Of a DNA stretch of 43,243 bases, positions 1 through 43,243 are shown piece by piece (position 1 is the stretch's first letter; each line of letters starts with the position of its first letter). The notes beneath the pieces were generated by a model. The model did not search any database and had not been told where the DNA came from. It worked only from the letters and a program-made list of their open reading frames with translations. Origin of the DNA: a virus; the IMG/VR virus record IMGVR_UViG_3300042391_000138, positions 1-43,243 of that record; one strand, given 5' to 3'. Position numbers and translations under genes: made by a program.

Positions 1-257
1 TAGTAGACGGAAAACACGAGTACGATTATTTCTTAGAGGATGATAACGTACATACGCTAAGCTACTCTGATAACGGTTCTTGGACCTATCCTAATGAAGT
101 AGCTATGCAGGTAATGGATGATGGTAGTGGATTGGTAATAAAGTTTAGAGAGAAAGGTAGAATTGACTACTCGGAAGCAGAACAATTATTAATACTTTTA
201 AAGATTATCAATAAAGATACAAAATACGAATTAGTAACTAATAAAGAATTATTATAG
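1..257 (+). CDS. Partial hypothetical protein (3' end, 84 residues visible)
   Basis: The reading frame starting at base 3 is open from the window edge to a TAG at 255-257, so this is the C-terminal part of a gene whose start lies outside the window. The visible part is acidic at first, then has a helical segment with Glu, Leu and Ile (residues about 56-70). I do not recognise a family. The next gene begins two bases after the stop, which fits a tightly packed early-type operon on the plus strand. No function is proposed. Confidence 0.6.
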   Translation, partial: VDGKHEYDYFLEDDNVHTLSYSDNGSWTYPNEVAMQVMDDGSGLVIKFREKGRIDYSEAEQLLILLKIINKDTKYELVTNKELL

Positions 258-259
258 CC

Positions 260-502
260 ATGCCAGATATATCAATGTGTGACAATTTTAATTGTCCTAG
301 CAATAAGTACTGCTACAGATTTACAGCTACTCCAACTCAGTATAGACAATCCTACGCTTCATTCACTCTTGAAGGAGATGAGATGAGCTGTAGCCACTTC
401 TGGAGAAACGGAGTAGATTCTGATAGATGTAAGAATGTACGCTCTGAAGGAGCAACGTGCTCCTCAAACGATTGTAAGTACCCTGAATGTGTTAAAAAAT
501 AA
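260..502 (+). CDS. Small Cys-rich phage protein, probably zinc-binding
   Basis: This 80-residue protein has eight cysteines: Cys7, Cys12 and Cys18 near the N-terminus, Cys44 mid-protein, and a group of four from Cys57 to the C-terminus. The spacing suggests metal binding. The N-terminal pattern (Met-Pro-Asp, Cys-Pro, Lys-x-Cys-Tyr-Arg-Phe-Thr-Ala) resembles short conserved proteins I know from aquatic phages, but no function is established that I can name. It starts two bases after the preceding stop, and the next gene follows five bases after its own stop, so it is probably co-transcribed with its neighbours. The role is unknown; the gene call itself is firm. Confidence 0.75.
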   Translation: MPDISMCDNFNCPSNKYCYRFTATPTQYRQSYASFTLEGDEMSCSHFWRNGVDSDRCKNVRSEGATCSSNDCKYPECVKK

Positions 503-506
503 AAAT

Positions 507-752
507 ATGAAATACACAAGAACAACCACCAATGAAATTATAGTTAATGGTCATGAGATCGTAGCTCAAGATTCTATCGTAGAATCGGTTATAAAGCAGC
601 TTAAGAGCAGATCTGAAGTAGGAATTAATAAATATAATACTACATTAGATCGAAAAGATTTAAGTCGCTTAGAATGGCTACAGCATCTTCAAGAAGAATT
701 ATTTGACGCAAGTCTATACATAGAAAAACTAAAGACATATGAAAGAACATAA
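507..752 (+). CDS. Small helical protein, possibly MazG-like NTP pyrophosphohydrolase
   Basis: I chose ATG at 507 rather than the in-frame ATG at 435, because the upstream extension would run through the Cys-rich gene in another frame. The result is an 81-residue protein. Its C-terminal half carries a pattern Leu-Asp-Arg-x-Asp-Leu-Ser, then Glu-Trp-Leu-Gln-His-Leu-Gln-Glu-Glu, then an Asp-Ala-x-x-Tyr helix. The Glu-Glu-x-x-x-Asp helix resembles the metal-binding helix of the all-alpha NTP pyrophosphatase (MazG/dUTPase-2) superfamily, which phages use to clean up nucleotide pools. The similarity is a short motif only, and the protein is shorter than a typical MazG domain, so the function is an inference. 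Confidence 0.65.
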   Translation: MKYTRTTTNEIIVNGHEIVAQDSIVESVIKQLKSRSEVGINKYNTTLDRKDLSRLEWLQHLQEELFDASLYIEKLKTYERT

Positions 753-885
753 ACAATCTCCGCTACAAAGAATAAATAGAATAATGGACTTTCTCTGGAA
801 AAGAGGAAATAATAAAGAGTCTGTAAATAATGTTTACCGTAACATAATAAAGAAAAAGTATGAAAAAGTATACTCAAGAATTTAA
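739..885 (+). CDS. Tiny basic protein (48 residues), overlapping both neighbours
   Basis: ATG at 739 opens a 48-codon frame ending with TAA at 883-885. It overlaps the end of the previous gene by 14 bases and the start of the phosphoesterase gene by 26 bases. Without it, about 107 bases would be empty in an otherwise tightly packed operon. The product is rich in Lys, Arg and Asn and looks helical, with Phe-Leu-Trp near residue 19 and a Lys-rich patch near residue 39. I do not recognise a family. A gene is supported mainly by context. Confidence 0.5.
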   Translation: MKEHKQSPLQRINRIMDFLWKRGNNKESVNNVYRNIIKKKYEKVYSRI

Positions 886-2434
886 AGATTCAATATTACA
901 TTACTTCTCAAACGGACACAGTATAACAGTGTCTTGCAACAAGGCTTGTAAGGATCATGGCATCGCTTATAATGATAGCATGAGAAGGAAGGTATCTAAG
1001 TGGCTTGAAAAGAACAAGATCTCTAACAATCTAGAGATTGAGAATACAGATGTTTTCAAGGAAGCTAAGAAGAAGATACACGATAACTCTAAGAAGAGAT
1101 TCATTGTGTCATGGTGTCAGTCAGAAACAGATATAAACCATAGGCTGCTAACCAATATCGAAGCTTACGCAAAGTTTATCGATGCCTCTATACATATTAT
1201 AGCTGGTAGGTATAAGAACCCAATATCATTGTCTGCGAGTAAGTCAATCCAAAACAAGGAAGACATTGCTCAGAACTCTTGGCACGAGAGAGTGGTACCT
1301 TATCTTGATGCAAATAGACATAAGATACACAAGCACTTATGCATCCTTTCAGACCTTAAAATTCAACCGACAGCATCTACTCCATTGTCTGGGATAAACG
1401 GGCTTACAGGGCTTGAATCGTGTATCGTTGGGCATCCTAGAGTACATCTTAAGTCGCTTCCAATCCTTGACGGATATCCTCACAAGCTGATTCTTACTAC
1501 AGGATCTGTTTCTATTGAGAATTATACAGACACAAAGGTAGGTAAGAAGGGTGAGTTTCACCATACGTATGGGTTTGTTATTGTTGAATTAGACGGTGAT
1601 GACTTCCACGTAAGACAAGTAACTGCTGATGATCTTGGATCATTCTACGATCTTGACTATCATGTTATGGGAGGTATTGTTGAGAAGATTGACGAGCCTA
1701 CTGTAATGGTGTTTGGTGATCTTCACCTTGGAGAAACAAATGAAAAAGTTCTTGACGTTTCTTTAGATATGGCTGATAGACTTAACTGTAAGCAGATCAT
1801 ACTTCATGATGTGTTCAATGGTCACTCTATATCTCATCACGAGAGAAATCAACCGTTCCAACTACTTAAGCGTGAGGAAGATGGATCAAATTCTTTGATA
1901 GACGAGCTTGACGAGATGGTTGAATTCTTTGAAAGATACTCTAACTATAACTTCGGAGTAGTTAGAAGTAATCATGACGAGTTCCTTGATAGATGGCTTA
2001 ATGATGTTGACTGGCGTAAGCATAATAATAAGATGGCTTACATACAGTTAGCTTCTATGATGGTTAACTCTGACGATAACAAGGGGGTTATTCCACTATA
2101 CTTAAAGACCCTTGGAGTTACTAACGCCTTCTGTTTAGGTATAGACGATAGCCTTAGAGTTATGGACTGGGAACTTGGAGTTCATGGTCATATAGGAGCT
2201 AACGGTAGTAGAGGTAGTGCTATGCAGTATGCTCAGATGAATACCAAGAACATTACAGGACATACTCACTCTCCATTGAGATTAGACGGTCACATATGTG
2301 TTGGAACACTTACACACCTTAGGGTAGGTTACAATAAGGGGCTTAGTAGCTGGATGAATACAAACGCTGTAATACATCCAAATGGTAAGGCTCAGCTAAT
2401 AAACATTGTAAACGGTAAATATACAACTATATGA
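860..2434 (+). CDS. T5 A1-like DNA-transfer protein: HTH plus calcineurin-like metallophosphoesterase
   Basis: This 524-residue protein has three parts. Residues 1-55 look like a helix-turn-helix segment. Residues 75-265 form a domain shared with the A1 'DNA transfer' proteins of T5-like and many environmental phages (Arg-Tyr-Lys-Asn-Pro at 117-121; Gly-Lys-Lys-Gly-Glu-Phe-His-His at 228-235). From about residue 280 there is a calcineurin-like metallophosphoesterase: Gly-Asp-x-His (Asp287, His289), His-Asp (Asp317), Ser-Asn-His-Asp (Asn371, His372, Asp373), and Gly-His-Thr-His (467-470), with a further His-Gly-His at 442-444. All expected metal ligands are present. In T5, A1 is needed for host DNA breakdown and completion of DNA entry. 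A role as a nuclease or phosphatase acting early in infection is inferred. The next gene overlaps its stop by four bases. Confidence 0.85.
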   Translation: MKKYTQEFKDSILHYFSNGHSITVSCNKACKDHGIAYNDSMRRKVSKWLEKNKISNNLEIENTDVFKEAKKKIHDNSKKRFIVSWCQSETDINHRLLTNIEAYAKFIDASIHIIAGRYKNPISLSASKSIQNKEDIAQNSWHERVVPYLDANRHKIHKHLCILSDLKIQPTASTPLSGINGLTGLESCIVGHPRVHLKSLPILDGYPHKLILTTGSVSIENYTDTKVGKKGEFHHTYGFVIVELDGDDFHVRQVTADDLGSFYDLDYHVMGGIVEKIDEPTVMVFGDLHLGETNEKVLDVSLDMADRLNCKQIILHDVFNGHSISHHERNQPFQLLKREEDGSNSLIDELDEMVEFFERYSNYNFGVVRSNHDEFLDRWLNDVDWRKHNNKMAYIQLASMMVNSDDNKGVIPLYLKTLGVTNAFCLGIDDSLRVMDWELGVHGHIGANGSRGSAMQYAQMNTKNITGHTHSPLRLDGHICVGTLTHLRVGYNKGLSSWMNTNAVIHPNGKAQLINIVNGKYTTI

Positions 2435-2667
2435 GCAAAGCGGTAATAACATGGAACTTAAATGATCGTGATGAGAATCAAGACTTTAAGAGATGTATTA
2501 AGTCTAAAGATATGGCTACGTTGCTGTGGGAGCTAAAGCATAACGGATACAAGAACTGTGTTAAAGATTCTGATGACTTTGGTTATGATGACTTATTCAC
2601 AGCGTTTGAGTATATTAACAAACTATTCGAAGAATACAATGTTGATATAGATGATCTTATAGACTAA
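2431..2667 (+). CDS. Small acidic hypothetical phage protein
   Basis: This 78-residue protein begins inside the stop region of the phosphoesterase gene (ATGA overlap), so translation is probably coupled. It opens with an Ile-Thr-Trp-Asn-Leu stretch, has a Leu-Trp-Glu-Leu helix near residue 31, and ends in an acidic Asp/Glu-rich tail. The pattern resembles short conserved phage proteins of unknown role that lie beside replication or nuclease genes; this is from memory only. It is the last gene of the plus-strand cluster and is followed directly by a strong terminator. Confidence 0.75.
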   Translation: MSKAVITWNLNDRDENQDFKRCIKSKDMATLLWELKHNGYKNCVKDSDDFGYDDLFTAFEYINKLFEEYNVDIDDLID

Positions 2668-2672
2668 AAACT

Positions 2673-2696
2673 AAAGCCTCCTTAACGGGAGGCTTT
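2673..2696. terminator. Bidirectional rho-independent terminator between convergent operons
   Basis: A perfect 9-bp stem (AAAGCCTCC paired with GGAGGCTTT) with a 6-base loop (2682-2687) is followed by T-rich sequence on both strands: a T run to 2698 on the plus strand, and AGTTTTTAG after the stem on the minus strand. It therefore can stop both the early plus-strand transcript and the long late minus-strand transcript. The stop codon of the giant late gene (2682-2684 read on the minus strand) lies in the hairpin loop. Confidence 0.9.
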
Positions 2697-5600
2697 TTCT
2701 CTCATTGCTTTTATTGCGTTATATGCATTAGGATTATTAGTTTTCAATTTCTCTAAATCTGAATCACTCATCTCTCCTTTACTAGATGATTTCTTTTTAT
2801 ATACAGATGTTTGTTTTCCAAATAAAGCTAGAGTAGTATAAAAAGCAGAACCTAATACAGGATCTTCATCAACGATATCTTTTACAGTACCCACAAATAT
2901 AGGCATTAAATTTTCTTTAGTTTGATAGTCTATACCAACTCTATCTTCAAATAACATTCTTCTATTTTCTTTCAAATTGGTTTCCTCATTTAAAACCTCT
3001 TCTTTTTTACCCATAGAATATCTAACAAACATTCCAGGGAATGGATTTGCCTTTCCAGCAATATATTCAGAAGCTATTTGAAAGTCAGTTCTACTTCCCC
3101 ATTTAGCTCCATTTTCTATTATATTACCACCTTTATTTGTCTGACCAGTAAACAATCTTGAAAATAAAACTATATTGTTTCTATACGGACCAAAGAAATC
3201 GGTTTTTGTATCACCACTAACAACTTGCATAAAATCAGAGCTTCTTGGATCGTATTCAATATAAGCTCTTTTTTTGTTTTTTTCTTCTTCTGTCATTTCA
3301 TCATCATCATCTAAAGCAGAATTTATAAGTGAAACAACTAATGCTGACATTCCGTAAAACGCTATAAATCCTTTCAACATTGGTCTTACAAATGCTTTTT
3401 GAGCTACAGTTGGTCTAATTGATCCCCATGTTTTTGGATTTGACAATGTAACATTATCATAATTACCTAACTTAGCTAAATAATATAAAGATACTGGAGG
3501 TGTCATATTTAATGAAGCAGCCCAAAATCTAGGAGAGAAAAACAATTTATTAAGCATAGGTAATGCCATAGATAATTGTTTATTAAGATTCCCAGTTCCA
3601 GTAATAGTATTTACAGCGCTAGCTAAGTCTTTATAATCTTGTAAATGATCAACTGGATTCTTTCCTTGCATCTCTAAAGCTTGAACACCATCCATAAACA
3701 TCTCAACCCTAGCCATGTTCATAAATGTATTATTACCTCTCTCGAAAGCTCCTAATGGATTTACGGCTTCAAAAATTTCTTCAGCTGTCTTAATGTTCTT
3801 TTCAGAAACCTTTCCAGTTTTAAATTTTTCATAATATCCTTGAAGAGTAATTCTTTTTCTACCTTTTTCAAATTCTGTTAGAGCAGTAAATGGAAGTTTT
3901 AATATGTGTAAAAAGTGATTACCAATAAACATCTCATCTCTTACTTGAGTTTTTATGTCTTCTGATAAAATACGTAGTTTAGATTTTAAAAACACATCAT
4001 AATATGGATGAGCTTTTAATAAAGACTGGTAATCATCATAATTATTCTTATTACCCATTTTATTAAACATCTCAATAATAGTTTCTGCTGAAGTAGCTGA
4101 TCTTATTATATTTGAAATTGTTTTGATAGGAGATTTAACCCAATCAGATAAAGAAGTTCCTTTAAAGTTTTTAACTAAACTATTAAAAGTTTTTCTAGAA
4201 AAAGTAGAATTTATCATATAGAATCCACCTTGAGCACCTACAAACGAAAGTTCCCCAGTAGCTCTTGTAACCCTTTGAGCATCCCACATATCAGATAAGA
4301 ATCCAGTTATTTTTTCTGGAACAGTTCTATTTTCTAATTCCTTAGTGTATATGATCTTATCGTATTCTTCTTGGACTCTATTCTTTTCTGTTTTTAATTT
4401 TTTTAATTCTTCACTTTCTTTTATAGGAGTAACTTCTTTTTTAGAAAAATCATTATTTTTAATTTTTTCTTTAAGCTCCTCTATTTTTTTTCTAACATAA
4501 TTTTCATTAGCAGTAGTTCTTTCTATATCTTCAATTCCAAGATTTTTTTTAATGGCTTTTATTTGAACCATATATTTTTTCTCTAAATCAGATAAAGCTC
4601 TCTTTTTGATTTCATTTTTAGATTTAGAAATACCTTTCTTTAAGTCTTCTAATTGGCTTTCTAATCTACCTAAAGATTTTAATCTAAGGATGTCATCATT
4701 TAACTCTGTTCTTGTTTTATTTAATCTGCTTCCGTAATTAGAAATTTTATCTCTAATCTCTCTAACCGTTAGGTTAGGGTACTCATCTTTAGAGTCGTTT
4801 AATATTTGTTCAGATAATTCATTTATATCAGATCCTCCATTAACTACATAATTAGAAATAATTTCAGAAGGAATTTTAATAACTCCTTTTGTTACTGTTA
4901 ATTTTTTAGTTTTAGGATTAACGTATTCAGAGAACTTTAATTTAATATCGTTTTCATTAAAATCTATATTATTCTTTTCGTACCATTGTTTTATAACTTT
5001 AAAACTTTCTTCGATAGCCTTAGCAAAATCTTTAGTAGCATCATGAACATCAGCAAAAGTTTCTAACGCTTTAGCAAAAGTTTTTTCAAAAGTTAAACCT
5101 TGAGTTTTAGTTCCCTTAGCAGCTTCTGCTACAGCCCATGATGGAAGAATTGTTTTCTTACCACTTCTTATGTCTTTAGCTAAACTTCGTGCCTTAGAAC
5201 CAATGTTTTCATTAGATGTAACTCTACTAAAATCTTCTATTATATTTTTAAAGTTTTGCTCGTCTATTGATTCTTTTAATTTAGACTCAAGTTCTTTTAT
5301 TTTTTTATTAGCATCTGAATATCTTTTATTAAGAGCTTCAAACTTTTTTAAAGTATCTTCATCAATTACTCCAGCATTAACAGCCATGTATTTTTCCTTT
5401 TGAACAGGTAAAGAATACATAACTTCTTGATTCTTAATGTATAGAGCATTTAATATAGAAGTTGCCTGACCTATATCAGTTTGTCTTTTTGAGAATTCTT
5501 CGAATATAGTTTCTAATAATTCATTATATTCATTCCTAACTGTTTCTTTTTCAGATTCTGTTTTAGCATCTTCAATTGCATTTTCAGCTATATTAGGTAT

Positions 5601-8600
5601 TCTATCTATAATAGATGCATATATAACAGTGACTGAATCTCCATTTTTTATACTTCCATTTTTTATAGCTTCATATGCATTTTCTATACCAACCTCATCA
5701 ACAAATGCCTCAGCATCAGATATAACTTGTTGTTGATTTCTTTGTGTATAATTAATACCTACTTTATCTATAATTTCATTTATATACTCAGCATTACCAC
5801 CTTCTTTTATTCTTTTAAGAACAGATCTTTCTTTTTGTTTACCTTTACTAGGTTGTTCTTTTATTACTTTCTCTGTTTTAACTGGTGTACTTTGTTTAAC
5901 TGTTGTTAAATCACTATAGACTCTCTCAGCTAAAGAAACTTGATCAGCACCTAATTCACTGCTTATGATTTTTTGGATCTCCATAATAGACATACCGTCA
6001 TCGATCATGTCCTTAACAATATCCTTCATATCTAAATAGTCCTCAGACTCTTGCATTCTACCTTTATTGGTATTAAGCATAAGTCCTTGAGTAGAAACTC
6101 CAGAAGTAGGGAATATATTTAACTGTCTTTCTTTGGTTACAATATTACCAGTTGTAGGGTCTTCAAATACATCGCTCCATTGAACTCTATCTTTTAATAT
6201 ATGTAGTTTTACTTTATTGTTAGAATCTACAGATTGAATAGCTTTTGGATAAGATTCGTGTTTATTAGAATCTATTGGCTTGACATCTCCATTAAGTTCT
6301 AATATAGCATATACCTGACCTCCTTTATTTCTATCTATCCCCTCTTTCAACATTGGCTCTGTAAGCATTTCTGAAATAGCTTGAGTCATATTAGCAGCAG
6401 AGATACTTAACTTACCAGTTTTTGTAATACCTTTAAATGATTCATTTTTAATACCTTCACTAAAGAATTTACCAAATTGATCTATAGCTTTAGGATTTTG
6501 TTTTACTATATCAGCTGTATTAGATATAAATGATTTAACAAATGCTTTTCTATCAGCAAAAGAGCTATTATCTGGACCAAGTTTTTTAGATATTTCAGAT
6601 TTTACTTCTTCTAAAGAAGCTCCTTTTTTAAATACTAAACCTAAACCTACTTTTTTACCTTCAATTTCAACAACTTTATTAGCAGCGTCAATTAAAGATT
6701 TTTTAACTTGTTCCTTATTTAATGAAAAACTTCTATCAAACGCTTTAGATGAAATTATTTCCATAACTCCATTAGCAGCTGTTGTGCTTGATAGTAATTT
6801 ATCACTAGGAGCACTTGTAAGAGCCATTAATAATTTACCTCCGTTGGCTTTTCTTGCTGCATTTAAATCTTTAGCCATCTTATTGGCTGTGGTTTCCGTA
6901 CTAGCCCAGAAATAACCATCTTCATGGAATTTTATTGGATAATATACACCACCTTTTCCTTCAACTAAAGGCTCTCCATTTTTATATATCTCTCCAGAAA
7001 AAGCAGCATCAGGTTGATGTAAGAATATAGTTTGACCATTAAAGTCTTCAATAGACATATCTTTTGTTATATATCCTTCTTCCTCTAACTTTTTAAATTT
7101 CTCTGTATTTTTATCGTAAACAAATTCTACTTTAGATTTAGGATCTATAAAGTCAGCTTGGAATTTCTTAACAGCATCTTTAATAGTTTTTTGTTCCTTT
7201 ATAATTTTAATATCCTTAGCAACAATTTCTTGTCCAGTTGCAACCTTACCAGATAATGTTTTAAGCATATCTACAATCTCATCTTCTGTAAATGGAGTTA
7301 AACCAAACATCTTAGCAAGGCGATCCATAGCTCTCTTAATTATAGACTTAGTAGGAGCGTCAAATCCTTCATAACCATCAGCAAGATATCCAAAAAGCTC
7401 AGCCATTTTCTCTTCGCTCTGTACATTCTCATCATAGTTATTAATAAAGTCATCAAGTGTATTCTTAAGATCTGGATTGCCTTCAAGAGTTTTAGCAATA
7501 GAACTAATCATTCTCTTTGTTAACTCTCTAGCATTAGCATCGGTCTTTACCTTTTCTAGTAACACAGAGTGAAACACTTCATGAGCAACAGTTCTAGCGT
7601 TAGCTTCCAAAGCATTTATATGTATAGTTACAGTTGCTGGATCATAGTAACCTCTTCCACTCTTACCAGCTTCTTTAATAAACGATTCTTTAGTATCGTG
7701 AACTACAAACTTTACATTTGGAAGTGCCTTAGATAATGATTTCTTAGCATTATCAACCTGAGTATCTAATTTAGTTCTATCGTATACTGGCTTATTAATA
7801 TACTTAGCCTTAAATGCTTCAAGTTTAGTTTTAACAATTGGTTTAACTTTAGTAACTTTTATTTCACTTACATAACCATCACGATACTTCATGGCTTCGT
7901 CATAATCAGTAAATGATTTCTTTTCTATGTTTAATTCTCCGTTTGGATCATAAACCATAGCCACAACATCTGGAGTTCCTTGTTCTGGAGTCCATCCTTC
8001 TGGAGCATATTCTTCATTAAATGGAAGTCTAGAAACCTCTCTAAAACCATTACGTTCGTATATTTTCATTAAGTTAGGAAGAGCAAAGTTATCTAACTTT
8101 ATCCCTCCTTTTTTAATAGCTTCTTGTATTACCTTATCTCCAGTTTTTTCAGTAGATTTTAAATCAGATTTAAATACTCCTTTAATATCACCGTCTTCTC
8201 CCACAACTCCAAACCCAGATTCTGTTTTTATAATTCTGCCTTCTTCAGCAGCCTTATCTAATTGAACCTTGTCAATAGTACCATCTTCTTTTTGAAATGG
8301 TCTATCAACTGACCAGAATGTTTCTGGAGAATCTGTCTTAACCTTTTCAATACTTTGAATATACTCATCAGCTATTCCTGTTGGAGCAACTACTTCTTCA
8401 GTAACTTTTTCTTCTATAGTAGGCTTAATTTCAGCAATTCCTAACTCAGCTTTCTGCTTAGAAGTTAGTTTCTCTTTCATAGCAGGATTCATGATATCAT
8501 TGCCCTGTTCCACTTTAGATTTACCTTGTATGTCTCCATAACCTTTTGTAATGTATTCCTCAGTAGTAAGAGTGTTTTCTTTACCTATGTTCTCAGAACT

Positions 8601-11126
8601 TGCTACACGACCATCTTTATCTTTTGATACAAGTTCTCTACTTCCATCTTTTTTTGTTGTTACTATTGTACTATAAACATTTCCATTTTCATCTTTAACC
8701 TCAAAAGTCTCTCTATTTAAAGGTATTTGACTATCTTTTATTCTTGTTTCTTCAACTACTACTTCTTCAGTAGGTTCATACTTAGTATCTATTAAAGCGT
8801 TTCTTTCTTCTTGAGTGGCTTTATATTCTTGTTGAAGATCTTTAATTAATTCAGCTTTATTAGGTAAATTACCTTCATTTATAGCAAAAGCATCTGTTTT
8901 AATATCAGCAATTTTATTATTTAAATCAATTATATTTCTATACACATCGTCTGGCATATTATTAATATTACCGATTGTGTCATTTAATATAGTTGAATTC
9001 TCAAAAGTTGCTTTATTTATTTGTTTATTTATAACAGATCTTTCAATATCAGTTAAACTTTCATTCTTTAATTGTTTAGAAAACTCTATAATTTTTCTTG
9101 AATTCTCATCTAATGTATTTAAATCTTTATTTGTTTGAAGTGGTTTTAATATTGCTCCAGCAACATGAGGAGCTGCTTTTAATATATTAGTTAAAGTAAA
9201 TGTATCTTTAAGTACAGTACCAGCATTATCTAATAATCCAACATCTTTTTTTCCTAAAACATATTTATCAGTAAAGTTTTGTGTGAAATTAGTAAACTCT
9301 TCACCAGCAACTTCTTTACTCATATCAATAGACCAGTCTTTAGCCCATTCTTTAGCCTTCTCTTTAACAGATTTAGTTATTAAATCACCTTCATTTTTAA
9401 CTATAGAATCAAAAACTCTTCCTCCTTTTGTAAGTATAGATAGTGTAGGTATTTCAGATATAACTTCAGCAGATCCCCAAAGAACTGGGGCTACAGCCAT
9501 TTGTAAAGGAGAATAAGTAGCATTACCTTCAAGAACTTCCTTGTTCATTTCAGTAAACTTCTCTCCAGTAGAAGCTATACCAACAACTCCTAATCCACCT
9601 ACACCAGTAGATGTAGCAACTAGATTTGGTATTTGTTTAGATACAATATCAGAAACATAATTAATAAATCCTTCAGGACTTTCTATACTTTCCACACCCT
9701 TTCTTAATTGACTTTCTTCTTCAGATATGTATTGATTTATTTTATCTGTGGTTTTTTGACCAGCCATAGAGTATAATTCTCCTTGTAATCCACCACCAAA
9801 TTTTGCAGCATAATTAGTAAAACCTAATATACCATTTAATATTTTAGTCCCTCCTAATCCAATATTTGAAATTGCATTATCTATGTCTCCATATCTTCTT
9901 TTAAGCAAATCAATTTCTTGTTGTGCAGTACCTAAATCTTCCTTATTTTTATTTATTACAGATTGTTTTTTTTCTATAGTATTTCCAATACCAACGATCT
10001 CATTCCCTAAAGAAACATATGCGTCATATACATCCTTTGGAAGAGGTTGGTTATTATTTTTATAATTAAGAAGTTGTTGTTCTAAATTTTTATACTCTTT
10101 TATTTTTTTGTTACCAATAACTTCGTATGCATTTATAACCTTTTCCTCTTTTAAATTATTTTCTTGAAGGTGTTCTGCTGTTTGTCTTCTTGATTGTCTT
10201 AATAGATTTTTATCTTCTTCATCAAGATCATCTAAAAAAGAATTTATATTATCAGTTTCAATATAATCAACCTGTTTATCTTTATATAGATTTTTCGCAA
10301 GTTCTGTTACCTGTTGATCATTTAACTTAATTTTTTTCTTAGCAGCATCTTTTTTTACTTCTTTTTTCTCTTCAGATAATGGATCTACGTCAGCCTTAAG
10401 TTCTTTTAGTCCAGGTTCATCTGTAATAGATGCAGCTTGATCTATTACTTTGTTATATATATTTAATGAAGTTGCCTTTATATTATTCCATACACCAGTA
10501 GTTGTAAGCAAGTCGTTAAGTCTTTTATCGGCTTCTAACTTTACAGACTCTTCATTCTTAGCTTGTTTGAATTGATTCTCTATTTCAGATAGTCTAGAAT
10601 CTTTTATTTCATCTTGAGCTTTAATAACAGAAGATAATTCATCTGTTTTTCTTAATACCTCATCTTGATTTTCTGGAGTAACCTTTATTGTAGATAATTC
10701 CTTTTGTAATTTTAATTTTTTAGCTATTAAATCAGAAGATTTAGAAAGTTTTGTAACTGGTTTAGCCTGAAGAGTACTTTGTTCTTCAGGTGTAAGTCCA
10801 GTAAATGTTTTCATTTTAGTTTGTCCATCTAAACCATCCGATTCCACAGGAACTTGAGTTTCTTCTGTATCCAACGAAACAGGTGTAGTCGTAAGTTTCG
10901 ACTTTGAATCCGATGTGTTTTTTTGAGAAGTAGGTTGTAAAACTTCTTTTTTTTTTACTTTACTTTCAAAATCATTATATGAACCTAAATCAAAATTTTT
11001 AGACGCTGAATCAAATAATTTTTTTCTAGATTCAGGATTATTCATTTTTGAATTAAATTCATCATATGAACCTAAATCGTATTTACTAGAAAGCGCTGAA
11101 TAAAGTTTTTTTCTTGGATCTGGCAT
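2682..11126 (-). CDS. Giant polyvalent ejection/cargo protein (GNAT-like, HExxH metallopeptidase, LPD38-like)
   Basis: At 2814 residues this is the largest gene of the window and the last of the late region. Residues 3-56 hold a tandem repeat of about 28 residues (Arg-Lys-Lys-Leu, then Asp-Leu-Gly-Ser-Tyr, then a Phe-x-Ser-Lys turn). Residues 130-410 are largely charged and probably coiled coil. Residues 415-670 include Gly-rich, hydrophobic stretches. Residues 955-1060 resemble the GNAT-like domain of phage polyvalent proteins (Leu-Asp-x-Phe, Tyr-x-x-x-Gly-Phe, Tyr-Ala-Pro-x-Gly-Trp, Pro-Asp-Val-Val). A zinc metallopeptidase motif His-Glu-Val-Phe-His is at 1182-1186, with a candidate third ligand in Glu-Leu-Phe-Gly at 1243-1246. 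A region of unknown fold spans 1330-1740, and long coiled coils lie at 1910-2260. Residues 2570-2700 resemble the LPD38 domain seen at the C-terminus of phage and plasmid polyvalent proteins. Position after the internal virion genes suggests packaging and injection with DNA. No DxDxD RNA-polymerase motif was found. Confidence 0.85.
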   Translation of the reverse strand: MPDPRKKLYSALSSKYDLGSYDEFNSKMNNPESRKKLFDSASKNFDLGSYNDFESKVKKKEVLQPTSQKNTSDSKSKLTTTPVSLDTEETQVPVESDGLDGQTKMKTFTGLTPEEQSTLQAKPVTKLSKSSDLIAKKLKLQKELSTIKVTPENQDEVLRKTDELSSVIKAQDEIKDSRLSEIENQFKQAKNEESVKLEADKRLNDLLTTTGVWNNIKATSLNIYNKVIDQAASITDEPGLKELKADVDPLSEEKKEVKKDAAKKKIKLNDQQVTELAKNLYKDKQVDYIETDNINSFLDDLDEEDKNLLRQSRRQTAEHLQENNLKEEKVINAYEVIGNKKIKEYKNLEQQLLNYKNNNQPLPKDVYDAYVSLGNEIVGIGNTIEKKQSVINKNKEDLGTAQQEIDLLKRRYGDIDNAISNIGLGGTKILNGILGFTNYAAKFGGGLQGELYSMAGQKTTDKINQYISEEESQLRKGVESIESPEGFINYVSDIVSKQIPNLVATSTGVGGLGVVGIASTGEKFTEMNKEVLEGNATYSPLQMAVAPVLWGSAEVISEIPTLSILTKGGRVFDSIVKNEGDLITKSVKEKAKEWAKDWSIDMSKEVAGEEFTNFTQNFTDKYVLGKKDVGLLDNAGTVLKDTFTLTNILKAAPHVAGAILKPLQTNKDLNTLDENSRKIIEFSKQLKNESLTDIERSVINKQINKATFENSTILNDTIGNINNMPDDVYRNIIDLNNKIADIKTDAFAINEGNLPNKAELIKDLQQEYKATQEERNALIDTKYEPTEEVVVEETRIKDSQIPLNRETFEVKDENGNVYSTIVTTKKDGSRELVSKDKDGRVASSENIGKENTLTTEEYITKGYGDIQGKSKVEQGNDIMNPAMKEKLTSKQKAELGIAEIKPTIEEKVTEEVVAPTGIADEYIQSIEKVKTDSPETFWSVDRPFQKEDGTIDKVQLDKAAEEGRIIKTESGFGVVGEDGDIKGVFKSDLKSTEKTGDKVIQEAIKKGGIKLDNFALPNLMKIYERNGFREVSRLPFNEEYAPEGWTPEQGTPDVVAMVYDPNGELNIEKKSFTDYDEAMKYRDGYVSEIKVTKVKPIVKTKLEAFKAKYINKPVYDRTKLDTQVDNAKKSLSKALPNVKFVVHDTKESFIKEAGKSGRGYYDPATVTIHINALEANARTVAHEVFHSVLLEKVKTDANARELTKRMISSIAKTLEGNPDLKNTLDDFINNYDENVQSEEKMAELFGYLADGYEGFDAPTKSIIKRAMDRLAKMFGLTPFTEDEIVDMLKTLSGKVATGQEIVAKDIKIIKEQKTIKDAVKKFQADFIDPKSKVEFVYDKNTEKFKKLEEEGYITKDMSIEDFNGQTIFLHQPDAAFSGEIYKNGEPLVEGKGGVYYPIKFHEDGYFWASTETTANKMAKDLNAARKANGGKLLMALTSAPSDKLLSSTTAANGVMEIISSKAFDRSFSLNKEQVKKSLIDAANKVVEIEGKKVGLGLVFKKGASLEEVKSEISKKLGPDNSSFADRKAFVKSFISNTADIVKQNPKAIDQFGKFFSEGIKNESFKGITKTGKLSISAANMTQAISEMLTEPMLKEGIDRNKGGQVYAILELNGDVKPIDSNKHESYPKAIQSVDSNNKVKLHILKDRVQWSDVFEDPTTGNIVTKERQLNIFPTSGVSTQGLMLNTNKGRMQESEDYLDMKDIVKDMIDDGMSIMEIQKIISSELGADQVSLAERVYSDLTTVKQSTPVKTEKVIKEQPSKGKQKERSVLKRIKEGGNAEYINEIIDKVGINYTQRNQQQVISDAEAFVDEVGIENAYEAIKNGSIKNGDSVTVIYASIIDRIPNIAENAIEDAKTESEKETVRNEYNELLETIFEEFSKRQTDIGQATSILNALYIKNQEVMYSLPVQKEKYMAVNAGVIDEDTLKKFEALNKRYSDANKKIKELESKLKESIDEQNFKNIIEDFSRVTSNENIGSKARSLAKDIRSGKKTILPSWAVAEAAKGTKTQGLTFEKTFAKALETFADVHDATKDFAKAIEESFKVIKQWYEKNNIDFNENDIKLKFSEYVNPKTKKLTVTKGVIKIPSEIISNYVVNGGSDINELSEQILNDSKDEYPNLTVREIRDKISNYGSRLNKTRTELNDDILRLKSLGRLESQLEDLKKGISKSKNEIKKRALSDLEKKYMVQIKAIKKNLGIEDIERTTANENYVRKKIEELKEKIKNNDFSKKEVTPIKESEELKKLKTEKNRVQEEYDKIIYTKELENRTVPEKITGFLSDMWDAQRVTRATGELSFVGAQGGFYMINSTFSRKTFNSLVKNFKGTSLSDWVKSPIKTISNIIRSATSAETIIEMFNKMGNKNNYDDYQSLLKAHPYYDVFLKSKLRILSEDIKTQVRDEMFIGNHFLHILKLPFTALTEFEKGRKRITLQGYYEKFKTGKVSEKNIKTAEEIFEAVNPLGAFERGNNTFMNMARVEMFMDGVQALEMQGKNPVDHLQDYKDLASAVNTITGTGNLNKQLSMALPMLNKLFFSPRFWAASLNMTPPVSLYYLAKLGNYDNVTLSNPKTWGSIRPTVAQKAFVRPMLKGFIAFYGMSALVVSLINSALDDDDEMTEEEKNKKRAYIEYDPRSSDFMQVVSGDTKTDFFGPYRNNIVLFSRLFTGQTNKGGNIIENGAKWGSRTDFQIASEYIAGKANPFPGMFVRYSMGKKEEVLNEETNLKENRRMLFEDRVGIDYQTKENLMPIFVGTVKDIVDEDPVLGSAFYTTLALFGKQTSVYKKKSSSKGEMSDSDLEKLKTNNPNAYNAIKAMREKASR

Positions 11127-11127
11127 A

Positions 11128-12579
11128 TTAATAGTCTATTTTAATTTTTTCTTTTTCACCAACTGCATTTCTTTTGATATAATTTCTTGCTTCTGCTATA
11201 GACACAAAATTTTCTCCAGTTTCTGGATTTGGAATAAGAGCAAGTTTTCCTTCTATTTCAGATGCTTGTTTATTTCCGTATAATGTTATTGGTTTTTTCT
11301 TTACATTTGTTTCTGAGTACCCAGAATCTTTAACTCCAGATTTACCAGCATATTCTGTATACTTCATAAAGAACTCACCTTTTTGATCTACTCCAAAATT
11401 ATTTACAAATTGATCAACACCAGTAGCTGTTTTAATTCTTACATTGTTAACTCCAACAACATTACCTACAATTTTAGGTTTACCATCTTTCCCTTTTGAA
11501 GTAAGATTTGAAATAGCACCAATACCAGGTTCTTCTAGTTTTTCTTTACCAGAAACTCTTCCACCTCCACCACCACTTCGGTCTGGAGCCCATCCACGCC
11601 AAGTATTCTCTACCTGTTTTTGTTCGTATACTAATCTTTCTCTTAAATATCTTTTAGCAGTTTCCTTAGCTATTCTGTCTTGTTCTTTAGTTAAAACAGG
11701 TTCTGGATTACCAGAAGCATTTAACTGAACATAAACTTTTGAAGGATCCTTAGCAGCTTCCGCTTTATTAATTGTAGGAGTAAATCTTTTACCTGAAATA
11801 TCTCCATAATCCACAAGTACAGATAGTGCTTTAAGTGGTTCACTAGTGATACCATTAGCTACGTTATTCTCAAACTCATTAAAATTAGTTCTAGCAGTAG
11901 GATCATTAATGGTCCATATTCCACCAGCACCTACCTTACCATACTTCGTAAAGTCTTTAATTTTATCTGCCTGAGCATCAAGTTCAAGGTCTAGTTTTAC
12001 TTTAGGAACAAGTAAGTTTCTTTCATTGTTTAACCAGTTCACCTCAACAAGGTCGTTAGGATCTTTACCAGCAATAAAACCTCTACCCTTATCATCCATT
12101 ATAATGCTCTTATCTTTTAGCGTAGCCGCTAATCCAAGTGTCTGAGCCATATAATCTGAAGCAGCTGATAGGTTACCAGCCTTGCTTTCTGCTATATAAG
12201 TTTCATAAGCAGCCTTTGCATTTTTTCCTACAGCATCAATCTGATTAAATGTATCCTTTGCATTTTGATTGAATAAGTTAAAATCTTTCTGAGCAGCTTT
12301 ACCTGAACGAACCATCTTAGCGTATTCGCCTACAGCATTCTTGTAGTTATATGCGGCATCTGTAAGTTTTTGATTAAGAGCTTCATCCTTACCAAGAGTA
12401 ATCTTACTCATTGCGGTAAGAGTGTCGTTGGTATCTGTTTCTAATTTATCTCTATTTGCTTGTCTTGCAGCTTCACTATCTAATAATGATTTTTGAACAC
12501 CTCCAATGACTGTATTCCAATCGAATGTTGGAGCTGCTTTTACATCTGCTGGATTGACGTATCCTCTAAATTCTGGCAT
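11128..12579 (-). CDS. Probable internal virion / cargo protein
   Basis: This 483-residue protein lies between the Ala-rich internal virion protein and the giant cargo protein, with one-base gaps on both sides, so the three are co-transcribed and possibly act together. Residues 60-200 are Ala-, Lys- and Asp-rich and look helical. A short Gly run with Ser and Arg (about 335-345) separates this from a C-terminal part rich in Lys and Gly. No catalytic motif is visible. In Crassvirales and phi38:1-like podoviruses, genes in this place encode proteins packed in the capsid or tail and expelled with the DNA. That role is inferred from position only. Confidence 0.65.
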   Translation of the reverse strand: MPEFRGYVNPADVKAAPTFDWNTVIGGVQKSLLDSEAARQANRDKLETDTNDTLTAMSKITLGKDEALNQKLTDAAYNYKNAVGEYAKMVRSGKAAQKDFNLFNQNAKDTFNQIDAVGKNAKAAYETYIAESKAGNLSAASDYMAQTLGLAATLKDKSIIMDDKGRGFIAGKDPNDLVEVNWLNNERNLLVPKVKLDLELDAQADKIKDFTKYGKVGAGGIWTINDPTARTNFNEFENNVANGITSEPLKALSVLVDYGDISGKRFTPTINKAEAAKDPSKVYVQLNASGNPEPVLTKEQDRIAKETAKRYLRERLVYEQKQVENTWRGWAPDRSGGGGGRVSGKEKLEEPGIGAISNLTSKGKDGKPKIVGNVVGVNNVRIKTATGVDQFVNNFGVDQKGEFFMKYTEYAGKSGVKDSGYSETNVKKKPITLYGNKQASEIEGKLALIPNPETGENFVSIAEARNYIKRNAVGEKEKIKIDY

Positions 12580-12580
12580 A

Positions 12581-13384
12581 CTAAATTGGTTTGTTTAAAA
12601 ACGATAATGAGTTCATCCAACTTGGAAGTAACGGTTGTGGTCCAAATGGAACTTGTGCCGCTGGAGCTGCTGGTGCAGGCTGTCCAAATCCAGTACTCAT
12701 TCCAGGTACGTTTTGTTTATAATAAGCGGCTGTTTGAGCCATCTGAGCTGGAGTTTGAGGAGCTTGTTTATTTTCTCCAAAAGATGGAATCATTGAAAGA
12801 CCTTGGTTTAGAATTCCAGCCCCTGCTTGTGCAGCTCCAGTATATAATCCTAATTCAGCTTGTTTTGCTGCTGCTGCTGCTGCTTGAGCTCCTTTTAATC
12901 TTTCAGCCTCTAAGTTAGCTAAGTTTGAATTTACATTCATTCCAGACTGTGCTTGAGCTACACCTATCTTAAATAAGTCAGCTGCTGCCGCATCTCTTGT
13001 ATCTGCCTCGCCTTCAATACCAGCTGCATTTATTTTACCAAGACCACCAGCTAATAATCTAGAATCTCCTTCTTGTAAAGCACCTACAGATTGACCTACC
13101 TGAGATGTTATCTCTCTTCCAGCTCTGTTATATTGTTCCATAGGCATCTGTAATGCTTGGAATAGATCTTGACTTCTTAATTGTTCTTCTTTTCTAGCGG
13201 CATCTTCACCAGCTCTTCTAGCAGCTTCTGCTGCATCTGCTTGTTTACCTGCCTGTATTAAATCTGTAGCCATATTAACAGCTCCTAAACCCATAGTTAC
13301 CCATGGCGTTGCTGCTGATGCTGCTCCTGCTACACCTCCTGTAGCTGCTCCTGTAGCTCCTACTGCTCCTGCTGCTGATCCCAT
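12581..13384 (-). CDS. Ala/Gly-rich internal virion protein (T7 gp14-like in character)
   Basis: This 267-residue protein starts with about 30 residues almost entirely of Gly, Ala, Val and Thr, followed by a long Ala-, Glu- and Gln-rich helical region (40-180) and a Pro/Gln-rich tail. A hydrophobic N-terminus with Ala-rich helices is typical of podovirus ejection proteins that help form a channel across the host envelope, such as T7 gp14, although direct homology is not shown. It lies directly before the two larger presumed cargo genes. A function in DNA ejection is inferred from composition and place. The Ala-rich coding sequence gives a long misleading open frame on the other strand. Confidence 0.65.
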   Translation of the reverse strand: MGSAAGAVGATGAATGGVAGAASAATPWVTMGLGAVNMATDLIQAGKQADAAEAARRAGEDAARKEEQLRSQDLFQALQMPMEQYNRAGREITSQVGQSVGALQEGDSRLLAGGLGKINAAGIEGEADTRDAAAADLFKIGVAQAQSGMNVNSNLANLEAERLKGAQAAAAAAKQAELGLYTGAAQAGAGILNQGLSMIPSFGENKQAPQTPAQMAQTAAYYKQNVPGMSTGFGQPAPAAPAAQVPFGPQPLLPSWMNSLSFLNKPI

Positions 13385-13385
13385 T

Positions 13386-13784
13386 CTATATTTTTTTTAT
13401 ATATTCTACAATATTTTTAGAAGATGAATTATACTCTGCATCTTCAAATAACTTCTTTAAAACTGGACTAGAACTTACTGTCATAATAAGATCGTATCCA
13501 ATATCCTTCATATAATGCTCTATATTGTAAAGTAAAAATTTAAGAGCATCCTTTCTATATTTTTTTTCTGCCTCTTTATTTCCAGTTATAAAACCAATCC
13601 AACACCAAGAAGAATCGCTAACATAAACTGGAGCTGCATATAAATCAATTCCTTCTGCACTTACCACAAAAATCCTTTCTGGTAATGATGATTTCAATAG
13701 TATAGGAAAATTCCATTTAGACCACCAGTTTACTAGTGTTTCATAATAATCATCCCTGTACTCTAATCTACACTTATGCATCAT
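13386..13784 (-). CDS. GNAT-like acetyltransferase-fold protein
   Basis: The 132-residue product has the order expected of a small GNAT fold: an N-terminal helical segment with two Trp, a strand with Ile-Phe-Val-Val-Ser, a central strand region with Trp-Cys-Trp-Ile-Gly-Phe-Ile, then a helix with an Arg/Lys patch (Lys-Lys-Tyr-Arg-Lys-Asp-Ala), and a last segment Pro-Val-Leu-Lys-Lys-Leu-Phe typical of GNAT C-termini. The canonical Gln/Arg-x-x-Gly-x-Gly/Ala acetyl-CoA loop is not clear, so it may be inactive or highly diverged. Similar small proteins sit among virion genes in other environmental phages. The start codon lies only two bases past a promoter box (13786-13793), so the message may be nearly leaderless. 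Confidence 0.6.
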   Translation of the reverse strand: MMHKCRLEYRDDYYETLVNWWSKWNFPILLKSSLPERIFVVSAEGIDLYAAPVYVSDSSWCWIGFITGNKEAEKKYRKDALKFLLYNIEHYMKDIGYDLIMTVSSSPVLKKLFEDAEYNSSSKNIVEYIKKI

Positions 13785-13785
13785 G

Positions 13786-13793
13786 CAAAGATA
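13786..13793 (-). promoter_or_regulatory. Promoter -7 box (TATCTTTG) ahead of the GNAT-like gene
   Basis: Read on the minus strand the 15-base gap between 13784 and 13800 contains TATCTTTG, a full match to the Bacteroidota -7 consensus TAnnTTTG. It is followed by CATG, so the first ATG begins two bases after the box. No TTG is found at the usual distance upstream. It matches the core of the other boxes of the window but lacks their trailing AAA. Confidence 0.45.
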
Positions 13794-13799
13794 CTAAAT

Positions 13800-14543
13800 T
13801 TATGGGAAACTTTTGAATAGACTGCTTCCCACAGAAAACAACTCAACTCTATTTATATTCCAATTAACCAATTCAAACTGCATGTAGTATCCACGTACAC
13901 CGTAAGATTCAGCAATTGAGTTTTGGAAATAAAAGATATAATCTGTTACTAATGGTATACTTCCATTGGTAGTATCTATTGTTATTGTTGTATTTGTTTT
14001 TGCTATTATTCTACCTATTCTCTGAGGCAATCCACCATTACTTGTATAAGCGTCAGCTCCAAGACTTATAATACTTCCAAGATTAAAGCTAAATGTTACT
14101 AAAACAGATGTTGGAACAGTAGCGTTTACAGCTATAGGTCTTCCTATACCCTGAGTTGATCTTAGGTTTAAGTCTTGAGTATTAGCGTTACTTCTGATAT
14201 ACGCAAAGTAATCTCCTTCTTTAAATTCAAAGTAAGAAGAATCTATAAAACCAGTAGATAGATCTGTAAATACATTAGTGTACCAAGAGTCATCGCTATT
14301 TAATGCTATAGTATTAAAATTCTTTACTACATTAGAGTCTGAATTAAAAACAGCAGTAAGTTTTGATGGATATGGAATATCGTAGAATCTATTTCTATCT
14401 ACAACATCTGAGTTATGACGATATATGTTACCATTCTTGAATGTATAAAAATAAGAATTCATACCAATCATCATCTCTGGTATGTAAGAAAAGAAAGATG
14501 TCCATCCCTGAACGTATTCGCTATATGATAATGTTTTTTCCAT
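13800..14543 (-). CDS. Tail-hub-associated structural protein
   Basis: This 247-residue protein starts one base before the next upstream gene ends its run (14543/14544), so it is tightly coupled to the tail-hub genes. Its N-terminal part has the pattern Tyr-Val-Gln-Gly-Trp-Thr-Ser-Phe-Phe-Ser-Tyr-Ile-Pro followed by Tyr-Phe-Tyr-Thr-Phe-Lys-Asn-Gly and Tyr-Arg-His-Asn. As I remember them, these are typical of the C-terminal part of the large 'stabilization' or muzzle proteins of Bacteroidota phages. Here this segment is a separate gene. The rest is beta-rich. It is most likely a structural part of the short tail. Confidence 0.65.
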   Translation of the reverse strand: MEKTLSYSEYVQGWTSFFSYIPEMMIGMNSYFYTFKNGNIYRHNSDVVDRNRFYDIPYPSKLTAVFNSDSNVVKNFNTIALNSDDSWYTNVFTDLSTGFIDSSYFEFKEGDYFAYIRSNANTQDLNLRSTQGIGRPIAVNATVPTSVLVTFSFNLGSIISLGADAYTSNGGLPQRIGRIIAKTNTTITIDTTNGSIPLVTDYIFYFQNSIAESYGVRGYYMQFELVNWNINRVELFSVGSSLFKSFP

Positions 14544-14891
14544 TTAACAAGTTCCTGTTGTTATACTAATTACTGGACCTACTGATGATACTGTCCCTTG
14601 TATTGCACAAAAAACAAATGATGTTTCTACAAATACTTCTTGAAATATTCCGTCACAGTCTACATAATATATGTTTCCTGGGAAGCCAAGTGCATCTGCA
14701 CTATACTGAACACATGGGTCAGTAGGTTCTGGTGTACAGTCAATAGTATTTAATAGAAATCCATTAAACTGCTGTCTATAAACACCAAAAAAAGAATAAA
14801 ATCCATCTGGTGCCTTTATAGTTAAATTAGGATCCTCCCATGCAGCTGTTGCTGTGGCAAAACTCTGTGTGTCTATGTAAAATGTAGCCAT
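14544..14891 (-). CDS. Small Cys-containing tail-associated protein
   Basis: This 115-residue protein lies between the muzzle-like gene and its presumed continuation. The start has the pattern Phe-Tyr-Ile-Asp followed by Ala-Pro-Asp-Gly-Phe-Tyr-Ser-Phe and Val-Tyr-Arg-Gln-Gln, which I associate with short domains repeated in Bacteroidota phage tail proteins. Five cysteines suggest disulfides or a metal site in a virion protein. The C-terminus is Gly/Val/Thr-rich and probably beta. Structural function is inferred from place and composition. Confidence 0.6.
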   Translation of the reverse strand: MATFYIDTQSFATATAAWEDPNLTIKAPDGFYSFFGVYRQQFNGFLLNTIDCTPEPTDPCVQYSADALGFPGNIYYVDCDGIFQEVFVETSFVFCAIQGTVSSVGPVISITTGTC

Positions 14892-14895
14892 ATAT

Positions 14896-17800
14896 TTATA
14901 AACAATAATTAATATCTAAAATAGTTCCTTCTATTCCTACCTTACACCATTTAGTAAAACTTTCGTTATTATTTACAGTTTGAGAGTATCCAATGTATTC
15001 TTCTGATTCACTATTATAAGGATTTATTAATTCAGGATCAGTGTATAAAATATCTCCAATTTGTAATTGAGAATTAGTAGAGTATCTATTAGTTCTTAAG
15101 TATGTAGGTCCTCCAGTTGTATATCTTAAACAAGCTTCATTAGAAGATTCACTTCCTGATAATGACATATTGAATAAGTATGAAGTACGCTCGCAATCAG
15201 CACAAGCAACCTCATAGTTTGTTTCATCATAACATAAGTTTATTTCATATGCCTTAGTATAATCCCATATTAAATATAGATATTGTTTACTATCTGGATT
15301 ATCATAAACGAATGATGTTGAGTATTTACCTGTTGATGGATTCAATACAGGAGAAGCTACAGTTGATGTAGTTAGTAATGTATTAACATCTAATTCAGTA
15401 TATAGCGTATTAGAAACTAAATATCTAAAAGAATTTAAATCATTATCAAAAACAAATGTATCTCCTGTTAACTTGTTAGATTCAAATGTTACAGTACTTC
15501 CTATTGCTGGAAAAACACCTACTGATGCCATGTTTGTATCTGCATCAAATAAAGAAACTCCATCACCTTCCAATAAAACATAATCAGTATTATATGGGCT
15601 TGTAAATGTATTTAAACTCCATTTATAACTATTATGTATAGTTTCATCTATAGATATTGGAGAATTAGTAACCACTCTAACTACCGTAATCTCTTGAGAT
15701 ACTGGACAGTTTGGAGTTAAAACATACGAACATGTTTCTTCTGTTTCTATAATCACCGTAACTGTAGTAGGAAGCACAGTATCCTTTGTAAAAGATACAG
15801 TACCTGTTCCATCAATCACTTGGTTTATAACAGATACAGAGTTGTATATTACATTTATATTTGCAGATCCTTCAGAAAAACTATAATCAAAGTTTACTTC
15901 TCCAACAGTTTCTCCTAACTCTAATGTGAATTCATAACTTCCAATAAATAATTGTTGAGATATAGTAACACCACAAGCATAATTATCTGAAATATAAGGA
16001 AGCTTCTCATCATTGATAGATAAAACATACTCATTAGTATAAGGATCAAATCCTCCTAGTTTTTGAGTTCCTAATGAATTTTTAAATTCGTTTCTAAACC
16101 AGTTCTTTAATCCAAAATTAGAAATAATTTCTAGTTGTTCTGATTGCCCTGATCCTCCTCTTAGATTTAGTACAGCGGTACGTTTTACATCAGTAAAAAA
16201 TACTTCTCCTCCTCTAACAGCAAAACTCTCTGGATTACTACTAATACCATAATCCTCTATCCTAGATATCTGAGTACCAAGTACTTCTGGTATAGATGTA
16301 ATAGCTCCACCAGCAGCAGCATCAGAAAGTAAATTTTTACCAGCTAATACATACGATATCTTATCCTCCTGAAGAGTTAAAATATCTGTCTTTCTTGCGT
16401 ACAATTTATTAATTGGACCAAATGATTTCTCACAATCCTTCCAGTTAGAAAGAGCAAGGTTGAATTCATTCAGTTTATTTATATTTGTTTCTGCATTATA
16501 TATACCACTATAGGTAAGTCCTGCATATCTATTTGCTTCTTTAAATTCCTCCTGAGAAACAGCTGTAACCCTGCTTCCAAGATAGAATGGAGAACCGATT
16601 ATAGAGTCATTTATCTTATAACTTTCAGCACCATTTCCAAATGTATAGCAATTAAAGAAATTTAAAGCAACTATTGCTGGTAAATTAGATGTTTGTGATT
16701 GATCTCCATCTTGATTACCGCTCATATGAAGTCTATTTACTATAGGAAAACTATCGCTTCCTTCATAAAATATCTCTCCGTCAGAGTCTTCAGCTTCAGT
16801 TTCAAATATCATTAAAGAAGTAGCTCTTTGTACTGTTATATGTATATTTGTTCTAGAAAAAGTAGGATTTATAATAGCATTACAAGAAGGTGTTCCAGTA
16901 GTAACTACTAACCATAACTGACCAGTAGTTGTATTCTCCTGAAATTGATAACGATTAACATTTTGAATAAATGGAAGATGACATGAATATCCAATAAAAG
17001 GACCATCAGGACATTGAAACCATTGCTCTAAAGTTTGTGTTTGTACGTTGTTATTTGGAGTTTCTCCTCCGTAATAAGAACCACTACCAAAATCTATATT
17101 ATCTCCTTGAACAAAATCATATAATGTTCCATAATCTTGAGATGCTATAAATGTTTTAGCAAATGTATACTCGCTAGATCCACAAGACCCAGCATCTATA
17201 CCAGATCCTCTCTTTAATACAATATCAAATGTAATAGAACTTCCAGCTGGAATATCGTATGGAATGTATGGAGTTATTGTAGGAGTTATAATAGGACTAA
17301 CATAGTCTGGATTATCTATATGACATGGATATAATGTAGTTATACCAGTCTCTAAACCACCGTAATCTATAAAAGAGTTTGGCTTGTATTGAGCTACAAA
17401 ATTAGAAGCTTTTAAAGCCATATACATACCAGCAGGTTCTTTAATATCACCTCCTGATTCATTTGTATTTCCAGTAATAAAATCTATAGGTTGAGCAGCA
17501 AGTTCCAATACCTTTGTTTTCACTAGTGTATCTAATACACCATTGGTATCTCTCTTAACTATAAGAGTTGAGTTCTCTTGAACCTTACTTCTATTATCTC
17601 CCTCTAATTTAAACCAAGTTAAACCAGTATCTGCAATATAAAACTGATTTGTATAAACAACCTGATAATTTGCTTTAGATGGTTTTACAACAAACTTATA
17701 TCTTGTAGCCCAACTTGGAGCTAAGTTATTTACTGTAGCTACTATGTAGTTCTTAGTGTCTGATGCAGAAGCAGGTATAAATATAGTATTTGAAGTATTA

Positions 17801-19575
17801 ACTAAAGCAGTAGAGCTTCTTAAATTATCATCCATATAAACAATAGCAACCTCATAACCTCTATTACTATGTAAGCTTTGTCTAGCACCTATCTTATAAA
17901 ATGTAGATGAGAAAGATGAATTACTAAAATACTCATAAGCATAAAAATAACTACCAGGATTTGCTGGATCTTCAATTGTGAATTTAACAGCTGGTGCTTG
18001 AATCTCAAGTATACTGCTTCCAATTGTTGATGTTATTTTAAAACCTTGATCTACTGCTGTTACCCCACTATCTACATCTTGCCAAGGCGTAGTAAATGGA
18101 GGAGATACTCCTTTTGCTACCATTGAACAATTAAATACATCTGTTAAAGAAGTTCCTAATCCACATGAAGCGTATGGCTCATGATTAGATACTGCATTTT
18201 TAAATTCATCACTATTAGCTAAGTCATAAACACTTGAATAGTCTCTTCTTAATGTAAATATAAAATCATTTATAAACTCATTTAATGGAGCTTCAGAAGA
18301 AGGAGGATTATTATATGTAGGATATCCAGAAAATGAACCATGAACTAGATTAAACGACATAGTAAATGCAGATCCTTCTGTTAAATCAATACCTGTTAAG
18401 TCTAGCGTTACAGCAGAATTATTTGAAGTTACAGTATCGCTTGGATCTATAGTATAATTAACACCGTCTACTAACAAATAAGGAACTAATGTAAAGTTTA
18501 TCTCTTCATTTACCAAATCTAAAGAGTAGTCTAAAGTTGTGTCAATATCGTATCCATCAACATAGTTACCGTATACTAGTCTATTGCCCATAACTGTTTG
18601 AGAAATAGCAGTTCTAGGTACGTTATCGTATAATCTTAGCAGCTCACTTTCTGTAAGTACAGTATATATCTTTCTATTATCAAATAAAACACTTTGAGTT
18701 GTATTATCAGACCATCCTTGTTCAGCTTTGTCATACTTCTCAATTACATTTACAATATTTGAATCTGATAATTTAAAACATAAATCAAGACCAATAACAT
18801 TATAATCACCAACATTAAAAGATACGTTTGCAGAATTAAAAATGTTCTGCATTGCTTTGTTTGTGTATGTAGCGAAGTCTAGTTCAAAAGGACCAGGCTC
18901 GAATGCTACTGTAGTAAACTGAGAAAGAGCGCTGTACTCATTATCTTTATACTTGTATCTATATGCGAAAGAAATAAATCTCTCAGTCATATAGTTCTCA
19001 TCACCAGGTTGTTCTAATAATATTACGGATGGAGACTCAATAGGAGGAGCAACAATAACTGATATATCTTCTTCTCTTATAACGTCAACTCCAGAAACTG
19101 GGTTAGGATAGTTTCTATTTATATTTATTTTTCTTGGAGGATTTAATCCATCTGTAAAAAACAATAAGTCATCAACCTTATTTATACTATTTATAAGGTA
19201 TTTTTTATCAAAATTAAGAACTGTTGTAGATATAACGTGATACTTCACAACTGATGTTTTTGTATCATAAGATAATATCATGTCGACATTACCTGGATCA
19301 CATACAAACCAATAAATAGTTTCGTTTGTACCGTCCTGAAAAGCACCTATACATCTAGCGTCCTTACCTAAAGTATTTGGACCAAATCGTATATCGGTTA
19401 ATTGATGGTTACCCTTTGAATTCTCAAGAGCACCAATACTATCAAGTTCTGTAGATCCAATTCTGATATTTAACGCATCAATATATTGACCAGGAGGAAC
19501 TAACCTCTCGTCAAAATCTTTATTCATTTTACCAGCTACAAAGTTTACTTCTGCAGATCCGTTTATATTAGCCAT
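14896..19575 (-). CDS. Large tail-hub ('stabilization' or muzzle) protein
   Basis: This 1559-residue protein starts with a segment characteristic of the stabilization or muzzle proteins of Bacteroidota podoviruses: Gly-Lys-Met-Asn-Lys-Asp-Asp-type residues near 16-21, Pro-Pro-Gly-Gln-Tyr-x-Asp-Ala-Leu-Asn near 27-36, and Asn-Ser-Lys-Gly-Asn near 52-56. The rest is Thr-, Ser-, Asn- and Tyr-rich and probably nearly all beta-strand. In Crassvirales this class of protein forms the outer tube of the short tail below the ring proteins. Its place just downstream of two ring/connector-like genes and upstream of the cargo genes is the order known from those phages. A Cys pair near residues 1480-1485 (Cys-x-x-Cys) is of unknown meaning. 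Confidence 0.8.
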   Translation of the reverse strand: MANINGSAEVNFVAGKMNKDFDERLVPPGQYIDALNIRIGSTELDSIGALENSKGNHQLTDIRFGPNTLGKDARCIGAFQDGTNETIYWFVCDPGNVDMILSYDTKTSVVKYHVISTTVLNFDKKYLINSINKVDDLLFFTDGLNPPRKININRNYPNPVSGVDVIREEDISVIVAPPIESPSVILLEQPGDENYMTERFISFAYRYKYKDNEYSALSQFTTVAFEPGPFELDFATYTNKAMQNIFNSANVSFNVGDYNVIGLDLCFKLSDSNIVNVIEKYDKAEQGWSDNTTQSVLFDNRKIYTVLTESELLRLYDNVPRTAISQTVMGNRLVYGNYVDGYDIDTTLDYSLDLVNEEINFTLVPYLLVDGVNYTIDPSDTVTSNNSAVTLDLTGIDLTEGSAFTMSFNLVHGSFSGYPTYNNPPSSEAPLNEFINDFIFTLRRDYSSVYDLANSDEFKNAVSNHEPYASCGLGTSLTDVFNCSMVAKGVSPPFTTPWQDVDSGVTAVDQGFKITSTIGSSILEIQAPAVKFTIEDPANPGSYFYAYEYFSNSSFSSTFYKIGARQSLHSNRGYEVAIVYMDDNLRSSTALVNTSNTIFIPASASDTKNYIVATVNNLAPSWATRYKFVVKPSKANYQVVYTNQFYIADTGLTWFKLEGDNRSKVQENSTLIVKRDTNGVLDTLVKTKVLELAAQPIDFITGNTNESGGDIKEPAGMYMALKASNFVAQYKPNSFIDYGGLETGITTLYPCHIDNPDYVSPIITPTITPYIPYDIPAGSSITFDIVLKRGSGIDAGSCGSSEYTFAKTFIASQDYGTLYDFVQGDNIDFGSGSYYGGETPNNNVQTQTLEQWFQCPDGPFIGYSCHLPFIQNVNRYQFQENTTTGQLWLVVTTGTPSCNAIINPTFSRTNIHITVQRATSLMIFETEAEDSDGEIFYEGSDSFPIVNRLHMSGNQDGDQSQTSNLPAIVALNFFNCYTFGNGAESYKINDSIIGSPFYLGSRVTAVSQEEFKEANRYAGLTYSGIYNAETNINKLNEFNLALSNWKDCEKSFGPINKLYARKTDILTLQEDKISYVLAGKNLLSDAAAGGAITSIPEVLGTQISRIEDYGISSNPESFAVRGGEVFFTDVKRTAVLNLRGGSGQSEQLEIISNFGLKNWFRNEFKNSLGTQKLGGFDPYTNEYVLSINDEKLPYISDNYACGVTISQQLFIGSYEFTLELGETVGEVNFDYSFSEGSANINVIYNSVSVINQVIDGTGTVSFTKDTVLPTTVTVIIETEETCSYVLTPNCPVSQEITVVRVVTNSPISIDETIHNSYKWSLNTFTSPYNTDYVLLEGDGVSLFDADTNMASVGVFPAIGSTVTFESNKLTGDTFVFDNDLNSFRYLVSNTLYTELDVNTLLTTSTVASPVLNPSTGKYSTSFVYDNPDSKQYLYLIWDYTKAYEINLCYDETNYEVACADCERTSYLFNMSLSGSESSNEACLRYTTGGPTYLRTNRYSTNSQLQIGDILYTDPELINPYNSESEEYIGYSQTVNNNESFTKWCKVGIEGTILDINYCL

Positions 19576-19576
19576 A

Positions 19577-20494
19577 CTATTTTATCCACTTATCTTTACC
19601 TCTCAGATTCATCAATAATCTTCCTGGATGCATATTACTCAATCTTATTTTTGCGTTTCTTAAAAGGGCTGTTTTGTCCTTCTTAGCTCGTTGTACGATG
19701 TATTCCTGTACACCATGTTTATTGTTTAATATTGCATATCTGATATATGAATACATAAACTCCTCTGCAAGTTTATTTACATTAACCTCAGAATCGTCTC
19801 CGCCTTCCATTCCATCAGAAATATATTCCAATATGCATAGCTGACCAGCCATTCCAGAACTAAAGTTAATTACCCCAGATTGTTTATCTATTCTGTATGT
19901 AGGATTTGAATTTGCTGTTTCAGTATTTAATCCAAATCTAGATCCGACATTATAATCAAAATACCATCTTCCATCTACATTATATCCTTCTCTTCCTGAG
20001 AATTTACCTTCTCCAAGGTATATTGTCTTTAGATTATCATTTATTCTATCGTAGTCAAGTATAGAGGTTCCCTCTAATACATTACCATCCTCATCAAATA
20101 AGACACGACAGTTATTATCCTGTAAATAACTATTACTATAGTTTGCTTGTATGTTTTCTGAAAGCGGTCTAAGTATACCGTCTTTATATAGTGAAATCCT
20201 AACATAGTTAACGTAATTATTAGGAAGAACAAACTTTAAATCATCGCATATACTTATCTCAAGAATTTTTATTTCCTTTAAAGCATCATAATTTATTTCT
20301 TGAATTCCTCTCTTAGCATGAAATAAAACATTGTATTTTGTAACATTATTAATTAATTTGTCATTACCAACATACATTAACATAAAATTATTAACTATGT
20401 CTGATAACGATATATATTGGTATGATCCCCAATTCTGATCTTCAGGTAAATTACCTGCATTCTCATAGTACTGATAACCGTTTAAATATGCCAT
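19577..20494 (-). CDS. Ring / tail-connector protein
   Basis: The 305-residue protein has an N-terminal Tyr-rich part, helical segments (residues 30-70, containing Tyr-x-x-Leu-Phe-His-Ala-Lys-Arg-Gly-Ile-Gln-Glu), a beta-rich middle and a helical C-terminus with Arg-Lys-rich ends. This architecture and the position between a first connector gene and the muzzle protein fit the ring proteins (R2-type) that link portal to tail in crAss-like phages, analogous to T7 gp11. The assignment relies on pattern memory and gene order. It is one base from the next gene on each side. Confidence 0.65.
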   Translation of the reverse strand: MAYLNGYQYYENAGNLPEDQNWGSYQYISLSDIVNNFMLMYVGNDKLINNVTKYNVLFHAKRGIQEINYDALKEIKILEISICDDLKFVLPNNYVNYVRISLYKDGILRPLSENIQANYSNSYLQDNNCRVLFDEDGNVLEGTSILDYDRINDNLKTIYLGEGKFSGREGYNVDGRWYFDYNVGSRFGLNTETANSNPTYRIDKQSGVINFSSGMAGQLCILEYISDGMEGGDDSEVNVNKLAEEFMYSYIRYAILNNKHGVQEYIVQRAKKDKTALLRNAKIRLSNMHPGRLLMNLRGKDKWIK

Positions 20495-20495
20495 A

Positions 20496-21194
20496 TTATC
20501 CTTCTATTTGTTTATTAGCAGTTTCTTCAGCTGTTCCAAAGTTATATAACTCAACCTCTCTAATTGACATACCTGAGTACTGTAATATTTTAGCTACTAA
20601 CAATGGTTCATCTGATTCTGGTAACTCAAAATCTTGATAAAGAGGATCTGTTTGATCAAATAAAGGAGTACCTCCAACAATTGTAGTGTATGTCCACTTA
20701 GGATCTTTAGGCAGTCTTATATACTGAGCAGCAATATTAGTTGTTATTGTGCTTGGATATACAGTTATATCATTAGCTTCCATTGAATATGCTGGGAACA
20801 TTATAGACGGAGCAGTAAGATTTGAAGCCAATAGATTTATTAATTTATCATGACTAACTCTATCTACCTCTTTTGCATTATTGTATATAATATTATTTAC
20901 ATAGTAATAATCTGAAGGAAGATCAAATGTAGTATTTAAAATAGAATAAACTAATGGAGTTGTTGAAGAAAAACTATCTATAACAATCTCTATATTTCTA
21001 ACCACATCAGAATACCCACTTCCAGATAATCTTGCGTTTTGTTTTACTATCCAATTGTTATACTGATAGAAGTAATTTTCAAATATATCTAACTGTGCTT
21101 GTTTAGCATATAAGTTAAAATCATCAGGCGTAATGTACCCAAAGTTATTCTTATTAGCTACTGACAATACAGCGTTTCTAACCGAATTTATCAT
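20496..21194 (-). CDS. Head-tail connector / ring protein
   Basis: This 232-residue protein opens with a helical segment ending in Tyr-Ile-Thr-Pro-Asp-Asp-Phe-Asn-Leu-Tyr-Ala-Lys-Gln-Ala-Gln, a pattern I associate with connector/ring proteins of Bacteroidota phages. The middle is beta-rich with the Leu-Pro-x-Asp-Tyr-Tyr segment often seen in such adaptors, and the end is helical. It is the first gene after a terminator-promoter junction (21206-21247), so it starts the tail and cargo transcript. A role in joining the portal to the tail is inferred from position. Confidence 0.65.
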   Translation of the reverse strand: MINSVRNAVLSVANKNNFGYITPDDFNLYAKQAQLDIFENYFYQYNNWIVKQNARLSGSGYSDVVRNIEIVIDSFSSTTPLVYSILNTTFDLPSDYYYVNNIIYNNAKEVDRVSHDKLINLLASNLTAPSIMFPAYSMEANDITVYPSTITTNIAAQYIRLPKDPKWTYTTIVGGTPLFDQTDPLYQDFELPESDEPLLVAKILQYSGMSIREVELYNFGTAEETANKQIEG

Positions 21195-21205
21195 GCCTTA
21201 AACTT

Positions 21206-21217
21206 TTTACAAAGATA
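21206..21217 (-). promoter_or_regulatory. Promoter box (TATCTTTGTAAA) of the tail/cargo operon
   Basis: On the minus strand the T run of the terminator at 21229-21247 is followed at once by TATCTTTGTAAA, matching TAnnTTTG and the longer box found at five other places here. The first start codon downstream is at 21194. No TTG is seen 17-23 bases upstream, because the terminator occupies that space. Confidence 0.55.
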
Positions 21218-21228
21218 CTAAAAAAAAA

Positions 21229-21247
21229 CACCCTATTTTTTAGGGTG
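21229..21247 (-). terminator. Rho-independent terminator after the 246-residue capsid-region gene
   Basis: A 7-bp stem (CACCCTA paired with TAGGGTG, loop of five T on the plus strand) is followed on the minus strand by nine T. It lies nine bases beyond the stop of the gene at 21257-21997 and just before a promoter box, so it separates head and tail transcripts. Confidence 0.85.
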
Positions 21248-21256
21248 CTTCTTGAT

Positions 21257-21997
21257 TTACTTTACATGGTTTTCTAGTAACCTTAGAACTTCAATTCCTT
21301 CATCTGATTGAAGATAAGAAGCTAATATATAAATTGGTTGTTCTCCAAATGGAACTGTAAGTAATTTCTTTTTATTAGAAGGCAAATTAAAATAAATATC
21401 TTTGTCCTTGTTTTTTAATCTTAATAGATCATACTCAAAAAACTTAGCGCAAGTGTTTTGAAGTTGAAGCATTGGATCATTTAACATCTCTAAGAAATCC
21501 ATCGGATTGTTTCTTGAATAAACAAAAACATCACGTTTTAATTCAGCAGTAGACATTTTTTCTACCTTAGCCCCAAGTAACACACGAGCAATAGCTTCAA
21601 GCATTTCAAGACTTAAATCTCTTGCAGCAAGTTGAGCATCTAACTCATATGTGAATCTATCAATATCAGTAGAAGCATCCTTCTCTGTATTAACTTCTTC
21701 AAACATAGACCCATTTGATGGATGTATAGCTAAAAAATGTTGTAATACTGGGTTTGTTTTAGGAACAGTTAAAACACCATCAATAAAAATAATAGGTTCT
21801 AAAATTGCATTTCCATCTTGTTCATCCTCAAAAGGACTTTTTTGATTTCTAGCATATCTTAATGCTCTTTGAGAAGTACCATCAAAATGTAGTAATGTTG
21901 ATCTATGGGTATTTCTCGATGCCAACATATAGGTAAGTGGCGTATGTTTTTTCTTTAGTACGTATACTTTGTCCGTTAAGACTGGTTGATTTTTCAT
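21257..21997 (-). CDS. Conserved capsid-region protein of unknown function
   Basis: The 246-residue protein lies alone between two terminators, just after the major capsid gene. Visible features are an N-terminal Lys-rich strand, Pro-Ile-Ile-Phe-Ile-Asp-Gly-Val-Leu (residues about 67-76) followed by Asn-Pro-Val-Leu-Gln-His-Phe-Leu, and a mainly helical second half with a Ser-Asp-Glu-Gly-Ile-Glu-Val-Leu segment at the end. I recall similar proteins next to capsid genes of marine phages, always without known function. It may be a minor head protein or an assembly factor. Its isolation between terminators suggests that its amount differs from that of its neighbours. Confidence 0.7.
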   Translation of the reverse strand: MKNQPVLTDKVYVLKKKHTPLTYMLASRNTHRSTLLHFDGTSQRALRYARNQKSPFEDEQDGNAILEPIIFIDGVLTVPKTNPVLQHFLAIHPSNGSMFEEVNTEKDASTDIDRFTYELDAQLAARDLSLEMLEAIARVLLGAKVEKMSTAELKRDVFVYSRNNPMDFLEMLNDPMLQLQNTCAKFFEYDLLRLKNKDKDIYFNLPSNKKKLLTVPFGEQPIYILASYLQSDEGIEVLRLLENHVK

Positions 21998-22028
21998 TTG
22001 ATAAGATTTAATTTATTTAAAAAAAAAT

Positions 22029-22052
22029 AACAGGGGATTTTACTCCCCTGTT
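22029..22052 (-). terminator. Rho-independent terminator after the major capsid gene
   Basis: A 9-bp perfect stem (AACAGGGGA paired with TCCCCTGTT) with a six-base loop is followed on the minus strand by A and nine T. It begins 12 bases past the capsid stop codon. The next gene starts at 21997 with only T- and A-rich leader between. Confidence 0.9.
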
Positions 22053-22064
22053 AAGTATTATTTA

Positions 22065-23462
22065 TTATCCTTCGAAAATGAAGAAGTTATTTGCACCTAA
22101 AGTACATAAAGCTCTTTCAGATAAGAAGTGAACTTCCATAGCATCTAAGCTAGAAGTAGAAGCTCCACCAGCAGAACCAGTGATCCAAGTTTTGTAACGT
22201 CTGTCTTCAGTTTCAGAAGCTCTGTAACGTACGTGTAAGAATGGACGTTTAGCATTTTTACCAAGAACTTGGTCGTAAACTGTAGTAGATCCAGCTGGAA
22301 CTAATACACCATTAACAGATCCACCTACAATACCACCTCTTAATGTAGCATCGTTTAAGTATTTCCAGTCAGTTTTGTAGAAATCATAACCTCTACGGAA
22401 ACCTGTGAAACCTAAGTTTAATGACATATCTCTATCGTTGTCAAACAAACCGTAAGAAACTCCACCTGCAGCATTAGAAGATTGAGATCCTAACATATCA
22501 TCAACATCAAAAGAGAATTGACGGTTTAAGAACAATACATTCTCTTCAATAGCTCCTTGTTTGTCAAGTCTTTGGATGATATTATCAAAATCAACTAGGG
22601 CAACTGGATTTCCTCCACCCCATACATTTCCTCTATCATTGATAGCGTAGAAAAGACCTTCAGAACCTTTGTTACCAACAGCTCCACCAGCAACGATAGC
22701 ACCAGAGTTAGCTTCAGCAGGAACTGCTTCAATCATACTCATTTCTAAGTAATCATCAAAACGCAAACGAGTTTCGTGCTCTGATTTAATGTACCATAAG
22801 TATCCAGTAGCTCCATTTTCAGTAGTTACTTCAACCCATCCAATTTGAGCCATATCAGATCCAGAAACAGCATATTTATCTTTAATGATAATTGGGCTGT
22901 TTTCGAAGATATCGTCAACTGATTCAAGAGATTCTTGCATTCCTTCAGTTCCTTTTTTGAATTCAGAACCGTAAACAAAAGCAGTAACTACAGCAGCAGC
23001 ATTAAACATTTGTCCACCACCTTCGTAGTAAGCAACATCAAAAGTACCGTTAACGTAATCTACAGCAGTAATAATAGCTTTGTTAGAATTAGCTACAACT
23101 GCGTTATCAGATAAGAAAACAGTTTGACCTACTCTAAAAGCAATTTGCCCAGAGATAGTATCAAGAACAGTAATTGTAGCTGTATCTAATGTAGAAGCTG
23201 CGTTAGATCTACAGTTTACATATTTAGTATGTAAACGACCTTGTTCTGCCCATTTAATAAGGTCAGAGTTAGATGGCATCTCTGCTCCAACTGCTCTTAA
23301 GAAAGAAGCAACTGAACGGTTACCATATCTTTCGAATTCTTTTTCGTAAGTATCAGGAAGATACTGATTCAAGAAATCAAAGTTTGTAATATAATTAGTT
23401 GAAAGAGTTTTTCTTTCAGCTGATGGGGTTAATGAAAACCCTGGAGTAGGTAATACTGACAT
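22065..23462 (-). CDS. Major capsid protein
   Basis: The 465-residue protein lies directly after the presumed scaffold gene and is followed by the strongest terminator of the region, as expected for a highly expressed capsid gene. The sequence has mixed alpha/beta composition with many Gly and Ala, an N-terminal segment rich in Thr and Asn that might be an N-arm, and an acidic helical stretch near residues 165-185 resembling an HK97-type spine helix. The start, with Leu-Pro-Thr-Pro-Gly-Phe-Ser-Leu-Thr-Pro, resembles capsid proteins of related marine podoviruses as I remember them. No single diagnostic motif exists; the call rests on order, size and composition. Confidence 0.8.
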   Translation of the reverse strand: MSVLPTPGFSLTPSAERKTLSTNYITNFDFLNQYLPDTYEKEFERYGNRSVASFLRAVGAEMPSNSDLIKWAEQGRLHTKYVNCRSNAASTLDTATITVLDTISGQIAFRVGQTVFLSDNAVVANSNKAIITAVDYVNGTFDVAYYEGGGQMFNAAAVVTAFVYGSEFKKGTEGMQESLESVDDIFENSPIIIKDKYAVSGSDMAQIGWVEVTTENGATGYLWYIKSEHETRLRFDDYLEMSMIEAVPAEANSGAIVAGGAVGNKGSEGLFYAINDRGNVWGGGNPVALVDFDNIIQRLDKQGAIEENVLFLNRQFSFDVDDMLGSQSSNAAGGVSYGLFDNDRDMSLNLGFTGFRRGYDFYKTDWKYLNDATLRGGIVGGSVNGVLVPAGSTTVYDQVLGKNAKRPFLHVRYRASETEDRRYKTWITGSAGGASTSSLDAMEVHFLSERALCTLGANNFFIFEG

Positions 23463-23473
23463 AATCGTGTTTT

Positions 23474-24556
23474 TTAATGTTTATAACTTCTAATTTTTAA
23501 TCCTCTACCACTATCACTTTCAGTAGCAACTACTTTAAATCCTGATTGACCTCCAGACTGTGGAACACTTCTTGTTTCCATATCTATATTCTTAATTTTT
23601 TTTGTGCTATCTAATAGCGCATCGGTCTTGCCTTGCTCATAAAAGAACTTAGCCATTTTCTCAGGATTCATAGCCGCAGCTAATGAACGATGATAACCTT
23701 TGGCATCTGATATTAGTCCATTTTCATCTAAATGTTTAGATACAAAATTTGTAACATCCGATTGAGCTTTCATAATTTCTGAAGCATCTCCTGGTAAAAA
23801 CGTAATATTCTTGTCTCCAACATTAAACTCAAAACCTTTGAATTCATTAGAGAAAACTTCCTCCGTTTTCTTTTGAAAATATTCAGACTTTCTACGATTC
23901 TCTTGCTCATAGGTCTGTGATTCTTGAACGTATTTCTTGTAAGCATTATAACCTTCTGCTTCATCATCTGAAACTAGACTACCTTTCGACTCGACAGGTA
24001 TTCTGTATGCTTCTTTTGAATCATCAAAGAATTTCTTTGCTTTAGCAAGCTCTTTTTTCTTAGCTATTTCTTTCTTCTTGATATCCTTTGGATCGTCAAG
24101 GTCCTCATCATAAGCAAACTTATCCTCAATTAGATATGCAATATCTTCTTTGTCTAAATCTTCTTCTGTTTGAGAATAATACTCAGCTAATAATTCATCT
24201 GGATCAAGATTATTAAAGTCTCTGTTTAATTTAACAAAGTCTTCGATACCTCTACCAGTTTCTTTTTTGTATTTGAAGTATGCAGAAACGTCACTAGGTA
24301 ACTCTTCTGCATCCTCTCTTTTCTGAAGCAACTCATCAATAGAGTCAACTTCTTTATTATATCTATTCTTAATATATGAAAGAACGTCTGAATCTCCATA
24401 TTCTTTTGGAGCTTCTTGCTCAATTGCAACTTCAGGTACTTCTACCTCTTGATGCTCTTGTAAACTTTCTTCGTGCTTGTCTAAAAGTTGTTGTTCAATT
24501 TCTTGAATTGACTTTTGTTCAACAGCACCCACTTCTTTTACTGTGAAATTTTCCAT
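23474..24556 (-). CDS. Probable scaffolding protein
   Basis: This 360-residue protein is strongly charged, with acidic runs (residues 20-60 and 110-165), Lys/Glu-rich helical segments likely to be coiled coil (150-235), and a short basic C-terminal end (Lys-Ile-Arg-Ser-Tyr-Lys-His). Highly charged helical proteins with a basic C-terminus encoded just before the capsid gene are typical of scaffolding proteins, where the basic end contacts the capsid shell. The gene is 11 bases from the capsid gene. The leader upstream is a run of TTTAA-type repeats, a common translation-start setting in Bacteroidota. No protease domain is seen, so removal of the scaffold would need another route. Confidence 0.75.
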   Translation of the reverse strand: MENFTVKEVGAVEQKSIQEIEQQLLDKHEESLQEHQEVEVPEVAIEQEAPKEYGDSDVLSYIKNRYNKEVDSIDELLQKREDAEELPSDVSAYFKYKKETGRGIEDFVKLNRDFNNLDPDELLAEYYSQTEEDLDKEDIAYLIEDKFAYDEDLDDPKDIKKKEIAKKKELAKAKKFFDDSKEAYRIPVESKGSLVSDDEAEGYNAYKKYVQESQTYEQENRRKSEYFQKKTEEVFSNEFKGFEFNVGDKNITFLPGDASEIMKAQSDVTNFVSKHLDENGLISDAKGYHRSLAAAMNPEKMAKFFYEQGKTDALLDSTKKIKNIDMETRSVPQSGGQSGFKVVATESDSGRGLKIRSYKH

Positions 24557-24597
24557 TTAATTTAATTTTAATTTAATTCTAACTTATGTTAGTTTAT

Positions 24598-26976
24598 TTA
24601 AGAAACGTTTGTAATACTTGAGCTAACCCATGCACTAACAGTTATTTTGGTATAAACCAATCCACCTGTTGAAATTTCAGGACAATATACTGATGATCCA
24701 ATAATTGCGGTAGAATAAGTTGAGTTAAGAGTAGCTAATGATAATGCAGTAGCAGTAGAGTTTTTAGCTGTTAAAGGAATATCACTTGTTAAAGCAACAG
24801 TTCCAGCTGTATTAGGTAAGCTTATTGTTTTAGATCCGCCAGTTAATGTAGCTGGGAAAGACAATATTTGTGAATTACCTGATCCATCAAACTTATTTAA
24901 AACACCGTTTCCATAAAGGCTACTAAATCCAGTAGTTGAATTACTAAATACAATATTATTATAATTAATAGTATTAACCTGTGTACCTGAACTAATAGTA
25001 TTTCCTCCGTCTATCGCTTTTTGAAGAGTAACGTCAGTTGTTAAAGCAATTGTGCCAGATGCATTTGGAAAATTAATTGTTCTTGCAGCTGTAACTGTAG
25101 ATGGAATAGTTAATAAAACAGATCCATACTGAGATGTAAAACTTACTGCATTTGAATAAATATCTGTATAATCACTACTATTTGCTACAGTTAAATATCC
25201 AGGACCAAGTGTACTACTTGATGGTCCATTTGCAAATACTATATCAGATCCACCAGTAACTGTATTTCCTAGAGCAACTGTTTGTTGTAATGTTTGAGGA
25301 GCTATATCACTTGTTAAAGCAACTGTACCATCAGCATCTGGGAACATAATAGTTCTTGGAGAAGTAATATCGTTAGGGAAAGTTAATACAATACTGTTTC
25401 CAGTAGCTTGTTTTGTATAAACTATGAAACCTGCATATATATCTATATAATTTGTACTATTTGAAACAGTTACAGTACCTGGATAAAAAGAAGCTACATT
25501 AGTTGTATTAGTTTCTGAAAGAATTATCGGAATACCATTTGTAACACTACCACCATTATTAACTACTTGTTGTAATGTTTGAGAACCTATATCACTCATT
25601 AAAGCAATAGTACCATCATTATCTGGAAGTTTAATTGTTCTGCTTGCAGTTTGAGTGTCAGCAGATAATAATTTAACTGTTTTACCAGAACTAGAAGGAA
25701 GACCAAATAATAAATATGGTTTAGCAGATCCAATTCCACCTACTAACTCTGCTTTACCACCTAAAGAATTGCTTATCTTAACAGAATCTGCTATTACAGT
25801 CATGGTATTAGAACCATTAGTTATAGTATTTCCAAAGTTAACTGTTTGTTGTAATGTTTGAGAAGATATATCGCTTGTTAAAGCAACTGTACCTGAAGCA
25901 TCTGGTAAAGTAATAGTTCTTGCTGCAGTAATATTAGTTGGAGATTTAAATTCTAGAAGGTTTGATTTTGAAAATGATATATAACCTGCGAATATGTCTG
26001 TTGTAGCTGTTAGAGATCCTACAGCTATATCTCCTGCAAATATAAAACTACTATCGTTTCCATTTTGAAAAGACATATATCTAGATCCATTAACTTGATT
26101 ACCATTATCAATTACATCTTGTAATGTTTCAGCAGAAGAAGTTCCTGGAACTCCTTGAATACCTTGAATACCTTGTGCTCCTGCAGCTCCTGCTGGACCT
26201 TGAAGACCTGCTGGACCTTGCTCTCCTTGAAGACCTTGTGCTCCTTGAGAAGCCAATAAAGCCCAATGTACTGTATCAGCAGATGGGTTAGTAGTTCCTG
26301 AAGTTGCTGCTATACAGAACCAAGAAGCTCCGTTATATGCCACAGCATCGTCTTCAGCATATGAAGTTCCTGAAGTCCAAGAACCTTGCCAGTTTAATCC
26401 TGCTGGACCAACTGTACCAGCTATACCTTGAACACCTTGAAGTCCTTGCTCACCCTGAATACCTTGAGTACCAACACCTTGAATACCTTGTTCTCCTTGT
26501 AACCCTTGAATACCTTGTAATCCTTGAGCACCTTGTAAACCTGTATTACCTTGAACACCTTGAATACCTTGCAATCCTTGAATACCTTGAGCACCTTGCA
26601 ATCCTTGTGCTCCTTGAGAAGCTAACAAAGCCCAGTGAGTAGCATCTAAATCTGGTGCAGTAGTCCCTGATGTTGCTAATATACAGAACCAAGAAGCTCC
26701 AGCATATGCTACAGCATCATCCTCTACATATGAAGATCCTGAAGTCCAAGATCCCTCCCAGTTTAATCCTGCTGGACCAACTGCACCTGGAGTACCTGGG
26801 ATACCTTGAATACCTTGAACACCTGGAACACCTTGTGCTCCCTGTCCAACAGAATTCGCTATATCTTCTATTGTAAAAGGTTCTGTTTGTTTGTTTAATA
26901 AAGCAGATCTTCTTTCTGTTAAATCTACATCTGTTGCAATCCCTATAAATCTAGTTCCACTAGGTACTTGTGCCAT
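24598..26976 (-). CDS. Collagen-like fibre with two carbohydrate-binding-like domains (possible head fibre)
   Basis: The 792-residue protein starts with a short capsid- or tail-binding segment (1-45). Collagen-like Gly-x-y runs follow at about 46-71, 121-195 and 244-278. Between them are two near-identical domains (72-118 and 194-242) with Asn-Trp-x-Gly-Ser-Trp-Thr-Ser-Gly, Asp-Asp-Ala-Val-Ala-Tyr and Trp-Phe-Cys, resembling small chitin/carbohydrate-binding modules of the CBM5/12 type. From residue 290 there are five copies of a segment ending in Pro-Asp-x-x-Gly-Thr-Val-Ala-Leu-Thr-Ser-Asp, spaced 70-90 residues, as in trimeric phage fibres. Its place between the portal-side small genes and the scaffold, far from the other fibre genes, suggests a head fibre, comparable to those encoded near the portal in crAss001, but a tail fibre is possible. 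Confidence 0.8.
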   Translation of the reverse strand: MAQVPSGTRFIGIATDVDLTERRSALLNKQTEPFTIEDIANSVGQGAQGVPGVQGIQGIPGTPGAVGPAGLNWEGSWTSGSSYVEDDAVAYAGASWFCILATSGTTAPDLDATHWALLASQGAQGLQGAQGIQGLQGIQGVQGNTGLQGAQGLQGIQGLQGEQGIQGVGTQGIQGEQGLQGVQGIAGTVGPAGLNWQGSWTSGTSYAEDDAVAYNGASWFCIAATSGTTNPSADTVHWALLASQGAQGLQGEQGPAGLQGPAGAAGAQGIQGIQGVPGTSSAETLQDVIDNGNQVNGSRYMSFQNGNDSSFIFAGDIAVGSLTATTDIFAGYISFSKSNLLEFKSPTNITAARTITLPDASGTVALTSDISSQTLQQTVNFGNTITNGSNTMTVIADSVKISNSLGGKAELVGGIGSAKPYLLFGLPSSSGKTVKLLSADTQTASRTIKLPDNDGTIALMSDIGSQTLQQVVNNGGSVTNGIPIILSETNTTNVASFYPGTVTVSNSTNYIDIYAGFIVYTKQATGNSIVLTFPNDITSPRTIMFPDADGTVALTSDIAPQTLQQTVALGNTVTGGSDIVFANGPSSSTLGPGYLTVANSSDYTDIYSNAVSFTSQYGSVLLTIPSTVTAARTINFPNASGTIALTTDVTLQKAIDGGNTISSGTQVNTINYNNIVFSNSTTGFSSLYGNGVLNKFDGSGNSQILSFPATLTGGSKTISLPNTAGTVALTSDIPLTAKNSTATALSLATLNSTYSTAIIGSSVYCPEISTGGLVYTKITVSAWVSSSITNVS
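26152..26846 (-). repeat. Collagen-type triplet repeats with a duplicated module
   Basis: Within the fibre gene, the 9-base unit seen on the plus strand as accttgaat or close variants recurs many times, encoding Gly-Ile-Gln and Gly-Leu-Gln triplets. The two embedded domain copies (about 26250-26395 and 26625-26765) are also close to identical at the DNA level. Such repeats are prone to length change by recombination or slippage. Confidence 0.85.
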
Positions 26977-26991
26977 ATCTTATCGTTTTTT

Positions 26992-27003
26992 TTTGCAAAG
27001 TTA
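26992..27003 (-). promoter_or_regulatory. Promoter box (TAACTTTGCAAA) of the fibre/capsid operon
   Basis: In the 48-base gap between 26976 and 27025, the minus strand carries TAACTTTGCAAA, a match to TAnnTTTG and to the extended box of this phage. The fibre start is 15 bases further on. A TTG lies upstream with a spacing of 25 bases, a little longer than the 17-23 usual in Flavobacteriia. Confidence 0.55.
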
Positions 27004-27024
27004 AGTATTAATTTTATATATTTT

Positions 27025-27297
27025 TTAGCAATTCCACTTGTCTAAAGCAAGCTTCTTTCTTGTTGGTTCTCCATTAGGTTTCTTCATTGGACCTGGCATT
27101 CCAGACATTCTAGCACAGAAAGATTTTCTACGCATAGCATCTTTACTTCCAGGCTTTAATTTAGAAGGAGCTGTAGTAACAGCCATCTTTAATTTACTAC
27201 CAGGATTTGCTTTTCTATAAGAAGCAACACCCTTAGCATTTAATCCACCAGTCTTACTTTTTCCCTCGGCTCTTTGCCACGCTGCTGTTTTTGCCAT
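27025..27297 (-). CDS. Short very basic protein (DUF6321/DUF5872-like)
   Basis: The 90-residue protein is rich in Lys, Arg, Gly and Ser. It has the pattern Ala-Lys-Thr-Ala-Ala-Trp-Gln-Arg, then Ser-Tyr-Arg-Lys-Ala-Asn-Pro-Gly-Ser-Lys-Leu, then Arg-Lys-Ser-Phe-Cys-Ala-Arg-Met-Ser-Gly-Met, and ends Lys-Trp-Asn-Cys. I associate this pattern with a short basic family found in aquatic phages and large DNA viruses (labelled DUF6321 or DUF5872, from memory). The charge suggests binding to DNA in the virion, but that is not established. It lies between portal and fibre genes, overlapping the end of the 50-residue basic gene by 44 bases. Confidence 0.75.
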   Translation of the reverse strand: MAKTAAWQRAEGKSKTGGLNAKGVASYRKANPGSKLKMAVTTAPSKLKPGSKDAMRRKSFCARMSGMPGPMKKPNGEPTRKKLALDKWNC

Positions 27298-27406
27298 TTA
27301 TTTTACGTTCTTGTTTAAGCATTTCGGCTGTAGGTTTCTTTCCAGAACCCCTTTTTGCACGAATGTTGTTCCACAATGAGTTTTCTACTCCTAATTTATT
27401 TATCAT
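27254..27406 (-). CDS. Tiny basic protein (50 residues) between portal and DUF6321-like gene
   Basis: ATG at 27406 overlaps the portal stop codon by one base (TAATG), and the frame runs 50 codons to a TAA at 27254-27256, 44 bases into the following gene. The product has Asn-Ser-Leu-Trp-Asn-Asn-Ile-Arg-Ala-Lys-Arg near its start and Gly-Lys-Lys-Pro-Thr-Ala-Glu-Met-Leu-Lys-Gln after it. I recall the same pattern (Leu-Trp-x-Asn-Ile-Arg-Ala-Lys-Arg-x-x-Gly) in short basic proteins of other aquatic phages. Without it about 100 bases would be empty after the portal gene. Function unknown; nucleic-acid binding is possible given the charge. Confidence 0.7.
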   Translation of the reverse strand: MINKLGVENSLWNNIRAKRGSGKKPTAEMLKQERKINGKNSSVAKSRGKK

Positions 27407-29841
27407 TATCTTGGTCCGAATTGTGAGAAATCAAACGAATCTAAGTTATCATTAGTAGATTCAAAATCTACTGGAGGTAAATTATTCTTACGTTGATCTA
27501 TCAGTTTTGATTGTTGTGTATTTTGTAAGCTAACACGTTTATCTTTAGCTTCCTCTTTCATTTTTTCTTTTTCAGTTAAAGTATTTACTTCAATACCTTT
27601 TAACTGCATCTGATAGTTAAACTCAACCTCCATCAACTTCATCTTAAGATCAGCCTCATTCTGCATCTTCTGAATATCAAAAGCAGATTCAGCTTGTTTC
27701 ACTTGAAGTTTAGATTGAGTCTCAGCTTGTAATTTTTGCATTGCATTTTGAGCAGCAGCCTGTTGAGACTGTTGTTGTATTTGACCTTGCATCTGTTGAG
27801 CTTCTTGAGCCATTTTTTGTTTCTGCTCTTCTCTCTTCTTTCTCTTTAACTTAAGAAGTTGATTAGCTAACTTAAGATTTCTAACTTCTCTAATATCAAT
27901 AGCGTCTTCTAATAGTATAGAGTCACGAGATAATGAAACTTGAATGTTTTGCTCTAACTGAGCTTTTTCTTCTTCATCAGGAGTAACTTCTATAAATATT
28001 CCAAAGTCATATATATATAGGTCTTTAATATTTTCTAATATACCAACACTATATCTTCCAATCTGATTTATAAACTCTTCTTTAAAGTCAGAGTATTCTA
28101 AAATATCAGCTACTCTATAAGAGATAGCTTCTGATAATGATCTAGTTATATATAAACTTGATTCTAATATATGTCTTGTAGCGGTATTTGAATTTAACGC
28201 AGCTAATTTTTGAACACCTACTAAAGCGTCAGGATTTGGACTAGATCCATCACGAGCTTCGTTTAATCCAGTTACATCACGAATCATTCCTAGATAGTGG
28301 TTATAACTTCCAATTAAACTCTGTAACTTACCTTGACCACTATTTGTTCCTAACTCAGAAATTGGAACTCTTGCATTATTAAATTCTCCATCACCAGTAT
28401 AACTTCTACCAATAACACTACCTGTTTGGAAGTATAATCTTAAAGCATCTTCTGGATTATATGCAGCTCCTGTTCCTAAATCAACCTCATTAATACCATC
28501 AGCATCAATAAATACACCATCAGGAACAACTTTAGCTAACACCTGTTGCATTTTTAAGTGAACGATCTGAATTAAATCAGCAAAAGGAACCATTCTTTTT
28601 ACTAATGATTCAATGTTACCTTTATACATTCTTGGAGCACATGCTACATAATTAGGGATTGCATGTTGTGTAGCAGACTTAGGTCTTACCATATTCTTAG
28701 ATAGTTCCCACTTAAGCATAATGTTAGTACCAGCTACCATTATACCGTCATACCAAACATCAATTGTTTTTTCAATTTTCTCGAAGTTACCTTCATCCAT
28801 CATCTCTTGTGGTGGGTTAAAGGTATCATCTTTAGGTATCATTTTTTCACTACCATTCTCTAAAGTTTTTTTCTTATAAACTATCTTCTTAGTAGTCTTG
28901 AAATTAAAATATAATAGTGTAGCTACATCTCTACTAAACATACTATTATCATAACCCTGTGATGAGTTATAGTAAGTATTCCATGATTGACCATACTTAG
29001 CTATTTCATCTAATTGATCATTAGTAAGCGTAGGATCTATCTTAAGAAGTTCAGTAGTATGAACTGTTTTAACTTCTCCCCAATAGAAACAATCCTTAAA
29101 GTAAGGATTCTCTGTATAGCTATAGATAACATTAGCTGGATCAACGTATTCAATACGAACACCATCACCAGGAAGGAACATATGCTTAGCCATACCAACG
29201 CCAATTGTTGCTATATCTAAATCAATACTTTTTCTAATATCATTATATTTATTATCGTCAAATATAGTATTAATAGCTTGCTCTTCTGCAATCTCTATAG
29301 CAGGCTTATAGTTAAGCTGCATGAATAATGATAACTCATCATCTGTCTCTGGAAGTTCATCTACAGGAGTATCGAATGCATCGATACCGAACTGATTCTT
29401 TACTTGAAGAAGTAAATCCTTAGCAGCCATATCTGTTTGTACAGCTTCTTGAAATTGAGAACGTTTATCTGTAGACATTGCATCTTGTGCATACGCCTTA
29501 ACTTTAAACATCCTGTCAGTCATTCCGTTTACTACAATATCAATAAACTTTGGTATAATAGGTACTGGAGTCCAGTCTAAATTTAAGTGACTTAAGTCTC
29601 CATCAACAGATAACTCATTCTTATATTTACCAACAGATTGTTCACCTCTAGCGTATAGTCTTAGTTTATGAAAGTTTGAACGTTGATCATAAAATTTACA
29701 TCCATGACTATCTTTTCTGAACCATTCATATTGAATACTTTGACCAATCCTCAATCCGTACTCATACGTCTCCTTTTCTTTATCAGAAGCAAACAGGTTT
29801 GGAAAGCTTACAGGGTTAATTTTTATACTTACGTCCTTCAT
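27406..29841 (-). CDS. Portal protein
   Basis: The 811-residue protein follows the large terminase directly (29841/29842), the usual terminase-portal order. Residues 1-650 have the mixed alpha/beta make-up of phage portals, with a Pro-Val-Pro-Ile-Ile-Pro-Lys-Phe-Ile-Asp segment near residues 92-101 and a Gly-Leu-Asn-Glu-Ala-Arg-Asp-Gly-type segment, with nearby Ser and Pro, near the centre of the second half, both familiar from portals of Bacteroidota podoviruses. The last 140 residues are Gln- and Lys-rich and helical, probably a coiled-coil barrel projecting into the capsid, as in P22-type portals. The length is at the upper end for portals and similar to that of crAss-like phages. Confidence 0.8.
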   Translation of the reverse strand: MKDVSIKINPVSFPNLFASDKEKETYEYGLRIGQSIQYEWFRKDSHGCKFYDQRSNFHKLRLYARGEQSVGKYKNELSVDGDLSHLNLDWTPVPIIPKFIDIVVNGMTDRMFKVKAYAQDAMSTDKRSQFQEAVQTDMAAKDLLLQVKNQFGIDAFDTPVDELPETDDELSLFMQLNYKPAIEIAEEQAINTIFDDNKYNDIRKSIDLDIATIGVGMAKHMFLPGDGVRIEYVDPANVIYSYTENPYFKDCFYWGEVKTVHTTELLKIDPTLTNDQLDEIAKYGQSWNTYYNSSQGYDNSMFSRDVATLLYFNFKTTKKIVYKKKTLENGSEKMIPKDDTFNPPQEMMDEGNFEKIEKTIDVWYDGIMVAGTNIMLKWELSKNMVRPKSATQHAIPNYVACAPRMYKGNIESLVKRMVPFADLIQIVHLKMQQVLAKVVPDGVFIDADGINEVDLGTGAAYNPEDALRLYFQTGSVIGRSYTGDGEFNNARVPISELGTNSGQGKLQSLIGSYNHYLGMIRDVTGLNEARDGSSPNPDALVGVQKLAALNSNTATRHILESSLYITRSLSEAISYRVADILEYSDFKEEFINQIGRYSVGILENIKDLYIYDFGIFIEVTPDEEEKAQLEQNIQVSLSRDSILLEDAIDIREVRNLKLANQLLKLKRKKREEQKQKMAQEAQQMQGQIQQQSQQAAAQNAMQKLQAETQSKLQVKQAESAFDIQKMQNEADLKMKLMEVEFNYQMQLKGIEVNTLTEKEKMKEEAKDKRVSLQNTQQSKLIDQRKNNLPPVDFESTNDNLDSFDFSQFGPR

Positions 29842-32094
29842 TTATCTTATTATTTCGCTATGGGTTCCGCTATTATTATACTTTGCAAAGTTAAATATTA
29901 TTTTCGATTCTTTTTTGACTTGAGTGTACATGTTTTTTTGATTAGCCATAATAGCTAATCCTGAGCTAATTGCAGCATCAAACTTTGTTCTATTGTTTAT
30001 ATCAAACCTAGCCCACTCTTCAATAGTCCTTGAGAAATACATTGATCCCATCTCATCTGAGTCTCTATATGTACCCTCTAAATCAAGACCTACGTACTTC
30101 TCTATATACGATTCAATAGCAGATGCGTGTGACTGTTTAACGTCTTCTGAGGAGTTAGGTATACCTCCAAGTTCCTTCTCTGTCTTTGATAAGTTTATAA
30201 AACTTTTATCAGGTCTATTCATTGAGAATCCTCTATATCCTCTATTCTTAAAGTGGTATAAAAGTCTTGGTTTATTGTTCTCTACAAGGATTGGCATTCC
30301 ATAGAATATACAAGCCATAAGAACATCTTCAAAGAATATCTCAGCTGTCTGAGGTCTTGCTATATACTCTAAGAAGAAGTGATTACTAGGTGCATTATCC
30401 ATATTGAACTTAGTAAGTCCATGAAGGGATCCATTAGATCCTCCACCACCTACAGTACCAGATATATCATAAGGGTCACATCCAAACGCTCCGATATGAT
30501 CGTTCCCTGGATACTTGTTACCGTTCTTATAAACTATGTTATTCTGCAATCCCTTCTCTGGAATCCACGAGACTGTAAATCTGCCTCTAGGATCTGGAGT
30601 CCAAACTACCTTAGTATCCTTCTCTCCATTTAACCAACTGAATGACCCCTTTGTAAGAACCCTATCTTTAATAAGAGAGTCGTTATAATCGATCTGTTGG
30701 TATAGTTTAGTTAAGTTAAATATAGATGCCTTGCTCTCATCTCTAAACGCATGTGACTCTGTTCTTGAGAACTGTCTATAGAATTCATTAAGTGCATCAG
30801 CATCACTCTTCAAAGAAGCAACCTCATTCTCCCAGTAATCGATAGCGCCATCTGTGATCATATTACCATCGATACCAAGCACTGGTTTAGCTGGCTTTCT
30901 GAATACAGGCATACCGTATCTATCTATGTAACCCTCAAAGTTCCACTCCATTGGTATATACAATGAGTACATACCAGACTTAGTTTGACCATTGGCATTA
31001 CGAGTCTTAATATTAGATTCTTCGTAAAGCTTCTTAAAGTTAGCCCCTCCTTTTTCCAGTGAGTTAGGAGTAGAACCCATCATACACTTACCAATAATCT
31101 TAGAACCTAACCTAAGACACGTCTTAGTTACACGCCAGTTATTAAGGATGTTATCGGGTTTAATCCACTTACCAGATTCATCATGAACTAGTAGAAGTAG
31201 TTTCTCACCATCATAACTGTTATCTGCTGTATTTTTCCAGTCAATAGTAGTATCAAGACCCTTTATCTCTTCAGTGGTCTCGTTATTTTCATACATGTTC
31301 TTCTTGGTAATCTTAGCTGCAGGAACTCTAAAGGCAAGTTCTGTCTTTGGTTTATCCATACCGTCCTGTATAGGCTTGAAGAAGAATGGATAGTTACTTA
31401 TAATAGGAACTACCTTATTGGTAAACATTGTCTTAGCATCGTTACCAGTCTTTGATAGTATCCCAAGTCTTGCATCTTTTGCAAGTGTTCCTGTGTTAGA
31501 TAGTTCATTAGATCCCATAAACGAGAATCCAGAACGTCTAATCTTTAGGTACACCATTCCAAACGATCTTGGATCAGCCTTACATGCCTCCCAGAATATA
31601 TAGTATATCCTATTGGCTTCACGATAGTCTGGAAGACCAACGTCAATCTTAGTCCATTGAATATACATGTAGTGAGATCCTGTAATGTATGTAGTAACAC
31701 CATTATTCATAAAGAAAAAACCATTCTCTCTCCTGTCAAACTCTTCCTCAATATAATCAACCCACTTGTCTTTAAATACTTTAGGCATTGTATGCCAGTT
31801 AAAGATGGTCTTTATATTGCTAAGTTCCTTAGGATATTCGAACGGTTCCCAGTACTGATTCTCAGGTTTTTTGTCGCGTTTATATACTATATTTGCGACA
31901 AAAGGGAGAGCTATATTTAGTCCGTTTATGTTATAGATATCTCCAATGGTACCGTCCTTAGAGATGACTACCATATCATACTTCTCATTATAACCATAAT
32001 CCCAAGACTTGCTCTTGTTTTTATTTACAAGAACCTGTGGTGGAATATGATCATGAACTATAGTATATAAACTATTTTGATCTTCGCTCTGCAA
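29842..32094 (-). CDS. terL: Terminase large subunit (TerL)
   Basis: The 750-residue protein has both TerL domains. In the ATPase, an adenine-binding region and Walker-A-like loop lie at 184-197 (Arg-Arg-Ser-Gly-Phe-Ser-Phe-Met-Gly-Ser-Asn-Glu), and Walker B is at 299-306, ending in Asp305-Glu306. The Walker A lacks the classical Gly-Lys-Ser/Thr end, as is common in TerLs, where a Lys or Arg is at the start of the loop. In the RNase-H-like nuclease, the acidic residues are Asp540 (Gly-Cys-Asp-Pro-Tyr-Asp), Glu605 (Leu-Val-Glu-Asn-Asn) and Asp706 (Phe-Asp-Ala-Ala-Ile-Ser-Ser-Gly). It cuts and packages concatemeric DNA into the procapsid through the portal. It overlaps the upstream small gene by 23 bases. 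Confidence 0.9.
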   Translation of the reverse strand: MQSEDQNSLYTIVHDHIPPQVLVNKNKSKSWDYGYNEKYDMVVISKDGTIGDIYNINGLNIALPFVANIVYKRDKKPENQYWEPFEYPKELSNIKTIFNWHTMPKVFKDKWVDYIEEEFDRRENGFFFMNNGVTTYITGSHYMYIQWTKIDVGLPDYREANRIYYIFWEACKADPRSFGMVYLKIRRSGFSFMGSNELSNTGTLAKDARLGILSKTGNDAKTMFTNKVVPIISNYPFFFKPIQDGMDKPKTELAFRVPAAKITKKNMYENNETTEEIKGLDTTIDWKNTADNSYDGEKLLLLVHDESGKWIKPDNILNNWRVTKTCLRLGSKIIGKCMMGSTPNSLEKGGANFKKLYEESNIKTRNANGQTKSGMYSLYIPMEWNFEGYIDRYGMPVFRKPAKPVLGIDGNMITDGAIDYWENEVASLKSDADALNEFYRQFSRTESHAFRDESKASIFNLTKLYQQIDYNDSLIKDRVLTKGSFSWLNGEKDTKVVWTPDPRGRFTVSWIPEKGLQNNIVYKNGNKYPGNDHIGAFGCDPYDISGTVGGGGSNGSLHGLTKFNMDNAPSNHFFLEYIARPQTAEIFFEDVLMACIFYGMPILVENNKPRLLYHFKNRGYRGFSMNRPDKSFINLSKTEKELGGIPNSSEDVKQSHASAIESYIEKYVGLDLEGTYRDSDEMGSMYFSRTIEEWARFDINNRTKFDAAISSGLAIMANQKNMYTQVKKESKIIFNFAKYNNSGTHSEIIR
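29882..29893 (-). promoter_or_regulatory. Promoter box (TAACTTTGCAAA) ahead of the portal gene
   Basis: Inside the last codons of the terminase gene the minus strand reads TAACTTTGCAAA, identical over 12 bases to the box before the collagen-like fibre gene. The portal ATG is 40 bases downstream. No TTG at the standard distance is seen. It would give the portal and the following genes their own transcript. Confidence 0.5.
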
Positions 32095-32359
32095 ATCCTT
32101 GTATTTTATTTTCTTCTTTTACGTTTACAGAAGATTCATCAGAAAGTTTCTCTCTTTCTAACTCTATCCTGTTTAAAATTTCAAAGGCATCAAAAATTGC
32201 TAATTTTTTAGCTGAAGCAGCATTCTTTAGTTTATCTGCTGATAGATCTGTTCCATCGTCTTCAGGTTTTAGTATCTGATCTGATGCAACCTTTATAAGT
32301 TCCATTACAGCCTTTTCTCCAGCATTTATAATTTGTAATTTGATTTCTTTTAATTCCAT
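32072..32359 (-). CDS. Small helical protein, candidate terminase small subunit
   Basis: This 95-residue protein lies immediately ahead of TerL and overlaps it by 23 bases, so their translation is probably coupled. It is helical and charged, with a central pattern Lys-Leu-Lys-Asn-Ala-Ala-x-Ala-Lys-Lys-Leu-Ala-Ile-Phe-Asp-Ala-Phe-Glu-Ile-Leu that I recall from genes in the same place in other Bacteroidota phages. A small terminase subunit is expected here, but no DNA-binding helix-turn-helix is obvious, so the function is inferred from position and size only. Confidence 0.6.
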   Translation of the reverse strand: MELKEIKLQIINAGEKAVMELIKVASDQILKPEDDGTDLSADKLKNAASAKKLAIFDAFEILNRIELEREKLSDESSVNVKEENKIQGFAERRSK

Positions 32360-32916
32360 TTTATTGTAATGTTATTTGTGAACATCCTATATAACTTTTC
32401 GTCATTTATGTAGAATGGATATTCGCTATTTGGCTCAAATGAGACCTCATCTCCAACAGATAGACCTAGATCTACTAATTCTTGATTTATGTACTCTATT
32501 GTTCCAATAAGAGGCTCTTCTTGAGTGTTCTTGTATATTATAGATTCCTTTGCTTTAACTGGTCTGATAAAACAATACTTTGAATGAGCATTCCATTTAT
32601 TTTCATGAAAATACATAAAGAACTGTTCATTGTCAACCATAAACAAATCATCCTTAAGATAGCTTGCTCCACTCTTCTCTCTACCTTTCATATCATAATA
32701 TAATTTAAATACATTATGATGTACAAGAAGCAAATCACCAGGAACGATATCTCCATTATACCCAACAGGAGTAGCTGTAACTACTCCTATTCTATTGGAT
32801 ACGGTATGGTCTTCTTGGGATGTGCTTACAATTAAGTTAATACCACCAATTTCTTTAGTGTTATTATATCGCTTGCCATCTAATGGCTTAACGATAAAGC
32901 AATAAGGAGATTTCAT
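32350..32916 (-). CDS. Tandem GroES-like (co-chaperonin fold) protein
   Basis: The 188-residue protein reads as two GroES-like halves. The first (residues 1-105) opens with a Tyr-Cys-Phe-Ile-Val-Lys-Pro-Leu strand, has Ile-Gly-Gly-Ile in the place of a mobile loop, Arg-Ile-Gly-Val-Val-Thr-Ala-Thr-Pro and Val-Pro-Gly-Asp-Leu-Leu-Leu-Val, then a long insert. The second (107-188) opens with Tyr-Cys-Phe-Ile-Arg-Pro-Val, then Ile-Gly-Thr-Ile-Glu-Tyr-Ile and Leu-Ser-Val-Gly-Asp-Glu-Val-Ser-Phe. Both repeat the strand, 'G-x-V' strand and 'x-G-D' turn order of GroES and T4 gp31. A role in capsid folding with the host GroEL is an inference. It overlaps the next gene by ten bases. Confidence 0.6.
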   Translation of the reverse strand: MKSPYCFIVKPLDGKRYNNTKEIGGINLIVSTSQEDHTVSNRIGVVTATPVGYNGDIVPGDLLLVHHNVFKLYYDMKGREKSGASYLKDDLFMVDNEQFFMYFHENKWNAHSKYCFIRPVKAKESIIYKNTQEEPLIGTIEYINQELVDLGLSVGDEVSFEPNSEYPFYINDEKLYRMFTNNITIKWN

Positions 32917-33140
32917 TAGAAATTTATATTATATTCTATAGATACTGGCATGTTAGAGTTGAACTCCTTCCAAAGCATAACCTCTTGAGAGTCGTTCTCT
33001 ATCCAAATTTTAAAACTATCCTTTGATTCATCAAAAAATATAAGATGAATCTTATGGGATCCGTTTAAAACATCCTGTCCATGAATATAACTCATAGCAT
33101 TCTTATAGTCTGGACCTATAGATATTTTACGAATATCCAT
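32916..33140 (-). CDS. Small conserved hypothetical protein
   Basis: The 74-residue protein begins with Asp-Ile-Arg-Lys-Ile-Ser-Ile-Gly-Pro-Asp-Tyr-Lys-Asn-Ala-Met-Ser-Tyr and has alternating hydrophobic residues, suggesting a small beta-sandwich. I recall near-identical N-termini in short proteins of other flavobacterial phages next to the GroES-like gene. Its stop overlaps the start of the GroES-like gene by one base, so the two are probably translated together. No function is known to me. Confidence 0.7.
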   Translation of the reverse strand: MDIRKISIGPDYKNAMSYIHGQDVLNGSHKIHLIFFDESKDSFKIWIENDSQEVMLWKEFNSNMPVSIEYNINF

Positions 33141-33143
33141 CGG

Positions 33144-33356
33144 TTATACTATACTTGTTATTAAACCATTAACTACTGTAATGGTTTTTTCATCAAATGA
33201 TACAAATGTTCCACTAACTCCATTCTCCAATGTTAAATCAATAATACCTTGAATACTGAAATTTTTAGTTTCATTTTGATTCTCAACATCAGTACCTATT
33301 AATAGGTCTTCTATTGTAGGTATTGTAATTTCTGGGTAAATGCTAATCTTGGTCAT
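33144..33356 (-). CDS. Short fibre-like protein sharing an N-terminal motif with the 265-residue fibre gene
   Basis: This 70-residue protein contains Gly-Thr-Asp-x-Glu-Asn-Gln-Asn-Glu-Thr-Lys-Asn-Phe (residues 21-33), almost the same as a segment near the N-terminus of the protein at 39549-40346. The C-terminus (Thr-Ile-Thr-Val-Val-Asn-Gly-Leu-Ile-Thr) is of a type often found at phage fibre ends. It may be a small virion-binding piece or a relic of a fibre gene. It overlaps the preceding gene by 14 bases and leaves three bases before the next. Confidence 0.65.
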   Translation of the reverse strand: MTKISIYPEITIPTIEDLLIGTDVENQNETKNFSIQGIIDLTLENGVSGTFVSFDEKTITVVNGLITSIV

Positions 33357-33567
33357 TTATTTCTCCTGTTTGTAAGTTGATATTTACGTTTCCGTATTTT
33401 TCTAACAAAACAGCTTCTAATTCTTTATACTCATTAGATAAAGCATCTAATTCTCTAAAAAATTTGTGTTTTGCTAATTCAGCTTCAGCTATTGAAACTT
33501 TTGCTTCGTTAAACTTAATACTTAAGTCTTTTAAGTTTTCTAATTCTTCTGTAGTTACTGTTTTCAT
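33343..33567 (-). CDS. Short coiled-coil protein
   Basis: The 74-residue protein is almost entirely one amphipathic helix (residues 5-58: repeated Glu, Leu, Ala, Lys), ending in Tyr-Gly-Asn-Val-Asn-Ile-Asn-Leu-Gln-Thr-Gly-Glu-Ile, a strand-like tail. I recall the same layout in short phage proteins of unknown role. It is the first gene after the best promoter of the window (33581-33614) and so begins the transcript leading to the terminase genes. No function is proposed. Confidence 0.65.
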   Translation of the reverse strand: MKTVTTEELENLKDLSIKFNEAKVSIAEAELAKHKFFRELDALSNEYKELEAVLLEKYGNVNINLQTGEINDQD

Positions 33568-33580
33568 TTTATTTAAATTT

Positions 33581-33614
33581 TTTACAAATATACAAATTAT
33601 TTTTTAATTTTCAA
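33581..33614 (-). promoter_or_regulatory. Bacteroidota-type promoter (TTG-N19-TATATTTG) of the terminase operon
   Basis: On the minus strand TTG at 33614-33612 is followed after exactly 19 bases by TATATTTG (33592-33585) and then TAAA. This is a full match to the Flavobacteriia/Bacteroides promoter consensus. It lies at the end of the 126-residue gene; the next ATG is at 33567, 14 bases after the box. It is the only late promoter here with a proper -33 element. Confidence 0.75.
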
Positions 33615-33984
33615 TTGGTTCTACTATAGGTTCTCCAATTGTCAATGTTACAGATGCTGGATTAATTAAAAGCTCAATTTGATTTACAATGTTAGCTTGT
33701 AATTCTAATACTTTTTCTTCACCCATTGCTGATTGTGTCCACGCTACAACTTCTTCATTTGTTAATTCATCAAATGGAATAAAGTTTGTAATGTCTTCTA
33801 CATTTAAGATTTGAGTTCCGTATACAGTAGCTTGTACTGGTGGTACAGAATCATCAGTTCCTGTTACAATCCAATGCACATTATATACCACGTCTGTAAG
33901 TTCTCCATCCTTTGGATATGCGTCTACTGTTTTACAGTTCCAATCGTAAACAACTCCTGTTGCTAATTTTTTTGCTCTTGCCAT
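33604..33984 (-). CDS. Conserved phage protein, probably fibre-associated
   Basis: The 126-residue protein has the pattern Asp-Val-Val-Tyr-Asn-Val-His-Trp-Ile-Val-Thr-Gly-Thr-Asp (residues 31-44), Ala-Thr-Val-Tyr-Gly-Thr-Gln, then Phe-Ile-Pro-Phe-Asp-Glu-Leu-Thr-Asn-Glu-Glu-Val-Val-Ala-Trp-Thr-Gln. The same order occurs in short proteins of cyanophages and other aquatic phages that lie beside fibre genes; function is not known to me. Here it follows the S74 fibre by four bases, so a role in fibre assembly or as a tip is a reasonable guess. Its C-terminus is Ile/Glu/Pro-rich. Confidence 0.7.
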   Translation of the reverse strand: MARAKKLATGVVYDWNCKTVDAYPKDGELTDVVYNVHWIVTGTDDSVPPVQATVYGTQILNVEDITNFIPFDELTNEEVVAWTQSAMGEEKVLELQANIVNQIELLINPASVTLTIGEPIVEPIEN

Positions 33985-33988
33985 TTTG

Positions 33989-36900
33989 TTATTTATTTAT
34001 TAATTTTTTTAGTTCTTCTATTTGTTTTTGTTGTTCTTTTATTGCTTCTATCAGTACAGGTACTAAGTCAGTATATGCAACTGATTTTGTTTTATTTCCA
34101 TCTTTTCCTGTAGATACTGCTTGAGGAATAACTTTCTCAACATCTTGAGCTATTAAACCAATATGGTTAGCATCGTCTAATTTAGTTCCAGGATTAAATT
34201 CCTTATTCCAGTTAAAAGTTACACCGTTCAAAGATAATACTTTATCTAAAGCATTCTCAATAGGTAATACATCTTTTTTATATCTCTCGTCTGACAAGTT
34301 AACATAAGCACTTGTTCCAGCAACTGATCCATTAACGTGTAATGTATACATAGGAGCAGAAGTTCCTATACCTACCTGACCTGTAGAATCAATACGCATT
34401 CTCTCCATTAAGTTGTTTGAGAATACTGTAGTTCCTTCTGAGGATATTGTCATTGTATCTGCAAAAGCAACATATTCAATCTTTGCTCTTGTAGTCATTC
34501 CATTTTTCCAAGAGATAGCACCACTAACATAATCAGTAGAACCTCCAACAAAATCTATATTACCACCACCACCATATCCTGATATTGGAACATAAGCAAG
34601 TCTTAGTGTTGGATTATTCATTGTGTTCACAACATCTAATTGAGTAGTTGGCATTGTTGTGCCTATACCAACATTCCCCCCAACATATAATGAATTACTA
34701 ACATTAGAAGTTCCATTCACGTCTAAGGTATATATTGGGTTTGAAGTCCCAATACCTACATTACCACTTGAATTAATACGCATTCTTTCATTACCGTTTG
34801 TTCTAAAATATACCCCACCTAAAACCGTACTATTTGAAAGTTCTAGGTCTATATTATTAAAAAACAAATATCCATTTGACGAAGTACTTGTTCCTAAAAC
34901 TATAAGCGCGCCAGAAGATTTTCCTATAGTTAAATTTGCTCTATTTGTAGCCGAATAAATAGCGGAAGTTTGTCCTATTAAAATTTCACCTAATGAATTG
35001 ATTTGCATACTTTCAGTTCCTCCTGTTCTAAAAGCAATAGATGATCCAGAAGCTGAAGTTTGACCATTAATTATAAACCCTGTCTTTTGAGATACCCCAG
35101 CACCTATTTGTAAAGTACTTGTGTCAAGATATGTACTTATGAAAGAAGCTCCTCCACTACTTGAACCACTTAAGAAAAGACCAGCAGCGGTATTTGGTGC
35201 CCAGCTTGTAGTGGAATTATAGAACATTCCATTACCTAAAACAGTTAGCTTTTCGCTTGGACTCGCAGTTCCAATTCCTATGTTGCCTGAAGGAACAATA
35301 AAATTAGTTGATGAATTTAATGTTACACTTCCTGTTGAATAACTTCCTATAGTATCCGTATATAAAATACCAGATTGAATATAAGTATTTCCAACAACAT
35401 GTAGCTTAGCACCTGGAGCTGTTGTTCCAATACCTACATTACCTGCTGTTGTGATACGAACTTTTTCAGTTCCAGATGTAAGAAGCGCTAAGTCAGAAGC
35501 GCTGTATGTACCTACTCTTCCGAATGTATCTGCTGAAAACCTAATATCACCACCGCTTGCAGATTGAATACGAGCTTGAACTGTACCTGTACCATAAATA
35601 TCAAGATTAACTTCAGGGCTTGCGTTTCCAACACCTAATCTATTATTATAATAAGGATATTGTTTCGTTAAAGCTGTTAGCGTATAATTACTACTTATAG
35701 AAATAGCATCAAAAACCGCTTTAGCTCCAGCCTGCTCAGTAAGCATTCTAACTTTAACAGTATATGAATTACCAGTTGATACTATATGAGATATTGGTAT
35801 TCTAAATCTTGAATTGGTAGCATCCCATGACATATTGCCTATAGCAATATTATCAGGAACTGTTCCCATAGAATCAACAACTCTTGATTCGTTTGTATAT
35901 ATTAAGTTACCTGGATTTGTACCTACAGCAAAAAGTTTTGTTAATTTACCAACTGAACTTTGATCACTATAATAACCTGTTACTTCAACTTCTATATATC
36001 CCCAAAATGATACATTACCAAGTATTATATCTGCTGCTAAATTAGCAGTTGCGCTTGGAAAACTAATTCCTGATGGAAATACTCTTTCGAAGCAGTTATT
36101 AGAATTTAAATATCCTGTTGTAAATCTTAAATTACCTGATATATCTGTTTTATATAAAGGAGAGCTTATTCCAATACCTAAGTTACCAGCAGATGTAATA
36201 CGCATCCTTTCAGAAGTATCTGTTTGAAATGTAATAAACCCACCCCATGCAGCAGAAGGACCCATATTAATATTCATATTACCATTATTGCCTTGGGTGG
36301 TAATATTGCCTATTGGATTTCCTCCAGACTGAAATTTAATTCCCGAGTTGCTTGTTGTAGTTGTTTGATTAATTGTAAGATTTGGATCTGCTGCTTTTAT
36401 TTCTAAAATACTACCAGGAGTAGTTGTTCCAATACCTACATTGCCATTATCTTGTATTACAAACTGATCTGTTACAGTTCCTGATTGATTTTTACCAATA
36501 GCGAACTTCCAGCCCGTACCATCTGTACTATAAGTAATTCTATTATTTATTGGAGATGTTCCGCCTGTTAATAGTTGTATTGTACCATAAGTTGAAAAAA
36601 CCCCAGGTCCAATAGTGGTTGTTCCAGTTGTGTGTAGCTTTGATATAGGACTTGATGTCCCAATTCCCAAGTTACCTGTTGAAGTAAGACGCATTCTTTC
36701 AGATCCAGCCTCTGATTTAAAAATAACATCATTACCTCCTATCTGTATATTTGTAGAATCTCCCCAAGTGAATAAAGATAAAACTCCAGAATTACTTTTT
36801 ATTACTCCAGTTCCAGAAGCAGCATAATTAGCTCCAAGCCTTAACTCTCCAGTTAAATACTGATTACCGAATACATCAAGTTTTGCACTTGGACTACTCG

Positions 36901-38182
36901 TACCAATTCCTACATTACCAGTTGGCGTAATTCGCATACGCTCTGTACTTGAGGTTAAAACTCTGAAATTGTCACTCCCTATTATTGCTTCGGTAAAAGT
37001 ACCTCTACCACAATATAATGAAAGATCATAATCATTAACAGTTCTAATTAAGCTTGAGGCAGCAACTCCTAATGTATCAAAAGCAATAGCACTACCAACC
37101 CCACCTATATGAAGTTTTTGAGTAGGATTTGTTGTTCCAATGCCTACATTACCCGTATCAGTAATCCGCATTTTTTCTGATATAGCTGTATTGTTTCCAG
37201 TTGCTAAGGACAGCCCTAATGCGCCACTACTACCAGCATCATAAGCAGATATACTTGCCGCTACATTTCCTTCAGCCCATCCTATAATACCACCATAGTA
37301 ATTTGTAGTTGTGGGTGCATATAATAACAAAGAAGCATTTGCAGGTGTATTCGAAATTGTAGCTGAATTTAAAACTTTTGAAGATTCAAGTTGATCACTT
37401 GCTCTAATAGCACCAATAACATCAAGTTTTTTAGCAGGACTTGCAGTTCCAATACCTACGTTAGTACCGTTATCAAATATTAAGCTATTGCCAAGTGTAG
37501 TAGTTCCTGTAAATTTAGAAACGTAGTTTGTTGTTCCGCTAGCATTAGCTGGAGTATATCCTAACCAACCAGCAATTGTTTTATTAACCCATAAAGTTCC
37601 ATTGTAACCAAGTATATCACCGTTTACAGGAACCGTTGTTTTTAAATCTACGTCATGTATTTCATTAAGTTCAAAACCGTTCTGTACTGTTACAAATATT
37701 TCACCATTGTTAGCATTAACTCTAGTAACTACACCAATGAAAACTAAATGAGCAGGAGCATAAGGCTTATTTGTTAACCCGTAAATAAGGTTTCCATTAG
37801 TACCAAGCCAAACAGGATCGCCAACTACGGCTCCTATTGTGTTAAGCCCAGCTAATCTACCTATCTGTACTACGTCCGCCATACCATTGATAGCAACTGT
37901 TGCGTTAAGTAAACCTAGTGTTTTTGATGAGGTCGCTTCAGTAGCATTAGAGGCTAATCCTACAATTATATTTGTTCCGTCAGCACCTGTTACATATACA
38001 GCCTGTCCCTTATTTATAGCAACACCTGCCTTAACCAGATTCTGAACATCGTTAGCAATAGTAGTTTGATTTATCCAACTAACATTACTGCCAGTTGAAG
38101 ATAGGACTTGACCTGATGTTCCAATAGCTCCTGAAGAATCCTTCAGTCCAGCTTGGACCTCTATATCACTTTTAAATTTCAT
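33989..38182 (-). CDS. Tail fibre with S74 self-cleaving intramolecular chaperone
   Basis: The 1397-residue protein starts with a virion-binding part (1-190), followed by a long beta-rich shaft that holds 12 copies of a motif of the form Asn-Val-Gly-Ile-Gly-Thr-x-x-Pro-x-x-x-Leu-Asp-Val, often preceded by Glu-Arg-Met-Arg-Ile-Thr. Residues 1297-1397 are a Peptidase_S74 / endosialidase chaperone domain: Ser1297-Asp-Glu-Arg-Tyr-Lys1302 is the Ser-Lys cleavage dyad, followed by Ile-Gly-Leu-Ile-Ala-Gln-Asp-Val-Glu and a final helix with Gln and Lys for trimerisation. In known members the chaperone drives folding of the trimeric fibre and then cuts itself off before the Ser. The fibre probably recognises the host surface. 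Confidence 0.88.
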   Translation of the reverse strand: MKFKSDIEVQAGLKDSSGAIGTSGQVLSSTGSNVSWINQTTIANDVQNLVKAGVAINKGQAVYVTGADGTNIIVGLASNATEATSSKTLGLLNATVAINGMADVVQIGRLAGLNTIGAVVGDPVWLGTNGNLIYGLTNKPYAPAHLVFIGVVTRVNANNGEIFVTVQNGFELNEIHDVDLKTTVPVNGDILGYNGTLWVNKTIAGWLGYTPANASGTTNYVSKFTGTTTLGNSLIFDNGTNVGIGTASPAKKLDVIGAIRASDQLESSKVLNSATISNTPANASLLLYAPTTTNYYGGIIGWAEGNVAASISAYDAGSSGALGLSLATGNNTAISEKMRITDTGNVGIGTTNPTQKLHIGGVGSAIAFDTLGVAASSLIRTVNDYDLSLYCGRGTFTEAIIGSDNFRVLTSSTERMRITPTGNVGIGTSSPSAKLDVFGNQYLTGELRLGANYAASGTGVIKSNSGVLSLFTWGDSTNIQIGGNDVIFKSEAGSERMRLTSTGNLGIGTSSPISKLHTTGTTTIGPGVFSTYGTIQLLTGGTSPINNRITYSTDGTGWKFAIGKNQSGTVTDQFVIQDNGNVGIGTTTPGSILEIKAADPNLTINQTTTTSNSGIKFQSGGNPIGNITTQGNNGNMNINMGPSAAWGGFITFQTDTSERMRITSAGNLGIGISSPLYKTDISGNLRFTTGYLNSNNCFERVFPSGISFPSATANLAADIILGNVSFWGYIEVEVTGYYSDQSSVGKLTKLFAVGTNPGNLIYTNESRVVDSMGTVPDNIAIGNMSWDATNSRFRIPISHIVSTGNSYTVKVRMLTEQAGAKAVFDAISISSNYTLTALTKQYPYYNNRLGVGNASPEVNLDIYGTGTVQARIQSASGGDIRFSADTFGRVGTYSASDLALLTSGTEKVRITTAGNVGIGTTAPGAKLHVVGNTYIQSGILYTDTIGSYSTGSVTLNSSTNFIVPSGNIGIGTASPSEKLTVLGNGMFYNSTTSWAPNTAAGLFLSGSSSGGASFISTYLDTSTLQIGAGVSQKTGFIINGQTSASGSSIAFRTGGTESMQINSLGEILIGQTSAIYSATNRANLTIGKSSGALIVLGTSTSSNGYLFFNNIDLELSNSTVLGGVYFRTNGNERMRINSSGNVGIGTSNPIYTLDVNGTSNVSNSLYVGGNVGIGTTMPTTQLDVVNTMNNPTLRLAYVPISGYGGGGNIDFVGGSTDYVSGAISWKNGMTTRAKIEYVAFADTMTISSEGTTVFSNNLMERMRIDSTGQVGIGTSAPMYTLHVNGSVAGTSAYVNLSDERYKKDVLPIENALDKVLSLNGVTFNWNKEFNPGTKLDDANHIGLIAQDVEKVIPQAVSTGKDGNKTKSVAYTDLVPVLIEAIKEQQKQIEELKKLINK
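34360..37470 (-). repeat. Dispersed repeats encoding the NVGIGT fibre motif
   Basis: On the plus strand the sequence ccaatacctacattacc and close variants recur roughly every 150-450 bases, each copy encoding Val-Gly-Ile-Gly-Thr, often next to copies of a segment encoding Glu-Arg-Met-Arg. They account for the 12 motif copies in the S74 fibre shaft. Such repeats could support recombination that lengthens, shortens or shuffles the fibre. Confidence 0.8.
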
Positions 38183-38186
38183 ATAA

Positions 38187-39530
38187 TTATTTTTGTACTA
38201 ACACTCTAACAGGGTTTGTAGGAGTAGCAGCAAAGTTTATTGTAACCGTATCTATTGTTGTTCTAATAGTATCTGCGTATACTGTATCATAAGTTACAGT
38301 ATCGTATAACTGTACTATTACATCTCTTGTTCCTAAACTATGTGTAAGTGTTGCAGTAGCTGTGCTTACTGTTTGAGCATACGAAACTGTATCAGCAGTT
38401 ACTGTAGCTGTTCCTGCAGAATAACTAACAGAAATACCTGTTCCAGCATTTACATTACCAATACCAACTGTAGTTAATGTAGCTAAGTCAATATTACTCT
38501 GAACTCTTGTCCAATCTGCTAGTGTAGTTGGTGTATCAATATTTGCTATTAAAGAGTCTCCTGTTCTAACCTGCTCAGTAAAGAAGAATCCATCAGTAGT
38601 AACAGTCCACATGAAACCTTTCTTAATTGTTCCTGTAGGAGGAGTATCTAAGTTTGGTGTGTTTGTTAAAGCGTTATATCCACCTTGGAATATTAACGAT
38701 CCAACTAAAGACGTATCAACGTATGATTTAACAGCCGCTGATGTAGGTAATGTAACATCGTTATTATTACTTCCGATTCCTTCTGAAGAAGTTACTACAG
38801 CAGTAGGATCCATCATTGAAAACTCAACTGCACCTGACGCAATAGTTGTTGAAATAGAAGTAGTACCAGATCCAGTAACATCTCCAGACAATGTAATTGT
38901 TGGGTTAACAGGAGTAGGTAACGTTACGGTTTTTAAATTTATAGCTGTAACGTGTCCTTGAGCAGAACTTGTAATACTGTCTACTGCTGTAAATGTAGCA
39001 CCAAACGCAGGCGAAGCTGTGCTTGTAGTATCTGATCTTGTTACAGATCCATGATTTACAGTTAATGTATTACCAGCTAAAGCAGTAGTTATATTTGTTC
39101 CTCCAGAAAAAGTTACATTTGTACCAGATGATATAGTAGTAGGTCCACCAGTTCCACCTTGAATTGACCAAGTATATGTACCTGGAATTGCAGCGACAGG
39201 AGACCATGTATTATCTCCTCTAAGATATACAGTGCTGTCTGGAGTTCCAGTTGCGCTTAAGTTAGCTGTTAATGTAGCTGCTCCAGTTTGTGCAGTAGTT
39301 GGACTTAAACTAATAAATGAACCACTTGACGCAGTAAATGATGTAACACCACCACCTACTTCAACCCAAGCACCATTTGCCCATACCTTTAATACATCTG
39401 CTGTTGTATCATAATAAAGTTGTCCTTCTACACCTGTACCTGCAGCTGCATTATTTGGTTGATTCTCAATCCTTGCTTTTATAAGCTCGTTCTGACTAAG
39501 ATTAACACTATTTAAAAATTGAATCGCCAT
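38187..39530 (-). CDS. Tail fibre protein
   Basis: The 447-residue protein opens with a short adhesin-like segment containing Gly-Gln-Leu-Tyr-Tyr-Asp-Thr-Thr-Ala-Asp (residues about 37-46), a widespread module in fibre N-terminal regions. A Thr/Ser/Gly-rich beta region follows. The last 65 residues (Ala-Thr-Leu-Thr-His-Ser-Leu-Gly-Thr-Arg-Asp-Val-Ile-Val-Gln-Leu-Tyr to Val-Arg-Val-Leu) form a small beta domain known from many phage fibre tips. It is separated by four bases from the S74 fibre, so the two are probably assembled together. Binding to host glycans is inferred. Confidence 0.75.
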   Translation of the reverse strand: MAIQFLNSVNLSQNELIKARIENQPNNAAAGTGVEGQLYYDTTADVLKVWANGAWVEVGGGVTSFTASSGSFISLSPTTAQTGAATLTANLSATGTPDSTVYLRGDNTWSPVAAIPGTYTWSIQGGTGGPTTISSGTNVTFSGGTNITTALAGNTLTVNHGSVTRSDTTSTASPAFGATFTAVDSITSSAQGHVTAINLKTVTLPTPVNPTITLSGDVTGSGTTSISTTIASGAVEFSMMDPTAVVTSSEGIGSNNNDVTLPTSAAVKSYVDTSLVGSLIFQGGYNALTNTPNLDTPPTGTIKKGFMWTVTTDGFFFTEQVRTGDSLIANIDTPTTLADWTRVQSNIDLATLTTVGIGNVNAGTGISVSYSAGTATVTADTVSYAQTVSTATATLTHSLGTRDVIVQLYDTVTYDTVYADTIRTTIDTVTINFAATPTNPVRVLVQK

Positions 39531-39548
39531 GGTTTTATTTTTTTATTA

Positions 39549-40346
39549 TTAGTTCATGTATGCCTTGCCAGAAAACCCAGCAGAAAACTCTATTGTTAAA
39601 TTATTTAAATCAACATATGTTACCTGACCATACATAAGTATGTTATTTATATTAACTACTGAAACAGAAGGAAATTTATTCAAATTATGCGCAACATTCC
39701 ATGTAGTGCTAGGAGCAGATTGTATGTACACATAATTCTTATCTCCTACAGGAAGGTCTTGAGCAGTAATAAAAGGATGAACTCCATCTTCTCCATCATT
39801 TATCAGGTCAGATGTTTTTGTAGGTACGTTACCAGTAAATCCATCAACCAGAGATATAAGATAATCCTTATCTTCTACAATACTTCCATTACCAGTTATA
39901 TAAGATAATGTTACGTCAAAGAAATCAGGTTCTAATAAGTTTTCAACTAAACTATCTAACTTATAATAACCAAATATATTTACATCATCAGCCTTACAAA
40001 TTAATATCTTTTTATCAACTAAGAAATTAAGATACTCAGATACATTGTTATCTTTTAAAGTATACTTGCTTAATATAAAATTTGTTATATTTGAAAAACT
40101 ATAAGGTGTCCCAACTTGTGGATCAAATGTTATAGTACCACGCAACCTATTATCTAATGGCTCAAGTATATCGTACCTGTATCTTATAGGTGTTCCGATA
40201 TCTATAACCTGATTCTCATTAAAATATACAGATAACTTATTTGGTGTAAAGTTCTTTGTAGTATTTTGAGTTTCAGAATCAGAACCAATCCATTTATCAG
40301 ATCCAGTTACCTTTGTGTCAATTATATATCTGCTTATTTGAGTCAT
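39549..40346 (-). CDS. Tail fibre / baseplate-type structural protein
   Basis: The 265-residue protein has an N-terminal virion-binding motif (Gly-Ser-Asp-x-Glu-Thr-Gln-Asn-Thr-Thr-Lys-Asn-Phe at residues 22-34) shared with the short gene at 33144-33356. A mixed alpha/beta middle follows, then Val-Pro-Thr-Lys-Thr-Ser-Asp-Leu-Ile-Asn-Asp-Gly near residue 175, a linker often found in fibres. The end is a tip domain (Thr-Thr-Trp-Asn-Val-Ala-His-Asn-Leu-Asn-Lys-Phe-Pro-Ser-Val to Phe-Ser-Gly-Lys-Ala-Tyr), also widespread in fibres. It is likely an adaptor that joins fibres to the tail. It is preceded by small non-fibre genes. Confidence 0.7.
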   Translation of the reverse strand: MTQISRYIIDTKVTGSDKWIGSDSETQNTTKNFTPNKLSVYFNENQVIDIGTPIRYRYDILEPLDNRLRGTITFDPQVGTPYSFSNITNFILSKYTLKDNNVSEYLNFLVDKKILICKADDVNIFGYYKLDSLVENLLEPDFFDVTLSYITGNGSIVEDKDYLISLVDGFTGNVPTKTSDLINDGEDGVHPFITAQDLPVGDKNYVYIQSAPSTTWNVAHNLNKFPSVSVVNINNILMYGQVTYVDLNNLTIEFSAGFSGKAYMN

Positions 40347-40355
40347 TTATAAGAT

Positions 40356-40718
40356 CTATTGATTTCTTTTTAATACTCTACCCATTTTTCGCTCTATCTT
40401 CTCAGGATCAGTAATGACTCTTGTTCTGCTATTTCCAGTATTAGTTTGCTTGTTTATTTCTAATCTTACTGGAGTTCCACTTTTATCTGTAGAAACATCA
40501 TAAGACTTATATTTTATCTTACCACTTTCTTTTTCGTTTTGTTTAGAAAAAGAATTCATTCCTGAACCATCAGAATTTTGTAAACTTGAAAATTCTTTAT
40601 GTATTGCAGAGTATCTATTATTATTTTGATTCTCTTTAGAAGTCATAGTGCTCTGAATCTTAGTATAAGTAGGTTCAGGACTTGTCGCTAAAGGAGTATC
40701 GTTTCTTTTAATTGCCAT
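40356..40718 (-). CDS. Hypothetical polar protein
   Basis: The 120-residue protein is rich in Ser, Thr, Asn, Lys and Gln with few hydrophobic residues, so most of it is probably disordered. The C-terminal 25 residues are basic (Arg and Lys with Glu). Such proteins are common next to fibre and lysis genes but no family is recognised. The gene lies between a 44-residue basic protein and the fibre adaptor gene, with short gaps of seven to ten bases, which supports its being real. Confidence 0.6.
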   Translation of the reverse strand: MAIKRNDTPLATSPEPTYTKIQSTMTSKENQNNNRYSAIHKEFSSLQNSDGSGMNSFSKQNEKESGKIKYKSYDVSTDKSGTPVRLEINKQTNTGNSRTRVITDPEKIERKMGRVLKRNQ

Positions 40719-40725
40719 AATTTAA

Positions 40726-40860
40726 TTATTTTCCTTGACCTCTATAACTTTTTTTATAGTTCTTAGAAGCCTTTAATTTAGATGATTTATTTTTAGAATG
40801 TATTCCAGGTCTTGAAATACTTTTCTCTATCTTAACAGTAACAGCAGTCTGTTTCGCCAT
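40726..40860 (-). CDS. Tiny basic protein (44 residues) overlapping the spanin gene
   Basis: The frame extends upstream to 40908, but I chose ATG at 40860 because the extension would run deep into the spanin gene and adds a hydrophobic stretch unlike the rest. The product is strongly basic with Ile-Ser-Arg-Pro-Gly-Ile-His-Ser-Lys, then Lys-Asn-Tyr-Lys-Lys-Ser-Tyr-Arg-Gly-Gln-Gly-Lys. I recall the same short pattern (Arg-Pro-Gly-x-His to Tyr-Arg-Gly-Gln-Gly) in many small phage proteins of Bacteroidota hosts, with no known function. Its first 34 bases overlap the last codons of the spanin gene. Confidence 0.7.
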   Translation of the reverse strand: MAKQTAVTVKIEKSISRPGIHSKNKSSKLKASKNYKKSYRGQGK

Positions 40861-41312
40861 AGTAAATATAATATAATAATTAATATAAGTAACCAAAAAA
40901 TCAACCAATAACTCTGCTTCTTATCTACCTGCTTTGTTTTACCAACAACACGTTCTGAAGTTTTTGTATTAGTTACACCTGTAGAGTCTTTTTGAACTGT
41001 ACTAGACTCTTTTTTATTATTTACATATAAAGTATTAGTTTTACTTTTTTTAATCTTTAAAACAACGTTTTTATAACTTTTACCATCAACTACAATTGCC
41101 TTACTTGAATCAATTGGAGTTATTGTGATTTCATTAACATCTGAAATTGTAGATATATTTGTAGAATCCTTTTTTTCTTTGTTTTCTATAGTTATAACTT
41201 TAACTTCTGTTGTTGATGCACTATCCTTCTTAATATCAATTTTATCAACCTGCACCTGTCTACTAGCGCAAGAAAATAAAAATAAACTAACTATAATAAA
41301 TATGTACTTCAT
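40827..41312 (-). CDS. Probable unimolecular spanin (lipoprotein with C-terminal membrane anchor)
   Basis: The 161-residue protein starts with a lipoprotein signal: Lys near the N-terminus, a hydrophobic run, and a lipobox Leu-Phe-Ser-Cys15, which would be lipidated and placed in the outer membrane. A polar, Lys/Ser/Thr-rich middle (16-130), probably extended, follows. Residues about 134-150 are a strongly hydrophobic membrane segment, followed by Arg-rich residues that would face the cytoplasm. One chain anchored in both membranes is the defining architecture of u-spanins (T1 gp11 type), which fuse inner and outer membranes in the last step of lysis. It follows the endolysin gene by three bases, matching a lysis cassette. 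The function is inferred from topology. Confidence 0.7.
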   Translation of the reverse strand: MKYIFIIVSLFLFSCASRQVQVDKIDIKKDSASTTEVKVITIENKEKKDSTNISTISDVNEITITPIDSSKAIVVDGKSYKNVVLKIKKSKTNTLYVNNKKESSTVQKDSTGVTNTKTSERVVGKTKQVDKKQSYWLIFWLLILIIILYLLWRNRLLLLLR

Positions 41313-41315
41313 AAT

Positions 41316-41816
41316 TTATATTTTAGGATATGTAATTCCGTTTTCAACAATAGTTATTCCCTTATCTACTCTTTGTTTTAATGTTTTCCAATCAAAACCA
41401 AAATCTTTTTGAAAGTGTGGTGCATCTTTAAATTTTTTCCAATCACCACCCCATTCGTAACCTTTAGACTTAAAAAAAGCAACTACCATTTGCCAATTTT
41501 TATCATTATCCCAACTTGCACTTTCAAATGTACCGTCTCCGTTTTTATCATACAATAAAACAATATCAAAAGCAAGCCCATAATTATGGATTGATTGCCA
41601 AGAATCTGCATTAGTAACTTTCGGTCTTTTTAAAAATAAAGCGTGTTGTTCTTCAGGGCTTCTAAATACATAAGCAAAACGCAATCTTACATTTTTAGGC
41701 AGCATATTATTACATTGCAAATATAAAGAAAGTAATTCCTCTTTAATCTTTGGATGTGCTTTGTTTATTCTGTCAATAGTTAAATTATCCTGCATTATCA
41801 TCTTTATTTTTTTCAA
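41316..41816 (-). CDS. Endolysin: M15 family zinc peptidase (VanY / L-Ala-D-Glu type)
   Basis: The 166-residue protein shows the M15 zinc site: Ser-Ile-His77-Asn-Tyr-Gly-Leu-Ala-Phe-Asp84, and Asp131-Ala-Pro-His134-Phe, with Trp-Gly-Gly-Asp-Trp at 122-126 and an early Arg52-Ser-Pro-Glu-Glu-Gln. These match phage endolysins such as T5 Lys and Listeria Ply500-type peptidases that cut peptidoglycan stem peptides. There is no signal peptide, so release depends on a holin. The true start could be the internal Met8 (41795), since the first seven residues overlap the upstream membrane-protein gene by 32 bases. The gene lies between holin-like genes and the probable spanin. Confidence 0.85.
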   Translation of the reverse strand: MKKIKMIMQDNLTIDRINKAHPKIKEELLSLYLQCNNMLPKNVRLRFAYVFRSPEEQHALFLKRPKVTNADSWQSIHNYGLAFDIVLLYDKNGDGTFESASWDNDKNWQMVVAFFKSKGYEWGGDWKKFKDAPHFQKDFGFDWKTLKQRVDKGITIVENGITYPKI

Positions 41817-41958
41817 ATACGTACCATCTTCTTAACGTGTACCCTGAAGCTAGTATAAAAGCTATTACTTTCATAGCTGAATCAACATCAGCAAATGATA
41901 TTGCAAAATAAGTTCCTGTGATCAATGATAATTTCAAATCTAAAAAATATTGTTTCAT
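41785..41958 (-). CDS. Small membrane protein of the lysis cassette
   Basis: ATG at 41958 overlaps the stop codon of the holin-like gene (ATGA), and the frame runs 57 codons to a TAA at 41785-41787, overlapping the endolysin start. The product has one or two weakly hydrophobic segments (residues 9-23 and 28-40), followed by Arg-Arg-Trp-Tyr and a charged tail. Between a holin-like gene and an endolysin, it may be a second holin subunit, an antiholin or a pinholin-type protein. Without it there would be a gap of about 140 bases in the cassette. Confidence 0.65.
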   Translation of the reverse strand: MKQYFLDLKLSLITGTYFAISFADVDSAMKVIAFILASGYTLRRWYVFEKNKDDNAG

Positions 41959-42137
41959 TTTTTTAATCTCTCAACTATATTCGTAATTCCTTCGATACCA
42001 ATATAAGCTGTAGCAATAACAACCCAGTCTGATGATGTTAATGTAGAACTAAATAAACCAATACAAGCTATTAGAAATACCAATAACTTTCTAGAGATCC
42101 ATTTGCTTAAGATGATATCAAATTGTTCTTTACTCAT
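41955..42137 (-). CDS. Holin-like membrane protein
   Basis: The 60-residue protein has a short cytoplasmic start, then Ser-Arg-Lys followed by a hydrophobic run (Leu-Leu-Val-Phe-Leu-Ile-Ala, residues 18-29), a polar turn with Ser-Asp-Trp, a second hydrophobic run (Val-Val-Ile-Ala-Thr-Ala-Tyr-Ile-Gly-Ile-Glu-Gly, 39-50) and a basic end. The layout resembles small phage holins with two membrane segments. Its place directly before another small membrane protein and the endolysin supports a holin role: a timed pore that lets the endolysin out. Coupled by ATGA overlap to the next gene. Confidence 0.7.
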   Translation of the reverse strand: MSKEQFDIILSKWISRKLLVFLIACIGLFSSTLTSSDWVVIATAYIGIEGITNIVERLKK

Positions 42138-42138
42138 C

Positions 42139-42402
42139 TTACCAAAGTGCCACTAAAGATCCAACATCACTTGAAGAGGTTATTTCAGTAACTGCAAATG
42201 GAAGAACCGTTCCTTGTAAAACATTCTTAAATGAAACCTCATCTCCAGATAAATTTTTAACTGTAAGAGAATTAGATGCACTTGATTCTCCAATATATAA
42301 ATGACATCCTGGATTTAAAGTTCCAGATACAGACGGAAGTTTACCTATAAAACCGCTAGATATATTTACTCCTCTAAGGTAGTTTGTTTTAAGTATATTC
42401 AT
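42139..42402 (-). CDS. Small beta-rich hypothetical protein
   Basis: The 87-residue protein is rich in Gly, Ser, Leu and Val with regular strand-like alternation and a Gly-Glu-Ser-Ser-Ala-Ser-Asn-Ser-Leu-Thr-Val segment near residue 37; it ends in Val-Ala-Leu-Trp. It may be a small virion decoration or fibre-like protein. No family is recognised. Its start overlaps the stop codon of the 51-residue gene by four bases (ATGA), and it is one base from the holin-like gene, so it is part of the same transcript. Confidence 0.65.
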   Translation of the reverse strand: MNILKTNYLRGVNISSGFIGKLPSVSGTLNPGCHLYIGESSASNSLTVKNLSGDEVSFKNVLQGTVLPFAVTEITSSSDVGSLVALW

Positions 42403-42554
42403 AATATCTTATTTATTAATAAATTAGGATTATTTAGTTTTGCTTTTTTGGCAGCACACCCACAATCTTTCCCTGTTTTTTTGGCAACAGCATCCACCAC
42501 AGCTTTTATTCCTGTAGCGGTTGTTACTTTTTCTATTGCATTACCTAGTAACAT
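42399..42554 (-). CDS. Tiny protein (51 residues) with Cys-Gly-Cys motif
   Basis: The frame from ATG at 42554 to TGA at 42399-42401 encodes 51 residues: an N-terminal helix (Ile-Glu-Lys-Val-Thr-Thr-Ala-Thr-Gly-Ile-Lys), then Lys-Asp-Cys-Gly-Cys-Ala-Ala-Lys-Lys-Ala-Lys-Leu-Asn. I recall the same order (Thr-Gly-Ile-Lys, then Asp-Cys-Gly-Cys, then Lys-x-x-Leu-Asn) in short proteins of many aquatic phages; the role is unknown. The start shares a base with the stop of the preceding gene (TAATG) and its stop overlaps the next start (ATGA), strong signs of a real, coupled gene. Confidence 0.75.
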   Translation of the reverse strand: MLLGNAIEKVTTATGIKAVVDAVAKKTGKDCGCAAKKAKLNNPNLLINKIL

Positions 42555-42676
42555 TATTTTTTCTTTTTTACTTTCATTAATGTTTTAGTTCCTTTTTTAG
42601 GACCTTCCATTTTTTCATGTTTCATCATTGCTTTTTTAGACGAATACATTTCTCCAGTTGCTTTTTCTTTTATCAT
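42554..42676 (-). CDS. Tiny Lys-rich protein (40 residues)
   Basis: ATG at 42676 opens a 40-codon frame whose TAA (42554-42556) overlaps the following start by one base. Fifteen of the 40 residues are Lys, with several Met, and it ends in Lys-Val-Lys-Lys-Lys-Lys. The perfect junction with the next gene and the close packing support it. Its make-up suggests binding to nucleic acid, but no family is recognised. Confidence 0.6.
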   Translation of the reverse strand: MIKEKATGEMYSSKKAMMKHEKMEGPKKGTKTLMKVKKKK

Positions 42677-42694
42677 GACTATTGTTTTTATTAA

Positions 42695-42829
42695 TTATTT
42701 CTTCTTTTTTGATTTTCCAGCCATACTAAGAGCGATTGCTATAGCTTGCTTCTGAGGCTTACCGCTTTTCATCTCTGTTCTGATATTTGAACTAATAGTC
42801 TTTGAACTACTTCCCCTTTTTAGTGGCAT
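42695..42829 (-). CDS. Tiny basic protein (44 residues), widespread phage type
   Basis: ATG at 42829 opens a 44-codon frame to TAA at 42695-42697. The product has Met-Pro-Leu-Lys-Arg-Gly-Ser-Ser, then Thr-Ile-Ser-Ser-Asn-Ile, then [11 protein letters not shown], and a Lys-rich end. I know this order (Lys-Pro-x-Lys-Gln-Ala-x-Ala-Ile-Ala) as a very common short phage and bacterial protein of unknown function. It overlaps the upstream tiny gene by 23 bases. Confidence 0.75.
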
Positions 42830-42932
42830 TTCCTTGTTTTTTAACGTTACCTTTTAGATAAGACATCTTACCATCTAGAGATTTTTTAGAATCCCATAAT
42901 TTAGCTAAAGCTATGGTCTTTTTTAATGACAT
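42807..42932 (-). CDS. Tiny basic protein (41 residues), first gene of the late region
   Basis: ATG at 42932 lies 20 bases past the promoter box at 42953-42960 and opens a 41-codon frame to TAG at 42807-42809. The product has an N-terminal helix with Leu-Ala-Lys-Leu-Trp-Asp, then a Lys-, Gly- and Asn-rich tail, and is basic. It overlaps the next tiny gene by 23 bases. No family is recognised; its position as the first reading frame after the promoter supports it. Confidence 0.6.
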
Positions 42933-42944
42933 GATTATTTGTTT

Positions 42945-42960
42945 TATCTTTGCAAAGATA
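42945..42960. promoter_or_regulatory. Palindromic divergent promoter between late region and winged-helix gene
   Basis: The 16 bases TATCTTTGCAAAGATA form a perfect palindrome that supplies the -7 box TATCTTTG on both strands at once. Plus-strand transcription would start just ahead of the gene at 42975; minus-strand transcription would start just ahead of the gene at 42932. No good TTG is found at 17-23 bases in either direction. Because the two boxes overlap, only one direction could be used at a time, and the site could also bind a dimeric regulator. Confidence 0.65.
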
Positions 42961-42974
42961 TAAAATATAATCTA

Positions 42975-43243
42975 ATGGAATTTAGTTCAAAACTACGCAA
43001 AAACTACGATCGAAACGAACCTAAATACGATTACCTGAAATACTATAGAGTAGTTCGTTACTGGGTTAAGGCAAAATATGGTCTTGGAACATCAGACCTT
43101 GATATGATCTCCTTCTTATACACACAAAAACTATTCAGCAGGGCAGACTTCAAAGAATATGAGTGCATCTTCACATGGGATGTGAATCGATTCCAAAGAC
43201 TTCTAAAGGAAGGCTGGATATCTGTATGGAGAGATCGAAAGGG
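42975..43243 (+). CDS. Winged-helix (MarR-like) DNA-binding protein, partial 3' end
   Basis: ATG at 42975, 15 bases after the palindromic promoter, opens a frame that continues past the window edge, with 89 codons visible. The sequence has Tyr-Leu-Lys-Tyr-Tyr-Arg-Val-Val-Arg-Tyr-Trp-Val (helix), Thr-Ser-Asp-Leu-Asp-Met-Ile-Ser-Phe-Leu-Tyr (helix), Phe-x-Trp-Asp-Val-Asn-Arg-Phe-Gln-Arg-Leu (recognition helix) and Gly-Trp-Ile-Ser-Val-Trp-Arg (wing). This is the layout of MarR-type winged-helix proteins found in many Bacteroidota phages. As the divergently transcribed neighbour of the late region it is a candidate regulator of late transcription, which is an inference. Confidence 0.75.
   Translation, partial: MEFSSKLRKNYDRNEPKYDYLKYYRVVRYWVKAKYGLGTSDLDMISFLYTQKLFSRADFKEYECIFTWDVNRFQRLLKEGWISVWRDRK

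Follow-up and report, generated by a model that had tools for sequence, protein, structure and literature searches.

Which proteins does the 2814-codon gene at the end of this phage's late region produce, and by what route? Giant injected phage proteins are difficult to study and mostly unannotated, and a first-pass annotation had read this gene as encoding a polyvalent protein in the position of a Crassvirales cargo or RNA polymerase gene. The window analyzed here is the whole 43,243-nucleotide stretch of virus record IMGVR_UViG_3300042391_000138, and residue numbers refer to the giant protein. Sequence comparison with homologues indicates that the gene probably encodes a packaged, modular giant protein and, through slippage at a run of ten A nucleotides (A10), a second small protein. 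The first-pass annotation overlooked both the A10 tract and the conserved frame that overlaps the gene past it.

Gene position and virion association

The gene occupies positions 2682..11126 on the minus strand, which had been left unstated, and forms a single unbroken open reading frame of 2814 amino acids with an ATG start. It is the last late gene and adjoins a muzzle homologue, as had been proposed. A 1559-aa muzzle-type virion structural protein (14896..19575, minus strand) and a 247-aa protein from a separate open reading frame that corresponds to the muzzle C-terminal part (13800..14543, minus strand) match crAss001 gp44 with hhalign E-values of about 1e-5, and PF25729 is also matched. 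A Crassvirales placement is not borne out by the NCBI taxonomy of the nearest relatives, which belong to Elemovirus, Pachyviridae and Pervagoviridae, all outside that order. The proposed correspondence to a Crassvirales cargo or polymerase slot stands for position and fails for homology. The crAss001 cargo and RNA polymerase proteins gp45-gp50 (PMC10172136) are likewise large virion cargo encoded downstream of the muzzle gene, but no sequence or profile homology between them and the giant protein was detected. The lack of a polymerase motif noted in the first-pass annotation holds for D[FL]D[GA]D, which is absent from the giant protein and all its relatives. Identification as a homologue of these proteins was rejected.

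Several relatives connect the giant protein with the virion. It matches phrog_22602 ('virion structural protein'), the annotation of its homologue phi18:3 gp123 is based on virion MS/MS, and the Elemovirus (elemo) homologue is annotated as 'structural protein'. Residues 380-790 (8757..9989, minus strand) are common by homology to virion structural proteins of phi19:3, phi38:1, Gundel_1 and elemoD. The giant structural protein of Elemovirus and the Cellulophaga phage proteins gp123, gp129 and gp101 (phi18:3, phi19:3 and phi38:1) have homologous regions, the same gene position, an A9-A10 tract and a -1 frame tail in common with the window protein, but they carry other cassettes and C-termini, and the phi18:3 group has an A9 tract and an annotated separate short open reading frame.

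Domain content and mosaicism

The two enzymatic domains that had been proposed gain support from homology and an AlphaFold model. Residues 960-1062 or thereabouts (7941..8249, minus strand) are homologous to phage 'acetyltransferase' proteins, and their AlphaFold model folds as a GNAT. The leading PDB matches from Foldseek include ArsN (probability 0.90) and further GNATs, none with an E-value below 0.001, and matches to viral models containing a GNAT domain reach E-values down to 1e-14. At the acetyl-CoA loop position, where Q/R-x-x-G-x-G/A is expected, the relatives read KGVADKVL and the window protein EKTGDKVI. A zincin-like metallopeptidase follows at residues 1117-1300 (7227..7778, minus strand). 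Its HEVFH motif lies at residues 1182-1186 (7569-7583), exactly where an HExxH peptidase had been reported, against 0.007 HExxH motifs expected from composition. The zincin assignment is supported by homology and by the AlphaFold model, in which the HEVFH helix is followed by a glutamate helix with conserved E1238, E1239 and E1243 (region 1238-1243), and by fold matches to selecase and IrrE. One clade of relatives has HEAWE and has lost the second zinc ligand. The third conserved domain, at residues 1320-1690 (6057..7169, minus strand), received no name from Pfam or the top PDB fold matches; a PDB sequence search with an alignment of the middle region gave unconvincing matches only, designed helical proteins first. 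The domain falls within the stretch 1119-1694, which is 62% identical to Elemovirus.

Sequence evidence does not support the LPD38-like identity that had been claimed for the C-terminus. The window protein has no match to Pfam LPD38 (PF18857), and its best relative scores 21.7 bits, below the cut-off of 27. A profile comparison with those relatives that match LPD38 weakly did not succeed either, an LPD38 protein is a poor structural match (E 1.3), and the assignment was rejected. The region is instead an unnamed helical module (residues 2206-2780; 2787..4511, minus strand) with the motifs NTITG, FFSPR and DPRSSDF, found in about 20 otherwise unrelated phage proteins. A search with the C-terminus as a single-sequence query gave no matches, and detection needed an alignment with MW202497. 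This module possibly serves encapsidation.

At the other end, residues 1-56 (10959..11126, minus strand) form a short module that is a tandem duplicate (RKKLYSALSSKYDLGSYDEF / RKKLFDSASKNFDLGSYNDF), and residues 2-58 match phrog_24532 (E 4.8e-11). This N-terminal module is hypervariable among relatives, exchangeable between them and often tandem-duplicated. The sister sequence L015 carries a different N-terminal module yet is 84% identical to the window protein over window residues 58-786, after which it has no GNAT domain and an unrelated C-terminus, and L046 has the window-type C-terminus at 49% identity with a different middle. The giant protein is, on these alignments, a shuffled mosaic.

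Phrog_22602, the MS/MS-based annotation of phi18:3 gp123, the zincin and GNAT folds and this extreme domain shuffling together make the prediction of a virion-packaged, polyvalent-type protein well supported. Of the polyvalent-protein claim, the union of several unrelated enzymatic domains in one huge chain (GNAT-like, zincin and the third conserved domain) stands and LPD38 does not. Phage polyvalent proteins (Iyer et al. 2017, PMC5512222) are likewise very large, multi-domain proteins of the late region with zincin and GNAT domains, exchangeable domains and virion-associated homologues. They differ in that no named LPD domain reaches the Pfam cut-off in the giant protein; a hypervariable N-terminal module at an A10 tract and an overlapping conserved frame are undescribed in PMC5512222, where frameshifting is unmentioned.

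The A10 tract and the overlapping frame

The N-terminal module joins the protein body at codons 57-60, where an A10 tract (GTA AAA AAA AAA GAA; 10947..10956, minus strand) forms the predicted programmed slippage site. A tract is present in 33 of the 36 homologues with intact 5' ends (A10 in 32, A11 in one), all seven elemo sequences have A10, and no other run of at least ten occurs in 730 kb of related sequence. Conserved tracts occur in all three codon phases. A purely protein-level constraint on KKK was rejected, since other KKK sites (N-terminal sites excluded) have no A run above seven and Elemovirus keeps A10 without KKK. The A11 tracts of MW202828 and L021 are both in frame. In four Cellulophaga phages the tract is A9; the gene is thereby split, and the module reads on into another (+1) tail. 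These A9 tracts may be real or may be sequencing undercalls. The annotation of phi18:3 reports no short product and lists gp122 as 'hypothetical'. In a DNA pattern scan, 46 of 47 matches in viruses lay at the start of such an open reading frame, 39 of them with the tail, and a scan of 257 Gb of prokaryote genomes gave 17 matches, mostly unrelated.

Past the tract, the -1 frame (10816..10947, minus strand) encodes a conserved, aromatic- and glycine-rich tail ending ...KKRSFTTYFSKKHIGFKVETYDYTCFVGYRRNSSSCGIGWFRWTN-stop (...SKLDYHFNKNSFGFSYTTTRKKTYIGWRKTKNNWGFGIFCWER in elemo), the predicted end of a short product. This frame is better conserved than the protein frame in 15 of 17 non-overlapping pairs (sign p=0.002), and mean identity points the same way (0.65 versus 0.59). 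BLOSUM comparison slightly favors aromatic-rich frames, a caveat on this test. None of 560 windows in the body has -1 identity above zero-frame identity. Substitutions per codon position are 16/28/26 in the tail versus 243/142/455 in the body (chi-square p=1e-5); repeated on the pattern set, which has some near-duplicate pairs and saturated controls, the test is weaker (p=0.029). An HMM of the tail recovers four Cellulophaga phages that were not used to train it (E 1e-5 to 1.4e-4) and misses several divergent A10 sites (such as L009, L014, L025, L037, L038 and L040). The +1 frame tail has an amphipathic look and was rejected as a product: in L016, L017 and L018 it runs straight into a stop, and its conservation does not exceed that of the protein frame. 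The -1 frame thus bears a signal of selection, weaker in the pattern-set replicate.

Discussion

Tract conservation, module swapping at the tract and the selection signal in the -1 frame suggest programmed slippage. The giant protein would travel inside the virion and enter the host at infection, its middle enzymatic cassettes (GNAT-like, zincin and third domain) exchanged between phages and flanked by a swappable N-terminal module and a C-terminal module. At the A10 tract, some messages would gain an A from RNA polymerase (or be read with a -1 slip of the ribosome), giving a second protein of about 100 residues that joins the same N-terminal module to the -1 frame tail. Module-only and giant subunits might then occupy one docking site in a set proportion. 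Runs of at least nine A's slip in vivo (PMC5009743), the A11 tract of Citrobacter tssM leads to two needed products (PMC4256274), and the A10 tract is likewise a conserved run of at least nine A/T inside a coding region. Thermus dnaX, Shigella spa13 and Citrobacter tssM (PMC5009743, PMC4256274) combine such an intragenic run with two products that have a common N-terminus, as predicted here. They differ in that the present case is a phage virion gene with the site near its 5' end, an upstream module swapped between phages and an extra predicted product ending in a conserved overlapping frame. A further parallel to the proposed scheme is the lambda gpG/gpGT frameshift, where one start likewise gives two products at a fixed ratio for assembly of the virion; the site, the proteins and probably the level of slippage all differ.

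The tract could be read in other ways. The ribosome, not RNA polymerase, could slip, with a -1 frameshift on A AAA AAA or A AAA AAG yielding the same two products; a possible slippery heptamer exists in all phases, and the A9 phages offer a dnaX-like TTA AAA AAA AAG. We consider this unlikely, since seven bases suffice and exactly ten in all phases exceeds that need, and since no stable RNA structure is found 3' of the tract in the window (z -0.76). About as improbable is a mere recombination joint, with the -1 tail a by-product of a serine/threonine/proline-rich linker. Exchange at the tract is evident, as phi13:2 and phi18:3, like L008 and L033, carry different modules and agree from the tract onward, and L091 has two modules on 90% identical inverted arms that start there; yet a joint does not need exactly ten A's, and both the substitution pattern across codon positions and the excess of -1 identity speak against a by-product. 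Least probable of all is a phase-variable contingency locus, in which slippage during DNA replication would turn the giant protein on (A10) or off (A9, A11). The hypervariable module and the A9 and A11 variants fit such a switch, but tract length is nearly invariant (A10 in the seven elemo sequences and 32 of 33 homologous sites), both A11 cases stay in frame, and selection on the -1 frame is not predicted.

The enzymatic domains raise a separate alternative, proposed in the first-pass annotation, of an injected weapon whose zincin and GNAT would target host proteins on entry. Conflict proteins do contain domains of these kinds (PMC5512222), and the cassette exchange resembles an arms race; still, no target is known, zincins of polyvalent proteins are thought often to process their own protein, and one clade has lost a zinc ligand, which leaves the weapon doubtful. 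By analogy with polyvalent proteins, where polypeptide processing is deemed a likely role of such zincins (Iyer et al., PMC5512222), the zincin would most likely cut the giant protein itself into working pieces, with host attack possible; the HEAWE clade is also compatible with self-processing.

Slippage as proposed here can be tested in the cultured phages Elemovirus, phi38:1, Gundel_1 and phi18:3. If correct, the conserved site with its selected -1 frame would bring to light a virion protein that escapes annotation pipelines, and A10 after a short variable module would serve as a DNA signature for cargo genes in metagenomes. The tract is a case of phages exchanging protein parts at a fixed joint. 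More tentatively, this fixed A10 slippage tract may be a genetic joint in a widespread phage group whose cultured members infect Bacteroidota. Any of dozens of N-terminal modules could be inserted upstream of it in any codon phase, and each would be expressed in two forms, on the giant injected multi-enzyme chain and on a small -1-tailed partner, with the first-out module acting as a rapidly evolving element that recognizes the virion or the host envelope.

Gene and genomic context

The first-pass annotation placed the giant gene at window positions 2682-11126, and a single unbroken ORF of 2814 codons with an ATG start is found there, on the minus strand. Its product is a member of an already known protein kind. 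In tblastn searches, Elemovirus phages of Flavobacterium show 62% identity to residues 1119-1694, with further relatives in phages of Cellulophaga and Tenacibaculum. In the NCBI taxonomy the related Elemovirus, Pachyviridae and Pervagoviridae all fall outside Crassvirales, the order whose gene layout the first-pass annotation had invoked. Residues 380-928 match phrog_22602, ‘virion structural protein’ (E 1.3e-25), and the phi18:3 homologue, gp123, is recorded with ‘annotation based on experimental MS/MS proteomics analysis’; both support, by homology, the prediction that the giant protein is packaged in the virion.

The underlying virus record is linear, 43.2 kb long and covered whole by the window. 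It is probably a fragment of a phage genome, so it does not allow the conclusion that a gene is missing from the rest of the phage. Upstream of the giant gene lie, in order, genes for proteins of 483 and 267 aa, for a small GNAT-like protein and for a muzzle split into two ORFs (1559 and 247 aa), each matching crAss001 gp44, in which the muzzle is instead one chain. A 115-aa ORF sits between the two muzzle parts (window 13800-19575, minus strand). The 132-aa protein at 13386-13784 (minus strand; phrog_17252) is possibly a second GNAT-like gene product beside the cargo genes; the MW202828 gene at the corresponding place is annotated as an N-terminal acetyltransferase subunit. Convergent with the giant gene is a ‘DNA transfer protein’ gene at 860-2434 on the plus strand (phrog_1745, E 3e-147), in whose place the elemo-phage gene is annotated A1-like.

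Domains and mosaic architecture

The proposed HExxH motif is present as HEVFH at residues 1182-1186, with 0.007 such motifs predicted from composition alone. An AlphaFold model of residues 903-1700, built from 33 sequences (mean pLDDT 72.6), gives PDB fold matches to both suggested domains, GNAT (ArsN, prob 0.90) and zincin (selecase, prob 0.66; IrrE, prob 0.47), none of them reaching E < 0.001; matches of the same model to viral GNAT-containing proteins have E as low as 1e-14. HExxH is kept in 19 of 24 aligned relatives. One clade (L027, L028, L029, L030 and L035) keeps the domain with HEAWE-type motifs that have lost the second zinc-binding histidine, and its zincin should, judging from these residues, be inactive or altered. 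The domain at residues 1320-1690 (window 6057-7169, minus strand), with motifs HQPDAAFSG, GGVYYPIKFHEDGYFWAST and HESYP, is strongly conserved and modelled with good confidence; searches returned no name and no fold match for it. The C-terminal module (residues 2206-2780) receives no LPD38 (PF18857) call from Pfam, contrary to the initial assignment. It aligns with about 20 proteins of otherwise unrelated phages (consensus DLSAPLRQG, NxATGRG, FFSPRL, DPRSSDFGKIK and GNTR), and its largely helical model (pLDDT 68) is similar to those of polyvalent-type proteins and of internal virion proteins.

Relatives are encoded at 38 IMG/VR loci and are mosaic. L015 and L019 match window residues 58-786 at 84% identity, yet both lack the GNAT and have another cassette; in L017 and L019 other sequence stands in place of residues 1330-1690, and the C-terminus from residue 1790 is unrelated in all close N-terminal relatives with an available C-terminus. 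In L046 the C-terminus is of the window type (49%), the N-terminus matches at 29% and the middle is different. One cassette lies before the zincin in L015 and after it in Elemovirus.

The A10 tract

The protein opens with a short module that differs in nearly every relative and is a tandem duplicate in 37 of 57 distinct cases (shuffle test); KKK and a polar linker come next. In DNA, the joint between module and body is a run of ten A's (codons 57-60; window 10947-10956, minus strand). The 730,513 bases of the window and its related loci contain 32 A10 runs and a single A11, never more than one per locus and invariably at this joint. The tract is carried by 33 of the 36 homologues with an intact 5' end, two of the five loci lacking it being truncated there. 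Among 106 other KKK sites, 11 have A10, presumably N-terminal sites skipped by the regular expression, and the remaining 95 have none above A7. Codon phase varies (GTA AAA AAA AAA GAA; CAA AAA AAA AAG; GTT AAA AAA AAA AGT), and Elemovirus keeps A10 without KKK (GAA AAA AAA AAT). A10 is found in seven elemo sequences, phi38:1, Calle_1 and Gundel_1. Four Cellulophaga phages have A9, with the module as a separate ORF of 87-103 aa and the giant resuming in the -1 frame. The modules of phi13:2 and phi18:3 differ, and the sequences agree from the tract onward. No A10-like tract was found in crAss001 gp45-gp50.

The public notes for L004:21466-27401 (KC821608 gp128/gp129) seem to be off by one gene: they label the short gp128 as structural via similarity to a gp123, and phi18:3 gp123 is the giant protein. 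The annotated TTG start of the KC821608 giant falls past the tract and is probably wrong. L091 holds inverted copies (1292-1914 and 2588-3210; 90% identical over ~617 bp) that start at the tract, each behind a different module, representing either an inversion cassette or an assembly or amplification chimera.

The pattern T-A10-GA-N10-CCTWCT was also searched in IMG/VR and in 257 Gb of prokaryote genomes. Of 47 IMG/VR matches, 46 follow a module, at 28-85 codons from the start of an ORF, and a tail HMM recognises 39, the pattern fixing a few tail residues and leaving the later tail motif free. Most of the 17 prokaryote matches belong to one Pelagibacteraceae gene; the contig L137 among them is a phage-like member.

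A hidden frame with a selection signal

Beyond the tract lies an open -1-frame tail of 16-55 codons with a common pattern (e.g. YFSRKCVGIQTKTENHTYFIGYRRNSSSCGIGWFRWTT); it would be entered through one added A or a ribosomal shift of -1. Parsimony changes among the window, L015, L022 and L016, by zero-frame codon position, number 16, 28 and 26 in this tail versus 243, 142 and 455 across 637 codons of the body (chi-square p=1.1e-5), so that tail changes are fewest at the second and most numerous at the third base of -1 codons. A replicate with pattern-set sequences is weaker (p=0.029). Within the tail, the -1 frame has the highest identity (0.646, against 0.587 for the protein frame and 0.537 for +1); in the body, it is ahead in 0 of 560 windows. 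By BLOSUM score, it exceeds the protein frame in 15 of 17 non-overlapping pairs (p=0.002; both data sets, which share some contigs) and the +1 frame in 16 of 17.

Bacterial RNA polymerase slips efficiently in vivo on nine or more A or T (PMC5009743). Thermus dnaX yields two proteins through such slippage (PMC5009743), and Citrobacter tssM uses an A11, with both products required (PMC4256274). The nearest rival is ribosomal frameshifting at the tract, which would reach the same frame by a -1 shift; no stable RNA structure 3' of the tract was found in the window. Transcriptional slippage is favoured because runs of this length slip, such a structure was not found and one added A would lead into the selected -1 frame. 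No earlier report for these phages was found in the open-access literature. The predicted slippage joint and its selected hidden frame, supported by sequence evolution, would together form a new variation on known slippage.
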